Positions 1-64,000 of a stretch of DNA of 64,000 nucleotides are shown here, piece after piece. The translations under genes and the position numbers were made by a program. Source of the DNA: Variovorax sp. J2L1-78 (GTDB taxonomy: Bacteria; Pseudomonadota; Gammaproteobacteria; Burkholderiales; Burkholderiaceae_C); assembly GCF_030317205.1 (NCBI RefSeq), contig NZ_JASZYB010000001.1, positions 806,001-870,000 of the forward strand, given 5' to 3'. Below the pieces are notes generated by a model. The model had not been told where the DNA came from, did no database searches, and was given only the letters and a program-made list of their open reading frames with translations. Every line of letters begins with the position of its first letter. The stretch's first letter is position 1.

Positions 1-201
1 CACCAGGTACCAAGCGGCCACCGAGCCAACCCCCACGACGGCCGCGACAAGGAGTTGGGTGCGCAGTCCGAAGCCCGCGTGGGCCGAGAGCGCCGCGGCG
101 GCGAAGCCGGTGCCGAGCAACAGCAGGTAGACCGTGCCGGTCAGCAGTTCCAGCACGATGGCGCCGCTCGCGATGAGCCACCAGAGAGTGGAATCCGCCA
201 T
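1..201 (-). CDS. NfeD-family membrane protein, N-terminal part (runs off left edge)
   Basis: The first 67 codons of a leftward gene are visible; the rest lies outside the window. The start ATG (199-201) is preceded by a strong GAGGAG ribosome site. The product begins with two hydrophobic stretches (about residues 6-28 and 43-66) and carries the E-L-L-T-G-T-x-Y-L-L-L pattern typical of the NfeD N-terminal membrane segment. NfeD-like proteins usually pair with SPFH/slipin membrane proteins and organise membrane protein complexes, so a slipin gene is expected just left of the window. The family call rests on the short motif only. A different small two-helix membrane protein remains possible. Confidence 0.7.
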   Translation of the reverse strand, partial: MADSTLWWLIASGAIVLELLTGTVYLLLLGTGFAAAALSAHAGFGLRTQLLVAAVVGVGSVAAWYLV

Positions 202-325
202 GTCATCTCCTCGTTGTTGCAGGCTCGTCATTGTCGGGCAAAGGGCTCACAGCACTTTCATGCGAATTCCGTACACTTCGCCCCTCTTTTCGCTTTTGCC
301 GCTTTGCGTCTTCGGAGCCCCCCGC

Positions 326-2620
326 ATGAAATTCCGCTTTCCCATCGTCATCATCGACGAGGACTTCCGCGCCGAGAACACCTCGGGGCTGGGCATTCGT
401 GCGCTCGCGCAGGCCTTCGAGAGCGAAGGCTTCGAGGTGCTCGGCGTCACGAGCTACGGCGACCTGTCGCAGTTCGCCCAGCAGCAGAGCCGGGCCAGCG
501 CCTTCATCCTCTCGATCGACGATGAGGAATTCACGCCCGGCCCCGACCTGGACCCCGCCGTGCTGAACCTGCGCAGCTTCATCGAGCAGGTGCGCCGCAA
601 GAACGCCGAAGTGCCGATCTACATCTATGGCGAAACCAAGACCTCGCGCCACATCCCGAACGACATCCTGCGCGAACTGCACGGCTTCATCCACATGTTC
701 GAGGACACGCCGGAGTTCGTGGCGCGCCACATCATCCGCGAGGCCAAGAGCTACCTCGAAGGCGTGCAGCCGCCGTTCTTCAAGGCGCTGATCGACTACG
801 CCGAAGACGGTTCGTACTCGTGGCACTGCCCGGGTCACTCGGGCGGCGTGGCCTTCCTCAAGAGCCCGGTCGGCCAGATGTTCCACCAGTTTTTCGGCGA
901 GAACATGCTGCGCGCCGACGTGTGCAATGCCGTCGAAGAACTGGGCCAACTGCTCGACCACACCGGCCCGGTGGCGGCCAGCGAACGCAATGCGGCGCGC
1001 ATCTTCAACGCCGACCACTGCTTCTTCGTCACCAACGGCACCAGCACCAGCAACAAGATGGTGTGGCACCACACGGTGGCGCCCGACGACGTGGTGGTGG
1101 TCGACCGCAACTGCCACAAGTCGATCCTGCACGCGATCATCATGACCGGCGCGATTCCCGTCTTCATGAAGCCCACGCGCAACCACTTCGGCATCATCGG
1201 CCCGATCCCCAAGAGCGAGTTCGAGCAGAGCGCGATCAAGGCCAAGATCAAGGCCAACCCACTGCTCAAGGGCCGCGACCCGAACAAGGTCAAGCCGCGC
1301 GTGATGACGCTCACGCAGTCGACCTACGACGGCGTGATCTACAACACCGAGACCATCAAGAACATGCTCGACGGCTACGTCGACACGTTGCACTTCGACG
1401 AAGCCTGGCTGCCGCACGCCGCCTTCCACCCGTTTTACGGCGCCTACCACGCGATGGGCAAGCGCCGCGTGCGGCCGAAGGAGTCGCTGGTGTTCGCCAC
1501 GCAGTCCACGCACAAGCTGCTCGCCGGCATCAGCCAGGCCAGCCACGTGCTGGTGCAGGACTCGCAGAACCGCGCGCTCGACCGCGACCTGTTCAACGAG
1601 GCCTACCTGATGCACTCGTCGACCAGCCCGCAGTACGCGATCATCGCGAGCTGCGACGTGGCCGCCGCCATGATGGAGCCGCCCGGCGGCACCGCGCTCG
1701 TGGAAGAGAGCATCCTGGAGGCGCTCGACTTCCGCCGCGCCATGCGCAAGGTCGAAGCCGAGTTCGGCAAGGACGAGTGGTGGTTCAAGGTCTGGGGCCC
1801 CGAGAAGCTGGTCGAGGAGGGCATCGGCCGCGCCGACGACTGGATCATGAAGGGCGAGGGCAGCACCGACAGCAAGGCCAAGAGCGCCAAGCGCAACTGG
1901 CACGGCTTCGGCAAGCTGGCCGACGGCTTCAACATGCTCGACCCGATCAAGTCGACCATCGTCACGCCGGGCCTGGACCTGCAGGGCAAGTTCGCCGAGA
2001 CCGGCATTCCGGCCAGCGTGGTCACCAAGTTCCTGGCCGAGCACGGCGTGATCGTGGAGAAGACCGGGCTCTACAGCTTCTTCATCATGTTCACCATCGG
2101 CATCACCAAGGGCCGCTGGAACACGCTGCTGACGGCGCTGCAGCAGTTCAAGGACGACTACGCCCGCAACCAGCCGATGTGGCGGATCATGCCGGAGTTC
2201 TGCCAGAACCACCCGGGCTACGAGCGGCTGGGCCTGCGTGACCTGTGCCACCGGGTGCACGAGCTGTATGCGCGCTACGACATCGCGCGCCTCACCACCG
2301 AGATCTACCTGAGCGACCTGACGCCGGCGATGAAGCCGAGCGACGCCTTCGCCCACATCGCGCACCGCAAGACCGAGCGCGTGGAAATCGACCAGCTGGA
2401 AGGCCGCATCACCACCAGCCTGATCACGCCGTACCCGCCGGGCATCCCGCTGCTGATCCCGGGCGAGGTCTTCAACAAGAAGATCGTCGACTACCTGAAG
2501 TTCGCGCGCGAGTTCAATGCCGAGTGCCCGGGCTTCGAGACCGACATCCACGGGCTGGTGGCGCGCGTCGACGAGACGGGCAAGAAGCGCTACTACGCCG
2601 ACTGCGTGCGCGAAGCCTGA
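326..2620 (+). CDS. PLP-dependent arginine/lysine/ornithine decarboxylase
   Basis: A 764-residue protein of the biodegradative basic amino acid decarboxylase family (fold type I, group III). These enzymes convert arginine, lysine or ornithine to the amine plus CO2 in the cytoplasm and consume a proton. It has an N-terminal wing domain (residues 1-140, starting MKFRFPIVIIDEDFRAEN). A PLP domain follows with the S-T-H-K motif, whose Lys397 should carry the cofactor, and then the usual C-terminal domain. Length is close to E. coli AdiA (about 755). The ATG at 326 was chosen over an upstream in-frame ATG at 134 because homology starts there and GGAG precedes it. Substrate cannot be decided between Arg, Lys and Orn. 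It stands alone and converges with the next gene. Confidence 0.9.
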   Translation: MKFRFPIVIIDEDFRAENTSGLGIRALAQAFESEGFEVLGVTSYGDLSQFAQQQSRASAFILSIDDEEFTPGPDLDPAVLNLRSFIEQVRRKNAEVPIYIYGETKTSRHIPNDILRELHGFIHMFEDTPEFVARHIIREAKSYLEGVQPPFFKALIDYAEDGSYSWHCPGHSGGVAFLKSPVGQMFHQFFGENMLRADVCNAVEELGQLLDHTGPVAASERNAARIFNADHCFFVTNGTSTSNKMVWHHTVAPDDVVVVDRNCHKSILHAIIMTGAIPVFMKPTRNHFGIIGPIPKSEFEQSAIKAKIKANPLLKGRDPNKVKPRVMTLTQSTYDGVIYNTETIKNMLDGYVDTLHFDEAWLPHAAFHPFYGAYHAMGKRRVRPKESLVFATQSTHKLLAGISQASHVLVQDSQNRALDRDLFNEAYLMHSSTSPQYAIIASCDVAAAMMEPPGGTALVEESILEALDFRRAMRKVEAEFGKDEWWFKVWGPEKLVEEGIGRADDWIMKGEGSTDSKAKSAKRNWHGFGKLADGFNMLDPIKSTIVTPGLDLQGKFAETGIPASVVTKFLAEHGVIVEKTGLYSFFIMFTIGITKGRWNTLLTALQQFKDDYARNQPMWRIMPEFCQNHPGYERLGLRDLCHRVHELYARYDIARLTTEIYLSDLTPAMKPSDAFAHIAHRKTERVEIDQLEGRITTSLITPYPPGIPLLIPGEVFNKKIVDYLKFAREFNAECPGFETDIHGLVARVDETGKKRYYADCVREA

Positions 2621-2636
2621 CCCGGCGACGCAGGCG

Positions 2637-3506
2637 TCAGCCGAAACGCAGTGCGATCACACCGCCGACCACCACCAGGGTGCCGGCGGCGCGCTGCCAG
2701 CCAAACGGCTCGCGCAGCAGCAGCGTGCCGATGAAGGCGGCGAACAGCACCGACGTTTCGCGCAGCGCCGCCACCAGGGCGACCGGCGCGCGTGTCATCG
2801 CCCAGAGTGCGATCGCGTAGCTGCCCAGCGAGGCCAGCGTGCCGATGGCGGCGATCTTCCAGCGCCCGGCCATGTAGTGGATCGCGGCGCCGCGCCGCTC
2901 GCCGCGTTGCCACAGCACCAGCAGCAGGTAGGGAATGCCGTCGAACAGGAAGAGCGCCGCGACGTAGGCCAGTGCATCGCCCGACGCGCGCACGCCGATG
3001 CCGTCGACCACCGTGTAGAGCGCGATGATGGCGGCGTTGCCGAAGGCGAAGCGCAGCGCCTTGCGCCGCTGGGCTTCGTCGCCGGCATGCAGCGACGAAC
3101 GCGACAGCCCGAGCGTGAGCACGCCGACGCACACCACCGCCACGCCCACCCAGGACACCGCCGACAGGTGTTCGCCGATGAAGGCTACGCTGCCGACGGC
3201 CACGAGCAGCGGCGCGCTGCCGCGCATCACGGGATAGGTCAGGCCCAGGTCGCCGTGCCGGTAGGCGCCCGCCAAGGCGATGTAGTAGCCCAGATGGATG
3301 GCGGTCGACGTGAAGATGTAGGGCCACGACGCTGTGGCCGGCAGGCCGGTCCACAGCAGCACGGGGAGCGCGACGAAGAAGCCCAGGCTGTGGATGAGCG
3401 CCGTGTCGAGTTGCTTGTCGCGGCCGGACTTGATGAGCGCGTTCCAGCCGGCGTGCAACAGCGCGCCGAACAGCACCGCCAGCAGAACCGGGCCACTGAT
3501 GCTCAC
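2637..3506 (-). CDS. EamA/DMT-family membrane transporter, coupled to the HD oxygenase gene
   Basis: A 289-residue protein made of about ten hydrophobic helices in two repeated halves, the layout of EamA/DMT (RhaT-like) transporters of the inner membrane. The start is taken as GTG at 3504-3506, which overlaps the TGA of the upstream HD gene (GTGA). The two should therefore be translated together. Position in the phosphonate locus suggests export or uptake of a phosphonate-derived compound such as an amine, glycine or aldehyde-related product, but no substrate can be read from sequence. A longer in-frame extension upstream would overlap the HD gene heavily and is rejected. Confidence 0.85.
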   Translation of the reverse strand: MSISGPVLLAVLFGALLHAGWNALIKSGRDKQLDTALIHSLGFFVALPVLLWTGLPATASWPYIFTSTAIHLGYYIALAGAYRHGDLGLTYPVMRGSAPLLVAVGSVAFIGEHLSAVSWVGVAVVCVGVLTLGLSRSSLHAGDEAQRRKALRFAFGNAAIIALYTVVDGIGVRASGDALAYVAALFLFDGIPYLLLVLWQRGERRGAAIHYMAGRWKIAAIGTLASLGSYAIALWAMTRAPVALVAALRETSVLFAAFIGTLLLREPFGWQRAAGTLVVVGGVIALRFG

Positions 3507-4057
3507 GCGCGGGCCAGCATGCAACGCTGTGCGCGTGCCAGGTAGTGCGCGAGCGGTGGCGTGGGGCGGTCCGGTGCCTTGGCTTGATCGTCCCACAGGC
3601 GCAGCGCGACCGCATCGGCCGCGTGCTCCTGCGCGATGAAGGCCTCGGCCTGCGCCGGTGAAAAGATGCCGCCCTGGAGTTCGAGGCTGCGCTTGGAGTC
3701 GTCCGACAGCTGCTGCCAGTAGTCGGCGCGCGTCGCGCACAGGTAGCGCTTGGCGTCGACATGCCACCGGATGGCGGCCAGCACACGCTCGCCGAACACG
3801 CCGCGCAGGAAGGGCAGGGCGAAGTACTGGTGAACGTCGTCGACCCCGCGCAGGGTGGGTGTTTCGCCTTGGTCGTTGAGCAGGTGGCCCAGGTCGTGGA
3901 GCAGGGCGGCTGTGACCAGTTCGTCGTCGGCGCCGGCCTCTTCGGCGAGCAGCGCGGTCTGCAGCGCATGTTGAAGCTGGGTGACCGGTTCGCCGCTGTA
4001 CTGGGCGGCGCCGTGGCGGGCGAAGAGCCCGTCGATGTCCGTGAGGCTCAAAGCCAT
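3503..4057 (-). CDS. PhnZ-like HD-domain mixed-valent diiron oxygenase (phosphonate-associated HDIG protein)
   Basis: A 184-residue HD-domain protein of the type found in phosphonate degradation operons (family TIGR03276). The known member PhnZ cleaves the C-P bond of (R)-1-hydroxy-2-aminoethylphosphonate with O2, giving glycine and phosphate. Seen here: His30, His54-Asp55, His58, His76, His99 and a late W-D-D (155-157), which match the PhnZ iron ligand set as I remember it. Tyr20 and Glu23 (motif Y-S-G-E) keep the spacing of the PhnZ substrate-gating Tyr24/Glu27. It lies 4 bp after the GntR regulator and is coupled to the DMT transporter. A phosphohydrolase role, as in other HD proteins, is the alternative but fits the Y-x-x-E motif less well. 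Confidence 0.85.
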   Translation of the reverse strand: MALSLTDIDGLFARHGAAQYSGEPVTQLQHALQTALLAEEAGADDELVTAALLHDLGHLLNDQGETPTLRGVDDVHQYFALPFLRGVFGERVLAAIRWHVDAKRYLCATRADYWQQLSDDSKRSLELQGGIFSPAQAEAFIAQEHAADAVALRLWDDQAKAPDRPTPPLAHYLARAQRCMLARA

Positions 4058-4061
4058 GGCC

Positions 4062-4793
4062 TCAGGCCTCCACGGCCGTAGCGGGCTTGCCCACCGAGGC
4101 TCGCATTGCCGCCTGCTTCTGTTCGTAGTTGCGCAGCGTGCGCTCGCGGCTGTTCATCACGTGCTGGTACATCGCCTGGCCGGCCGCTTCGGGGTCGCCT
4201 GCGGCGATGGCCTTGACGATCTGGCGGTGCTCGCGCGAATAGACCGTCATGGATTCGGCCGTGAGGTTCTGCCGACGGAACAGCGACAACTCGTTGACCA
4301 GCCGGCGGTAGGTGGCGAGCAGCTTGCTGTTGCCGGCCAGCTCCAGCAGCCGGTCATGGAACTTGAGGTTGAAGCGGTGGTAGTCGTGGGCGTTGTCGCT
4401 CTTGACGGCCTGTTCCATCGCGTCGACCAGTTGCCGCAGCTCGCGCACCTCGGTGGGCGTGATGCCCTGCGCGAGCTTGCGGCCGACGTAGAGGTCCATC
4501 ACCGCGCGCACCTCGAAGATTTCCAGCGCTTCCTCGACCGGGACATCGCGCACGAACACGCCGCGGTTCTTCTCGGTGCGTACCAGGCCGGCTTCCTCGA
4601 GCATGCGGAAGGCCTCGCGCACCGGGCCGCGCGACACGCCGATCTGGTCGGCCAGCGTGGCTTCGGTGAGCTTGGCACCGGAAGGGAGCGAGCCGTCCAG
4701 GATCATGCGTTCGATCTCGCGCTGCACCAGGTTGGCGAGGGAATTCGACTGCAGCTGCGCGATGGCGGGGTTGCTGGAGATCTTGGGGGCCAT
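4062..4793 (-). CDS. phnR: GntR-family (FadR/FCD type) regulator of phosphonate use
   Basis: A 243-residue regulator with an N-terminal winged helix (about residues 15-85, containing A-D-Q-I-G-V-S-R-G-P-V-R-E-A) and a C-terminal all-helical FCD ligand domain with the conserved D, H-x3-H and late H residues. It resembles the 'phosphonate utilisation associated' GntR proteins of Burkholderiales (TIGR03338). It is the first gene of the leftward arm and faces the transporter operon across 158 bp, so it probably controls both arms by binding AEP or a breakdown product. Whether it represses or activates cannot be told from sequence. Confidence 0.88.
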   Translation of the reverse strand: MAPKISSNPAIAQLQSNSLANLVQREIERMILDGSLPSGAKLTEATLADQIGVSRGPVREAFRMLEEAGLVRTEKNRGVFVRDVPVEEALEIFEVRAVMDLYVGRKLAQGITPTEVRELRQLVDAMEQAVKSDNAHDYHRFNLKFHDRLLELAGNSKLLATYRRLVNELSLFRRQNLTAESMTVYSREHRQIVKAIAAGDPEAAGQAMYQHVMNSRERTLRNYEQKQAAMRASVGKPATAVEA

Positions 4794-4821
4794 GGTTCCG
4801 ATCCTACGTTCCTCGCCGTCG

Positions 4822-4847
4822 ATTGTCTACGATCTACAAAAGACAAT
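4822..4847. promoter_or_regulatory. Candidate operator for the GntR regulator between phnR and phnS
   Basis: The divergent intergenic region holds an inverted repeat ATTGTCT (4822-4828) and AGACAAT (4841-4847) with a 12-bp spacer. The left arm continues as TTGTCTACGA, which fits the TNGTNNACNA pattern often bound by FCD-type GntR proteins. It sits 29 bp from the regulator start and 105 bp from the phnS start, a usual place for shared control. Binding is inferred only. Confidence 0.45.
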
Positions 4848-4951
4848 AGACGAAGTGCGCGATGTGGCCCCGATTTTGCTTGGCGCCTGTGTCACGGATA
4901 TGTCGTTTCGTGCCGGCACAGTCCCTTTCTTTTTCGACAAGGAGCTTCTCG

Positions 4952-5986
4952 ATGTCTCTCGCCAAGTCACTCATCGCCGGCCTGATCGGCGTGGCATTCG
5001 CCGGCGCTGCGCTGGCCCAGAAAACCCAGCTCATCGTCTACACGGCGCTGGAGACGGACCAGCTCAAGGCCTACCAGGAAGCCTTCAACAAGGTCGAGCC
5101 GACCATCGACATCAAGTGGGTGCGCGATTCGACCGGCGTGATCACGGCCAAGCTGCTGGCCGAGAAGGCCAACCCGCAGGCCGACGTCGTCATGGGCGTG
5201 GCCGCCACCAGCCTGGCCCTGTTCGAGCGCAACGGCATGCTCGAGCCCTATGCGCCGTTGAACCTCGACGCGATCATGCCGGCCTACCGCGACAAGAAGT
5301 CGCCGCCGGCCTGGTTCGGCATGGACGTGTTCGGGGCCGTGGTGTGCTTCAACACCGTCGAAGCCAAGAAGAAGAACATCCCGATTCCGACCACCTGGAA
5401 GGACCTGACCAAGCCCGAGTTCAAGGGCCAGGTCGTGATGCCCAACCCGGCGTCTTCGGGCACCGGCTACCTCGACGTGGTGTCGTGGCTGCAGCTGTGG
5501 GGCGACGACGGCGGCAAGGGCGGCGGCTGGAAGTACATGGACGCGCTGCACGAGAACATCGGCCAGTACACGCACTCGGGTTCCAAGCCCTGCAACATGG
5601 CGGCCGCCGGCGAATACGTGGCCGGCGTGTCCTTCGAATACCGCGGCCACACCAACAAGGCCAAGGGCGCGCCGATCGAACTGGTGTTCCCGAAGGAAGG
5701 CCTGGGCTGGGACCTGGAAGCCTTCGCCATCTACAAGGGCACCAAGAAGCTCGAGGCCGCGAAGAAGCTGGCCGACTGGGCGTCGTCGAAGGACGCGATG
5801 ATCCTGTACGGCAAGAATTTCGCCATCACCGCGCAGCCGGGCGTCGCCCCCAAGCTCGCGAACATTCCGGCCGACTACGAGTCACGGCTGATCAAGCTCG
5901 ACTTCGACAAGGCCGCTGCCGGCCGCGAGCGCACGCTGGCCGAATGGTCCAAGCGCTACGACGCCAAGAGCGAGCCGAAGAAGTAA
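4952..5986 (+). CDS. phnS: 2-aminoethylphosphonate ABC transporter, periplasmic binding protein
   Basis: A 344-residue periplasmic binding protein of the iron/thiamine-type family 1 fold, matching the putative AEP-binding PhnS2 group. A signal peptide (MSLAKSLIAGLIGVAFAGAALA, cleaved before Gln) is clear. The ATG at 4952 was chosen because it gives this signal peptide and has AAGGAG upstream; an in-frame start at 4862 would bury the signal. It is the first gene of a tightly packed operon with the ATPase, permease, phosphatase, FAD oxidase and phnX. That context supports AEP or a related phosphonate as ligand over ferric iron. Confidence 0.88.
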   Translation: MSLAKSLIAGLIGVAFAGAALAQKTQLIVYTALETDQLKAYQEAFNKVEPTIDIKWVRDSTGVITAKLLAEKANPQADVVMGVAATSLALFERNGMLEPYAPLNLDAIMPAYRDKKSPPAWFGMDVFGAVVCFNTVEAKKKNIPIPTTWKDLTKPEFKGQVVMPNPASSGTGYLDVVSWLQLWGDDGGKGGGWKYMDALHENIGQYTHSGSKPCNMAAAGEYVAGVSFEYRGHTNKAKGAPIELVFPKEGLGWDLEAFAIYKGTKKLEAAKKLADWASSKDAMILYGKNFAITAQPGVAPKLANIPADYESRLIKLDFDKAAAGRERTLAEWSKRYDAKSEPKK

Positions 5987-5999
5987 GCCGGGAGCGCGC

Positions 6000-7091
6000 G
6001 TGACAGAGGCCTACCTCGAACTGCAGGGCATCCACAAGCGCTTCGGCGCCTTCACCGCGCTCGACGACATCCACCTGTCGATCGGGCGCGGGGAGTTCGT
6101 CTGCTTCCTGGGGCCCTCGGGCTGCGGCAAGACCACGCTGCTGCGCATCATCGCGGGCCTGGAGACGCAGACCGCCGGGCGCATCGTGCAGGCCGGCCGC
6201 GACATCTCGGTCCTGCCGCCGGGCGGGCGCGACTACGGGATCATGTTCCAGTCGTACGCGCTGTTTCCGAACCTCACGGTCGCGCAGAACGTGGCCTACG
6301 GGCTGGTCAACCGCAGGCAGTCTCGCGCACAGGTCGCGCCGCGCGTCGACGAACTCTTGAAGTTGGTCGGCCTGCCGGGCAGCGGCGGCAAGTATCCAGC
6401 GCAGCTGTCGGGCGGGCAGCAGCAGCGCATCGCGCTGGCGCGTGCGCTGGCCACGTCGCCGGGACTGCTGCTGCTCGACGAGCCGCTGTCGGCGCTCGAC
6501 GCGATCGTGCGCGTCCACCTGCGCAACGAGATCCGCGCCCTGCAGCGCGAGCTGGGCGTGACGACCGTGATGGTCACGCACGACCAGGAAGAGGCGCTGT
6601 CGGTGGCCGACCGCATCGTGGTCATGAACCACGGCGTGATCGAGCAGGTCGGCACGCCGATGCAGGTGTACCGCGAGCCGGCGTCGCCCTTCGTGGCGGA
6701 CTTCGTCGGCAAGGTGAACCGGCTCAAAGGCGTCGCCGAGGGGGAGCGCTGGTTCCGTTGCGGCGACAAGCGACTGCAGTGCGCGCCGGGCGCCGGGGCG
6801 GACTTTCGTGCCGGGCGCGAGGTCGCGCTGTACCTGCGTCCCGAAGACCGCGTGATCGGCGCTGGCGTGCGCGACGACGACCCGCTGCGCTGCGAAGGCA
6901 CGGTGCGCCACATCGAGTTCCTCGGCGGCAACTGCCTGGCCGAGGTCGACGTGCAGGGCATGCCGGGCCAGCCGCTGCAACTGCAGTACTCGCTCAACCA
7001 GATGGACGAGTTCGGCGTGCACGAGGGCGCGAGCGTGCGCTTCGCCTTGCGGGCCGACCGACTGCGCGTGTTTCCCATGGTGTCCGATTGA
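6000..7091 (+). CDS. phnT: 2-aminoethylphosphonate ABC transporter, ATP-binding protein
   Basis: A 363-residue ABC ATPase. It shows Walker A G-P-S-G-C-G-K-T-T near residues 38-46, signature L-S-G-G-Q-Q-Q-R, Walker B L-L-L-D-E-P-L-S-A-L-D, the switch His in V-T-H-D, and a C-terminal TOBE domain (about 290-360). It energises uptake with the binding protein before it and the fused permease after it. The start is GTG at 6000, 13 bp after phnS, with GGGAG upstream. The stop overlaps the next ATG (ATGA), so the permease is translationally coupled. The family resembles PotA/FbpC ATPases; the phosphonate role comes from context. Confidence 0.9.
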   Translation: MTEAYLELQGIHKRFGAFTALDDIHLSIGRGEFVCFLGPSGCGKTTLLRIIAGLETQTAGRIVQAGRDISVLPPGGRDYGIMFQSYALFPNLTVAQNVAYGLVNRRQSRAQVAPRVDELLKLVGLPGSGGKYPAQLSGGQQQRIALARALATSPGLLLLDEPLSALDAIVRVHLRNEIRALQRELGVTTVMVTHDQEEALSVADRIVVMNHGVIEQVGTPMQVYREPASPFVADFVGKVNRLKGVAEGERWFRCGDKRLQCAPGAGADFRAGREVALYLRPEDRVIGAGVRDDDPLRCEGTVRHIEFLGGNCLAEVDVQGMPGQPLQLQYSLNQMDEFGVHEGASVRFALRADRLRVFPMVSD

Positions 7092-8812
7092 TGGCCACCA
7101 TCCACCTTCCCGTACAGGCGCCGCCGTTGCGCCAGCAGGTGCACTGGACCGACCGGCTCGCCAACGTCGCGTTGCTCGGCACGGTGGCGCTGCTGTGCAT
7201 CGGCCTGCTCGCACCGCTGCTGCTGATCCTGTCGAAGGCGCTCGATGCGCCCGACGGTGGTACCGCCTCGGGCACCAGCGCCTTCACCGCTTACCTCGCG
7301 TCACCGGCCTTGCTGCAGAGCCTCTGGCACAGCGTGTGGGTCTCGTTGCTGGTGACCGCCATCGTCGTGCCGCTGGCCTTCACCTTCGCCTATGCGCTGA
7401 CCCGCAGCTGCATGCCCTTCAAGCCGCTGTTCCGGACTATCACGCTGTTGCCGCTGTTGGCCCCATCGCTGCTGTCGGCCATCTCGCTGATCTACTGGTT
7501 CGGCAACCAGGGGCTCGCGAAGGACTTCTGGCGTGCGCTGGGGTTCGATGGCATCTACGGCGCGTCGGGCATCGTGCTGGCCGAATGCTTCGCGGCGTTT
7601 CCGCACGCGTTGATGATCCTCGTCACGGCGCTCGCGCTGGCCGACGCCCGGCTCTACGAGGCGGCCGACGCGCTGGGCACCGGCACCGTGCGCAAGTTCT
7701 TCACCATCACGCTGCCCGGCGCGAAGTACGGGCTGATCTCGGCAGCGCTGGTGAGCTTCACGCTCGTCATCACCGACTTCGGCATTCCGAAGGTGGTCGG
7801 CGGCAACTTCAACATGCTGGCGACCGACGTGTTCAAGCTGGTCATCGGCCAGCAGGACTTCCAGCGCGGCGCAGTCGTGGCCCTGCTGCTGCTGACGCCG
7901 GCGGCGCTGACCTTCGCCATCGACCACGTCGTGCAGCGCAGGCAGACCTCCACCCTCACGGCGCGCGCCGTGGCGCTGGTGCCGAAGCGCGCACGCGGCT
8001 TCGACGTCGCGATGACGCTCTACTGCATCGTCATCGTCGCGCTGATGCTCGCGATGTTCCTGATGGCAGTGTTCGCATCGTTCGCGACGCTGTGGCCCTA
8101 CAACCTGGCGCCGAGCCTGACCCACTATGTCTCGGGGCTGGTCGACGCGGAGCTGGGCGACGCGATGATCAACAGCCTGAAGCTGGCCGCCTGCACCGCC
8201 GTGATCGGCACGGCGGTGGTGTTCGTCGGCGCCTACCTGCTGGAGAAGACCCACGGCATGGACTGGGCGCGCCAACTGGTGCGGCTGCTCGCGATGCTGC
8301 CGATGGCGGTGCCGGGCCTGGTGCTCGGCCTGGGCTACATCTTCTTCTTCAACGCGCCGTCGAACCCGCTCAACGTTTTCTACCAGACCCTGCCTTTGAT
8401 GGTGCTGTGCACGATCGTCCATTTCTACACGACCGGCCACCTGACGATGGTGACCGCGCTGAAGTCGATGGACGCTGAATTCGAGGCGGTGTCCGCCTCG
8501 CTCAAGGTGCCGTTCTACAAGACCTTCTGGCGCGTCACGCTGCCCATTTGCCTGCCAACGCTGCTGGACGTGTCGCGCTATTTCTTCGTCAACGCGATGA
8601 CGACCATCTCGGCCGTGGTGTTCCTGTACTCGCCCGACACCAAGCTGGCCTCGGTCGCGATCCTGAACCTCGACGAAGCCGGCGACACCGGTCCGGCCGC
8701 CGCCATGGCGGTGCTGATCGCGGCCACCTCTGCCGTCGTCACCGTGCTGTACATGGCGCTGGGCAAATGGGTCGACCGTCGCACCCAAGCCTGGCGGGCC
8801 CCGAGCCGATGA
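7091..8812 (+). CDS. phnU: 2-aminoethylphosphonate ABC transporter, fused double permease
   Basis: A 573-residue inner membrane protein with two permease domains in one chain, each with about six helices and its own EAA-type loop (one near residue 195, E-A-A-D-A-L-G; another near 465). It matches the fused FbpB-like layout of the putative AEP permease group (PhnU2). Because both halves are in one chain, the transporter needs no second permease gene, and none is seen. The ATG overlaps the phnT stop, and its own stop overlaps the next ATG, so the whole arm is one transcription unit. Confidence 0.88.
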   Translation: MATIHLPVQAPPLRQQVHWTDRLANVALLGTVALLCIGLLAPLLLILSKALDAPDGGTASGTSAFTAYLASPALLQSLWHSVWVSLLVTAIVVPLAFTFAYALTRSCMPFKPLFRTITLLPLLAPSLLSAISLIYWFGNQGLAKDFWRALGFDGIYGASGIVLAECFAAFPHALMILVTALALADARLYEAADALGTGTVRKFFTITLPGAKYGLISAALVSFTLVITDFGIPKVVGGNFNMLATDVFKLVIGQQDFQRGAVVALLLLTPAALTFAIDHVVQRRQTSTLTARAVALVPKRARGFDVAMTLYCIVIVALMLAMFLMAVFASFATLWPYNLAPSLTHYVSGLVDAELGDAMINSLKLAACTAVIGTAVVFVGAYLLEKTHGMDWARQLVRLLAMLPMAVPGLVLGLGYIFFFNAPSNPLNVFYQTLPLMVLCTIVHFYTTGHLTMVTALKSMDAEFEAVSASLKVPFYKTFWRVTLPICLPTLLDVSRYFFVNAMTTISAVVFLYSPDTKLASVAILNLDEAGDTGPAAAMAVLIAATSAVVTVLYMALGKWVDRRTQAWRAPSR

Positions 8813-9501
8813 GCACGCTGGTCCTGTTCGACCTCGACAACACCTTGCTCGACGGGGATAGCGAAGTGCTGTGGGTCGATTTCCTGATGGCGCAAGGGCT
8901 GCTCGACGCAAGCTTCGCCGCGCGCAACGCCGAGATGGACGGCCGCTACCGCGCCGGCGAAGCCGAACCGGCGGACTTCTGCGAGTTCTTCGCCGCCACG
9001 CTCCAGGGCCGCACGCCCGCACAGTGGCATCCGGTGCGCGAAGCTTTCATGGCCCAGGTGATCCGGCCGCGCATTCCGCCGGCCGCCCGCGAACTGGTCC
9101 AGCAGCACGTCCTGCAAGGGGACCTGCTGGTGCTCACGAGCGCCACGAGCCGCTTCCTGGTCGAACGCACGGCGGCGGAACTGGGCTTCGAGCACCTGAT
9201 CGCCACCGAGCTCGCACAGGAGACGAGCGGCCGCTTCAGTGGGCGCACGCGTGGCACGCTCAACATGCGCGAAGGCAAGGTGACGCGCCTGCGCGCGTGG
9301 CTGGCCGAGCGCGGCGTGACCTCCGACGGGCTGCTGCGGACGGCCTTCTTCTACAGCGACTCCATCAACGACTTGCCCCTGCTGCTGGCCGTCGGACAAC
9401 CGGTTGTCGTCGACCCCGACACCCGTCTGGCGGCCGAGGCGCAGGCACGGCACTGGCCGGTGCTGCGTCTTGCACGCTCTTCCTTTTTCTCCGAAGCATG
9501 A
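8809..9501 (+). CDS. HAD-IB family hydrolase (probable phosphatase)
   Basis: A 230-residue protein of HAD subfamily IB. Motif I is F-D-L-D-N-T with nucleophile Asp8 and Asp10. Motif II is the T-S-A-T-S stretch near residue 107, and motif IV is S-D-S-I-N-D near 183-188. A helical cap lies between motifs I and II, as in SerB-like phosphatases. Such proteins hydrolyse small phosphomonoesters. It sits between permease and FAD oxidase with 4-bp overlaps on both sides, so it belongs to the phosphonate operon. Its substrate is unknown; a phosphorylated side product is a fair guess, not a finding. Confidence 0.85.
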   Translation: MSTLVLFDLDNTLLDGDSEVLWVDFLMAQGLLDASFAARNAEMDGRYRAGEAEPADFCEFFAATLQGRTPAQWHPVREAFMAQVIRPRIPPAARELVQQHVLQGDLLVLTSATSRFLVERTAAELGFEHLIATELAQETSGRFSGRTRGTLNMREGKVTRLRAWLAERGVTSDGLLRTAFFYSDSINDLPLLLAVGQPVVVDPDTRLAAEAQARHWPVLRLARSSFFSEA

Positions 9502-10625
9502 CTGAAACAAACACGAACTTCGACCTCGTCGTCGTCGGTGCCGGCATCGTCGGCCTGGCGCATGCCTACGTGGCCGCACAGCGCGGCTTGCGCGTGTGCG
9601 TGGTGGAGCGCGACGCGGCCTGCGTCGGCGCGTCGATCCGCAACTTCGGCTTCGTGACCGTCACGGGGCAGGGCGCCGGCGACACCTGGCGCCGCGCCCG
9701 GCGTGCCCGCGAGATCTGGGGCGAGGTCGCGCCGCAGGCCGGCATTGAGGCGGTGCACCAGGGCCTGTACCTCACGGCCTTCCGCCCGCAGGCGCTCAAA
9801 GTGCTCGAGGCCTTCATGGCCACCGAGATGGGGGAGGGCTGCGAACTGCTCGGCCTGGACGAAGCCGCCCGGCGCGCGCCGGTGCTGCAGCTGGACGGCG
9901 CCCAGGGCGTGCTCTACAGCCCGCACGAGATGCGCGTCGAGTCGCGCACCGCCATCGGCCTGCTGGCGCGCTGGCTGGCCGAGGCGCACGGTGTGGTGTT
10001 CCGTTTCGGCGAGGCCGTGCTCGAGGTCGCGACGCCGCGCGTGCGCACGTCGCGCGCGGTGCTGCATGGCGAGCGCGTGGCGGTGTGCACCAACACCGAC
10101 CTGAACGGCCTCTTCGCCGAGCGCCTGGTGCCACACCAGTTGCGCCTGTGCCAGCTGCACATGCTGCGGGTGCAGCCGGAGCATGGCTTCCGGCTGCCGG
10201 GCTCCGTGATGGCCGACCTGAGCCTGGTGCGCTACCACGGCTACAGCCAGTTGCCCGAGGCGGCGCCGCTGCTCGAGCAGATGCGCCGGGAGGAGGGCGA
10301 ATCGCTGGCCCACGGCATCCATCTCATCGTCGTGCAGAGCGCCGACGGTTCGCTGGTGGTGGGCGATTCGCACCACTACGGCGCCGTGCTCGAACCCTTC
10401 GCCGACCAGCGCGTCGATGACCTGATCCTGCGGCACCTGCGCGAGACGCTCAAGCTGCAGCAGGCCACCGTGACCCAGCGCTGGGTCGGCACCTACCCCT
10501 CGTCGGCCAGCACCGACTGCCTGATCGACCGCCCCGACGACGCCACGCGGATGGTGATCGTCACCAGCGGCACCGGCGCCAGCACCGCCTTCGGCATCGC
10601 CGAAGAAGTGTTCGCGGATTGGTAA
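9498..10625 (+). CDS. FAD-dependent amine oxidoreductase of phosphonate operons (TIGR03364 type)
   Basis: A 375-residue DAO-fold flavoprotein. The N-terminal dinucleotide site V-V-G-A-G-I-V-G-L-A-H-A is at about residues 12-23, a conserved E near 42 should bind the ribose, and G-T-G-A-S-T-A-F-G lies near the C-terminus. It resembles the FAD oxidoreductases that recur in phosphonate clusters. Some of these have been reported to oxidise N-methyl-AEP, and some AEP itself, directly to phosphonoacetaldehyde. With no PhnW transaminase in this cluster, and phnX next door, it is the best candidate for making phosphonoacetaldehyde here. The start ATG overlaps the HAD stop. The exact substrate is not readable. 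Confidence 0.85.
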   Translation: MTETNTNFDLVVVGAGIVGLAHAYVAAQRGLRVCVVERDAACVGASIRNFGFVTVTGQGAGDTWRRARRAREIWGEVAPQAGIEAVHQGLYLTAFRPQALKVLEAFMATEMGEGCELLGLDEAARRAPVLQLDGAQGVLYSPHEMRVESRTAIGLLARWLAEAHGVVFRFGEAVLEVATPRVRTSRAVLHGERVAVCTNTDLNGLFAERLVPHQLRLCQLHMLRVQPEHGFRLPGSVMADLSLVRYHGYSQLPEAAPLLEQMRREEGESLAHGIHLIVVQSADGSLVVGDSHHYGAVLEPFADQRVDDLILRHLRETLKLQQATVTQRWVGTYPSSASTDCLIDRPDDATRMVIVTSGTGASTAFGIAEEVFADW

Positions 10626-10644
10626 ACCCTCTTCCCTTCTTCCT

Positions 10645-11460
10645 ATGACTTCCAAACCAACCACCCTCGGCGCCGTCGTCTTCGACTGGGCCGGCACCAT
10701 CCTCGACTTCGGCTCCTGCGCCCCGATGGGCGCCTTCGTGCGCCTGTTCGAGAAGTTCGGCGTCGAACTCACCATCGCCGAGGCGCGCGGTCCCATGGGC
10801 ATGGCCAAGTGGGACCACATCCATGCGCTCGGCCAATTGCCGCGCGTCGCGGCGCAATGGCAGACGGTGCACGGCACGCCCTTCGGCAACGCCGACGTGG
10901 ACCACCTCTACGAGGTCTTCACGCCGATGAACGCGGCGGTGGTGGCCGACTTCGCCGATTTCATTCCGGGCGCCGTGGCGATGGTCGATGCCCTGCGCGC
11001 GCGCGGGCTGAAGATCGGCTCGACCACCGGCTACAACCGCCCGATCATGGACATCGTGACGCCCATCGCCGCCGCTGGCGGCTACGTGCCGGACAACCTG
11101 GTGTGCGCCGGCGACCTGGCGGCCGGCCGTCCATCACCGCTCATGATGTACCGCACCTTCGCCGACATCGGCGTGTGGCCGCCGTCGCGCGTGGTGAAGG
11201 TGGACGACACCGGCGTCGGCATCGAGGAAGGCCTGAACGCCGGCACCTGGACGGTCGGCCTGGCCATCAGCGGCAACGCGGTCGGCTTGCCGCTGGCGCA
11301 ATGGGAGGCGCTCGACGCGGCACAGCAGGCGGTGCTGCGTCAGGCCGCGACCGCCAAGCTGAAGGCGGCCGGCGCGCACTACGTGATCGACAGCGTGGCC
11401 GACCTGATGCCCGTCATCGAAGACATCGAGGCGAAGCTCAAGCAGGGCATCACGCCCTGA
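10645..11460 (+). CDS. phnX: Phosphonoacetaldehyde hydrolase (phosphonatase)
   Basis: A 271-residue HAD-family enzyme that hydrolyses phosphonoacetaldehyde to acetaldehyde and phosphate. Diagnostic points are seen. Motif I is F-D-W-A-G-T, with nucleophile Asp14 and Ala16 in place of the usual second Asp, as in true phosphonatases. G-M-A-K-W-D-H carries Lys55, which should form the Schiff base with the aldehyde. A late V-K-V-D-D-T motif completes the HAD core. Length matches the family. It closes the rightward phosphonate operon, 19 bp after the FAD oxidase, and converges with ligE. Confidence 0.96.
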   Translation: MTSKPTTLGAVVFDWAGTILDFGSCAPMGAFVRLFEKFGVELTIAEARGPMGMAKWDHIHALGQLPRVAAQWQTVHGTPFGNADVDHLYEVFTPMNAAVVADFADFIPGAVAMVDALRARGLKIGSTTGYNRPIMDIVTPIAAAGGYVPDNLVCAGDLAAGRPSPLMMYRTFADIGVWPPSRVVKVDDTGVGIEEGLNAGTWTVGLAISGNAVGLPLAQWEALDAAQQAVLRQAATAKLKAAGAHYVIDSVADLMPVIEDIEAKLKQGITP

Positions 11461-11478
11461 ATCCGGCCCTGGGCCCGC

Positions 11479-12324
11479 TCAGATGCCGGGCTCGCTGCGT
11501 ACCCGCATGAAGCGCGCGAAGCGGGGCAGGCCGCTCGGGTTGGTGCCGTTGTAGCGGTAGGTCACCCAGGTGCCGACCGGTGGCGGGTCGCGGCGCTGGG
11601 CGTCGGTGAAGCCGCCACCCAGCTTGAAGCGCCGCCCCTCCGGCGTCTCAACGACCAGGGCACCCAGATGGCTCGCATGCCGGCCCTGGCCGGCCGTGTG
11701 GCCGACGACGCGTGCCTCGGCATCGTCGTAGGGCTTGACTTTCAGCAGGTCGGCGTTGCGCTCACCGCGGTACGGCGCGCCGCCGCGATGGAGCATCAGG
11801 CCCTCGCCGCCGAGCTTCACGGTCTTGTTCAGCAAGGCCTGCAGCGCCTCGTGCGTGGTGGCGCGCTGCTGCGCGACCGGCACCACCCATGGCGCGGCGG
11901 TGATGGGCAGCAGCTTGCGCAACGCCGCCAGCCGCGCATCGAAGTCGCCGGGCTGGGCCGGCAAATCGAACACCATGAAGCGGATCTCGCGCCAGGCGGT
12001 ATCGTTCGGGATCTGGCTGCGCACGGTCGATGTCGCCAGCTCGAAGCGGCCACGGCCGGCCCAGAGTTCGCCGTCGAGTGGCACGGCAGGCAAGGGGGCC
12101 GTGAACCAGGCCGGTGCCGCCACGCGCGTGCCGCCGCGCGTCCAGAGCTGCTTGCCGTCCCAGTAGCCGCGCACGCCATCGTATTTCTCGCTGACCCAGT
12201 AGCCCTCGAGCGGCATGCCGGGCCGGTACACGTCGGCCAGCATCAATGCCGGCGCGGCGGCGCGCGCGAGCGGCGGCAGGGCACTCGCCAGCCCAGCCGC
12301 CATCAGAAAGTGACGTCGTTTCAT
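11479..12324 (-). CDS. ligE: Exported minimal ATP-dependent DNA ligase (LigE type)
   Basis: A 281-residue ATP-dependent DNA ligase limited to the nucleotidyltransferase and OB domains. Motif I E-K-Y-D-G-V-R has the adenylation Lys at about residue 47, D-G-E-L is motif III, G-E-G-L-M-L is motif IV, and L-K-V-K-P is motif V. The N-terminus (residues 1-22) is a signal peptide with R-R-H-F-L-M and a hydrophobic stretch, so the protein should leave the cytoplasm, as described for many LigE proteins. LigE has been linked to handling extracellular or incoming DNA. It is a single gene, 42 bp from fabI on the same strand, and converges with phnX. Confidence 0.9.
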   Translation of the reverse strand: MKRRHFLMAAGLASALPPLARAAAPALMLADVYRPGMPLEGYWVSEKYDGVRGYWDGKQLWTRGGTRVAAPAWFTAPLPAVPLDGELWAGRGRFELATSTVRSQIPNDTAWREIRFMVFDLPAQPGDFDARLAALRKLLPITAAPWVVPVAQQRATTHEALQALLNKTVKLGGEGLMLHRGGAPYRGERNADLLKVKPYDDAEARVVGHTAGQGRHASHLGALVVETPEGRRFKLGGGFTDAQRRDPPPVGTWVTYRYNGTNPSGLPRFARFMRVRSEPGI

Positions 12325-12366
12325 CTCGACCCTCCCAGGTCACTCTCCCGTTCGGAGAGCAGTCGA

Positions 12367-13158
12367 TCAGGCGGCAGGTTCGTCGATGCCGCCCACCACG
12401 TTGCTGAAGCCACCATCCACGTAGGTGATCTCGGCCGTCACACCACCGGCCAAGTCGCTCAGCAGGAAGGCCGCCACGTTGCCGACATCCTCGATCGTGA
12501 TGTTGCGGCGGATCGGTGACACCTCGGCCACGGTCGAGAGGATCTTGCCGAAGCCCTTGATGCCGCTGGCCGCGAGCGTCTTGACCGGGCCGGCGCTGAT
12601 GCCGTTCACGCGCATGCCCTTGGGGCCGAGCGACTGCGCCAGGTAGCGCACCGAGGCTTCGAGGCTGGCCTTGGCCAGACCCATGGTGTTGTAGTTGGGC
12701 AGTGCGCGAATGGCGCCCAGGTACGTCAGCGTGAGCAGCGCCGACTTGTCGCGCAGGTAGGGCAGGGCTGCCTTGGCCATCGCCGGGAAGCTGTAGGCGC
12801 TGATGTCATGCGCGATCTTGAAGCCTTCGCGCGACAGGCCGTCGAGGAAGTCGCCTGCGATCGCCTCGCGCGGGGCGAAGCCGATGCTGTGCACGAAGCC
12901 GTCGAACTGCGGCCAGGTCTGCGAGAGGTCGGCGAAGAGCTTCTCGATCTGCGCGTCGTCGCCCACGTCGCAGTCGAAGATCAGCTTCGAATCGAAGTCG
13001 GCGGCGAATTCGGTGATACGGTCCTTGAATCGCTCGCCGACGTAGCTGAAGGCGAGTTCCGCGCCCTGTTGATGACAGGCCTTGGCGATGCCGTAGGCGA
13101 TCGAACGGTTGCTCAGCACGCCCGTGATCAGAATTTTTTTGCCGGAAAGAAAGCCCAT
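12367..13158 (-). CDS. fabI: Enoyl-[acyl-carrier-protein] reductase (NADH)
   Basis: A 263-residue atypical short-chain dehydrogenase that performs the last reduction of each fatty acid elongation round. It has the FabI-specific start [12 protein letters not shown] and the N-R-S-I-A-Y-G cofactor loop. The active pair Tyr-(x)6-Lys lies in Y-N-T-M-G-L-A-K. The C-terminal [13 protein letters not shown] is typical. The ATG at 13158 has GAGG upstream; a start further out (13197) would add residues not seen in the family and overlap yejA. It is the usual target of triclosan-type inhibitors. Confidence 0.97.
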
Positions 13159-13195
13159 GGAGTTGCCTCGTGAAAATCTTGGGCAGAATTCTCGC

Positions 13196-14992
13196 ATGCG
13201 TGGTTGGCTGCTCCTGGTGATGTTGCTCTCGGCGGCCCCCTCGTGGGCCGCCCATGCCTACGCGCAGTTCGGCGATGTGAAGTACCCGTCGGGTTTCACG
13301 AACTTCAGCTACGTGAATCCGCAGGCGCCCAAGGGCGGCGAGATCCGCATGGTGCCGCCCACGCGGCCGACCAACTTCGACAAGTTCAACCCCTTCACGC
13401 TCAAGGGGACCGCGCCGTACGGCATCGGTTCGCTGATGATCGAGAGCCTGCTGACCGGCAACTCGGAAGAACCAACCACGGCCTACGGGCTGCTGGCCGA
13501 CGACGTCGACGTCGCGGCAGACAAGCAGTCGGCCACCTTCCGGCTGAACCCGAAGGCGCGCTTCCACGACGGCTCGCCGGTGCAGGCGGCCGACGTGGTG
13601 CATTCCTTCCGCATGCTGATGAGCAAGGAGGCGGCGCCGCAGTTCAAGACCATCTACGCCGAGGTGAAGGACGTGGTCGCCGTCGACGAGCGCACCGTGC
13701 GATTCGACTTCGCCAGCCCGAACCCCGAACTGCCGCTGGTGGTGGGTGGCATGGCCGTCTTCAGCCGTGCCTGGGGTCGGGGCAAGCCCTTCGACCAGAT
13801 CACGACCGAGGTGCCGATCGGTTCGGGCCCCTACAAGATCGCCAACCCGCGCATGGGCCGCGACATCACCTACACGCGCGATCCGGCCTACTGGGGCGCC
13901 GACCTGCCGGTGCGCAAGGGGCAGTTCAACTTCGACCGCGTGACCTTCAAGATTTATCTCGACGAGACGTCGAAGTTCGAGGGGCTGAAGGCCGGCGAAT
14001 ACGACTTCATGCGCGAGTTCACCTCCCGCAACTGGGCGCGCCAATACACGGGCAAGCAGTTCACGTCGGGCGAGCTCGTCAAGCGCGCCTTCGAGAACAA
14101 GAACCCCGGCGATTTCCAGGGCTACGTCTTCAATGTGCGCAAGGACAAGTTCAAGGACATCCGCGTGCGCCAGGCCATCGGCCTCGCGATGGACTTCGAG
14201 TGGCTCAACAAGCAACTCTTCTACGGCTTGTACAAACGGGTCGAAGGCTACTACCCCAACAGCGAGTTCCATGCCGAGGGCCTGCCCAAGCCGGAGGAGC
14301 TCGCGCTGCTCGAGCCGTTGCGCGGCCAGTTGCGACCCGAAGTCTTCGGGCCTGCGGTGGTGTCGCCGAGCACCGCGCCGCCCGGTAGCCTGCGCGAGAA
14401 CCTCCGCAAGGCACGCGGGTTGCTTGCGGAAGCCGGATGGACCTACCGCGACGGCGCGTTGCGCAACGCGAAGAACGAACCCTTCACCATCGAGTTCCTC
14501 AACGACCAGCCCTCGCTGATTCGCGTGGCCACGCCCTTCCAGACCGCGTTGCAGAAGCTGGGCATCCAGATGAGCTTCCGCACGGTCGACTTCTCGCTGT
14601 CGCAGCAGCGCATGGACAGCTTCGACTTCGAGATGACGTCACTTCGGCTGCAAGGCAGCACCGCGCCGGGCGGCGAATTGCTGGAACTGTTCGGATCGAA
14701 GGCCGCCTCCACCAACGGCTCGTCGAACATCTGGGGCATCGCCGACCCGGCGGTCGACGCGCTGCTGCAGAAGGTGGTGGCGTCGAAGACGCGGCCCGAA
14801 CTGGTCACCGCCATGCGCGCCCTCGACCGGGTGTTGTCGCACGGCTACTACTCGGTGCCGCACTACTACGGCGATGCCTTCCTGATCGGTTACCGGCCGG
14901 CGCCTTTCGTGTTGCCGCCGACCATCCCGCCGTATTACCAGGCCGACATTTGGGCCATGAGCACCTGGTGGGCCTCGCCCGCGAACAAGTGA
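13196..14992 (+). CDS. yejA: Microcin C/peptide-type ABC transporter, periplasmic binding protein
   Basis: A 598-residue family 5 (oligopeptide type) binding protein of the YejA group, first gene of yejABEF. A signal peptide ([18 protein letters not shown]) is followed by an A-Q-F-G-D-V-K-Y-P start typical of YejA. It should deliver peptides or oligopeptide-like compounds in the periplasm; E. coli YejABEF imports microcin C. The start at 13196 is preferred because it gives the clean signal peptide, although no clear ribosome site precedes it. An upstream ATG at 13157 would overlap the fabI start codon. Confidence 0.9.
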
Positions 14993-15005
14993 ACGGGCGC
15001 CGCGC

Positions 15006-16040
15006 ATGACCAGCTACATCCTCAAACGCCTGCTGCTTATGGTGCCGACGCTGTTTGGCGTGCTGCTGCTGACCTTCGTCGTGATCCAGTTCGTGCCGGG
15101 TGGTCCGGTGGAGCAGATGGTGGCGCAGCTGCAGGGGCGCGACTCCGGCGGTGAACGCGCGGCGTCGAGCGGGGCCGGCTACCGCGGCCGCCAGGGCCTG
15201 GACGAGAAGCGCATCGCGGAGATCAAGCAACTCTACGGTTTCGACAAGCCCGCGCACGAGCGCTTCTGGCAGATGCTCAAGAGCTACGCGCGCTTCGACC
15301 TCGGGACCAGCTTCTACCAGCGCAAGGACGTGTGGCAGCTGGTGAAGGAAAAGATGCCGGTGTCGATCAGCCTCGGCCTCTGGACCTTCTTCATCAGCTA
15401 CCTGATCGCGGTGCCGCTGGGCGTGGCGAAGGCGGTGCGGGCCGGCTCGCGCTTCGACTTCGTCACCACGCTCATCGTGCTGATCGGCTACGCCATTCCC
15501 GGCTTCGTGCTGGGCGTCGCGTTGCTGGTGATTTTCGGCGGACAGCTGCAGTGGTTTCCGTTGCGCGGGCTCACGTCGCCCAACTGGGAAGCGATGGGGT
15601 GGGGCGCACGCATCGTCGACTACCTCTGGCATATCACCCTGCCGATCACGGCGATGGTGCTCGGCAGCTTCGCGGTGACGGCCATGCTGACCAAGAATTC
15701 CTTCCTCGAGGAAATCCGCAAGCAGTACGTGCTGACGGCGCGCGCGAAGGGGCTGAGCGAGCGGCAGGTGCTGTGGAAGCACGTCTTCCGCAATGCGCTC
15801 ATTCCGATCGTCACCGGTTTTCCGGCGGCCTTCATCGGCGCCTTCTTCACTGGCGCGCTGCTGATCGAAACGCTGTTCTCGCTCGACGGCCTCGGCCTGC
15901 TGAGCTACGAGAGCGTGATCCGGCGCGACTACCCAGTCGTGCTGGGCACGCTCTATCTCTTCACGCTGATCGGGCTGGTGACCAAGCTGATCAGCGACCT
16001 TTGCTACGTGTGGGTCGACCCGAGGGTGAAGTTTGACTGA
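15006..16040 (+). CDS. yejB: Microcin C/peptide-type ABC transporter, permease B
   Basis: A 344-residue OppB-like inner membrane permease with an N-terminal helix (S-Y-I-L-K-R-L-L-L-M-V-P-T), a periplasmic loop rich in charged residues (about 40-130) and the usual cluster of five more helices. The permease loop motif near residues 240-260 (T-A-R-A-K-G-L-S-E) contacts the ATPase. It starts 13 bp after yejA and overlaps yejE by 8 bp. The long insert near residues 45-65 (G-R-D-S-G-G-E-R) is a feature of YejB proteins. Confidence 0.93.
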   Translation: MTSYILKRLLLMVPTLFGVLLLTFVVIQFVPGGPVEQMVAQLQGRDSGGERAASSGAGYRGRQGLDEKRIAEIKQLYGFDKPAHERFWQMLKSYARFDLGTSFYQRKDVWQLVKEKMPVSISLGLWTFFISYLIAVPLGVAKAVRAGSRFDFVTTLIVLIGYAIPGFVLGVALLVIFGGQLQWFPLRGLTSPNWEAMGWGARIVDYLWHITLPITAMVLGSFAVTAMLTKNSFLEEIRKQYVLTARAKGLSERQVLWKHVFRNALIPIVTGFPAAFIGAFFTGALLIETLFSLDGLGLLSYESVIRRDYPVVLGTLYLFTLIGLVTKLISDLCYVWVDPRVKFD

Positions 16041-17079
16041 CGCCGCGCCCACCGTGAGCCCATCGCCGGGCCAGCGCGCCTGGCGCCGCTTCAAGCGCAA
16101 CCGCCTGGGCTTCTGGAGCCTGGTGATCTTCAGCGTGCTGGTGGTGGCGAGCCTGTTCGCCGAGGTGCTGTCGACCGACAAGCCGCTGGTCGTGCGCTAC
16201 GAAGGCACGACCTATTTCCCGGTGCTGCGCGACTATTCCGAGAAGACCTTCGGCGGCGACTTCGAGACGCCGGCCGACTACCTCGACCCTTTCATCCGCG
16301 AGCGCATCACGCAAGGCAGCAACTGGGCGATCTACGCGCCCAACCCCTACGGCCCGAAGACGCTCAACTACTTCGCGAGCTCGCCGAACCCGGCCGCGCC
16401 GTCTCGCGAGAACTTCTTCGGCAGCGACGACCGCGGCCGCGACCTGCTGGCGCAGTTGATCTACGGCTTCCGCGTGAGCGTGCTGTTCGCGCTGGCGCTG
16501 ACCTTCATTGGCGTGGTGCTGGGCGTCATCACCGGCGCCATCCAGGGCTTCTTCGGTGGCAAGACCGACCTGGCCTTCCAGCGCTTCATCGAGATCTGGG
16601 GCTCGATGCCCGAGCTCTACCTGCTCATCATCTTCAGCGCCATCTTCGCGCCCAGCGTCGCGCTGCTGCTGGTGCTGCTGAGCCTGTTCGGCTGGATGGG
16701 GCTGTCGGACTACGTGCGGGCCGAGTTCTTGCGCAACCGCCAAATGGACTACGTGCGGGCCGCGCGGGCGCTGGGCGTGTCGAACCTGCAGATCATGCGG
16801 CGCCACATCCTGCCCAACAGCATGACGCCGGTCGTCACCTTCCTGCCGTTCCGCATGAGCGCGGCGATTCTGGCGCTGACCTCGCTCGACTTCCTCGGCC
16901 TGGGTGTGCCGCCGGGCACGCCGTCGCTGGGCGAACTGCTGAGCCAGGGCAAAGCCAACATCGACGCCTGGTGGATCTCGCTGTCGACCTTCGGCGTGCT
17001 GGTGGTGACGCTGATGCTGCTCACCTTCATGGGCGACGCGCTGCGCGACGCGCTCGACCCCCGAAAGATGGACACGTGA
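16033..17079 (+). CDS. yejE: Microcin C/peptide-type ABC transporter, permease E
   Basis: A 348-residue OppC-like permease. The N-terminus (W-R-R-F-K-R-N-R-L-G-F-W-S-L) and the large periplasmic region before the second helix fit YejE. The loop motif Y-V-R-A-A-R-A-L-G-V-S near residue 240 should touch YejF. The start is taken as TTG at 16033, overlapping yejB; a GTG at 16054 is an alternative that would remove only seven residues. The stop overlaps the next GTG start (GTGA), so yejF is coupled. Confidence 0.92.
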   Translation: MTDAAPTVSPSPGQRAWRRFKRNRLGFWSLVIFSVLVVASLFAEVLSTDKPLVVRYEGTTYFPVLRDYSEKTFGGDFETPADYLDPFIRERITQGSNWAIYAPNPYGPKTLNYFASSPNPAAPSRENFFGSDDRGRDLLAQLIYGFRVSVLFALALTFIGVVLGVITGAIQGFFGGKTDLAFQRFIEIWGSMPELYLLIIFSAIFAPSVALLLVLLSLFGWMGLSDYVRAEFLRNRQMDYVRAARALGVSNLQIMRRHILPNSMTPVVTFLPFRMSAAILALTSLDFLGLGVPPGTPSLGELLSQGKANIDAWWISLSTFGVLVVTLMLLTFMGDALRDALDPRKMDT

Positions 17080-18686
17080 CGACACCGCTGCTCGACGTTC
17101 AAGGGCTGCGCGTCGCCTTCGGCGGCAAGGCGGTGGTGCACGGCATCGACTTCCACATCGGCGTTGGCGAGAAGCTCGCGCTGGTCGGCGAATCGGGCTC
17201 GGGCAAGACCGTAACGGCGCTCAGCCTGCTGCGCCTCGTCCAGAACGCCGAGGTCCAGGGCAGCGCACGCTTCGCCGATGCGACGGGCGGCGGGCGTGAC
17301 CTGCTGGCGTTGTCCGAGCACGCGCTGCGCGGCATCCGCGGCAAGGAGATCGCGATGATCTTCCAGGAGCCGATGACCGCGCTGAACGCGCTCTACAGCG
17401 TCGGCGACCAGATCGCCGAGGTGCTCGAACTGCACGAGGGGCTGTCCAAACGCGATGCGCAGGAGGCCGCCGTCGCGCTGCTGGCCGACACCGGCATCCC
17501 CGAGCCGGCACGGCGTGCGCGGGCCTTCCCGCACCAGCTCTCGGGCGGGCAGCGTCAGCGCGCCATGATCGCCATGGCGCTGGCCTGCAAGCCGCGCCTG
17601 TTGTTGGCCGACGAGCCGACCACGGCGCTGGATGTCACGGTGCGCGGCCAGATCCTCGACCTGCTGAGCGCGCTCCAGCAGAAGCACGGCATGGCGGTCC
17701 TGCTGATCACGCACGACCTGAACCTGGTGCGTCGCTTCGCCGACCGCGTGGCGGTGATGGAAAGCGGCCACATCGTGGAGCAGGGCGCGGTGAGCGAGGT
17801 CTTCGGGGCGCCGCAGCATGCCTACACACGTCGCTTGATCGACAGCCGGCCGACGCGCGATGTCGTGCCGCCACCGACCACCGAGGCGCCGCCGGTGCTG
17901 GCGGCGCAGGGCCTGCGCGTGAGCTATCCCGTGCCGCGCCCCGGGATCGCCGGGTGGTTCCGCGCCGGCGCCTTCGTGGCGGTGCGAGGCGCCGATTTCC
18001 GGATCGCCCCGGGCGAGACGCTGGGCGTGGTCGGCGAGTCGGGCTCCGGCAAGTCGACCCTCGCGCTCGCCACGCTGGGCCTGCTGCGGCACGACGGCTC
18101 GCTCGCGGTCGGCGGCCAGCGCTGGGGCGCCGGCAGCACGCAGGACCGCGCGCTGCGCCGGACCATGCAGGTCGTCTTCCAGGACCCGTTCTCCTCGCTG
18201 TCGCCGCGCATGACGGTGGAGCAGATCGTGGGCGAGGGTCTCACGGTGCATGCGCCCGAACTCGACCGCGCGGCGCGCCGGGTGCGCGTGCTGGCGGCGC
18301 TGGCCGACGTCGGCCTGGGCGAGGCGCAGTTCCCCGCCTTGCTCGACCGCTATCCGCACGAGTTCTCGGGCGGGCAGCGCCAGCGACTGGCGATCGCGCG
18401 CGCGCTGATCGTCGACCCGACCCTGCTGGTGCTCGACGAGCCGACCAGCGCGCTCGACGTCACCATCCAGAAGCAGGTGCTCGGGCTGCTGCAGCGGCTG
18501 CAGCGCGAGCGGGGGCTGAGCTATCTGCTGATCACGCACGACATCGAGGTCATCGCCGCCATGGCGCACCAGGTCATCGTGATGAAGGACGGCGCCATCC
18601 TCGAACACGGGCCGGTCGAACAGGTGCTCGACGCCCCCGAACATCCCTACACGCGCAAGCTCGTGGCGGCCGCCGTGGCCGATTAG
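17076..18686 (+). CDS. yejF: Microcin C/peptide-type ABC transporter, dual ATPase
   Basis: A 536-residue protein with two complete ABC ATPase halves in one chain. Walker A sequences are G-E-S-G-S-G-K-T and, in the second half, G-E-S-G-S-G-K-S-T. Signatures are L-S-G-G-Q-R-Q-R and F-S-G-G-Q-R-Q-R, each with its own Walker B L-A-D-E-P-T and L-D-E-P-T. It replaces the separate OppD and OppF proteins. The GTG start at 17076 overlaps the yejE stop, which decides it over a longer reading upstream. It is the last gene of the importer operon. Confidence 0.94.
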
Positions 18687-18706
18687 ACAAAGAGACACCC
18701 TAAAGA

Positions 18707-19909
18707 ATGTCGAATATCGGAAAAGACCGGCGGGACGCCTGGCGCGCCGCGCTGGCCTGCATGGTCACGCTGGCCGTGGCGATGGGGCTGGGCCGCTTCG
18801 CCTTCACGCCCATGCTCCCCATCATGCTGCACGAGGGCAAGCTCGACCTGCAGGCCGGCGGCGTACTGGCCTCGCTCAATTACCTGGGCTACTTCATCGG
18901 CGCGGTGTCGTGCGCGTCGATCCGGTTGCGGCCGGCCTTCATGGTGCGCAGTGGCCTGCTGGCGACGGCGGCGCTGCTGCTGGGCATGGGGCTGTTGCAC
19001 GGTTTCACCGTCTGGGGCGCGCTGCGCGGCGCCGCGGGCGTGGTGAGCGCCTGGGTGTTCGTCTTCGCCTCCGGCTGGGGCCTGCGCCGCCTGGCCGAAA
19101 CCCATTCGCCCGCCCTGGGGGGTGTGATCTACACCGGCCCCGGGATCGGGATCGCGGTGACGGGCCTGCTGGGTGGCGTCACGGGGCGCTGGGGCTCGGA
19201 TGCGGCGTGGATCGGCTACGGCCTGCTGGCGCTGGTGCTCATCGCGCTGATCTGGCGGGTGTTCGACGACGGCGCGCAGGCGGCAACCGGCGCGGGCAGG
19301 GCGCCCGAAGCGCCGCAGCCCGAGGCGACGGCCCGCCACCGCAGCGATGCGCGCTGGCTGGTCGGGCTCTATGGCCTGGCCGGCTTCGGCTACATCATCA
19401 CGGCGACCTTTTTGCCGGTGATCGCGCGGCAGGCCCTTCCGGGTTCTCCCTGGCCCGATTTCTTCTGGCCGCTGTTCGGCCTGGCGATCGTGCCTGGCGC
19501 GCTGATCGGCGCGCGGGCGCCGATCGCCTGGGACAACCGGCTGTTGCTCGCCATCGCCTACGCGCTGCAGGCGGCGGGCGTCGTGCTCTCGGTGCTCTGG
19601 CCGACCATTTCGGGCTTTGCCGTGGGCAGTCTGCTGCTGGGCATGCCGTTCACCGCGATCACCCTGTTCGCCGTGCGCGAGGCCCGCCGGCTACGCGGCA
19701 ACGCAGCGGCCGGACTGATCGGTTACGCCACCGCCTCGTACGGCGTCGGACAGATCCTCGGGCCGCTGTTCGCGGCGCCGCTGGCGCAGCGCACCGGCTC
19801 CTTCGCCGTGCCCTTGCTGGTGGCTGCAGCCGCTCTGGCATTGGGTTCTTTGCTGTTTCTGGGGGTCTGGCGCAAAGCGAGAAGGCGCGGCGCCGTTTTC
19901 TCGGCTTAA
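18707..19909 (+). CDS. YbfB/YjiJ-family MFS transporter
   Basis: A 400-residue membrane protein with about twelve hydrophobic helices. The signature G-L-G-R-F-A-F-T-P-M-L-P in the first helix is typical of the YbfB/YjiJ branch of the major facilitator superfamily. Substrate is unknown in this family. It starts 20 bp after yejF on the same strand and could be co-transcribed with it. A possible promoter and a hairpin ending in T residues follow at 19939-19989, before rimP. Confidence 0.85.
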   Translation: MSNIGKDRRDAWRAALACMVTLAVAMGLGRFAFTPMLPIMLHEGKLDLQAGGVLASLNYLGYFIGAVSCASIRLRPAFMVRSGLLATAALLLGMGLLHGFTVWGALRGAAGVVSAWVFVFASGWGLRRLAETHSPALGGVIYTGPGIGIAVTGLLGGVTGRWGSDAAWIGYGLLALVLIALIWRVFDDGAQAATGAGRAPEAPQPEATARHRSDARWLVGLYGLAGFGYIITATFLPVIARQALPGSPWPDFFWPLFGLAIVPGALIGARAPIAWDNRLLLAIAYALQAAGVVLSVLWPTISGFAVGSLLLGMPFTAITLFAVREARRLRGNAAAGLIGYATASYGVGQILGPLFAAPLAQRTGSFAVPLLVAAAALALGSLLFLGVWRKARRRGAVFSA

Positions 19910-19938
19910 GGCGTCATTCATTTGAGAACCTTTTGGCA

Positions 19939-19944
19939 TATAAT
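19939..19944 (+). promoter_or_regulatory. Likely -10 box of the rimP-nusA-infB operon
   Basis: A perfect TATAAT at 19939-19944 stands in an AT-richer patch between the MFS gene and rimP. No good -35 is seen at 16-18 bp (a TTGAGA at 19922 is only 11 bp away), so the promoter may be weak or activator-assisted. Transcription would start near 19951, giving a leader of about 135 bases before rimP. Confidence 0.5.
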
Positions 19945-19960
19945 TCGAGGCTCACGACCA

Positions 19961-19989
19961 AACGGGCGGGTACCAACCGCCCGTTTTTT
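19961..19989 (+). terminator. Terminator-like hairpin in the rimP-nusA leader (possible attenuator)
   Basis: A perfect 9-bp stem, AACGGGCGG (19961-19969) with CCGCCCGTT (19977-19985), a 7-base loop, and a run of six T (19984-19989): an intrinsic terminator by sequence. It lies just downstream of the TATAAT and about 100 bp before rimP. It may end transcripts of the MFS gene and also attenuate the nusA operon, since NusA strengthens such terminators. Confidence 0.75.
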
Positions 19990-20086
19990 ATTGGGCGAAG
20001 CATTTCTCGGCATTTCTGGACGACAGCGAGCAGGGCGCGCTCGGTGAGCGACAGCCAAGAGCAATTTCAAGGGCACATACAGACAC

Positions 20087-20731
20087 GTGGCATTGCAGCA
20101 AGTAGTGGAACAAACCGTGGCCGGACTCGGCTACGACCTGGTCGAGATCGAAAGATCGGCCGGGGGATTGCTGCGCGTCACGATTGATCTGCCCTGGATC
20201 GCCCCCACCTCCGATGGGGTGCCCGGTGCGCCCGAACCCTTCGTGACGGTCGAGGATTGCGAGAAGGTCACGCGTCAGCTGCAATTTGCGCTGGAAGTCG
20301 ACGGGGCCGACTACAAGCGCCTCGAGGTGTCGTCGCCGGGCATCGACCGCCCGCTGCGGCATGAACAGGATTTCGAGCGTTTCGTCGGCGAAGTGATCGA
20401 CGTGACGCTGAAGGCGCCGATGGGCGCTGCGGCCGGCGGCCAGGTGGCGGCCAACCGCAAGAAGTTTCGCGGCACGCTGGAGCGGGCCGAGGCGGGTGGT
20501 TGGCAGATCGTCTGGAGCGAGGCCCCCGAACCCAAGCCGGGACAAAAGATCAGCAAGAAGCGCGCGCCTGCACCGTTGCATGCGCTCGGCTTTGCATTGG
20601 ACGAGTTGCGCGAAGCGCGGCTCGCGCCGATCGTGGACTTCAAGGGCCGCAGGCCCAAGACCCCGGCGGGGTCGGTGGAACAGGCCCCCGAGGGTCTTTC
20701 GGACATTGGCGACACGGAAGTGTCGGACTGA
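20087..20731 (+). CDS. rimP: Ribosome maturation factor RimP
   Basis: A 214-residue RimP, needed for 30S subunit assembly. Family marks are the start V-E-Q-T-V-A-G-L-G-Y-D-L-V-E-I-E, the central V-S-S-P-G-I-D-R-P-L (about residues 82-91) and the C-terminal SH3-like domain. It is longer than E. coli RimP (about 150) through an insert near residues 115-165 and a C-terminal tail, both common in Comamonadaceae. The start is GTG at 20087. First gene of the operon with nusA, 18 bp away. Confidence 0.95.
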   Translation: MALQQVVEQTVAGLGYDLVEIERSAGGLLRVTIDLPWIAPTSDGVPGAPEPFVTVEDCEKVTRQLQFALEVDGADYKRLEVSSPGIDRPLRHEQDFERFVGEVIDVTLKAPMGAAAGGQVAANRKKFRGTLERAEAGGWQIVWSEAPEPKPGQKISKKRAPAPLHALGFALDELREARLAPIVDFKGRRPKTPAGSVEQAPEGLSDIGDTEVSD

Positions 20732-20749
20732 CAAGAGGAGCGTAGTGGC

Positions 20750-22234
20750 ATGAATCGCGAAATGTTGATGTTGGTGGATGCGATCTCGCGCGAGAAGAAC
20801 GTCGAACGCGACGTCGTCTTCGGCGCGGTCGAATCCGCACTGGCGCAAGCCACCAAGAAGCTCCATCAGGGCGACGTGGACATCCGCGTGGCCGTCGACC
20901 GCGACAGCGGCGACTACGAGACCTTCCGCCGCTGGCACGTCGTTCCCGATGAAGCCGGCCTGCAGTTGCCCGACCAGGAAATCCTCCTGTTCGAAGCCAA
21001 GGAAGAGATGCCCGACATCGAGGTCGACGAATACATCGAAGAAACGGTGGACTCGGTCCCGATCGGCCGCATCGGCGCCATGGCCGCCAAGCAGGTGATC
21101 CTGCAGAAGATCCGCGACGCCGAGCGCGAGATGCTGCTCAACGACTTCATGTCGCGCGGCGACAAGATCTTCGTGGGCACCGTCAAGCGCCTGGACAAGG
21201 GCGACATCATCGTGGAAGCCGGCCGCGTCGAAGGGCGTCTGCGCCGCAGCGAGATGATCGCCAAGGAAAACCTGCGCAACGGCGACCGCGTGCGGGCCAT
21301 GATCATGGAGGTCGACCTGACGCTGCGCGGCGCGCCGATCATCCTGTCGCGCTCTGCGCCGGAATTCATGATCGAACTCTTCCGCCAGGAAGTGCCCGAG
21401 ATCGAACAGGGCCTGCTCGAGATCAAGAGCTGCGCCCGTGACCCGGGTTCGCGCGCCAAGATCGCCGTGCTCTCGCACGACAAGCGGGTCGATCCGATCG
21501 GCACCTGCGTCGGCGTGCGTGGCACCCGCGTGAACGCCGTGACGAACGAACTCGCCGGTGAACGCGTCGACATCGTGCTGTGGTCCGAGGACCCCGCCCA
21601 GTTCGTGATCGGTGCACTGGCGCCGGCCAACGTGTCGTCCATCGTGGTGGACGAAGAGAAGCACGCCATGGACGTGGTGGTCGACGAGGAAAACCTCGCC
21701 ATCGCCATCGGCCGCGGCGGCCAGAACGTGCGCCTGGCGTCCGACCTGACGGGTTGGAAGATCAACATCATGGACGCGAACGAGTCAGCCCAGAAGCAGG
21801 CGCTCGAAACCGATTCCAGCCGCAAGCTCTTCATGGAGAAGCTCGATGTGGACGAGGAAATCGCCGACATCCTGATCAACGAAGGTTTCACCAGCCTGGA
21901 AGAAGTGGCCTATGTGCCGATCTCCGAGCTGCTCGAAATCGAGAGCTTCGACGAAGACACGATCAACGAGCTGCGCACCCGTGCCAAGGATGCTTTGCTC
22001 ACGATGGAAATCGCGAAGGAAGAAAGCGCCGAAGGCGTCTCGCAGAATCTGCGCGACCTCGAAGGCCTCGACCCCGAGCTCATTCCAAAGCTGGCCGAAG
22101 CGGGTGTCCACACCCGCGACGACCTGGCCGACCTCGCGGTCGACGAACTCACCGAGATCACCGGCCACAGTGCCGATGACGCCAAAGCCCTCATCTTGAA
22201 AGCCCGTGAACATTGGTTCGCGGGCCAAGAGTGA
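20750..22234 (+). CDS. nusA: Transcription termination/antitermination factor NusA
   Basis: A 494-residue NusA. In order: an RNA polymerase-binding N-domain (1-125), an S1 domain (about 135-200, starting G-T-V-K-R), two KH domains (about 200-345, with [10 protein letters not shown] and G-R-G-G-Q-N-V-R) and two C-terminal acidic helix-hairpin repeats (about 360-490). AAGAGGAG precedes the ATG. It controls pausing, intrinsic termination and antitermination. In E. coli NusA represses its own operon, which makes the hairpin upstream of rimP relevant. Confidence 0.98.
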
Positions 22235-22258
22235 CGGTCATGGGAGCACGAAGCACAT

Positions 22259-25183
<2,925 letters not shown>

Positions 25184-25204
25184 GGCGCCCCAGCGAAACG
25201 GACG

Positions 25205-25576
25205 ATGCCCAAGCGCAAAGCAGCAGCCCCCAACCGCGCCTTCAAGGTGGCCGATCAGATCCAGCGCGATCTGACGGAACTGATCGCGCGCGAGTTGAAG
25301 GACCCGCGCGTGGGCATGGTCACGATCCAGGCGGTCGAGGTCACGCCCGACTACGCGCACGCGAAGATCTACTTCAGCCTGCTCGTAGGCGACCCGGTCG
25401 TCACGACCGAAGCGTTGAACCAGGCCGCGGGGTTCCTGCGCAACGGCCTGTTCAAGCGACTTCAGATCCATACCGTGCCGACGCTGCATTTCCTGTTCGA
25501 CCGCACCACCGAGCGTGCGGCCGACATGAATGCGCTCATCGCGCAGGCCGTCGCTTCCCGCTCGAAGGAAGAGTAG
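25205..25576 (+). CDS. rbfA: Ribosome-binding factor A
   Basis: A 123-residue KH-like protein for late 30S maturation and 16S 5' end processing. Family marks are the start ([13 protein letters not shown]), [12 protein letters not shown] near residue 30, and L-H-F-L-F-D-R-T near the C-terminus. It lies 21 bp after infB and ends 2 bp before truB, in the common operon order. Confidence 0.96.
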
Positions 25577-25578
25577 GC

Positions 25579-26547
25579 ATGAACGCGCCGCGCACCAGGG
25601 TGCAACGGCGCCCTGTGCACGGGGTGCTGCTGCTCGACAAGCCGCTGGGTTTCTCCAGCAACCAGGCCTTGCAGAAAGCCAAGTGGTTGTTGCGTGCCGA
25701 GAAGGCGGGCCACACCGGCACGCTGGATCCGCTCGCGACCGGCGTGCTGCCGCTGTGCTTCGGCGCGGCGACCAAATTCAGCCAACTGCATCTCGATGCC
25801 GACAAGACCTACGTGGCGACGGTGCAGCTCGGCGTGAAAACGTCGACTGGCGATGCCGAGGGCGAGGTGATCGCCGAACGCCCGGTGCAGTTGACGCCCG
25901 ACGATCTGGCCCGCGTGGCGGCGCAGTTCACCGGCGCCATCCGCCAGGTGCCGCCGATGCACAGCGCCCTGAAGAAGGACGGCAAGGCACTCTACGAATA
26001 CGCCCGTGAAGGGATCGACGTCGAGCGGGCACCCCGCGACGTGTCGATCCACGCGCTGGCGCTGACCGCGCTGTCGCCAGACACCCTCCGCCTCGTCGCC
26101 ACCGTCAGCAAGGGCACCTACATCCGGACGCTCGGCGAAGACATCGGCGAGGCGCTGGGCTGCGGCGCGCACCTCACGTCGCTGCGGCGCACCGCCACCG
26201 GCGACTTCACCGAGACGCAATGCGTCACGATCGAGGCGCTGGAAGCGATGTCCGAGGACGAACGCCTGGCCCGCCTGCTGCCGGCCGAAGCGCTGGTCGC
26301 CGGCCACAGCCGCGTCACGCTGGGCACGGAAGATGCGGCGCGTTTCCTGTCGGGCCTGCGCCGCCGCGGCGACTGGGCTGACGCCACCGAGGTGGCCGTC
26401 TTCGGCGAGGAGCCGGCGGCCTTCCTCGGCACGGCCCATGTCACGGCCAACGAATTGATCCCGGGGCGCTTGCTGAACCCCATCGAAATCCAGCAAATCC
26501 TTTTGAACGCACCAGCGAACGCAACTCTCTGCGAGACCACACCATGA
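25579..26547 (+). CDS. truB: tRNA pseudouridine(55) synthase
   Basis: A 322-residue TruB, which makes pseudouridine 55 in the T loop of all tRNAs. The catalytic Asp50 lies in [12 protein letters not shown]. The [12 protein letters not shown] start and the later S-K-G-T-Y-I-R-T-L motif are also present. The C-terminal domain is of normal length. Its stop codon overlaps the typA start (ATGA). Confidence 0.97.
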
Positions 26548-28370
26548 GTACCCCCAAGCAAATCCGCAACATCGCCATCATTGCCCACGTGGACCATGGC
26601 AAGACCACGATGGTCGACCAGCTGCTGCGCCAGTCCGGCACCTTCGCCGAGCACGAGAAGGTCGTCGACACCGTGATGGACAACAACGCGATCGAAAAGG
26701 AACGCGGCATCACCATCCTGGCGAAGAACTGCGCCGTGACCTGGGAAGGCACGCACATCAACATCGTCGACACCCCCGGTCACGCGGACTTCGGCGGTGA
26801 AGTGGAACGCGCGCTGTCGATGGTCGACGGCGTGGTGCTGCTGATCGACGCGCAGGAAGGCCCGATGCCGCAGACGCGCTTCGTGACCAAGAAGGCGCTG
26901 GCCCTGGGCCTCAAGCCCATCCTGGTCGTGAACAAGGTCGACAAGCCGGGCGCGCGCCCCGATTTCGTGGTCAATGCCGCCTTCGACCTGTTCGACAAGC
27001 TCGGCGCGACCGACGAACAACTCGATTTCCCCGTGGTGTATGCCTCGGGCATCAATGGCTGGTCGTCGCTGGAAGAAGGCGCAGCGGGTGAGCAGTGGGG
27101 CCCCGACATGTCGGCCCTGTTCAACACCATCCTCAAACACGTGCCGGCCCAGAAGGGCGATCCGGCCGCGCCGCTGCAGCTGCAGATCTCGGCACTCGAT
27201 TTCTCGACCTTCGTCGGCCGCATCGGCGTGGGCCGCATCAGCCAGGGCACCATCAAGCCGATGATGGACGTGGTGGTCATGGAAGGTCCGGACGGCAAGG
27301 CCATCAAGGGCCGTGTCAACCAGGTGCTGACCTTCCAGGGCCTCGAACGCGTGCAGGCCACCGAGGCCGGCCCGGGTGAAATCGTGCTGATCAACGGCAT
27401 TGCCGACCTGAACATCGGCGTGACCGTGACCGACCCGGCCAAGCCGTCGCCGCTGCCGATGCTCAAGGTCGACGAGCCGACGCTGACCATGAACTTCTGC
27501 GTCAACACCAGCCCGCTGGCCGGCCGCGAAGGCAAGTTCGTCACCAGCCGCCAGATCTGGGACCGCCTGCAGAAGGAACTGCAGCACAACGTGGCACTGC
27601 GCGTGAGCGAGACCGACGAAGAAGGCATCTTCGAAGTCATGGGCCGCGGCGAACTGCACCTGACCATCCTGCTGGAAAACATGCGCCGCGAAGGCTTCGA
27701 GATGGCCGTGAGCAAGCCGCGCGTGGTGATGAAGGACGTGGACGGCGAGAAGCACGAACCCATCGAGCTGGTGACCGCCGACATCGAAGAGCAGCACCAG
27801 GGCGGCGTGATGCAGGCTCTGGGCGAGCGCAAGGGCGAGCTGGTCAACATGGAACCGGACGGCCGCGGGCGCGTGCGTCTCGAGTACCGCATCCCGGCGC
27901 GTGGCCTGATCGGCTTCACCAACGAGTTCCTGAATCTGACGCGCGGCTCGGGCCTCATCAGCAACATCTTCGACAGCTACGAAGCGCACAAGGGCGACAT
28001 CGGCGGCCGCAAGAACGGCGTGCTGATTTCCATGGACGACGGTGAAATCTTCACCTACGCCCTGGGCAAGCTGGACGACCGCGGCCGCATGTTCGTCAAG
28101 GCGAACGATCCGGTGTACGAAGGCATGATCGTCGGCATCCACAGCCGCGACAACGACCTGGTGGTGAATGCCACCCGCACCAAGCAGCTGACGAACTTCC
28201 GCGTGTCCGGCAAGGAAGACGCGGTCAAGATCACGCCCCCGATCGAACTCACGCTGGAATACGGCGTGGAATTCATCGAGGACGACGAGCTGGTCGAGAT
28301 CACGCCCAAGAGCGTTCGCCTGCGCAAGCGCTTCCTCAAGGAAAGCGAACGCAAGCGCGCCGGCCGCTGA
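26544..28370 (+). CDS. typA: Ribosome-associated GTPase TypA/BipA
   Basis: A 608-residue translational GTPase with the TypA layout. The G domain has A-H-V-D-H-G-K-T at residues 14-21, E-R-G-I-T-I-L, D-T-P-G-H and N-K-V-D. Domain II, the EF-G like III and V domains and the TypA-specific C-terminal domain follow. TypA aids 50S assembly and growth under stress and cold. The ATG overlaps the truB stop, so it is the last gene of the rimP operon by spacing. The next gene, 27 bp on, is unrelated. Confidence 0.97.
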
Positions 28371-28397
28371 TCGTCGGCTGATCGTTTTGGGGCCGCC

Positions 28398-29276
28398 TTG
28401 ACCCTGACCCACGGCCGCGCGGTCTGGATGATGGTCGGCGTGACCCTGATGTGGGCCACGGCCGGCGTCGTCACGCGCCATCTCGAAGGGGCGCGAAGCT
28501 TCGAAGTGACCTTCTGGCGCAGCGCGTTCACCGCGCTGGCGCTGTTGGTCGTCCTGCCAGCCTGGCAGGGACCCGGCGTCTTCTCGAAGATCCGCCACGG
28601 CGGGCGGGCGCTGTGGATCTCCGGCGTCTGCTGGAGCGTGATGTTCACCGCCTTCATGGTGGCACTCACGCTGACCAGCACCGCCAACGTGCTGGTCACG
28701 CTGGCCGCCGGGCCGCTGCTGACCGCGCTGGCGGCACGCCTCTTCATCGGCCATCGCCTGCCGCTGCGCACCTGGCTCGCCATCGCGGCGGCCGGCGTGG
28801 GTATCGGCTGGATGTACGGCACGCAGATCGGCAACGGCGAATGGCTGGGCACGCTGGTGGCGCTGTGCGTCCCGATTGCCGGTGCCGCCAACTGGACATC
28901 CGTGCAGCATGCGAACGCGCAAGGCCAGCGCATCGACCTCGTGCCTGCCGTGCTGATTGGTGCCGTGCTGTCCTCGCTGCTGACGCTGCCACTCGCCTGG
29001 CCGCTCCAGGCCACCGACCGGGACCTGACGCTGCTGGGCTTCCTCGGCGTGTTCCAGCTCGCGATTCCGTGCGTGATGTCGGTGCTGTGCGCCCGCGTGC
29101 TCAGTGCGCCCGAGGTATCGCTGCTGGCCCTGCTGGAGGTCATCTTCGGCATCACGCTGGCCTGGCTGGGCGCAGGTGAGGTGCCGGGAGCCACCGTGCT
29201 GACGGGCGGCGCGATCGTGGTCGGCGCGCTGGTCGCCAACGAGCTGGTGGCGATGCGGGCGCGGCGCGCGGGCTAA
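28398..29276 (+). CDS. EamA/DMT-family transporter
   Basis: A 292-residue membrane protein with ten hydrophobic helices in two EamA halves (about 10-140 and 150-285). The first helix contains M-M-V-G-V-T-L-M-W-A-T-A-G-V-V-T-R-H, typical of this family. Start is TTG at 28398 with GGGG upstream. Substrate is unknown. It ends shortly before a strong bidirectional terminator. It is not closely similar to the DMT protein at 2637-3506. Confidence 0.85.
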   Translation: MTLTHGRAVWMMVGVTLMWATAGVVTRHLEGARSFEVTFWRSAFTALALLVVLPAWQGPGVFSKIRHGGRALWISGVCWSVMFTAFMVALTLTSTANVLVTLAAGPLLTALAARLFIGHRLPLRTWLAIAAAGVGIGWMYGTQIGNGEWLGTLVALCVPIAGAANWTSVQHANAQGQRIDLVPAVLIGAVLSSLLTLPLAWPLQATDRDLTLLGFLGVFQLAIPCVMSVLCARVLSAPEVSLLALLEVIFGITLAWLGAGEVPGATVLTGGAIVVGALVANELVAMRARRAG

Positions 29277-29296
29277 GCGTCCGGCGATCACCCATG

Positions 29297-29322
29297 AAAA
29301 AGCCGGCTCGTGCCGGCTTTTT
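29297..29322. terminator. Bidirectional intrinsic terminator
   Basis: AAAAAGCCGGC (29297-29307) pairs with GCCGGCTTTTT (29312-29322) around a TCGT loop. A-run and T-run on the two sides make it work in both directions, between the converging DMT transporter and lipoprotein genes. Confidence 0.9.
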
Positions 29323-29340
29323 GTTGGCGCTACGACGCGT

Positions 29341-29730
29341 TCAAGGGCGTGCGAGTTTCCAGACGCCGCCGACGCCGTCGCCGGTGCGGTCGCCGGCCTT
29401 GGCGTCCTTGGCCCAGTAGTAGAGCGGGGCGCCCTTGTAGGCCCACTGCTTCTTGCCGTCGTCGCGCACGACGACGCTGTAGTCGCCCATCGGCTTGGCG
29501 GTATCGGGGGCGAGCAGCGCCGGCCAGTTGGTGATGCACGGGCCGTTGCAGGCCGACTTGCCGCTGCCGACCGCATCACGGCCGAAGGTGTAGAGCGTCA
29601 TCCCGTTCGGGCCGACCAGCACGCCGTCGGCCGTGCGCGTCGGCGTATCGGGCGCCGAGGCGGTCTTGTTCATCATGCCGCAGCCGGACAGCAGGGCGAT
29701 GGCGAGGATGGAAGTGCTGAGCAGTTTCAT
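29341..29730 (-). CDS. Small lipoprotein with two Yx(F/W)xxD repeats (COG4315/PF03640 type)
   Basis: A 129-residue secreted protein. Residues 1-16 form a lipoprotein signal ending in L-L-S-G-C, so Cys should be lipidated. Two copies of the family repeat are visible, L-Y-T-F-G-R-D and L-Y-Y-W-A-K-D, with a C-x-G-x-C-x-x-x-W-P stretch between them. The function of this family is not known. The ATG at 29730 has GGAG upstream. It lies 55 bp after the anti-sigma gene on the same strand and may be part of the sigma operon or a target of it. Confidence 0.85.
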   Translation of the reverse strand: MKLLSTSILAIALLSGCGMMNKTASAPDTPTRTADGVLVGPNGMTLYTFGRDAVGSGKSACNGPCITNWPALLAPDTAKPMGDYSVVVRDDGKKQWAYKGAPLYYWAKDAKAGDRTGDGVGGVWKLARP

Positions 29731-29785
29731 GGAGGGTTCTCCTTCGGTTAAAAAACTTGTGTGACAAGGTGGACGCACGGGGGCG

Positions 29786-30502
29786 TCACAGCTGACGGTA
29801 CACCAGCGTGGCCAGCCGCAGCAACGCGTCGCGTGGGAGTTTCCCGGCCAGGGCATACCCGAAGCCGCGGTCGACCCAGTAGAAGCTGGGCACCGGCCCG
29901 TCGGTCGAAAAACGGAAGGCCGATTCGCCCACCTGGGCGGATGCCATCGGGGTCTTGAGCTCGCCCAGATAGAGCGTCACGCGCTGGCCGCTGCGGTCTT
30001 CGAACATGAACTGGGCACGCGCCCCCGCATCGCCGGGCAGCAGCCGGCCACCCACCAGCGTGTAGCCTTCGGCGGTCAGGTCGGGCGTCTTCAGCGGCTT
30101 GTCGAGCCGGCGTGACAGCCACTGGACCAGGTGCTGTTCCTCCGTGGCCGCTACCTCGACTGGGTGGCGCTTCTCGGGCGCATACACGGCATGGGCCACG
30201 GACGCCGCATGCACGAACTCGCGCGTGGCCGGCGCGCGGGCCAGTTGCCTCGCGCCGCTGGCGGCGGTCCATTGCCCGTTGGCCAACCAGCCGGCGCCGA
30301 AGGCGATCAGCACCGCAGCGGCCAACCCGCCCCAGCGCGTCCAGAGCGCCTGGCGCGCGAAGCGACGATCGGCCTGGCCGGCGGCGGCGAGCAATGCCGG
30401 CGGGACCGGTGCATCGAGGACGTCGCGGTGCAACCGGCGCAGGGCGGCACGCTGCGCTTCCCAGTCGGGAAGGTCATGGTCGGGTGGCGCAGGGTGGTTC
30501 AT
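29786..30502 (-). CDS. Anti-sigma factor, single membrane span
   Basis: A 238-residue protein with a charged cytoplasmic N-terminus (1-55, W-E-A-Q-R-A-A-L-R-R-L-H), one transmembrane helix (about 57-75) and a larger outer domain. This is the layout of membrane anti-sigma factors. It starts 13 bp after the ECF sigma gene. No zinc-binding H-x3-C-x2-C is seen, so it is not a ZAS-type redox sensor. It should hold the sigma factor at the membrane until an envelope signal arrives. Confidence 0.85.
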   Translation of the reverse strand: MNHPAPPDHDLPDWEAQRAALRRLHRDVLDAPVPPALLAAAGQADRRFARQALWTRWGGLAAAVLIAFGAGWLANGQWTAASGARQLARAPATREFVHAASVAHAVYAPEKRHPVEVAATEEQHLVQWLSRRLDKPLKTPDLTAEGYTLVGGRLLPGDAGARAQFMFEDRSGQRVTLYLGELKTPMASAQVGESAFRFSTDGPVPSFYWVDRGFGYALAGKLPRDALLRLATLVYRQL

Positions 30503-30515
30503 GGCGTGGCGGCAT

Positions 30516-31022
30516 TCATTTGAGTCGACGCAAGGCCGGGCGGCTGTCGGTCGACGCCGCGCCTTCCATCAGCGCGTGCAGGCGGGCCCGCGCCCGGGAC
30601 AGCCGCGACATCACGGTGCCCACCGGGATCGCGAGGATCCGGGCGACCTCGGCATACGACAGGTCTTCGAGCGCCACCAGCAGCAGCACGGCGCGCTGGT
30701 CGTCCGGCAGCAGCAACAGGCAGCGTTGCAGGTCGAGCGTGCGGTCGAGGCCGGCGTCGGCCTCGTGCGGTTCATGCCCGACCTCGTCGACGTCCACCAC
30801 GGCGCGTGGCGGCGCACGGCGCACCTGGTTGGCAAAGACGTTGTGCATCAGCGTGAAGAGCCAGGCCCGCAGGTCCGTGCCTGCGGTCCAGAGCCGCCAC
30901 TTGACGCAGGCGCGCTCGAGCGTGTCCTGCACCAGGTCGTCGGCGGCCCAGGCGTCGCCGGTCAAGGCCCGTGCGTAGCGGCGCAGGCTGGGAATGTGGT
31001 CGACGAGCGGGCGGGTGTCCAT
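30516..31022 (-). CDS. ECF-type RNA polymerase sigma factor
   Basis: A 168-residue sigma-70 family protein with only regions 2 and 4. Region 2 has A-D-D-L-V-Q-D-T-L-E-R-A near residues 27-38 and a W-L-F-T-L-M-H-N-V-F core. Region 4 has L-P-D-D-Q-R-A-V-L-L-L, then L-S-Y-A-E-V-A-R-I-L and the recognition helix P-V-G-T-V-M-S-R-L-S-R-A. It is first in its operon, followed by its anti-sigma factor. A possible self-controlled promoter lies just upstream. Confidence 0.92.
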   Translation of the reverse strand: MDTRPLVDHIPSLRRYARALTGDAWAADDLVQDTLERACVKWRLWTAGTDLRAWLFTLMHNVFANQVRRAPPRAVVDVDEVGHEPHEADAGLDRTLDLQRCLLLLPDDQRAVLLLVALEDLSYAEVARILAIPVGTVMSRLSRARARLHALMEGAASTDSRPALRRLK

Positions 31023-31037
31023 GGCGATTGCTGGATG

Positions 31038-31064
31038 AACACCGGGCGAGGGGTGCTTATTCCC
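31038..31064 (-). promoter_or_regulatory. Candidate ECF-type promoter of the sigma operon
   Basis: On the minus strand GGGAATAA (31064-31057) is followed after a 13-bp spacer by GGTGTT (31043-31038), about 16 bp before the sigma start codon at 31022. GGAATAA-like -35 boxes are common for ECF sigma factors of beta- and gammaproteobacteria, so self-activation is plausible. The short leader leaves little room for a ribosome site. This is a motif reading only. Confidence 0.4.
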
Positions 31065-31082
31065 TCACCGTCGAAATAAACA

Positions 31083-31652
31083 TCAGGTGCGCAGCACCCG
31101 CGTCTTGATGCGCTGCGCCGGGTTGCCGGCGTAGACGCCCCAGGGCTCGAGCGGTTTGAAGGTCACGGCGCAGGCACCGAGCACGGCGCCTTCACCGACG
31201 ACGACACCCGGGCCGACGAAGGCGCCCGCCGCGATCCAGGCCTTCGCACCGATGGTGATCGGCTTGGTCGTCAGCTGGAACACCGGTGACGTGATGTCGT
31301 GGGTGCCGGCGCACAGGTGGGCGCCCTGCGACACGAGCGCGTCCGGGCCAAGGTGGATCGGCGCCATGTTGTAGCAGGTCACGTGCTGGGCCAGCACCGC
31401 GCGGTCTCCCAGGTGCAGGTGCGGTGGGTACCACACGCGCGCGCTGCCGCGCACATCGGCACCGACACCGAGCTTGGCACCGAAGCGCTTCAGCAGGAAA
31501 CGTCGCCATGGCTTGAGCGGCGTCGGCGTCCAGGATGCGAAGAGCAACCAGGTCAGGTTCCAGGCGCCTCGCAGCAGGCGGTTGGACAGCGAGAAGCTGG
31601 GGCCGCCTTCGCTGGGATTGCTGCGGCTGGCGTCGAGCGGTTGGATGGCCAT
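31083..31652 (-). CDS. WcaF-like hexapeptide-repeat acyltransferase
   Basis: A 189-residue left-handed beta-helix acyltransferase. Residues about 60-180 show hexapeptide repeats such as I-G-A-K-A-W-I-A-A-G-A-F-V-G-P-G-V-V-V and the catalytic-looking H in C-A-G-T-H-D-I. It resembles putative colanic acid biosynthesis acetyltransferases (WcaF), which acetylate sugars of surface polysaccharides. No polysaccharide cluster is nearby, so the acceptor is unknown. It lies between the sigma operon and smpB on the same strand. Confidence 0.82.
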   Translation of the reverse strand: MAIQPLDASRSNPSEGGPSFSLSNRLLRGAWNLTWLLFASWTPTPLKPWRRFLLKRFGAKLGVGADVRGSARVWYPPHLHLGDRAVLAQHVTCYNMAPIHLGPDALVSQGAHLCAGTHDITSPVFQLTTKPITIGAKAWIAAGAFVGPGVVVGEGAVLGACAVTFKPLEPWGVYAGNPAQRIKTRVLRT

Positions 31653-31675
31653 GGTGTGTCGGTCCTGTCAGCGGT

Positions 31676-32155
31676 TCAACGGTTGCGGCTCTTCATCGCG
31701 CGTTCGACTTCGCGCTTGCCTTCGCGGTCCTTGATGGTGTCGCGCTTGTCGTGTTCGGCCTTGCCCTTGGCCAGCGCGATTTCGCACTTCACCTTGCCGG
31801 CCTTCCAGTGCAGGTTGAGCGGCACCAGGGTGTAGCCTTTCTGCTCGATCTTGCCGGTGAGGCGGCGGATCTGTTCCTTGTGCAGCAGCAGCTTCTTGGT
31901 GCGGATCGAATCGGGCGTGGTGTGGGTCGAGGCGCTGCGCAGCGGGTTGATCTGCAGGCCCACGACGAACATCTCGCCGTCGCGGATCACGACGTAGCCG
32001 TCGGTGAGCTGCACCTTGCCTTCGCGCAGCGACTTGACCTCCCAGCCTTCGAGCACGAGGCCCGCCTCGAAACGCTCTTCGAAGAAGTAGTTGTACGAGG
32101 CCTTTTTGTTGTCGGCGATGCGGGCGGAGGAGTCTTGTTGTTTCTTGGTGGCCAT
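31676..32155 (-). CDS. smpB: SsrA-binding protein SmpB
   Basis: A 159-residue SmpB, partner of tmRNA in rescuing stalled ribosomes. Family marks are [15 protein letters not shown] near the start, [11 protein letters not shown], and the basic C-terminal tail ([13 protein letters not shown]) that enters the mRNA channel. It is divergent from ratA across 63 bp, the same arrangement as in E. coli. The tmRNA gene is not in the window. Confidence 0.97.
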
Positions 32156-32218
32156 GGCGGTCTCAGATGGGGGCGCATGGCATCAATACAATCGAAACGC
32201 ACACACCGTGTCGATTCT

Positions 32219-32665
32219 ATGAAAACCGTCCACAAGTCCGTTCTCATCTGGTACAGCGCTGATGAGATGTACGCCCTTGTCACCGATGTGGCCAAGTATC
32301 CCGAGTTCCTTCCGTGGTGCGACCGCGCACGCGTGATCGAGCACGACGAGGCCGGCATGACCGCCGAAGTCGGGCTCGCCTTCGGTGGGCTGCGCCAGCA
32401 ATTCACCACCCGCAACACGCATGTGCCGGGGCGCGAGGTGCACCTCAAACTTGTCGAGGGGCCGTTCTCCAACCTCGATGGCCTCTGGAAGTTCAACCCC
32501 GTGGGGGAGGCGGGCGAGCGGGCCTGCCGCGTGGAGCTCGACCTGAGTTATGGCTTCAGCAACTTCGCGCTGCAGGCGCTCGTCGGCCCGGTGTTCGACA
32601 AGATCGCGTCCAGCCTGGTCGAGGCGTTCGTCAAGCGCGCCGAGCAGGTCTACGGAGCCCCCTGA
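32219..32665 (+). CDS. ratA: RatA/COQ10-type START-domain protein
   Basis: A 148-residue SRPBCC (START-like) protein of the COQ10/RatA family. It has K-S-V-L-I-W-Y-S-A-D-E-M-Y-A-L-V-T-D-V near the start and Y-P-E-F-L-P-W-C, the family hallmark. Eukaryotic relatives bind ubiquinone; E. coli RatA was described as blocking subunit association. A quinone role seems as likely as a ribosomal one. The ATG at 32219 was chosen by homology; an in-frame ATG at 32177 is possible. The stop overlaps the rnfH start (TGATG). Confidence 0.9.
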   Translation: MKTVHKSVLIWYSADEMYALVTDVAKYPEFLPWCDRARVIEHDEAGMTAEVGLAFGGLRQQFTTRNTHVPGREVHLKLVEGPFSNLDGLWKFNPVGEAGERACRVELDLSYGFSNFALQALVGPVFDKIASSLVEAFVKRAEQVYGAP

Positions 32666-32997
32666 TGGTCACCGTCACGCTGGTCTGTGCGCCGGCGCCC
32701 CGCACCGTGTTCGAGGAAGCGCTGGCGCTCCCGCCGGGTGCCACGCTGGAAGACGCCGTGCGTGCGAGCGGCCTGCCGGCCCGTTTCGCAGGCCTGGATT
32801 GGCGTGCGCTGACCGCGGGCATCTGGGGCCGTGCCGCCGAGTGGGATCAGGTGTTGGCCGAAGGCGATCGGGTCGAACTGTGCCGTGCGCTGCTGGTCGA
32901 TCCGAAGGTCGCGCGGCGCGAGCGCTTCAAGCAGCAAGGTCGCAAGGGCACGGGGCTGTTCGCGCGGCGCCGCGAAGGCGGCAAGGCGGGGTACTGA
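32665..32997 (+). CDS. rnfH: RnfH-family ubiquitin-like protein
   Basis: A 110-residue beta-grasp protein of the RnfH (RatB/UPF0125) family. It contains V-E-L-C-R-A-L-L-V-D-P-K, diagnostic for the group, followed by a basic tail. Function is not settled. It is coupled to ratA by an overlapping stop/start, as in many proteobacteria. Confidence 0.9.
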   Translation: MVTVTLVCAPAPRTVFEEALALPPGATLEDAVRASGLPARFAGLDWRALTAGIWGRAAEWDQVLAEGDRVELCRALLVDPKVARRERFKQQGRKGTGLFARRREGGKAGY

Positions 32998-33054
32998 CGC
33001 TGGTGGCGCCGGCGGCAACGTGTCGTGGCCCGGCTCGGAACGCCGCGCGAACCG

Positions 33055-33579
33055 TCACTTGCAGTCGCTGTCGATGATGCTCTGCAGGCGCTGCTGCTCG
33101 ACGGCGCGCGCCTTGTCGTCCATGACCTCGCGCTCGCCCTGGGCGTTCAGACGCGCCACGCGCATGCCGCTGTCGAAGGTGGCCTTGCCCTGACGGGCGC
33201 GGTTGCAGTTGTCGGCCTTGGCCTTGGCGACCTTCTGCGCTTCCGCGGCCTGCTTGGCCTTTTCCGCTTCTTCGGCCTTGCGCGCCTTTTCTTCGAGCTC
33301 CTTGTCGATGCCGGTCGGGCGGGCGGCACTGGCGGCGCTGGCTGGCGCGCGGGCGGGTTCGGAACCCGCGGCAGCCGGGTCGGCGGGTGCGGGTGCGAAG
33401 CTGGGGCGTGCACTCGGCGAGCCGGGGCGCCGCACGATGTTCTTCTCGGGCACGTCGGTGGGCGGCGCCTGGTCGCTGAAGACCTTCTTGCCGTCCTTGT
33501 CGACCCACTGCCATTGGGCGCTCGCGACCAACGGCAGCACGCACACCCCCCACAGCATCAGCAAACGCATGAATTTCAT
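33055..33579 (-). CDS. DUF4124-domain secreted protein
   Basis: A 174-residue protein with a signal peptide (about 1-21, ending V-A-S-A) followed at once by a DUF4124 domain ([14 protein letters not shown]), then a Pro/Ala-rich linker and a Lys/Ala/Glu-rich coiled-coil stretch (about 95-125). Two Cys near 125 and 173 may form a disulphide. Function is unknown; the family is common in Betaproteobacteria and acts outside the inner membrane. It converges with rnfH and is divergent from guaB. Confidence 0.85.
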
Positions 33580-33738
33580 GCGGGAAGTTTAGCGCTCCCT
33601 TACGTTTTGCAATATGTTTGGCGGGTCGGGGGTCGGGTGGGAGTTGGTATTCGGGCACAGTCCGCAGCGGAACGCGGTCGGGGCGCCACGGAAGAGGGAC
33701 AACCCGGGGGCGGCACCATGATTCCGGGCGGGGCTCGT

Positions 33739-33744
33739 TACAAT
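33739..33744 (+). promoter_or_regulatory. Possible -10 box for guaB
   Basis: TACAAT at 33739-33744, 22 bp before the guaB start. No clear -35 is seen at the right distance. This is the only AT-rich hexamer of that kind close to the gene. Confidence 0.35.
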
Positions 33745-33765
33745 CCGTCTTTTGGAGCCTTCCCC

Positions 33766-35235
33766 ATGCGCCTTCTCGGCAAAGCGCTCACCTTCGACGA
33801 TGTGTTGCTGGTGCCAGCGTTCTCCCAGGTCCTGCCCAAGGACACCTCCCTCGCCACGCGACTCTCCCGAAACATCACGCTGAACCTGCCGCTGGTTTCT
33901 GCGGCGATGGACACCGTGACCGAAGCCCGCCTCGCGATCGCCATCGCGCAGGAAGGCGGCATGGGCATCGTCCACAAGAACCTCACAGCGCAGCAGCAGG
34001 CGGCCGAGGTGTCGAAGGTCAAGCGCTACGAATCCGGCGTGCTGCGCGACCCGGTGGTCATCACCCCCACGCACACGGTGCGCGAGGTGATGGCGCTGTC
34101 GGAACAGCTCGGCATCTCCGGCTTCCCGGTGGTCGACGCGGGCAAGGTGGTCGGCATCGTGACCGGCCGCGACCTGCGCTTCGAGACCCGCTACAACGCG
34201 CCCGTCAGCGAAATCATGACGCCGCGCGACAAGCTCATCACCGTGCCCGACGGCACGACGCTGGCCGACGCCAAGGCGCTGCTCAACAAGTACAAGCTCG
34301 AACGCCTGCTGGTCATCGACAACGCCTTCGAGCTGAAGGGTCTGATCACGGTGAAGGACATCACCAAGCAGACCACGTTCCCGAACGCCGCACGCGACCC
34401 GAATGGCCGGCTGCGCGTAGGCGCGGCGGTGGGCGTGGGCGAGGGCACCGAAGAGCGCGTCGAGGCGCTGGTGCGCGCGGGCGTCGACGCCATCGTGGTC
34501 GACACGGCGCACGGCCACAGCAAGGGCGTGATCGACCGGGTGCGCTGGGTCAAGCAGAACTACCCGCAGGTCGACGTGATCGGCGGCAACATCGCGACCG
34601 GCGACGCGGCGCGTGCGCTGGCCGATGTGGGCGCGGACGCGGTCAAGGTCGGCATCGGCCCGGGCTCGATCTGCACCACCCGCATCGTGGCCGGCGTGGG
34701 CGTGCCGCAGATCATGGCGGTCGACAGCGTCGCGACCGCGCTGCAGGGCACGGGCGTGCCGCTCATTTCCGATGGCGGTGTGCGCTATTCCGGCGACATC
34801 GCCAAGGCGATCGCGGCCGGCGCCAGCACCGTGATGATGGGCAGCATGTTCGCCGGCACCGAAGAGGCGCCGGGCGAGATCGTGCTGTACCAGGGCCGCA
34901 GCTACAAGAGCTACCGCGGCATGGGCTCCATCGGCGCGATGCAGCAGGGCAGTGCCGACCGCTACTTCCAGGAATCGAGCACCGGCAACCCCAACACTGA
35001 CAAGCTGGTGCCCGAAGGCATCGAGGGCCGGGTCCCTTATAAGGGGTCGATCGTTTCGATCATCTACCAGATGGCCGGCGGCGTTCGCGCCAGTATGGGC
35101 TACTGCGGCTGCGCCACGATCGCCGACATGCAGAACAAGGCCGAGTTCGTCGAGATCACGACCGCGGGCATCCGCGAGAGCCACGTCCACGACGTGCAGA
35201 TCACGAAGGAAGCGCCGAACTACCGCGCCGAGTGA
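33766..35235 (+). CDS. guaB: IMP dehydrogenase
   Basis: A 489-residue IMP dehydrogenase, which oxidises IMP to XMP with NAD+, the first committed step to GMP. The start [11 protein letters not shown] and the paired CBS domains (about 95-205) are present. The active-site loop is G-P-G-S-I-C-T-T-R with catalytic Cys303. The flap region has Y-R-G-M-G-S, and the C-terminal [11 protein letters not shown] is typical. The ATG at 33766 gives the normal length. Normally followed directly by guaA; here a toxin-antitoxin pair lies between. Confidence 0.98.
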
Positions 35236-35242
35236 CCCTGAT

Positions 35243-35311
35243 TCTGGCCCGACTTTTCAAGTCGGGCCAGATTATGGGTAGAATTCGGGCCAGACTTTTA
35301 AATTCTGGCCC
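35243..35311. promoter_or_regulatory. Paired palindromes before the antitoxin gene, likely autoregulatory operator
   Basis: Two inverted repeats share the half-site TCTGGCCC. The first has 13-bp arms (35243-35255 and 35259-35271) around a 3-base loop. The second has 8-bp arms (35287-35294 and 35304-35311). A TAGAAT (35279-35284) that could be a -10 box lies between them. The second palindrome ends 2 bp before the antitoxin ATG and takes the place of a ribosome site. Antitoxins of this kind usually bind such sites to control their own operon. Confidence 0.55.
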
Positions 35312-35313
35312 CA

Positions 35314-35562
35314 ATGCAATCCATCGGTATCGCTGAAGCCAAGAACAACTTCTCGGCCCTGATCGACCTGGTCGAGAAGGGCGAGGAGGTTCGCATCACG
35401 CGCCACGGCAAAGAGGTGGTGCGGATGCTGCCGGTACGCCGCAAGCCGGTGATCACCGACGAGCAGATCGCGCGCGAACTCGGCCAGATGGATGCGCTGC
35501 ACGCGACCATCCGCCCCGGTGCCGCGGTGCGAGCCCTGCGCGATCAGGGGCGGCAAGCGTGA
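35314..35562 (+). CDS. Phd/YefM-family antitoxin
   Basis: An 82-residue antitoxin. The first 50 residues (I-G-I-A-E-A-K-N-N-F-S-A-L-I-D, then G-E-E-V-R-I-T-R-H-G-K-E-V) are the Phd/YefM DNA-binding fold; the rest is the toxin-binding tail. It should neutralise the PIN toxin that follows and repress the operon. Its stop overlaps the toxin start (GTGA). There is no clear ribosome site before its ATG; a palindrome occupies that place. Confidence 0.9.
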   Translation: MQSIGIAEAKNNFSALIDLVEKGEEVRITRHGKEVVRMLPVRRKPVITDEQIARELGQMDALHATIRPGAAVRALRDQGRQA

Positions 35563-35993
35563 GCGCTTTCGTCATGGACGCCTCGGTCACCGCCGCCTGG
35601 CTGCTGCCCGACCAAGCCAACGCCCACACCCGCAAACTCTACGCCGCCATTCGCCGCGACGAGGTCGAGCCGCAGGCGCCCAACGCCTGGCAGTGGGAAT
35701 GCGCCAATATCCTGGCCAATGGCGTGCGCAGCGGACGCATTCCGCCGGCGGCCGTCGAAGGCCTGTGGAGTGTGCTCGACGCCGTCCGCCACCGGGTCGA
35801 GTTGCATGAACTCGCGCCCGCCCAGCACAAGGCCGTGCTGGCCGTCGCCATCGATGCCGGCGTCTCGCTCTACGACGCGGGCTATCTGTGGCTGGCCCGT
35901 TCGCTCAACCTTCCGCTCGCCACCCTCGACGAGCAACTCATCCAGGCCGCGCCCCACGCTGGCGTGAAGCTGTTCGACATTTCAACGCTCTGA
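35559..35993 (+). CDS. PIN-domain (VapC-like) ribonuclease toxin
   Basis: A 144-residue PIN-domain protein. The four acidic metal-binding residues of the family can be placed: Asp7 (F-V-M-D-A-S-V), Glu47 (W-Q-W-E-C-A-N), Asp106 (L-Y-D-A-G-Y) and Asp124 (A-T-L-D-E-Q-L). The active site therefore looks intact. VapC toxins cut tRNA or rRNA. The GTG start at 35559 overlaps the antitoxin stop. The pair lies between guaB and guaA on the same strand, only 9 bp before guaA. Confidence 0.9.
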   Translation: MSAFVMDASVTAAWLLPDQANAHTRKLYAAIRRDEVEPQAPNAWQWECANILANGVRSGRIPPAAVEGLWSVLDAVRHRVELHELAPAQHKAVLAVAIDAGVSLYDAGYLWLARSLNLPLATLDEQLIQAAPHAGVKLFDISTL

Positions 35994-36002
35994 GTCCCCG
36001 CC

Positions 36003-37634
36003 ATGCAACACGACAAGATCCTCATCCTCGACTTCGGCTCGCAAGTCACCCAGCTGATCGCGCGCCGCGTGCGCGAAGCGCATGTGTTGAGCGAAGTGCA
36101 TCCGTGCGACGTCACCGACGAATGGGTGCGCGAATATGCGGCCGACGGCCACTTGAAGGGCGTGATCCTCTCCGGCAGCCACGCCAGTGTGTACGAAGAG
36201 ACCACCGACAAGTGCCCGCAGGCCGTGTTCGACCTCGGCGTGCCGGTGCTGGGCATCTGCTACGGCATGCAGACCATGGCGCACCAGTTGGGCGGCAAGG
36301 TCGAGGGCGGCCACAAGCGCGAATTCGGCTTCGCGGCCGTGCGCGCCCACGGCCACACGGCGCTGCTCGAGGGCATCGCCGACTTCACCACGCCAGGATC
36401 AGACGGGAAAAGTCACGGCATGCTGAACGTGTGGATGAGCCACGGCGACAAGGTCACCGAGCTGCCGCCCGGCTTCAAGCTGATGGCCAGCACCGACAGC
36501 TGCCCCATCGCCGGCATGGCCGACGAAGCACGCCGCTACTACGCCGTGCAGTTCCACCCCGAAGTCACGCACACGGTGCAGGGCAAGGCGATCATCGAGC
36601 GCTTCGTCCACGGCATCTGCGAAGCCAAGCCGGACTGGGTCATGCGCGACCACGTCGCCGAAGCCGTCGAGAAGATCCGCGCGCAGGTGGGCGACGAGGA
36701 AGTCATCCTCGGCCTGTCGGGCGGCGTCGATTCGAGTGTGGCCGCGGCGCTCATCCACCGCGCGATCGGCGACCAGCTCACCTGCGTCTTCGTCGACCAC
36801 GGCCTGCTGCGCCTGAACGAGGGTGACCTCGTCATGGAGATGTTCGAAGGCAAGCTCAATGCCAAGGTGATCCGCGTCGACGCCAGCGATCTTTTCCTCG
36901 GCAAGCTCGCCGGCGTGAGCGACCCCGAAGCCAAGCGCAAGATCATCGGCGGCGAGTTCGTCACCGTGTTCAAGCAAGAGGCTGCGAAGCTCAAGGCCGG
37001 TGACGGCGGCCACAAGGGCGCGACCTTCCTGGCGCAAGGCACCATCTACCCCGACGTCATCGAGTCGGGCGGTGCCAAGAGCAAGAAGGCCGTGACCATC
37101 AAGAGCCACCACAACGTCGGTGGCCTGCCGGAGCAACTGGGCCTGAAGCTGCTCGAGCCGCTGCGCGACCTGTTCAAGGACGAAGTGCGCGAACTCGGCG
37201 TGGCGCTGGGCCTGCCGCCCGAGATGGTGTACCGCCACCCGTTCCCCGGCCCGGGCCTGGGCGTGCGCATCCTCGGCGAAGTGAAGAAGGAATACGCTGA
37301 CCTTCTGCGTCGCGCCGACGCGATCTTCATCGAGGAACTGCGAAATTTCGTCGATCCGGAAACCGGAAAGACCTGGTACGACCTGACCAGCCAGGCCTTC
37401 ACCGTCTTCCTGCCCGTGAAGAGCGTGGGCGTGATGGGCGACGGCCGCACCTACGACTACGTCGTCGCGCTGCGCGCCGTGCAGACCAGCGACTTCATGA
37501 CTGCGGACTGGGCCGAGCTGCCGTACGCACTGCTCAAGAAGGTGTCGGGCCGCATCATCAACGAGGTGCGCGGGATCAATCGCGTGACCTACGACGTGTC
37601 GAGCAAGCCGCCGGCGACGATCGAGTGGGAGTGA
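36003..37634 (+). CDS. guaA: GMP synthase (glutamine-hydrolysing)
   Basis: A 543-residue GMP synthase, converting XMP to GMP with ATP and glutamine. The N-terminal class I amidotransferase has catalytic Cys86 in G-I-C-Y-G-M-Q and a later F-H-P-E. The ATP pyrophosphatase domain has the P-loop S-G-G-V-D-S-S. The C-terminal dimerisation domain ends K-P-P-A-T-I-E-W-E, as in the family. It is slightly longer than E. coli GuaA (525). It may depend on read-through from guaB across the toxin-antitoxin pair, or on a promoter inside it. Confidence 0.98.
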
Positions 37635-37725
37635 GTCGCCTCTGCCGTTGTCTGCACTAGCGACGCGGCAGTGCCAACCACGGCTTGCCGAGGAACGCGG
37701 TCGCCACCCGAGATGCTCACGAGCA

Positions 37726-38727
37726 CTACATCATTTGCACCACGACCTTGCCCTTGGCGCGCCCCCCGTCTGCGTAGGCCAGCGCTTGGTAGGTGTCCTG
37801 AAACGGGAAGACTTTGTCGACAACGGGGCGGATGGCGCCTGATTCGACGAGCGATGTGATCTCGCGCAACCGCGCTCCATCGGCCCGCATGAAGACGAAG
37901 GTGTAGTCGACCCCGCTCTTCTTCGCCTTCTTCCTGATGCCGAAACTCAGCAGGCGCAGCACCTGTTGCAGCGGCCAGGCCAGGCCTCGCGCGGCGGCGA
38001 ACGCCGGGGTGGGGGGGCCGGAGATGGAGATGAGGTGCCCGCCCGGCCTGAGAACCTGGAGTGATTTGTTCAGCTCGTCGTTGCCGAGGCTGTTCAGCAC
38101 CACGTCGTAGTCATGAAGCATCGTGGCGAAGTCCTGCTGCTTGTAGTCGATGACGACGTCCGCGCCCAGGGCCTTCATCCAGGCGATGTTGGCCGTGCTG
38201 GTGGTCGTGGCCACGAGCGCCCCCAGATGCTTGGCCAGCTGGATGGCGATGGTGCCGACGCCGCCGGCGCCGGCATGGATCAGCACCTTCTGCCCCTTCT
38301 TCAGCTTGGCGGTTTCGACGAGCGTCTGCCAGGCCGTCAGGGCCACCAGAGGAAGGGACGCGGCCTCGACCATGCTGAGATTCGCGGGCTTCAGCGCCAG
38401 CGATGATGCCTTGACGGCGATGAACTCGGCGAAGGTGCCGATGCGATCGTCATCGGGGCGTGCATAGACCTCATCACCGGGCTTGAAGTCGCGAACGCGA
38501 GCGCCGACCCGCACCACCGTACCGGCCATGTCGTTGCCCAGGATCAGGGGGAGGCGGTAGGGAAGAATCAGCTTGAATTCGCCGCCCTTGATCTTCGAGT
38601 CCAGGGGATTGATGCTGGCCGCGTGGATCTGGATCAGAACATCGTCGTCCCGCACCTCGGGGTCGGGCATTTCGCCGATGCGGCCGACTTCTTTCTTTCC
38701 GTACCGATCGATGATGAAGGCCTTCAT
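37726..38727 (-). CDS. Zinc-free MDR-family NADP-dependent quinone oxidoreductase
   Basis: A 333-residue medium-chain dehydrogenase/reductase of the quinone oxidoreductase branch. It has a GroES-like N-domain (to about 120, with I-N-P-L-D-S-K) and a Rossmann domain with H-A-G-A-G-G-V-G-T-I-A-I-Q near 150. No zinc ligands are seen. Such enzymes reduce quinones, enones or other double bonds with NADPH. It is the last gene of the five-gene redox operon, 30 bp after the hydrolase. Substrate unknown. Confidence 0.85.
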   Translation of the reverse strand: MKAFIIDRYGKKEVGRIGEMPDPEVRDDDVLIQIHAASINPLDSKIKGGEFKLILPYRLPLILGNDMAGTVVRVGARVRDFKPGDEVYARPDDDRIGTFAEFIAVKASSLALKPANLSMVEAASLPLVALTAWQTLVETAKLKKGQKVLIHAGAGGVGTIAIQLAKHLGALVATTTSTANIAWMKALGADVVIDYKQQDFATMLHDYDVVLNSLGNDELNKSLQVLRPGGHLISISGPPTPAFAAARGLAWPLQQVLRLLSFGIRKKAKKSGVDYTFVFMRADGARLREITSLVESGAIRPVVDKVFPFQDTYQALAYADGGRAKGKVVVQMM

Positions 38728-38757
38728 GGGGGACTTTTTTCCAGAGTTTTTGATTGT

Positions 38758-39588
38758 TCAGTCATGGAGGAAGGCCAGCGTCTGGGACACGAACTCGCCG
38801 TGGTACTGGAAGATCCCGCCATGCCCGGCGTCCTTGTAGATGACCAGTTGCGCGCCGGGAATGCGACGCGCCATCTCATGGCTGTTCACGGTAGGCACCA
38901 TGATGTCGTTGTCGCCATTGGCGATCAGCACAGGAATGCGGATGCCGCCCAGATCCTGCGGCGACTGCCGGCCCCAGGCCTTGATGGCCTTGAGCTGTCG
39001 CAGGAAGGCCCCGGGCGTCGGCCCCTTGTCCCGCTCCGACTTGCGCTCCTTCAGTCGCTCCAGGAAGGCTTTCGCGGCTTGACGGCCATGGGCCGTCGAG
39101 GTGAAGAACAGGTAGGTCTTCGGATCGCGCAGCGTCAGCAAGCCCTTGACCATCAGCGGCCAGGAAACCGCGCCGACCTGGTCGATGCCTCGGCCGCCCG
39201 CCGGCCCCGTGCCGGTCAAGAGGAGCCGGCGCACCAGGCCGGGGGCTTTCAGCACGATGTCCTGCGCCACGAATCCTCCGAGGGAGAAGCCCAGCAGATC
39301 GACCTTCTCGAAACCCAGTGCGTGGATCAGCGCGATCGCGTCCTGTGCCATCGCATCGATGGTCACGGGTGCCGTTCCGCCCGAAGCGCCGATCCCCCGG
39401 TAGTCGATGGCGATGACGCGATGCCTGCGGGCAAGTCCATCGACGATGCGCGGGTCGAAATTGTCGAGGACCGCGCCCCAGTGGTTGAGCAGGACCAGCG
39501 GTACGCCACGGCGCGGCCCCAGCTCGCGGTACGCGAACGCAGTCCCGTCGACATCGATCGATCGGTTGGGGGCATCGATGTAGGGCAT
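38758..39588 (-). CDS. Alpha/beta-fold hydrolase
   Basis: A 276-residue alpha/beta hydrolase. The nucleophile elbow G-F-S-L-G-G carries Ser near residue 101. Asp in N-G-D-N-D near 222 and His in D-A-G-H-G near 255 complete the triad. The oxyanion-side N-H-W-G appears near 35-38. The closest group is the esterase/haloperoxidase-like family; exact substrate is not clear. It lies between the MDR and AcuI-like genes in the redox operon, 12 bp from the latter. Confidence 0.85.
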   Translation of the reverse strand: MPYIDAPNRSIDVDGTAFAYRELGPRRGVPLVLLNHWGAVLDNFDPRIVDGLARRHRVIAIDYRGIGASGGTAPVTIDAMAQDAIALIHALGFEKVDLLGFSLGGFVAQDIVLKAPGLVRRLLLTGTGPAGGRGIDQVGAVSWPLMVKGLLTLRDPKTYLFFTSTAHGRQAAKAFLERLKERKSERDKGPTPGAFLRQLKAIKAWGRQSPQDLGGIRIPVLIANGDNDIMVPTVNSHEMARRIPGAQLVIYKDAGHGGIFQYHGEFVSQTLAFLHD

Positions 39589-39600
39589 GTGCGAGGCCGG

Positions 39601-40587
39601 TCAGGCGTTCACGTCGACGATGGTGCGCCCCTGAACCTTCCCTGCGAGAACCTGGCGGGCGACTTCGGAGACCTCGGCCAGGCCGATCACCTGGGTGGTT
39701 CGCGCCAGCTTGTCCAGGTCCAGGTCACTGGCCAGACGCGTCCACGCCTGCAGCCGCACGGGCTGCGGTGCATTGACCGAGTCGATACCGGCGAGGGTGA
39801 CGTTGCGCAGGATGAAGGGCAGGACGGAGGCCGGCAGATCCGCCCCCTGTGCGAGGCCGAAGGCCGCGACCACGCCGCGATACCGGGTCTGCGCCAGGAC
39901 GTTCGCCAGCGTATGGCTGCCGACCGAATCGATGGCTCCGGCCCATCGCTCCTTGGCGATCGGTGCGCCCGCGTCGGACAGGGTGTGGCGGTCGATGACG
40001 TCCGCCGCGCCCAGCGCACGCAGGTAATCGGATTCCTCGAGACGCCCGGTCGATGCGATCACGCGATAGCCCAGGCCCGACAGCAGTGCGATCGCCACGG
40101 AACCGGCGCCGCCATTGGCGCCGGTCACCAGGATGTCGCCATGCTCGGGCGCGAGGCCGCCATGCTCCAGTGCGAGCACGGACAACATGGCCGTGAACCC
40201 GGCAGTGCCAATGGCCATGGCATCCCGGGTCGAAAAGACGTCCGGGACCTTGACCAGCCAATCACCGCTCACCCGCGCCTTCTGCGCGAAGCCGCCGTGG
40301 TGGGTCTGACTGAGACCCCAGCCGGTCGCCAGCACACGGTCGCCAGCGACGAGGCCGGGATAGGTCGACGACTCGACGACACCGGCAAAGTCGATGCCCG
40401 GAATCAGCGGAAACTGGCGAATGACCGGTGACCGGCCACTGAGCGCCATCGCGTCCTTGTAGTTCACCGTCGAGTACTCGACCGCGACGGTGACGTCGCC
40501 CGGCATCAGATCCTCGGCCTTGAAGTCGACCAGGCTGCTTGAAATGGTGTCGCCGGTCTTGCTGGCGAGCAGTGCTTTGAACGTCAT
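39601..40587 (-). CDS. acuI: AcuI/YhdH-type acrylyl-CoA reductase-like MDR protein
   Basis: A 328-residue MDR enzyme closely matching the AcuI/YhdH family, which reduces acryloyl-CoA to propionyl-CoA with NADPH and so removes a reactive electrophile. Family marks are Y-S-T-V-N-Y-K-D-A-M-A, P-G-I-D-F-A-G, T-G-W-G-L-S-Q-T-H-H-G-G, T-G-A-N-G-G-A-G-S-V-A and the late I-L-R-N-V-T-L-A-G-I-D-S-V. Its neighbours are other double-bond reductases, supporting electrophile detoxification. Confidence 0.88.
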   Translation of the reverse strand: MTFKALLASKTGDTISSSLVDFKAEDLMPGDVTVAVEYSTVNYKDAMALSGRSPVIRQFPLIPGIDFAGVVESSTYPGLVAGDRVLATGWGLSQTHHGGFAQKARVSGDWLVKVPDVFSTRDAMAIGTAGFTAMLSVLALEHGGLAPEHGDILVTGANGGAGSVAIALLSGLGYRVIASTGRLEESDYLRALGAADVIDRHTLSDAGAPIAKERWAGAIDSVGSHTLANVLAQTRYRGVVAAFGLAQGADLPASVLPFILRNVTLAGIDSVNAPQPVRLQAWTRLASDLDLDKLARTTQVIGLAEVSEVARQVLAGKVQGRTIVDVNA

Positions 40588-40622
40588 GTGCTGTCCTTTC
40601 CGTTCCGGAGTCTTTTGCCGTT

Positions 40623-41411
40623 TCAGGCGGCGGTTCGATAGCGCTCGGCCACCTGCGCCTGCCGGATGTCCGCGATCAGGGTCTGACGTGCCGTGTTCAG
40701 CACCTCCCAGCGCGCGGCATCGTGCAGCGGTGGGATCGTCACGAGCTCACGGCGGTCGAATCCGGCCAGCGCGGCATCCACCAGCTCGTCCGCCGCCATC
40801 AATTCAGGCATCGCACGGGTATCGATGCCCGCGCGCTCCCAGATCTCGGTACGGGTGCCGGCAGGCAACACCGCCTGCACATAGACCCCCTTGGGCGTGA
40901 GCTCCAGGCTCAAGCCCTGGGACAGGAACAGCACGAAGGCCTTGGTTGCACCGTAGACCGACATGCCGAACTCGGGTGCCAGTCCGACCACCGAGCCGAT
41001 GTTGACGATCGCGCCTTTGCCGGCCTGCGCCAGGCGCGGGGCGATGGCACTCGCCAGCCTGACCAGTGCGGTGGTGTTGAGCGTGACCAGACGGGCGACA
41101 TCGTCGGTCGATTGGTCAATGAACTGGCCGGGCAGTGCGGCTCCGGCGTTGTTGATCAGGGTGTCGATCCTGGCGTCCTCGCGCAGGCGCGCCTCGACGG
41201 CGGCCAGATCGCTGGCCTGGGTCAGGTCGGCCGGGAGGATATCGACGGCGGCGCCGGTTTCCGCACGCAGGCGCGCCGCGAGCGTTTCCAGGCGTGCCTT
41301 GTCGCGTGCCACCAGCACCAGGTCGTGGCCGCGGCGTGCGAAGCGGTCGGCATAGATGGCGCCGATGCCGGTCGAGGCGCCCGTGATGAGAACAGTGGAA
41401 CGAGTGGTCAT
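40623..41411 (-). CDS. Short-chain dehydrogenase/reductase
   Basis: A 262-residue classical SDR. The cofactor motif T-G-A-S-T-G-I-G is at residues 10-17, N-N-A-G near 88, Ser near 141, and the catalytic Tyr-x3-Lys in Y-G-A-T-K near 155. An Arg after the second strand (V-A-R-D) suggests NADP(H). The ATG at 41411 was chosen because homology begins there; an upstream start at 41468 lies in the gap before the OYE gene. Substrate unknown; second gene of the redox operon. Confidence 0.87.
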   Translation of the reverse strand: MTTRSTVLITGASTGIGAIYADRFARRGHDLVLVARDKARLETLAARLRAETGAAVDILPADLTQASDLAAVEARLREDARIDTLINNAGAALPGQFIDQSTDDVARLVTLNTTALVRLASAIAPRLAQAGKGAIVNIGSVVGLAPEFGMSVYGATKAFVLFLSQGLSLELTPKGVYVQAVLPAGTRTEIWERAGIDTRAMPELMAADELVDAALAGFDRRELVTIPPLHDAARWEVLNTARQTLIADIRQAQVAERYRTAA

Positions 41412-41468
41412 GTGTTTTTTCTCTTGATAGAAGGGCGAGCCCATGCCGCGGTGTGCGGCATGGGGCAA

Positions 41469-42566
41469 TCACTGCTGGGCGCTGGAACCGGCGAGCGCCG
41501 GGTAGTCGATGTAGCCCGCCGCGCCACCCCCATAGAGCGTGGCCGGGTTCAGGGTGGCGAGGGGTGCGCCGGCTTTCAGTCTTTCGACCAGATCGGGGTT
41601 GCCGATGAAGGGGCGGCCGAAGGCGAACAGGTCGGCCTTGCCTTCGATCAGGCGGGCGTTGGCCAGTTCGAGGCCATACCCGTTGTTGGCCAGGTAGGTG
41701 TTCTTGAAGCGGGTGCGCAAGGCATCGAAATCGAACGGTGCGGCATCGCGGGGACCACCGGTGGCGCCTTCGACCACGTGCAGGTAGACGATGCCCAGTG
41801 CACTGAGTTGCTCGGCGATGTAGTCGTACTGCGGCTGCGGATCGCTGCAGGAAATGGCGCCGGCCGACGACACCGGCGAGAGGCGCACACCGGTGCGTTC
41901 GGCACCGATCTCCTTCGCCACGGCCGCCGTGACTTCGAGCAGCAGGCGCGCGCGGTTCTCGATGGAGCCGCCGTACGCGTCCGTGCGGGCATTGGCGCCG
42001 TCCTTGATGAACTGTTCGAGCAGATAGCCGTTGGCACCGTGGATCTCGACGCCGTCGAAGCCGGCGGCGATCGCGTTGGCCGCAGCCTGGCGGAAATCCT
42101 CGACGATGCCCGGAAGCTCATCCAAGGTCAGCGCACGTGGCTCGGAGACGTCGTGAAAACCATTGTTGACGAAGGTCTTGGTCGCGGCGCGGATGGCAGA
42201 GGGCGCCACCGGCGCGGTGCGGCCAGGCCGCAGGTCGACGTGGGAGATGCGGCCCACGTGCCACAACTGGACGAAGATCCGCCCGCCCTTGGCATGAACA
42301 GCGTCGGTCACTTTGCGCCAGCCGTCGATCTGCGGCTGGGTGTAGAGGCCCGGCGTGTCCTGGTAACCCTGGGCATCGGCCGAGATCTGGGTGGCCTCGG
42401 TGATGAGGAGGCCCGCCGAGGCGCGTTGACTGTAGTAGGTGGCGGCGTGCTCGCTGGGGACCAGACCCGCACCCGCACGATTGCGCGTCAGCGGCGCCAT
42501 CACGATGCGGTTGGCCAGTTGGAGTGAGCCCAGTGTGTAGGGCTCGAAAAGCGTTTTGTCAGTCAT
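41469..42566 (-). CDS. nemA: Old Yellow Enzyme family alkene reductase (NemA-like)
   Basis: A 365-residue FMN enzyme of the OYE family, which reduces activated double bonds, N-ethylmaleimide-like electrophiles and nitro compounds with NAD(P)H. Visible marks are F-E-P-Y-T-L-G near the start, A-P-L-T-R-N-R, the substrate-binding pair H-G-A-N near 185, and Y-G-G-S with the proton-donor Tyr. F-G-R-P-F-I-G-N-P-D near the end binds FMN phosphate. It is the first gene of the redox operon, divergent from the TetR regulator. E. coli nemA is also controlled by a TetR protein, NemR. Confidence 0.93.
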   Translation of the reverse strand: MTDKTLFEPYTLGSLQLANRIVMAPLTRNRAGAGLVPSEHAATYYSQRASAGLLITEATQISADAQGYQDTPGLYTQPQIDGWRKVTDAVHAKGGRIFVQLWHVGRISHVDLRPGRTAPVAPSAIRAATKTFVNNGFHDVSEPRALTLDELPGIVEDFRQAAANAIAAGFDGVEIHGANGYLLEQFIKDGANARTDAYGGSIENRARLLLEVTAAVAKEIGAERTGVRLSPVSSAGAISCSDPQPQYDYIAEQLSALGIVYLHVVEGATGGPRDAAPFDFDALRTRFKNTYLANNGYGLELANARLIEGKADLFAFGRPFIGNPDLVERLKAGAPLATLNPATLYGGGAAGYIDYPALAGSSAQQ

Positions 42567-42680
42567 GCTGGTTTGCTGTTTGTCGTTGATGCGTCAAAGC
42601 CGCGGAAATGCTGGAGGAAGGCGGAAGCGGTCAGATGGGGATCGCTCCGGTCCAGAAGCCTTCCAAGCGAAGGTGTTTTA

Positions 42681-42734
42681 ATGATGTCGATCATCATCTT
42701 TGATGTCAAGGACTTTGATGATAAGTAACATCAA
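42681..42734. promoter_or_regulatory. Two palindromes, candidate TetR operators
   Basis: In the AT-rich gap between nemA and tetR, ATGATG-N5-CATCAT (42681-42697) and TTGATG-N8-CATCAA (42715-42734) share GATG/CATC half-sites; another TTTGATG lies between them at 42699. The layout fits a TetR protein controlling both directions. The gene-to-gene distance is 216 bp. Binding is inferred. Confidence 0.55.
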
Positions 42735-42782
42735 TGTATATTCATGCCATCACCTAATGGCACATCGAGAGAGTTCCTGGAC

Positions 42783-43364
42783 ATGAAGGTCACCAAAGCG
42801 CAGGCCCAGGCGAACCGGGCGCACATCGTCGAAACGGCCTCTGCGCTGTTTCGCGAGCATGGCTACGATGGGGTGGGGATCGCGGACTTGATGGCGACCG
42901 CGGGGTTCACGCACGGCGGGTTCTACAAGCACTTCGGATCCAAGGCCGATCTGATGGCGGAAGCGGCGACCTGTGGTTTTGCCGAGGCGGCCGCCAAAGC
43001 CGAAGGGGTCGATGCGGGAGCGTTCGTCAAAGACTACTTGTCCCGTGAGCACCGGGACGCTCGGGGGGAAGGTTGCACGATGGCTGCGCTATGCGGAGAC
43101 GCTGCGCGTCAGCCGGCGTCGATCAAGGCGGCTTTTGCGAATGGCGTTGAAGGCATGCTGGCGAACCTGGCAGACCAGTCCGGCGTGCCGGAGGACAGTA
43201 AACGGGAGGCAGACCTGCGTGCCGCGCATATCGACGTCATCGCGCAGGTGATCGGCGCCGTGGTGCTGTCGCGGGCGTGTCCTGACGACTCGCCGCTCGC
43301 CGATGAAATTCTGGATGTCTGCCGTACGGCAGTCCTGTCGAGGCTGTCGTCCCTCGACGTGTAG
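42783..43364 (+). CDS. TetR-family regulator of the redox operon
   Basis: A 193-residue TetR protein. The N-terminal helix-turn-helix (residues about 13-58) includes I-A-D-L-M-A-T-A-G-F-T-H-G-G-F-Y-K-H-F. The C-terminal ligand domain contains Cys64, Cys98 and Cys104 (G-C-T-M-A-A-L-C-G-D), which could sense electrophiles or oxidants as NemR does. The ATG at 42783 fits the family start; an in-frame ATG at 42744 would add 13 residues. It is divergent from nemA and probably represses it and itself. Confidence 0.88.
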   Translation: MKVTKAQAQANRAHIVETASALFREHGYDGVGIADLMATAGFTHGGFYKHFGSKADLMAEAATCGFAEAAAKAEGVDAGAFVKDYLSREHRDARGEGCTMAALCGDAARQPASIKAAFANGVEGMLANLADQSGVPEDSKREADLRAAHIDVIAQVIGAVVLSRACPDDSPLADEILDVCRTAVLSRLSSLDV

Positions 43365-43389
43365 CCGACACACTCAGGGCGTCGGTCGC

Positions 43390-43413
43390 CCCAGCAGCCC
43401 TGCGGCTGCTGGG
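43390..43413. other. GC-rich hairpin between converging tetR and adk
   Basis: CCCAGCAGCC (43390-43399) and GGCTGCTGGG (43404-43413) form a perfect 10-bp stem with a CTGC loop. There is no T-run on either side, so it is not a classical intrinsic terminator. It may still protect or end the two converging transcripts. Confidence 0.5.
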
Positions 43414-43417
43414 CGCT

Positions 43418-44092
<675 letters not shown>

Positions 44093-44194
44093 TTAGATTT
44101 CTGTCGCGCCGAGCCGGCCACGGGGGCAAGGGGCAGGGCGGAGTTGCGTCGAGGATAGCATGCGCACCCGTGCGAAATGCCCGCGAAAGACGCC

Positions 44195-44959
44195 TCAGCG
44201 ACCCGCAAACAGCGCACGCACGCGGGCCAGGTCTTCCGGCGTGTCGACGCCCGGGCCCGGGCTGTGGTCGCTGATGTGCACCGCGATGCGGAAGCCATGC
44301 CACAGTGCCCGCAACTGTTCGAGCGCTTCGGTGGTTTCGATGGGGGCCGGTGCCAGCGTCGGAAACCTGCGGATGAAGCCTGCGCGGTAGCCGTAGATGC
44401 CGATGTGCCGCAACGGTGGCGGCGCCGTCGGCACGGCGGGCCCGTCGTTCGACGCAGGACCATCGCGCCACCAGGGAATCGGCGCGCGGCTGAAATACAG
44501 CGCGGAGCCGCGCGCGTCGAGCACCACCTTCACGACATTCGGGTTGCCGAAATCGGCGGGCGAATCGATCGCATGTGCGGCGGTGCTCATGGCGGCCTCC
44601 GGCTGCGCGGCCAGTTCGGCCGCGACGGCGTCGATCAGCGCCGGCTCGATGAGGGGTTCGTCGCCCTGCACGTTCACGACGATCGCGTCGTCCGGCAGCG
44701 CGAGTCGGGTGCAGGCCTCGGCCAGGCGATCGCTGCCGCTCGGGTGGTCGGTGCGCGTGAGCAGCGCGTCGATGCCGTGCGCGGTGCAGGCGTCGACGAT
44801 GCGCGCATGGTCCGCCGCGACGACGACGCGCGAGGCGCCGGACGACTGGGCGCGTTGCGCCACGCGCACGACCATCGGCACGCCGCCGATGTTCGCCAGC
44901 GGCTTGTCGGGCAGGCGCGTGGAGGCCAGGCGCGCTGGAATCAGGACGGTGAAGGGCAT
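44195..44959 (-). CDS. kdsB: 3-deoxy-manno-octulosonate cytidylyltransferase
   Basis: A 254-residue CMP-KDO synthetase, activating KDO for lipopolysaccharide. It has [15 protein letters not shown] near the start, V-N-V-Q-G-D-E-P near 105 and H-I-G-I-Y-G-Y near 195. Start ATG at 44957-44959 overlaps the Trm112 stop (ATGA); a TTG one codon earlier is possible. A Pro/Ala-rich insert (about residues 170-188) is a small variation of the family. Confidence 0.97.
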
Positions 44960-45141
44960 CAAAGGCCGAGTTCGTCGTCCGATAGGGTGCGGGCTTCGTT
45001 CTCGAGCAGCACGGGAATGCCGTCGCGCACCGGGTAGGCCAGCCGCGCACTGCGCGAGACCAGTTCCTTTTTCTCGGCGTCCCAGGTCAGCGGGCCCTTG
45101 GTGACGGGGCAGACGAGCAGTTCAAGAAGCTTGGTGTCCAT
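44959..45141 (-). CDS. Trm112-family protein
   Basis: A 60-residue Trm112-like protein (YcaR family). It shows [14 protein letters not shown] and the late [13 protein letters not shown] motif. Only one of the Cys residues of zinc-binding members is present, as in many bacterial versions. Bacterial function is unclear; eukaryotic Trm112 activates methyltransferases. It overlaps the end of lpxK by 20 bp and the kdsB start by 1 base, a conserved order in Gram-negative LPS gene sets. Confidence 0.92.
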
Positions 45142-46102
45142 CGAGCGATGATAGCTTTGCATCGAGCGCTGCCAGGAAGGCGGGCGCCGGCTCGAAGCGC
45201 AGCGGCACGGCGAGCGCGTCCGGCTGCCGGCGCCAGAGCTTGAGCGCGTCTTTCTCGGTGCACAGCACGGTCGCATCGGCGGCGGCAACCCGTGCCCAAT
45301 CGTCGAAATCGTGGTGGTCGGGCAGGGCGATGCAACGGGCGGGTACGAGGCCTTGGTCGCGCAGCATCTGGAAGAAGCTGTCGGGCTTAGCGATGCCGGC
45401 CACGGCGATCAGCGGCCGACCGGCCAGCGCTGCGATCGGCACCGTGGCACCGTCCGCCGACACGGCCGATGCGGCCAGCGAGCGTCGCGCCGTGAAACCG
45501 GCGAAGGCCGGCCGCGCACCGGTGTGCAGCACCAGATCGCAGGCCCGCGACCAGGGCTCGCGCAAGGGCCCGGCCGGCAGCAGCCAGCCGTTGCCGATGC
45601 CGCGGTCGTCGAAGACGCAGACCTCGACGTCGCGCGCCATTGCTAGGTGCTGCAAGCCGTCGTCGCTGACGATCACGCGGACGTCCGGGTAGGCCGCCGT
45701 CAGCGCGCGTGCCGCGTCGATGCGCCGAGCTGCGACGAACACGGGGGCGCCGGTCGATCGGCGGACCAGCGCCGGCTCGTCGCCGACGTCGCGCGGGTCG
45801 CTGTCGTCGTGCACTTCGCGGCAGTCGGTGGTGCGGCGGCCGTGGCCGCGCGAGATCACGCCGGCCCGCACGCCGCGGGCGCGAAGGTGCTCGACGATGG
45901 CCATCACGACCGGGGTCTTCCCCGCACCACCGGCGACCACGTTGCCCACCACCACGACCGGCACGCCGGCGCGCTCGGTGTGCAGCCAGCCCGCGCGATA
46001 CAGCGCGCGGCGCAGTGCCGCGAGCAGGCCGAAGCATCGTGACAGCGGCCACAGCAGCCGCGCGACCGCGCCCCGTTCGAGCCAGACGCGCTGCAGCTGC
46101 AA
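45122..46102 (-). CDS. lpxK: Tetraacyldisaccharide 4'-kinase
   Basis: A 326-residue LpxK, which phosphorylates the lipid A precursor disaccharide at 4'. It has a membrane-anchoring N-terminus and P-loop [12 protein letters not shown] near residues 52-63. S-R-G-H-G-R and the D-D-G-L-Q-H motif near 145 are also seen. The start is TTG at 46102, right after exbD; the next alternative (CTG, two codons on) makes no practical difference. It overlaps trm112 by 20 bp. Confidence 0.95.
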
Positions 46103-46103
46103 G

Positions 46104-46541
46104 TCAGCGCCCCGCCTGGGCGGCGGATTGCGTGGCGAAGGTGATCTGCACCATGCCGGCCCGGCGTGCGGCCTCCATCACCGTGATCACGGCCTGGTGC
46201 GCCGCGCTGGCGTCGGCGCTGATGATGACCACGCTGTCCTTGGTGCCGCCCGCCGCCGTGAGCGCGGCGGCGACCGTCTCGACGCTGCGGTCGGGCAGGA
46301 CGTTGCGGTTGATCGAATAGCGGCCGTCCGCCGACACGGCGACGATCACTTCCTTGGGGTAGTCGCGTTGCGGCTCGGCATCGGCCACCGGCAGGCGCAG
46401 CTGCATCTCGGTGAACTTGCTGTAGGTCGTCGACAGCATCAGGAAGATGAGCACGACCAGCAGCACGTCGATGAACGGGATCAAGTTGATTTCCGGCTCG
46501 TCGCGCGCGCCGTGGCGGAAATGCATGCGACCGGGCTTCAT
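46104..46541 (-). CDS. exbD: ExbD/TolR-family biopolymer transport protein
   Basis: A 145-residue ExbD-like protein with a short cytoplasmic N-terminus and a single membrane helix (about 18-38) holding the conserved Asp ([10 protein letters not shown]). A periplasmic domain follows. With ExbB it forms a proton-driven motor for TonB-type transport. No tonB gene is adjacent. Its start is 7 bp after the exbB stop. In this bacterial family exbBD commonly precede lpxK. Confidence 0.93.
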
Positions 46542-46548
46542 CGCGGGC

Positions 46549-47181
46549 TCACTTGCGCAGCGCGTTGAGATGCCGCGCGAAGCGCTCGCCGGCCAGCTCG
46601 AGGTTCAGCAGGTATTCGTCGACCCGGGTGCGAAAGTAGCGCCAGAAGATCAAGGTGGGAATGGCGACGATCAGGCCAAAGGCGGTGTTGTAGAGCGCGA
46701 TCGAGATCCCGTGCGCCAGTTGCGCCGGATTGCCCGAACCCACCGCGCCACCGGCCGGCGACTGCGAGCCGAAGATCTCGATCATGCCGATCACGGTGCC
46801 CAGCAGGCCGAGCAGCGGCGCGGCCGAAGCGATGGTGGCGAGCGCCGGGAGCCAGCGCTCCAGACGGTGCGCCACCGTGCGGCCGGAAGCTTCCATGGCG
46901 GCGCGGACATCTTCCTCGCTGCAGCGCGGGTTGGCGTTCAGCGCACGAAACCCGGCGGCGAGCACTTCGCCCAGCGCCGAGTTCTTTTCGAGCTTGGTCA
47001 CGACATCGGGGCCCGGCACCGCGTTGCGCGACACATTGATGGCCTCGTCGAGCAATTTGGGCGGCAGGACACGTGCCGTCTTCAGGCTCGTGAAGCGTTC
47101 GATCACCAAGGCCAAGGCGAGCACCGAACAGGCGAGCAGCGGCCAGATCGGCCAGCCCGCAGCAACTATGATGGAAAACAA
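46549..47181 (-). CDS. exbB: ExbB/TolQ-family (MotA-type) proton channel protein
   Basis: A 210-residue protein with three membrane helices (about 5-25, 108-130 and 155-178) and the MotA/TolQ/ExbB core L-L-G-L-L-G-T-V-I-G-M-I. The start is TTG at 47181, decided by a strong GGAGG five bases upstream and by the natural beginning of the first helix. It is the first gene of the exbB-exbD-lpxK-trm112-kdsB run. Confidence 0.93.
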   Translation of the reverse strand: MFSIIVAAGWPIWPLLACSVLALALVIERFTSLKTARVLPPKLLDEAINVSRNAVPGPDVVTKLEKNSALGEVLAAGFRALNANPRCSEEDVRAAMEASGRTVAHRLERWLPALATIASAAPLLGLLGTVIGMIEIFGSQSPAGGAVGSGNPAQLAHGISIALYNTAFGLIVAIPTLIFWRYFRTRVDEYLLNLELAGERFARHLNALRK

Positions 47182-47507
47182 GAAATCCTCCGGCCCTTGG
47201 ATTGCAAATGCGCGGCGATTATCACCGAGTGCCGCGCCAGAAACCGCGTCGCATCGCTGTCAGCGACGACGCACAGATTCTGTGGATAACTTTGTGATTA
47301 ACTGCGTTGGCAACTGGTCCGCACCCGCATGGACAGGGCCTCGCATTAGGACGATCGAATTTTGAGCAGCACTTTCTCCAACGAAATCAATAGCTTGCAC
47401 CACAAGCCGTGCTTCCCTGAGGCGGGTGCGTGGGCGGGCAACGTGCACGTGCTGCACTGTGGAAGAGTGGCTGTCGCCGAGAGCATTTCGCTGTGATCGA
47501 TGCCGAG
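47182..47507. other. Gene-free divergent region between exbB and xseA
   Basis: No gene is supported in these 326 bp. A GATAAT at 47218-47223 on the minus strand may be the exbB -10 box. A single perfect DnaA-box sequence, TTATCCACA on the minus strand (47281-47289), is present. Other AT-rich patches (47339-47365) may hold the xseA promoter. No terminator or repeat was seen. Confidence 0.5.
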
Positions 47508-48803
47508 ATGTCGCGCGGTGTCGCGCCGCGCGTGTGGGCGGTTGGCGCCTTGTGCCATGCGGTCGCCGATGCGCTCGACGCGCGCTTCAACCCGGTCACC
47601 GTGCAGGGCGAGATCTCCGGCTTCTCGCGTGCGGCCAGCGGCCACTGCTACTTCGCGCTGAAGGATGCCTCCGGGCAACTGCGCTGCGCCATGTTCCGGC
47701 GCGCCGCCAGCCTGGTGGATTTCTCGCCGCGCGATGGCGACCAGGTCGAGGTGCGCGGCCGACTCGCGGTCTACGAGCCGCGCGGCGATTTGCAACTGGT
47801 GGTCGAAAGCCTGTCGCGCGCAGGGCAGGGCGCGCTGTTCGAACAGTTCCTGCAGCGCAAGGCCAAGCTCGAGGCGGAAGGGCTCTTCGACCCGGCGCGC
47901 AAGCGGGCCTTGCCGACCATGCCGCGCGCCGTCGGCGTGGTCACGTCGCTCGGCGCCGCGGCACTGCACGACGTGGTGACCGCCCTGCGCCGTCGGGTGC
48001 CGCACATCCCGGTCGTGCTGGCGCCAGCCGCCGTGCAGGGCGCCGGCGCGCCGGCCGAACTGGTGCGGGCGCTGCAGTCGCTCTGGACGTCGCCGCAGCC
48101 CGTCGATGTCATCCTGCTGGTACGCGGCGGCGGCTCGATCGAAGACCTGTGGGCCTTCAACGACGAAACCCTGGCGCGCGCCATCGTGCAGAGCCCCGTG
48201 CCCGTGGTGTGCGGCGTCGGCCACGAGACCGACTTCACCATCGCCGACTTCTGCGCCGACCTGCGTGCACCGACGCCGACCGCGGCGGCAGAGCTGGTGT
48301 CCGCGCCGCGCGAGGTCTGGCTCGGCGCGCTGGACCTGATCGAAGGCAAGTTGAACGACGCCCTTGGCGCGCGGCTCGACCTGCTCGGTCAGCGGCTGGA
48401 CCTGGCTGCCGGCCGGCTCGGGCGACCGTCGTCCGTCGTGCTGCGACAGCAACTGCGATTGGCGCGCGAGGCGCAGCGGCTGCGCTATGCCGTCGCGTCG
48501 CAGCACCAGCGGCTCGCCCAACGGGCACGCACCGCGCATCAAGGCTGGCCCGCGCTGTTGCAAGGTAGCCTGCGCCAGCAGCGCGAACGCCTCGACCGGC
48601 TGGACACGCGACTGCGCCTGCTCGATCCGGCGCAGGTGCTGCAGCGCGGCTATGCGTGGCTGGTCGACGCGCGAGGGCAGGCCGTGACCAGCACCGCACG
48701 CATCGCTGCGGGCGATGCACTGTCCGCGCGACTGGCCGACGGCAGCCTCGATGTCCACGTCGACGCCGTGCGCACGCGGCCCCCGCCGACGCGGGGCGCG
48801 TGA
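47508..48803 (+). CDS. xseA: Exodeoxyribonuclease VII, large subunit
   Basis: A 431-residue XseA. An N-terminal OB fold (about 1-105, with V-Q-G-E-I-S-G-F) precedes the catalytic domain, which has the motifs V-R-G-G-G-S-I-E-D-L-W-A-F-N-D and G-V-G-H-E-T-D-F-T-I. A long coiled-coil follows (about 280-395). With XseB it degrades single-stranded DNA from both ends. The ATG at 47508 fits the family start; longer in-frame starts at 47430 are less likely. xseB is not in the window. Confidence 0.95.
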   Translation: MSRGVAPRVWAVGALCHAVADALDARFNPVTVQGEISGFSRAASGHCYFALKDASGQLRCAMFRRAASLVDFSPRDGDQVEVRGRLAVYEPRGDLQLVVESLSRAGQGALFEQFLQRKAKLEAEGLFDPARKRALPTMPRAVGVVTSLGAAALHDVVTALRRRVPHIPVVLAPAAVQGAGAPAELVRALQSLWTSPQPVDVILLVRGGGSIEDLWAFNDETLARAIVQSPVPVVCGVGHETDFTIADFCADLRAPTPTAAAELVSAPREVWLGALDLIEGKLNDALGARLDLLGQRLDLAAGRLGRPSSVVLRQQLRLAREAQRLRYAVASQHQRLAQRARTAHQGWPALLQGSLRQQRERLDRLDTRLRLLDPAQVLQRGYAWLVDARGQAVTSTARIAAGDALSARLADGSLDVHVDAVRTRPPPTRGA

Positions 48804-48851
48804 ATCCTTTCTAGAATCCCTCATCCCACAACCAACCCACGAGCCAAGAAT

Positions 48852-49433
48852 ATGGAACACGTCCTTCCTCCTCTCCCGTACGCCCTCGACGCCCTCGCGC
48901 CCGAGTATTCGAAGGAAACGCTCGAGTACCACTACGGCAAGCACCACAACGCCTACGTCGTGAACCTGAACAACCTGCAGAAGGGCACCGAGTTCGAGAG
49001 CATGACGCTCGAGGAGATCGTGAAGAAGTCCAGCGGCGGCATCTACAACAATTCCGCGCAGATCTGGAACCACACCTTCTTCTGGAACTGCATGAAGCCG
49101 CAGGGCGGCGGCGCTCCGACCGGTGACCTGGCCAAGGCCATCGACGCCAAGTGGGGCAGCTACGACGCCTTCAAGGAAGCCTTCGTGAAGTCGGCCGTCG
49201 GCAACTTCGGCTCCGGCTGGACCTGGCTCGTGAAGAAGGCCGACGGCACTGTCGACATCGTGAACACCGGCGCTGCCGGCACGCCGCTGACCACCGCCGA
49301 CAAGGCACTGCTCACCGTCGACGTCTGGGAGCATGCCTACTACATCGACTACCGCAACCTGCGCCCGAAGTTCGTCGAGACCTTCCTGGCCAAGCTGGTC
49401 AACTGGGACTTCGCGCAGAAGAACTTCGCTTAA
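48852..49433 (+). CDS. sodB: Superoxide dismutase (Fe type)
   Basis: A 193-residue Fe/Mn superoxide dismutase. The four metal ligands are His27, His74, Asp157 and His161 (D-V-W-E-H-A-Y-Y). The G-G-G-A-P-T-G near 86 and the length favour the iron form. It has no signal peptide, so it is cytoplasmic. It follows xseA by 48 bp, a conserved pairing in Burkholderiales, and is closed by a strong terminator. Confidence 0.97.
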
Positions 49434-49455
49434 GTCCGGGCTCTGCCTTCGAGAG

Positions 49456-49480
49456 AAAGCCGGCTTCGTGCCGGCTTTTT
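49456..49480. terminator. Intrinsic terminator after sodB
   Basis: AAAGCCGGC (49456-49464) pairs with GCCGGCTTT (49470-49478) around a TTCGT loop and runs into T residues. It works for sodB and, in reverse, for the DUF192 gene. It is almost the same sequence as the terminator at 29297. Confidence 0.9.
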
Positions 49481-49508
49481 GTCGTCTCGGTGTTGCGCAC
49501 CGGTAGCC

Positions 49509-49958
49509 TCAGCGCCTGGCTTGGAAGGGCGCGCCGCCCAGCTTGGCATTCTTCTTGATGTTCTTCTTGGCGAACCAGCCCTGGTTCATCTCCAGGACGA
49601 AGCGGACCGGCTCCTCGGAGCAGTGCGAGTCGAGCGTGAGCGGCTGCATGTCCACGATGTTGACGATGCGCCCGTCGTCGGCCACGAACGCGGCCGACAG
49701 CGGTAGCAGCGTGTTCTTCATCCAGAAGCATTGCGTCGACGGCTGCTCGAAGACGAACAGCATGCCCTCGGCCTGCGGCATCTCCTTGCGGAACATCAAG
49801 CCCACCTGCTGCTGCTGGGGCGTCTGCGCGACCTGCGCATCGATCTGGTACATGCCGGCGGACAACTTCACGCGAGGAAGATCCATCTGGGCTTCCTGCG
49901 AGAGCGCTGCAAAGGGCAGCAGGCACAAAGAAAACAGGGCAATGGCGCGCGAAAACAT
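49509..49958 (-). CDS. DUF192-domain secreted protein
   Basis: A 149-residue protein with a signal peptide (about 1-20, ending A-L-S-Q) and a DUF192 domain. It carries G-L-M-F-R-K-E-M, then F-W-M-K-N-T-L-L-P-L (the family signature) and V-L-E-M-N-Q-G-W-F. The fold is known but not the function. It converges with sodB. An acidic/aromatic stretch around residues 75-95 is well kept. Confidence 0.88.
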   Translation of the reverse strand: MFSRAIALFSLCLLPFAALSQEAQMDLPRVKLSAGMYQIDAQVAQTPQQQQVGLMFRKEMPQAEGMLFVFEQPSTQCFWMKNTLLPLSAAFVADDGRIVNIVDMQPLTLDSHCSEEPVRFVLEMNQGWFAKKNIKKNAKLGGAPFQARR

Positions 49959-50050
49959 GATGCGTTGAATTCGATGATCAAAAGGAGGATGGGAGCGTAC
50001 CCAATTGGAGGGAGGCGCGCCGTGAGAGTGCAGCCCCTTTGACGCGGGCG

Positions 50051-50082
50051 AAAAAAAAGCGTTCCGAAGAACGCTTCTTTTT
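50051..50082 (-). terminator. Intrinsic terminator after the small secreted protein gene
   Basis: AAGCGTTC (50057-50064) pairs with GAACGCTT (50069-50076) around CGAA. On the minus strand it is followed by a run of T (eight A at 50051-50058 on the plus strand). It ends the leftward gene at 50096; the TTTTT on the other side also allows rightward use. Confidence 0.85.
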
Positions 50083-50095
50083 AGAGCAACTCCAA

Positions 50096-50413
50096 TTACT
50101 TGGGGGTGCCGCCTTGGGTCGACTTGCGCTTGACCGAGCCGTCCTTGTTGGTGCGGCGGGCGTCACGCGTTTCAGCGCGCTTTTCACCAGCGACAGCCGC
50201 CTTGTCGGTGCCGACCGCGCCGCCTTCGGGGACCTTGTTGATGTCGCCGCCGGCGCCGGCCTTCACTTGGCCGGCGGGCTTGCTGGCCACCTTGGCTTCG
50301 GCGCGGGCCTGCGGCGCGGTGTTGGTCACCGGCGCTTTTTCGGCCGAGGGGGTCTGGGCGTAGGCGCCTGCAGCGAAAAGGCCGGCGATCAGGACTGCGA
50401 GAGCTTTGTTCAT
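50096..50413 (-). CDS. Small secreted protein of unknown function
   Basis: A 105-residue protein with a clear signal peptide (about 1-19, M-N-K-A-L-A-V-L-I-A-G-L-F-A-A-G-A-Y-A). The mature part is rich in Ala, Lys, Gly and Thr, has no Cys, and is probably disordered and basic. GAGGAATTCC precedes the ATG and an intrinsic terminator follows, so it is a complete single-gene unit. I do not recognise a family. It is divergent from icd across 188 bp. Confidence 0.75.
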   Translation of the reverse strand: MNKALAVLIAGLFAAGAYAQTPSAEKAPVTNTAPQARAEAKVASKPAGQVKAGAGGDINKVPEGGAVGTDKAAVAGEKRAETRDARRTNKDGSVKRKSTQGGTPK

Positions 50414-50601
50414 TTGGGAATTCCTCGAGGAGTTGAGTGATTACGCCTTCCGCCCAGCAGAAGGTCAGCAAACAACGAAGCCGCATCGACCGCGGTTGAC
50501 ACGGCATTCGACATGATTGCTTGCGTCTAAAATTCTAAGGCTAATAACAGCGGTTGAAGTCGCTTCGACCATCAAATGTCACCTCGGAGCAACTCCGCCC
50601 A

Positions 50602-51861
50602 ATGTCGAGCTACCAGCACATTCAGGTTCCATCCGCCGGTCAGAAGATCACCGTCAGCGCCGACAATTCACTCCTTGTGCCGGATCAGCCGATCATTCCC
50701 TTCATCGAAGGGGACGGCATCGGGGTCGACATCACGCCGGTCATGCTCCGGGTGGTCGATGCGGCCGTGGCCAAGAGCTACGACGGCCGCCGAAAGATCC
50801 ACTGGATGGAGGTTTTCGCCGGCGAGAAATCGACCCGGCTCTACGGCCCCGACGTGTGGCTGCCGGACGAAACCGTGCAGGCGGTGCGCGAGCACGTCGT
50901 CTCGATCAAGGGCCCGCTGACCACGCCGGTGGGGGGCGGCATCCGTTCGCTCAACGTGGCGTTGCGACAGGCGCTCGACCTGTATGTCTGCCTGCGTCCG
51001 ATCCAGTATTTCGACGGCGTCCCGAGCCCGCTGAAGGAGCCGCACAAGACGAACATGGTGCTCTTTCGCGAGAACTCGGAGGACATCTATGCCGGTATCG
51101 AATTCGCGGCCGGGAGCGAGCAGGCCAAGAAGCTCATCGCCTTGCTCCAGAACGATTTCGGCATCCAGAAGATCCGCTTCCCCGAAACCTCCGGCATCGG
51201 CATCAAGCCGGTGTCACGCGAGGGGACGGAGCGCCTGATGCGCAAGGCGATCCAGTACGCGATCGACCACGACAAGCCCTCCGTGACGATCGTGCACAAG
51301 GGCAACATCATGAAGTTCACCGAAGGTGCCTTCCGCGACTGGGGCTATGGCCTCGCGGCCAAGGAGTTCGGCGGGGAACTGATCGACGGCGGCCCCTGGA
51401 TGCGGGTGAAGAACCCCCATTCGGGCAAATTCATCACCGTGAAGGACCGGGTGGCCGATGCCTTCATGCAGCAGATCCTGCTGCGCCCGGCCGAGTATTC
51501 GGTGGTGGCCACGCTCAACCTCAACGGCGACTACCTCTCCGACGCGCTGGCCGCGCAGGTCGGTGGCATCGGCATCGCGCCCGGGGCCAACCTGAGCGAT
51601 ACCGTGGCGATGTTCGAAGCCACGCACGGCACGGCGCCCAAGTACGCCGGCAAGGACTACGTCAACCCGCTGTCGGAGATCCTCTCGGCCGAGATGATGC
51701 TGCGCCACATCGGCTGGAAAGAGGCGGCCGACCTGATCATCCAGTCGCTGCGCCGATCGATCCTCAGCAAGAAGGTCACCTACGACTTCGCACGCCTGAT
51801 GGACGGCGCGACACAGGTCAGCTGCTCGGGTTTCGGGCAGGTGATGATCGACCACATGTGA
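50602..51861 (+). CDS. icd: Isocitrate dehydrogenase (NADP), dimeric type I
   Basis: A 419-residue ICDH of the E. coli type, converting isocitrate to 2-oxoglutarate with NADP+. It has [10 protein letters not shown], then [16 protein letters not shown] with the Ser that AceK phosphorylates in E. coli. [13 protein letters not shown] and the NADP-binding [10 protein letters not shown] region are also seen. The ATG at 50602 matches the family start; one at 50554 would add 16 residues. A second, unrelated ICDH follows directly. Confidence 0.96.
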
Positions 51862-51967
51862 GCGTCGCCGCGACCGCAGCGCGCAAGCGTGCGACCGGCG
51901 ACAATAATCGACGATCCGGCGGGCGCCGGTGACAGACAGACCCAATGACATCAAGGATGCAGGCCGC

Positions 51968-54199
<2,232 letters not shown>

Positions 54200-54255
54200 C
54201 CTGCGCCAAGCACGAAAGGGCGGCGGACGGCGCCCCCTTTCGCGAAAAAGACAAC

Positions 54256-54289
54256 GCCCCGGCGTCTTCCCAGGCACCGGGGCTTTTTT
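54256..54289 (+). terminator. Intrinsic terminator after idh
   Basis: GCCCCGG (54256-54262) pairs with CCGGGGC (54277-54283), with further partial pairing inside the loop, followed by six T. It separates idh from clpS. Confidence 0.82.
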
Positions 54290-54402
54290 ACGCGTGTAAA
54301 ACTTGGCTAATACGGCTGTTCGTCACCCTTGTTTTCTCCGTAACATGACACCAAATCCTGTGGCGTCGGCATGGCGCTTGCTCGCTCGATAGAATGAATT
54401 TC

Positions 54403-54762
54403 ATGGCAACCCGAAACCCCTCGAAACCCGCCACGCCGCCGGCCCAGAAGCCCGCGGGGGGGGATGGCGACTCGGTCGTTCTGGAGCGCCGCCCCCAGAA
54501 AACCGCCCCACCGCAGATGTTTCAGGTGGTGATGCTCAACGACGACTACACCCCCATGGAGTTCGTGGTCGTCGTCATTCAGGAGTTCTTCAACAAGGAC
54601 CGTGAAACCGCGACCCAGATCATGTTGAAGATCCATCTCGACGGCCGTGGCATCTGTGGGGTGTATTCCCGTGACATGGCCGCCACCAAGGTCAATCAGG
54701 TGATGGAGGCGGCCCACCAGGCCGGCCACCCGTTGCAGTGCGTCAGCGAGCCGGTTGAATAA
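54403..54762 (+). CDS. clpS: ClpA adaptor protein ClpS
   Basis: A 119-residue ClpS (122 if the in-frame ATG at 54394 is used). It delivers N-end rule substrates to ClpAP. The flexible N-terminus is followed by the core: [14 protein letters not shown], which forms the residue-binding pocket with Asn and Asp, and later H-x(n)[11 protein letters not shown]. No convincing ribosome site is seen for either start. It precedes clpA by 54 bp. Confidence 0.95.
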
Positions 54763-54816
54763 ACCGCCCGCTGACCCATCTGAGAAGTTATTTACAGCAA
54801 GGCAAAAGGAAATCAC

Positions 54817-57138
54817 ATGATTGCCCAGGAACTGGAAGTCAGCTTGCACATGGCCTTTGTCGAGGCCAGGCAGCAGCGCCACGAGTTCATCACGGTAGAG
54901 CACCTGTTGCTCGCTTTGCTGGACAACCCGAGCGCCGCAGAGGTTCTGCGCGCATGCTCGGCCAACGTCGACGACCTTCGCGCGTCGTTGACGAATTTCA
55001 TCAAGGACAACACGCCCCAGGTGGCGGGGACCGACGACGTCGACACCCAGCCGACCCTCGGGTTCCAGCGCGTGATCCAGCGCGCCATCATGCACGTGCA
55101 GTCCACCGGCAACGGCAAGAAGGAAGTGACGGGCGCCAACGTGCTGGTCGCGATCTTCGGCGAGAAGGATTCGCACGCGGTGTACTACCTCCACCAGCAG
55201 GGCGTGACCCGGCTGGACGTGGTGAACTTCATCGCGCACGGCATCAAGAAGAGCGACCCGCCGGAAGCCGCCAAGGGCAGCGCCGAATCGTCCTCGAACG
55301 AGGGCGAGGAGGGTGGTGGCGAGAAGAACGAGAAGGCATCGCCGCTGGAGCAGTTCACCCAGAACCTCAACCAGATGGCCAAGGACGGGAAGATCGATCC
55401 GCTGATCGGCCGCGAGTACGAGGTCGAGCGCGTGATCCAGATCCTGTGCCGTCGGCGCAAGAACAACCCGCTGCTGGTCGGAGAGGCCGGCGTGGGCAAG
55501 ACCGCCATCGCCGAGGGCCTGGCCTGGCGCATCACCCAGGGCGACGTGCCGGAAATTCTGGCCGAAGCCCAGGTGTACTCGCTCGACATGGGCGCACTGC
55601 TGGCCGGCACCAAGTACCGCGGTGACTTCGAGCAACGCCTCAAGGGCGTGCTCAAGTCGCTGAAGGACCGGCCCAACGCCGTGCTCTTCATCGACGAGAT
55701 CCACACGCTGATCGGTGCCGGCGCGGCCTCGGGCGGCACGCTGGATGCGTCGAACCTGCTCAAGCCGGCGCTCTCGAGCGGCCAGCTCAAGTGCATCGGC
55801 GCCACCACCTTCACCGAATACCGCGGCATCTTCGAGAAGGATGCGGCCCTGTCGCGTCGCTTCCAGAAGGTCGACGTGGTCGAGCCGACGGTGCAGGAAA
55901 CCGTCGACATCCTCAAGGGCCTGAAGTCGCGCTTCGAGGAACACCATGGCGTGAAGTACGCCGTGGCGGCACTGCAGGCCGCGGCCGAGCTGAGCGCCAA
56001 GTACATCAACGACCGGCATCTGCCCGACAAGGCGATCGACGTGATCGACGAGGCGGGCGCAGCCCAGCGCATCCTGGCGCCGAGCAAGCGCAAGAAGACG
56101 ATCACCAAGGCCGAGGTCGAGGAAATCGTCGCGAAGATCGCGCGCATTCCTCCGGCCAACGTGTCGAACGACGACCGCGGCAAGCTGCAGACACTGGAAC
56201 GTGACCTCAAGAGCGTCGTGTTCGGCCAGGACAAGGCCCTCGAAGTGCTCGCCTCGGCGGTCAAGATGGCACGTTCGGGTCTGGGCAAGGGCGACAAGCC
56301 GATCGGCTCGTTCCTGTTCAGCGGCCCCACCGGCGTCGGCAAGACCGAAGCGGCCAAGCAGCTCGCCTACATCATGGGCATCGAGCTGATCCGCTTCGAC
56401 ATGTCGGAGTACATGGAGCGCCACGCCGTGAGCCGCCTGATCGGTGCGCCTCCGGGCTACGTCGGTTTCGACCAGGGCGGCCTGCTGACCGAGGCCGTCA
56501 CGAAGAAGCCGCACTGCGTGCTGCTGCTCGACGAAATCGAGAAAGCGCACCCGGACATCTTCAACGTGCTGCTGCAGGTCATGGACCACGGCACGCTGAC
56601 GGACAACAACGGACGCAAGGCCGACTTCCGCAACGTCATCATCATCATGACGACGAACGCGGGTGCCGAGACCATGAACAAGGCAACCATCGGCTTCACC
56701 AACCCGCGTGAATCGGGTGACGAGATGGCCGACATCAAGCGCCTGTTCACGCCGGAGTTCCGCAACCGTCTGGACGCGACCGTCAGCTTCAAGGCGCTGG
56801 ACGAATCGATCATCCTGCGGGTGGTCGACAAGTTCCTGCTGCAGCTCGAGACGCAGCTGGCCGAGAAGAAGGTCGACGTCACCTTCACCGACGCCCTGCG
56901 CAAGCACCTGGCGAAGAAGGGCTTCGACCCGCTGATGGGTGCGCGGCCGATGCAGCGCCTGATCCAGGACACGATCCGTCGTGCACTGGCCGATGAACTG
57001 CTCTTCGGTCGCCTGCAGGACGGCGGTCGCCTGACCGTCGACCTCGACGACAAGGACGAAGTGCAGCTCGACATCCAGCCGCTGCCGAAGAAGGAAGGCA
57101 AGGCCAAGCCGGAAGCCGAGGAGGCTGCCGCGGGCTGA
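54817..57138 (+). CDS. clpA: ATP-dependent Clp protease ATP-binding subunit ClpA
   Basis: A 773-residue AAA+ unfoldase that feeds proteins to ClpP. The N-domain (1-145, start [11 protein letters not shown]) binds ClpS. AAA module 1 has Walker A G-E-A-G-V-G-K-T with Lys228; module 2 has G-P-T-G-V-G-K-T with Lys509. The ClpP-binding loop I-G-F lies near residue 626. A charged linker (about 150-180) is a little longer than in E. coli. clpP is not in the window. Confidence 0.97.
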
Positions 57139-57186
57139 TCGACTTTCGCACGGGTCCACGTGGCCCGACGTGGCCGTAGAGCCTTC

Positions 57187-57218
57187 AAAGGCCGGTAGCA
57201 TCGCGCTGCCGGCCTTTT
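57187..57218 (+). terminator. Intrinsic terminator after clpA
   Basis: AAAGGCCGG (57187-57195) pairs with CCGGCCTTT (57209-57217) and runs into TTTT; the inner AGC/GCT can extend the stem. It closes the clpS-clpA unit. Confidence 0.85.
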
Positions 57219-57261
57219 CCTTTGGGCTGGCGCCATCCCCTCCCATCGCAGCGCCTGTCTC

Positions 57262-58710
57262 TTGATCCTCCCCGAAATCAGCCAAGAATGGAAAACGGGC
57301 CTTTCCCTGGCCTGGAGCGGCTACATCGCCGTGCTGTCGGTCTGGATCGTGATGCAGAAGCGCGCGCCGGTGTCGACGATGAGCTGGATCCTGTCGCTCG
57401 CGCTGCTGCCGTTCGCCGGCTTCCTCGTCTATTACTTCCTCGGGCCGCAGCGCCTGAAAAAGCTGCGGCTCAAACGCCTGCGCAACCGCGCCATCGCCCA
57501 GGCGCCGGCCGATCTGGCACTGCTGCACGAGGCCGGCGAGAACGCGCCGCCCGCCCTGCGGCACCTGGCCGCGCTGGGCACGGCGGCCTGCGGCATTCCG
57601 GTGTCGAGCGCGACCGGTGTCGAGCTGCTGTCCGGCGGTGCACGCACCTTCGACGCCATCTTCGAGGCGGTGCGCAGCGCGCGGCATCACGTGCACCTCG
57701 AGTACTACATCTTCGAGCCCGACCGCATCGGCACGGCCCTGCGCGATCTGCTGATCGAGCGTGCGCAGCAGGGCGTCGCGGTGCGCCTGCTGCTCGACGC
57801 GCTCGGCTCCAAACGCATTGGCCGCCGCTTCATGGCACCGATGCGCGCCGCCGGCATTCACATCGCGCTGTTCCACGACACCAAGATCGGCCGGCGCCTG
57901 CGGCCGGTCACCAACTACCGCAGCCACCGCAAGATCGTCGTCGTCGACGGCCGCATCGGCTTCACCGGCGGCGTCAACATCACCGATGAAGAAGACCGCC
58001 GGACCCGGCCCGACGCCTACCACGACATGCACCTGCGGCTCGAAGGCAGCGCGGTGCGCTGGCTGCAGACCACCTTCCTCGAGGACTGGAGCTACGCCAC
58101 CGGCGAGAGCGCCCGGCGCATGGTCGACGAGTCGCTGGCGCACATGCTGCCGCGCACCGAGGCGGGCAGCATCGCGGCGCAGATCGTCACCAGCGGCCCC
58201 GACAGTGCGCTCGAAGCGATCCACCGCATGCACGTGGAAGCCATCCATTCGGCCAGCGAGCGCGCCTGGCTGACCACGCCGTACTTCGTGCCGGGCGAGC
58301 CGGCGCTGATGGCGCTCACCAGCGCCGCGTTGCGCGGTGTGGACGTGCGGCTGCTGGTGCCGCGCCGCAGCGACTCGGCGATCGTCAGCGCTGCCGCGCG
58401 CTCGTACTACGATGAACTCATCGGCGCGGGCGTGAAGGTCTGGGAGTACAAGGCGCGCATGCTGCATTCCAAGACGCTGGTGGTCGACGATCACTGCGCG
58501 ATGATCGGCACCGCCAACTTCGACAACCGCAGCTTTCGCCTCAATTTCGAGGTGATGGCGGTGGTGTACGGCGATGCGCTGGCGCGCCCGCTGGCCGCGC
58601 AGTTCGAAACCGACCTGCACAGCGCCGCCGCCGTGCGCCTGAACCGGCCGCAGAGCTTTCCGCGCCGCCTGGGCGACGCGCTGGCCCGGCTTTCCTCACC
58701 CTTGCTCTGA
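57262..58710 (+). CDS. cls: Cardiolipin synthase (phospholipase D family)
   Basis: A 482-residue membrane enzyme making cardiolipin from two phosphatidylglycerols. Two N-terminal helices (about 12-30 and 38-58) anchor it. Two HKD motifs follow: H-R-K-I-V-V-V-D-G near 222 and H-S-K-T-L-V-V-D-D near 402. The start is TTG at 57262, just before the first helix; no earlier start is reasonable. The length is that of the ClsA/bacterial Cls group (about 480). Confidence 0.94.
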   Translation: MILPEISQEWKTGLSLAWSGYIAVLSVWIVMQKRAPVSTMSWILSLALLPFAGFLVYYFLGPQRLKKLRLKRLRNRAIAQAPADLALLHEAGENAPPALRHLAALGTAACGIPVSSATGVELLSGGARTFDAIFEAVRSARHHVHLEYYIFEPDRIGTALRDLLIERAQQGVAVRLLLDALGSKRIGRRFMAPMRAAGIHIALFHDTKIGRRLRPVTNYRSHRKIVVVDGRIGFTGGVNITDEEDRRTRPDAYHDMHLRLEGSAVRWLQTTFLEDWSYATGESARRMVDESLAHMLPRTEAGSIAAQIVTSGPDSALEAIHRMHVEAIHSASERAWLTTPYFVPGEPALMALTSAALRGVDVRLLVPRRSDSAIVSAAARSYYDELIGAGVKVWEYKARMLHSKTLVVDDHCAMIGTANFDNRSFRLNFEVMAVVYGDALARPLAAQFETDLHSAAAVRLNRPQSFPRRLGDALARLSSPLL

Positions 58711-58726
58711 CCGATCCGACGCGACC

Positions 58727-60169
58727 ATGTCCGCCCACACCTTCCTCTGGCACGACTACGAAACCTTCGGCGCCGTGCCGCGCCGCGACCGGCCTTCCCA
58801 GTTCGCCGCCATCCGCACCGACGCCGACCTCAATGAAGTCGGCGAGCCGCTGATGCTCTATTGCCAGCCGGCACCGGACTACCTGCCGAGCCCCGAGGCC
58901 TGCCTGATCACCGGCATCACGCCGCAACTGGCGCTGGAGCGCGGTGTGCCCGAGCACCGCTTCGCCGCCGAGGTCGAGCGCGCCTTCTCGCAGCCCGGCA
59001 CCATCGGGGTCGGCTACAACACGATCCGCTTCGACGACGAGGTGACGCGCTTCCTGTTCTGGCGCAACCTGATCGACCCGTACGCGCGCGAATGGCAGAA
59101 CGACTGCGGCCGCTGGGACCTGCTCGACGTCGTGCGCCTCACTTACGCGCTGCGCCCCGACGGCATCCAGTGGCCGACGAGGGAAGACGGCAAGCCCAGC
59201 TTCAAGCTCGGCGACCTGGCGCGCGCCAACGGGCTGCTGCACGAGGCGGCGCATGATGCGCTGTCGGACGTGCGCGCCACCATCGCGCTGGCGCGCCTCA
59301 TCCGCACCGCCCAGCCGCGGCTCTTCGATTTCGCCTTCGGCCTGCACCGCAAGGACCGTGTGGCGAACGAGCTCGGCCTGCCCGCGACGCGCGAGACGGC
59401 CAAGCCCTTCCTCCACGTGTCGGGCATGTTCCCGGCCGAGCGCGGCTGCCTGGCCGTGATGTGGCCGCTGGCCAGCCACCCGACTAACAAGAACGAGCTG
59501 CTGGCCTGGGACCTGGCGCACGACCCGAGCGAGCTGCGCGACATCGACGTGCCCACGCTGCGCCAGCGCCTCTTCACCCGCACCGCCGAGCTGCCCGAAG
59601 GGGTGACGCGGTTGCCGATCAAGGGCATCCACCTGAACAAGTCGCCGATGGTCGTGGGCAACCTCAAGACGCTGACGCCGGCGATGGCCGAACGCTGGAA
59701 GGTCGATTTCGACACCGCGCTGCGCCACGCCGCCATCGCCCAGGGCCTGCCCGACATGAGCGCCATCTGGACGCAGGTGTACGAACGGCCGAAGGAGGCC
59801 GCGCCGGATGTCGACGAAGACCTCTACGGCGGCTTCGTCGGCAACGCCGACCGGCGGCGGCTGAACCAGCTGCGCGGCCTGTCGCCGGCCGAGCTGGCGC
59901 TGTCGCGTACCGGCTTCGACGACCCGCGGCTGGAGGAGATCCTGTTCCGCTACCGGGCCCGCAATTTCGTCGACACGCTCACGCCCGACGAGGCCGAGCG
60001 CTGGGAGGCGCACCGCGCGGCGCGCCTGCTGGAAGGCGAGGGCGGTGCGCGCAACGTCGACCAGTTCTTCGGGGAGATCGACACCGCGGCCGAGACAGCC
60101 GACGAGCGCGGCGAGGAACTGCTGGGCCTGCTGTACGAGTACGCCGAGGCGATCGCTCCGTCGCCCTGA
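58727..60169 (+). CDS. sbcB: Exodeoxyribonuclease I
   Basis: A 480-residue ExoI, a 3'-5' single-strand DNA exonuclease used in mismatch repair and recombination. The DEDD catalytic set is visible: D-Y-E-T near residues 10-13, N-T-I-R-F-D-D-E near 98-105, and H-D-A-L-S-D-V-R-A-T near 176-185. The SH3-like and C-terminal helical domains follow. It starts 16 bp after cls and may share its transcript. Confidence 0.96.
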   Translation: MSAHTFLWHDYETFGAVPRRDRPSQFAAIRTDADLNEVGEPLMLYCQPAPDYLPSPEACLITGITPQLALERGVPEHRFAAEVERAFSQPGTIGVGYNTIRFDDEVTRFLFWRNLIDPYAREWQNDCGRWDLLDVVRLTYALRPDGIQWPTREDGKPSFKLGDLARANGLLHEAAHDALSDVRATIALARLIRTAQPRLFDFAFGLHRKDRVANELGLPATRETAKPFLHVSGMFPAERGCLAVMWPLASHPTNKNELLAWDLAHDPSELRDIDVPTLRQRLFTRTAELPEGVTRLPIKGIHLNKSPMVVGNLKTLTPAMAERWKVDFDTALRHAAIAQGLPDMSAIWTQVYERPKEAAPDVDEDLYGGFVGNADRRRLNQLRGLSPAELALSRTGFDDPRLEEILFRYRARNFVDTLTPDEAERWEAHRAARLLEGEGGARNVDQFFGEIDTAAETADERGEELLGLLYEYAEAIAPSP

Positions 60170-60252
60170 TCGAGGTCGATCGGCATTTGCCTCAGGGGGC
60201 AAACCCCGACCTTCGGGGGTACCGTGGGCTTCCAGAATGATCCATTCCCAAA

Positions 60253-61257
60253 ATGGAGACATCGTTCGTGCCTTCTTCACCGCTGACCCGCCGCCGTTTC
60301 CATCTCTCGACCGCGGCGGCTGCCGCATCGCTCGCCCTGCCGGCCTTGGCGCAGAACAGCTGGCCGAACCGGCCGATCCGCATCGTCGTGCCCTACACGC
60401 CCGGCGGCTTCACCGACCAGATGGCCCGGCTGGTGCAGCTCGGTCTGCAGCAGCGCCTGGGCCAGCCGGTGCTGATCGACAACCGGCCGGGCGCCAACAG
60501 CCTGATCGGCGTCGATGCGGTCGCGAAGGCGGCACCCGATGGCAGCACCTTCGGCGTCGTCATCGCCGCCTACGCTGCCAACACCTCGCTCTATGCCGGC
60601 AAGCTGCCCTACGACCCGCGCAAGGACCTGATGGGCGTCTCGCTGATGGGTGTGTCGCCGCTGCTCGCGGCGGTGAACAACGACGCACCCTTCAAGACCG
60701 GCCGGCAACTGATCGACTATGCGCGCGCCAACCCCGGCAAGATCAGCTTCGGCTCGTCGGGCAACGGCTCTGCGGCGCACCTCACGACCGAACTGTGGAA
60801 GGCGCTGACGAAGACCTACATGGTCCACGTCCCCTACCGCGGCGCCGTGCCGGCGCTGACGGACCTGATGGGCGGACAGGTCCAGCTCTTCTTCGACGCG
60901 CCGACCGGGCTGATCAACCAGGCGCGGGCCGGCAAGATCCGGCTCATCGGTGTGGCGGGCGAACAGCGGTTGCCGGCGGTGCCCGATGTGCCGACCTTCA
61001 TCGAACAGGGCTTCGCCGGCTTCACCGGCAGCACCTGGGCCGGAATGCTCGCGCCTGCGGGCACGCCGCCTGGCGTCGTACAGCGGATGGCGGACGAGGT
61101 CGCGCGCATCATCAAGAGCGACGAGACGCGTGCCAGGCTCGATGCCATGGGCACCTTTCCGGCGGGCAGCACGCCGCAGGAATTCGATGCCTTCATCACC
61201 GCCGAAACCACCAAGTGGGGGCAGGTGATCAAGACCGCCGGCGTGAAGGCCGAATGA
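60253..61257 (+). CDS. Bug-family (TctC-like) periplasmic binding protein
   Basis: A 334-residue solute-binding protein of the Bug/TctC family, which is very numerous in Comamonadaceae and Bordetella. The N-terminus has T-R-R-R-F-H-L followed by an Ala-rich helix ending A-L-A, a signal peptide that may use the Tat route. The mature part begins W-P-N-R-P-I-R-I-V-V-P-Y-T-P-G-G, with later P-Y-R-G and D-V-P-T. Most such proteins bind carboxylates. No tctA/tctB partner is nearby, so it is an orphan. Confidence 0.9.
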   Translation: METSFVPSSPLTRRRFHLSTAAAAASLALPALAQNSWPNRPIRIVVPYTPGGFTDQMARLVQLGLQQRLGQPVLIDNRPGANSLIGVDAVAKAAPDGSTFGVVIAAYAANTSLYAGKLPYDPRKDLMGVSLMGVSPLLAAVNNDAPFKTGRQLIDYARANPGKISFGSSGNGSAAHLTTELWKALTKTYMVHVPYRGAVPALTDLMGGQVQLFFDAPTGLINQARAGKIRLIGVAGEQRLPAVPDVPTFIEQGFAGFTGSTWAGMLAPAGTPPGVVQRMADEVARIIKSDETRARLDAMGTFPAGSTPQEFDAFITAETTKWGQVIKTAGVKAE

Positions 61258-61460
61258 AGGGCCCCGGGCCAGGTTTGGCCGTGATGCCCGGAAGTTGACA
61301 GGCCCGGCCTTCAAGCCTCGGCCGAGAGCCTTGCTGCGGGTTTCTCCGACAGCAGACGGTCAGGAAAGCGGACATCGCGCTTGCTGGCTCGAAACCACTG
61401 TCGGTCGTCCGAACACAGCACGGTCCGCGGTTCGACGCGGCACCGACAACAGGAGCAGGC

Positions 61461-61712
61461 ATGAGCAACGTCAAGAGCAGTGGCGACGGGACCCGTCCCA
61501 GCACGGATGGTGGCGTCGACAACATGGGCGCGGGTGAAAAGTTCACGACGGAAAAGACGGCCGCCGGCGAGGACATCTCCGCCCCGGCACCACGGGAGAG
61601 GATGCAAGACAGGAAGTCGAATGCACAGGGCACCCGACACGATGATTCAGCGCCGTTTCATCTCACCGAAGACCTCACGCCAGCCTCGAGCACGGACAAG
61701 AACCGGCGTTAG
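61461..61712 (+). CDS. Small hydrophilic protein of unknown function
   Basis: An 83-residue reading frame with AGGAGC before its ATG. It is rich in Ser, Asp, Lys, Thr and Gly, has no hydrophobic stretch or Cys, and is probably disordered. I recognise no family. The good ribosome site and place in a set of stress-type genes argue for it; the lack of any known relative argues against. A chance frame is possible. Confidence 0.45.
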   Translation: MSNVKSSGDGTRPSTDGGVDNMGAGEKFTTEKTAAGEDISAPAPRERMQDRKSNAQGTRHDDSAPFHLTEDLTPASSTDKNRR

Positions 61713-61840
61713 CACCGTCGGCAGAGACGGTCCGAAGGCACGAACCTAGGGCATCGTAATCGGCGCTCCGCGACACGTTCTCCGGACGGATTTCACCTTC
61801 CGCCTCCTGGGCGGGGCCTTCTAGCCATGCATGACTTCCA

Positions 61841-62485
61841 ATGATGAAAAAGCCTGACCCGCTGGCGGCTCGAAATCTCGGCGCAGAGCCGTCGCGTGGC
61901 GGGATGGCGCTTTTGGTCGTCGACATGATCAGTTGCTGGTCCTTTCCGGACGCTGAGAAATTGCTGGTTGGCGCCATCCGCATTGCACCCCGCATTGCGG
62001 CGCTGAAGGCGCGCTGCGCGCGAGCGGCGGTGCCCGTCATCTACGCCAACGACAACCTGGGCCGATGGCGCTCGGACTTCGGCAAGCTCATCGCCATGTC
62101 GTTGGACCGCGGCGGCAATGCCGCGGCCGTGACGGCGGCCTTACGACCGTCCGAGCGCGACTACTTCGTTCTCAAGCCCAAGCACTCGGCGTTCTACGCG
62201 ACACCGCTGACGCTTCTTCTGCAAGACTTGAAAGTTCACCATCTGCTGGTCGTCGGTACCGCCAGTGACCAGTGCGTGATGGCCACCGTTTCCGATGCCC
62301 GAATGCGCGACCTGGAGGTCACAGTCCCACGCGATTGCGTGGCATCCCAAACGGAGGCACGCAACGCCACAGCACTGCAACAATTCGCGCAGGTGTTCAA
62401 ACTGGCCACGCCGATGGGCGCCCGCGTCCGGCTACCCCGACCCACGCCTCATTCTGGGGTGGTCGACACTGGGCGCCGTGCCTGA
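61841..62485 (+). CDS. Isochorismatase-family cysteine hydrolase
   Basis: A 214-residue cysteine hydrolase. The expected triad is visible: Asp in L-V-V-D-M (about 28), Lys in L-K-P-K-H-S-A-F (about 112) and Cys in G-T-A-S-D-Q-C-V (about 146). The fold covers nicotinamidases, isochorismatases and related amidases; I cannot tell the substrate. It has a start at 61841 or one codon later. The next gene converges with it. Confidence 0.85.
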   Translation: MMKKPDPLAARNLGAEPSRGGMALLVVDMISCWSFPDAEKLLVGAIRIAPRIAALKARCARAAVPVIYANDNLGRWRSDFGKLIAMSLDRGGNAAAVTAALRPSERDYFVLKPKHSAFYATPLTLLLQDLKVHHLLVVGTASDQCVMATVSDARMRDLEVTVPRDCVASQTEARNATALQQFAQVFKLATPMGARVRLPRPTPHSGVVDTGRRA

Positions 62486-62530
62486 TGGCGATGCGCTGAA
62501 ACCGAGGGCCGCCGCCGTCCACCCCCCGAC

Positions 62531-63019
62531 TTATCGGCGACGCTTCTTCAGCACGCTGAGCCTGCCATCGCTCTCCAATCGGGCGGCGCGCACCTCCTCG
62601 ATGCGTTCCACGCCTTCTTCGCGCAGCTTTGCCTCCAGTTCTTCCATCGTGATCATCTCGCGCTTCAGCGCCTTGCGGTTGACGCGACCGTGACGCACCA
62701 GGACCTCGGGCAGCGGCTCCAGAAATCTCGCAATTGCCGGCGACCGGAAGCTCAGCCAGTCCAGCGCAAAGTTCCAGCCGATGAGCGTCGACAGGAGCAC
62801 CAGTCCATCGTTGATCGACCGGTACTCGCCCTGCATCGCATTGCTCGCCGCGTCGGCCACGAGGACCACGAAGAGCAGGTCCGCAACGCCCATGGAGCCG
62901 ACGTCCCGCCGCAGGACGAAACGGAAAACCAGAAACAGGAACCAGTAAACCACCGACCCGCGAACGATCATGTGCCAGACCGGGAATTCCCGCGCGAAGA
63001 GGTCCGTCAGTTCGCTCAC
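62531..63019 (-). CDS. DUF421 (YetF-like) membrane protein
   Basis: A 162-residue protein with two or three membrane helices (about 15-35, 42-60, 65-85) and a soluble C-terminal domain (about 88-162) containing L-V-R-H-G-R-V-N-R-K-A-L-K-R-E, typical of DUF421/YetF. Function is not known. The GTG at 63019 was chosen because it overlaps the stop of the small membrane protein upstream (GTGA), implying coupled translation. Confidence 0.85.
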   Translation of the reverse strand: MSELTDLFAREFPVWHMIVRGSVVYWFLFLVFRFVLRRDVGSMGVADLLFVVLVADAASNAMQGEYRSINDGLVLLSTLIGWNFALDWLSFRSPAIARFLEPLPEVLVRHGRVNRKALKREMITMEELEAKLREEGVERIEEVRAARLESDGRLSVLKKRRR

Positions 63020-63252
63020 GACGTGGTCTCCGTCTTGAAGAGGCCACGCACGTTCAGCGCGGCCAGGCCCACCTGCAAGGCGATCAACGCCCAGGCCTGC
63101 GTATGAACGCCCCAAGCGACCCAGAGCAGATTGCTCAAAAGGAATACCCAGAAGCCCGCGTTGCGGCGCCCCTTGGCGCTCGAACCGACCAGGTAGGCGG
63201 CGGCGAGGGACGCTGCGAAGGCGGGCCACTGAACGATGTCGAGGATGTCCAT
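63016..63252 (-). CDS. Small membrane protein coupled to DUF421
   Basis: A 78-residue protein with two or three hydrophobic helices (about 8-24, 30-48, 50-68) and a short charged tail. It contains R-R-N-A-G-F-W-V-F-L-L-S-N-L-L-W, reminiscent of small transporters such as PnuC-like or SWEET-like half units, but the match is too weak to name. Its stop overlaps the DUF421 start, so the two are likely partners. Confidence 0.75.
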   Translation of the reverse strand: MDILDIVQWPAFAASLAAAYLVGSSAKGRRNAGFWVFLLSNLLWVAWGVHTQAWALIALQVGLAALNVRGLFKTETTS

Positions 63253-63570
63253 GGGTTGTCAGGCCGCAGCCGGCGTCGTTCGTTGCAGGTGGTGCATGAC
63301 GGTCTGGCCGTGAACGGCCTGCCTGTTCAACGAAAGAATGACGGAGCCGATCATGGAAGCCCTACGGTGGTGACAGTGCCTTGCACACCCTAGCCAGCCC
63401 GCAGCACGATGACCGTCGGCCAACGCGTGTCCAGCGTGTAGGTTGGCCGCCGCCGCGCGGCGCGTCTCCGGCCCGAGGAGAAGATCGCCTTGCACATTCC
63501 GCCTTTTTCCTACGCACGGCGAATGCTCCTGCGCGGATGTTCTGTGTCCCACGACCAAAGGAGCTTGTAG
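63253..63570. other. Divergent region between the small membrane protein and hemerythrin genes
   Basis: These 318 bp carry no gene I would call. A 31-codon leftward frame (63354-63259) ending 7 bp before the membrane protein gene is noted but weak. The promoters for both flanking genes should lie here; no clear boxes, terminator or repeat was found. Confidence 0.45.
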
Positions 63571-64000
63571 ATGCCCACCACCCGCCCCCCCGCCGACGCT
63601 TGCAGCCTGCTCGACGCCGACCATCGCAATGTCAAGAAGCTCTTCAAGGAGTTCGAGCCCCTGGCAGAGTCCAAAGCCAAGACGGCCCCCGCAAAACGAA
63701 GAGAGTTGGCCGACCAGATCTGCATGGAATTGACGGTCCACGCCCGCATCGAGGAAGAAATCTTCTACCCCGCCCTGCGCGAGGCCATCAAGGAAGAAGA
63801 CCTGCTCGACGAGGCCGAAGTGGAACATGCCAGCGCCAAGGAACTCATCGCGCAGATCGAGGCAGGCGACGAGAACGATCCCAAGTGGTGCGCCAAGGTC
63901 ATCGTGCTGGGCGAGTACATCGACCACCACGTCAAGGAGGAGCGCAACGAGATTTTCGTCAAGGCCCGCGCAGCGAAGAAGCTGGACCTGGTGGCCATGA
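63571..64000 (+). CDS. Hemerythrin HHE-domain protein, C-terminus cut by window edge
   Basis: The first 143 residues of a hemerythrin-like protein. Diiron ligands are visible in order: His in D-A-D-H near 18, H-A-R-I-E-E-E-I-F-Y-P near 57, H near 87 (E-V-E-H), and H-H-V-K-E-E-R near 119-125. This is the usual HHE cation-binding helical bundle. Such proteins bind O2, NO or iron, or respond to oxidative and nitrosative stress. AAAGGAG precedes the ATG at 63571. The end lies beyond the window. Confidence 0.9.
   Translation, partial: MPTTRPPADACSLLDADHRNVKKLFKEFEPLAESKAKTAPAKRRELADQICMELTVHARIEEEIFYPALREAIKEEDLLDEAEVEHASAKELIAQIEAGDENDPKWCAKVIVLGEYIDHHVKEERNEIFVKARAAKKLDLVAM

Follow-up and report, generated by a model that had tools for sequence, protein, structure and literature searches.

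A PhnZ/TmpB-type HD oxygenase without a hydroxylase partner in a Variovorax phosphonate locus: a probable enzyme for an imported alpha-hydroxyphosphonate

Where does a PhnZ-like enzyme find its hydroxylated substrate when no hydroxylase is encoded beside it? The question is raised by a small HD-domain protein encoded in a 64,000-nucleotide stretch of the Variovorax sp. J2L1-78 genome (C1:806001-870000; here called the window). A sequence-only reading of the window had assigned the protein to the PhnZ type and left three options for its substrate: direct uptake of hydroxylated AEP, a hydroxylase other than PhnY, or a different substrate altogether. Here we computed the family, the fold, the conserved residues, the operon setting and the absence of a partner.

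The HD gene stands second in a minus-strand operon with the order GntR-HD-EamA, which diverges from plus-strand importer and catabolic genes; neither the strand nor this operon had been given in the sequence-only reading. The features are as follows (window coordinates).

2637-3506, minus strand: EamA membrane protein, related to TIGR03340 phn_DUF6 (225 bits, below the 288 cut-off)
3503-4057, minus strand: HD-domain mixed-valent diiron oxygenase of PhnZ/TmpB type (TIGR03276, "PhnHD"); ATG start, 184 aa
4062-4793, minus strand: GntR/FCD regulator phnR_burk, upstream in the HD operon (TIGR03338, 303.6 bits, cut-off 271.5)
4817-4852, no strand: inverted repeat CGTCGATTGTCT-N12-AGACAATAGACG in the divergent promoter region, a candidate GntR operator
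4952-5986, plus strand: 2-AEP substrate-binding protein PhnS2 (TIGR03261, 478.8 bits)
6000-7091, plus strand: AEP importer ATPase PhnT2 (TIGR03265, 508.1 bits)
7091-8812, plus strand: AEP importer permease PhnU2 (TIGR03262, 779.3 bits)
8809-9501, plus strand: HAD-IB phosphatase-like protein, between the importer and FAD oxidase genes
9498-10625, plus strand: FAD oxidoreductase TIGR03364 (HpnW; the family of PbfD1)
10645-11460, plus strand: phosphonoacetaldehyde hydrolase PhnX (TIGR01422, 341.1 bits)

Only a few bases separate the phnR_burk gene from the HD gene, and the GTG start of the EamA gene overlaps the HD stop codon (GTGA). The inverted repeat may be the operator of the GntR regulator; its left half, GATTGTCTACGAT, is invariant across four aligned sequences from relatives. 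PbfD enzymes (TIGR03364 includes PbfD1) were shown to oxidise N-methyl-AEP to phosphonoacetaldehyde, the substrate of PhnX (PMC10590968); R-HAEP and N-methyl-R-HAEP were also synthesised for that study. The route via PhnX enters through the PbfD-like FAD oxidase and not through PhnW: the genome holds no PhnW above the cut-off (best score 66.7 versus 400.8 bits), and the C-P lyase gene phnJ was not found in it either. The closest locus, in Variovorax sp. N23 (L097), encodes an HD protein of 94% identity, and its other cluster genes are 92-98% identical. The HAD-IB gene is seemingly missing from the N23 cluster and is present in that of Pseudorhodoferax (L099).

When the HD protein was compared with all PDB chains by phmmer, its only significant relatives were PhnZ (E 1.6e-32) and TmpB (8e-32); at E values of about 1e-32 to both, the likeness is not due to chance. 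The NCBIfam model TIGR03276, "phosphonate degradation HD-domain oxygenase," matched at 239.1 bits over profile positions 4-179 of 179 (cut-off 214.6), and the phosphonate context that belongs to the family is present, with genes for the AEP importer, PhnX, TIGR03364 and phnR_burk adjoining the HD gene. This model is broad. TmpB-type proteins also reach about 197-215 bits, and membership hence leaves the substrate unfixed. Identity to PhnZ and to TmpB is equally low (34-37%).

The sequence-only reading had listed a full set of ligands and a Tyr20/Glu23 gate, and all of these residues are where it placed them. The diiron ligands are H30, H54, D55, H76, H99 and D156, with H58 also present; from the Asp156/157 pair that it had left open, D156 is the residue aligned to PhnZ D161. 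The gate, Y20-S-G-E23, has the spacing of Y24-E27 in PhnZ and Y30-E33 in TmpB, and such a YxxE gate sets these two enzymes apart among HD proteins (PMC8177086). K103, S121 and Q128 of the PhnZ/TmpB set are kept as well. In an alignment of 50 relatives, H30, H54, D55, H99, K103, R153 and D156 were invariant, and Y20, E23, H58 and H76 were each at least 90% conserved; ligands and gate were retained in at least 76 of the 78 rows of the window's clade. HD proteins of the C-P lyase operons at three other loci (L065, L071 and L072) carry a YxE gate (YGE) and not YxxE.

The predicted fold gave the same answer. An AlphaFold model of the HD protein, made from an alignment of relatives, had a mean pLDDT of 95, and the only Foldseek matches at E <0.001 were TmpB and PhnZ. 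The comparison that the sequence-only reading had proposed, made with VIA-align 2, gave Z 25.7 for TmpB (rmsd 1.8, 173 residues) and Z 24.6 for PhnZ (rmsd 1.9, 175 residues), far above any hydrolase. Overall, PhnZ and TmpB structures aligned to the model with Z 23-26 and rmsd 1.8-2.5 over 173-176 residues, while myo-inositol oxygenase (MIOX) reached Z 11.0 and other HD proteins at most 8.6. Sequence, family model, predicted fold and conserved residues thus all uphold assignment to the PhnZ type.

We conclude that the HD protein is probably a PhnZ/TmpB-type C-P cleaving oxygenase that acts on an imported alpha-hydroxy aminophosphonate, the likeliest being (R)-1-hydroxy-2-aminoethylphosphonate (R-HAEP) or its N-methyl form. 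The type of reaction follows from the family, as assigned from relatives. By analogy with the mechanism described for PhnZ and TmpB (PMC8177086), binding of the substrate would swing the Y20/E23 gate and take the tyrosine off the iron, O2 would bind the second iron, and the alpha hydrogen would be abstracted; phosphate would then leave. The mixed-valent Fe(II)/Fe(III) centre would be held by H30, H54/D55, H76, H99 and D156. R-HAEP would yield phosphate and glycine, and the N-methyl form phosphate and sarcosine.

The substrate, its import and the physiological role of the enzyme are our inference. The neighbouring AEP importer PhnSTU would bring in the substrate ready-made, with no hydroxylase in the same pathway; the HD branch would take hydroxylated, perhaps N-methylated, AEP, and the branch of FAD oxidase and PhnX would take AEP and N-methyl-AEP. 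R-HAEP is a natural, environmental compound that PhnW-PhnX handles poorly (PMC8154272). Among 19,425 complete genomes, phnZ homologues occurred in 15 of 1,186 phnWX clusters and in 24 of 75 phnWAY clusters, and there were 0 cases of phnZ in one cluster with pbfA, the gene for the R-HAEP ammonia-lyase (PMC8154272). Such mutual exclusion agrees with a single imported compound being served by either of two enzymes. PbfA and the HD enzyme would share an environmental substrate, used without a hydroxylase, and both are ancillary to AEP clusters; PbfA differs in being a PLP lyase that yields phosphonoacetaldehyde. We found no assay of any TIGR03276 enzyme from the window's branch in the openly licensed literature.

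Perhaps the branch has a substrate of its own, neither R-HAEP nor the N-methyl form? This could be hydroxymethylphosphonate, as for PhnZ1 of Gimesia maris, or some other environmental alpha-hydroxyphosphonate. Both substrate-specific NCBIfam models gave scores far below their cut-offs of 300, with 158.3 bits for TmpB (NF049941) and 138.7 bits for the hydroxymethylphosphonate dioxygenase PhnZ1 (NF052439). The HD protein also falls outside the TmpB clade and has no TmpA-like gene near it; with PhnZ1 it shares superfamily and motif, but no methylphosphonate hydroxylase partner is present here. At F132, L154 and Q27 the HD protein departs from PhnZ, TmpB or both, and position 132 is mostly F across the window's clade, versus M in PhnZ and TmpB. 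F132 and L154 may be part of a substrate-specificity code, which we offer as a lead. The PhnZ/TmpB substrate-binding residues, by comparison, are common to enzymes with different substrates and therefore do not fix specificity. Members of the clade sit with several phosphonate pathways, C-P lyase clusters included. However, the importer and the neighbours at this locus are of AEP type, R-HAEP does occur in the environment, and no cluster contains both pbfA and phnZ (PMC8154272). A substrate peculiar to the branch therefore seems rather unlikely, though it is the rival that survives best.

Alternatively, the reaction might be the same and the hydroxyphosphonate made in the cell, by a PhyH or TauD hydroxylase encoded elsewhere in the genome. 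Five PhyH and four TauD matches are indeed present, all of them outside the window; the earlier statement that the window lacks a PhnY-like dioxygenase thus stood, and it proved to extend to the whole branch (see below). No PhnY* adjoins the HD gene, as it would in a PhnY*/PhnZ pair. The genome search that the sequence-only reading had suggested found no PhnY-like protein among the five PhyH at curated cut-offs. One of these (L002) reached 32.5 bits, a weak match, with the methylphosphonate hydroxylase model, whose cut-off is 500, but scored higher to ectoine hydroxylase (64.7 bits). None of the four TauD proteins was TmpA-like (at most 39.7 bits, versus 246-395 for true TmpA neighbours).

Is the missing partner an oddity of one genome? 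Our survey covered 300 Burkholderiales genomes, in which the HD family scored above the cut-off in 39 and strongly, but below it, in about a dozen more; neighbourhoods were examined at 52 Burkholderiales loci and at 80 loci of other genomes. A tree of 135 proteins separated the TmpB clade (SH-aLRT 96) from the window's clade (78 rows, 90; inner group of 62 rows, 97). A phosphonate gene lay within 10 kb at 64 of the 77 loci of the window's clade, and an AEP-type PhnS at 29. Nevertheless, TmpA or PhyH was nearby at none of these 77 loci, whereas a TmpA-like gene was adjacent or fused at 7 of the 8 TmpB-clade loci (Fisher p 1.6e-9, a value that ignores shared ancestry and treats as independent events loci that are not). 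The positive cases were recovered, which shows that the partner-finding method works. The missing hydroxylase is therefore a property of the branch.

Because the sensitivity of our own PhyH profile was no more than moderate (E about 1e-5 for held-out proteins and 0.012 for one seed), absence near the HD gene was also based on Pfam PF05721 applied to whole genomes. Among 50 Burkholderiales genomes with the HD gene, PhyH lay within 5 kb of it in G144 only, where the two are fused, and G144 is outside the window's clade. PhyH was absent from 11 of the 50 and TauD, scored only as presence or absence per genome, from 12; in a second genome set, PhyH was absent in 6 of 38. Two genomes, G163 (98% complete) and G288 (97%), had neither PhyH nor TauD and yet carried the HD gene with PhnS-PhnT-PhnU-FAD-PhnX as in the window. 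Since such genomes exist, the branch is unlikely to depend on a dedicated hydroxylase encoded away from the HD gene, and where a hydroxylase is used it lies adjacent or fused. We accordingly think it distinctly unlikely that this Variovorax makes the hydroxyphosphonate in this way. Among the three options raised earlier, direct uptake of hydroxylated AEP is the best supported, and recourse to another hydroxylase fares poorly across the branch.

We also considered whether the FAD oxidase and the HD enzyme might act consecutively, with the TIGR03364 oxidase producing, or leaving over, the hydroxylated compound that the HD enzyme then cleaves. HAEP is suggested as a substrate in the TIGR03364 description, the authors of the Achromobacter study (PMC11203657) raised the idea that HpnW might supply PhnHD with its substrate, and genes for the HD enzyme, the FAD oxidase and PhnX or a PhnX-like protein are again found together outside Proteobacteria, in Planctomycetes and Bacteroidetes. 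However, the product that PbfD enzymes were shown to form from N-methyl-AEP is phosphonoacetaldehyde and not a hydroxyphosphonate (PMC10590968), and the FAD oxidase gene is near at only 16 of the 77 loci of the window's clade. Consecutive action is hence quite improbable. Finally, that an ordinary HD phosphohydrolase, as clade members are named in old annotations, was placed in the cluster by chance is scarcely credible, given the diiron motif with its YxxE gate and hydrolase folds at Z of at most 8.6 versus 24-26 for PhnZ and TmpB, on which grounds we rejected it.

The preferred reading, a C-P cleaving oxygenase fed by import, places the HD protein beside several known systems. PhnZ of bacterium HF130_AEPn_1 (PDB 4MLM, 4MLN, 4N71) shares the fold (Z 23-25), the diiron ligands, the YxxE gate and the phosphonate-binding residues, but is only about 36% identical, is paired with the hydroxylase PhnY* and belongs to a separate deep branch of the tree. 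TmpB of Leisingera caerulea (PDB 6NPA) likewise shares fold (Z 25.7), ligands and gate; it differs in identity (about 34%), in a trimethylated substrate and in belonging to a clade with TmpA adjoining or fused. Closest in layout are the phosphonatase clusters of Achromobacter insolitus and A. aegrifaciens, for which PhnHD (TIGR03276) was aligned and modelled, and the question of its substrate raised, in 2024 (PMC11203657). They share with our locus the family, phnSTU, the HpnW FAD oxidase and PhnX as neighbours, and the lack of PhnW or PhnY*. They differ in genus and in having a LysR regulator where GntR (phnR_burk) stands here, and the EamA and HAD genes are extra at our locus.

The gene type and its partnerless arrangement are thus already published, as phnZ in phnWX and phnWAY clusters (PMC8154272) and as PhnHD in Achromobacter (PMC11203657), and the locus is less new than the sequence-only reading implied. 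What we add is the absence of the hydroxylase throughout a clade, set against the TmpB clade, together with whole genomes that lack any PhyH or TauD. This narrows the question to which imported alpha-hydroxyphosphonate the HD enzyme cuts. If its substrate were shown, the enzyme would represent an extra phosphorus source in soil phosphonate cycling, and counting "phnZ" genes as proof of the PhnY*-PhnZ AEP pathway would over-count that pathway. More speculatively, the enzymes of the large partner-free branch might specialise in scavenging alpha-hydroxyphosphonates from the environment, with a novel substrate range, for instance N-methyl-R-HAEP cleaved to sarcosine and phosphate. We hold this idea tentatively; were it true, soil and fresh water should contain a substantial stock of these compounds, most of it as yet unmeasured.

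The survey also brought to light several gene arrangements. The window's branch occurs in C-P lyase clusters too, where a different substrate might be used, and its members sit with several phosphonate pathways. An HD oxygenase, an FAD oxidase and PhnX or a PhnX-like protein are encoded side by side at six loci of Planctomycetes and Bacteroidetes (L144, L147, L148, L149, L153 and L175), a trio that recurs across phyla. A natural bacterial TmpA-TmpB fusion is encoded by a single ORF of 583 aa in an uncultured Gammaproteobacteria MAG (L151:8777-10528); its TmpA-type part scored 428.6 bits (above the 400 cut-off; 478.5 with the gamma-butyrobetaine dioxygenase model) and its TmpB-type HD part 259.9 bits (below 300). 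In G144, one ORF (L078:3840-5387) joins a PhyH protein like methylphosphonate hydroxylase (245.9 bits) to a PhnZ1-like HD protein (212.3 bits), downstream of PhnD-PhnC-PhnE genes, an arrangement that mirrors, in a bacterium, that of fungal PhoF. One TmpB-clade gene (L166) stands without an adjacent TmpA, and the ORF preceding it resembles a dimethylglycine or sarcosine dehydrogenase, which fits a glycine betaine product.
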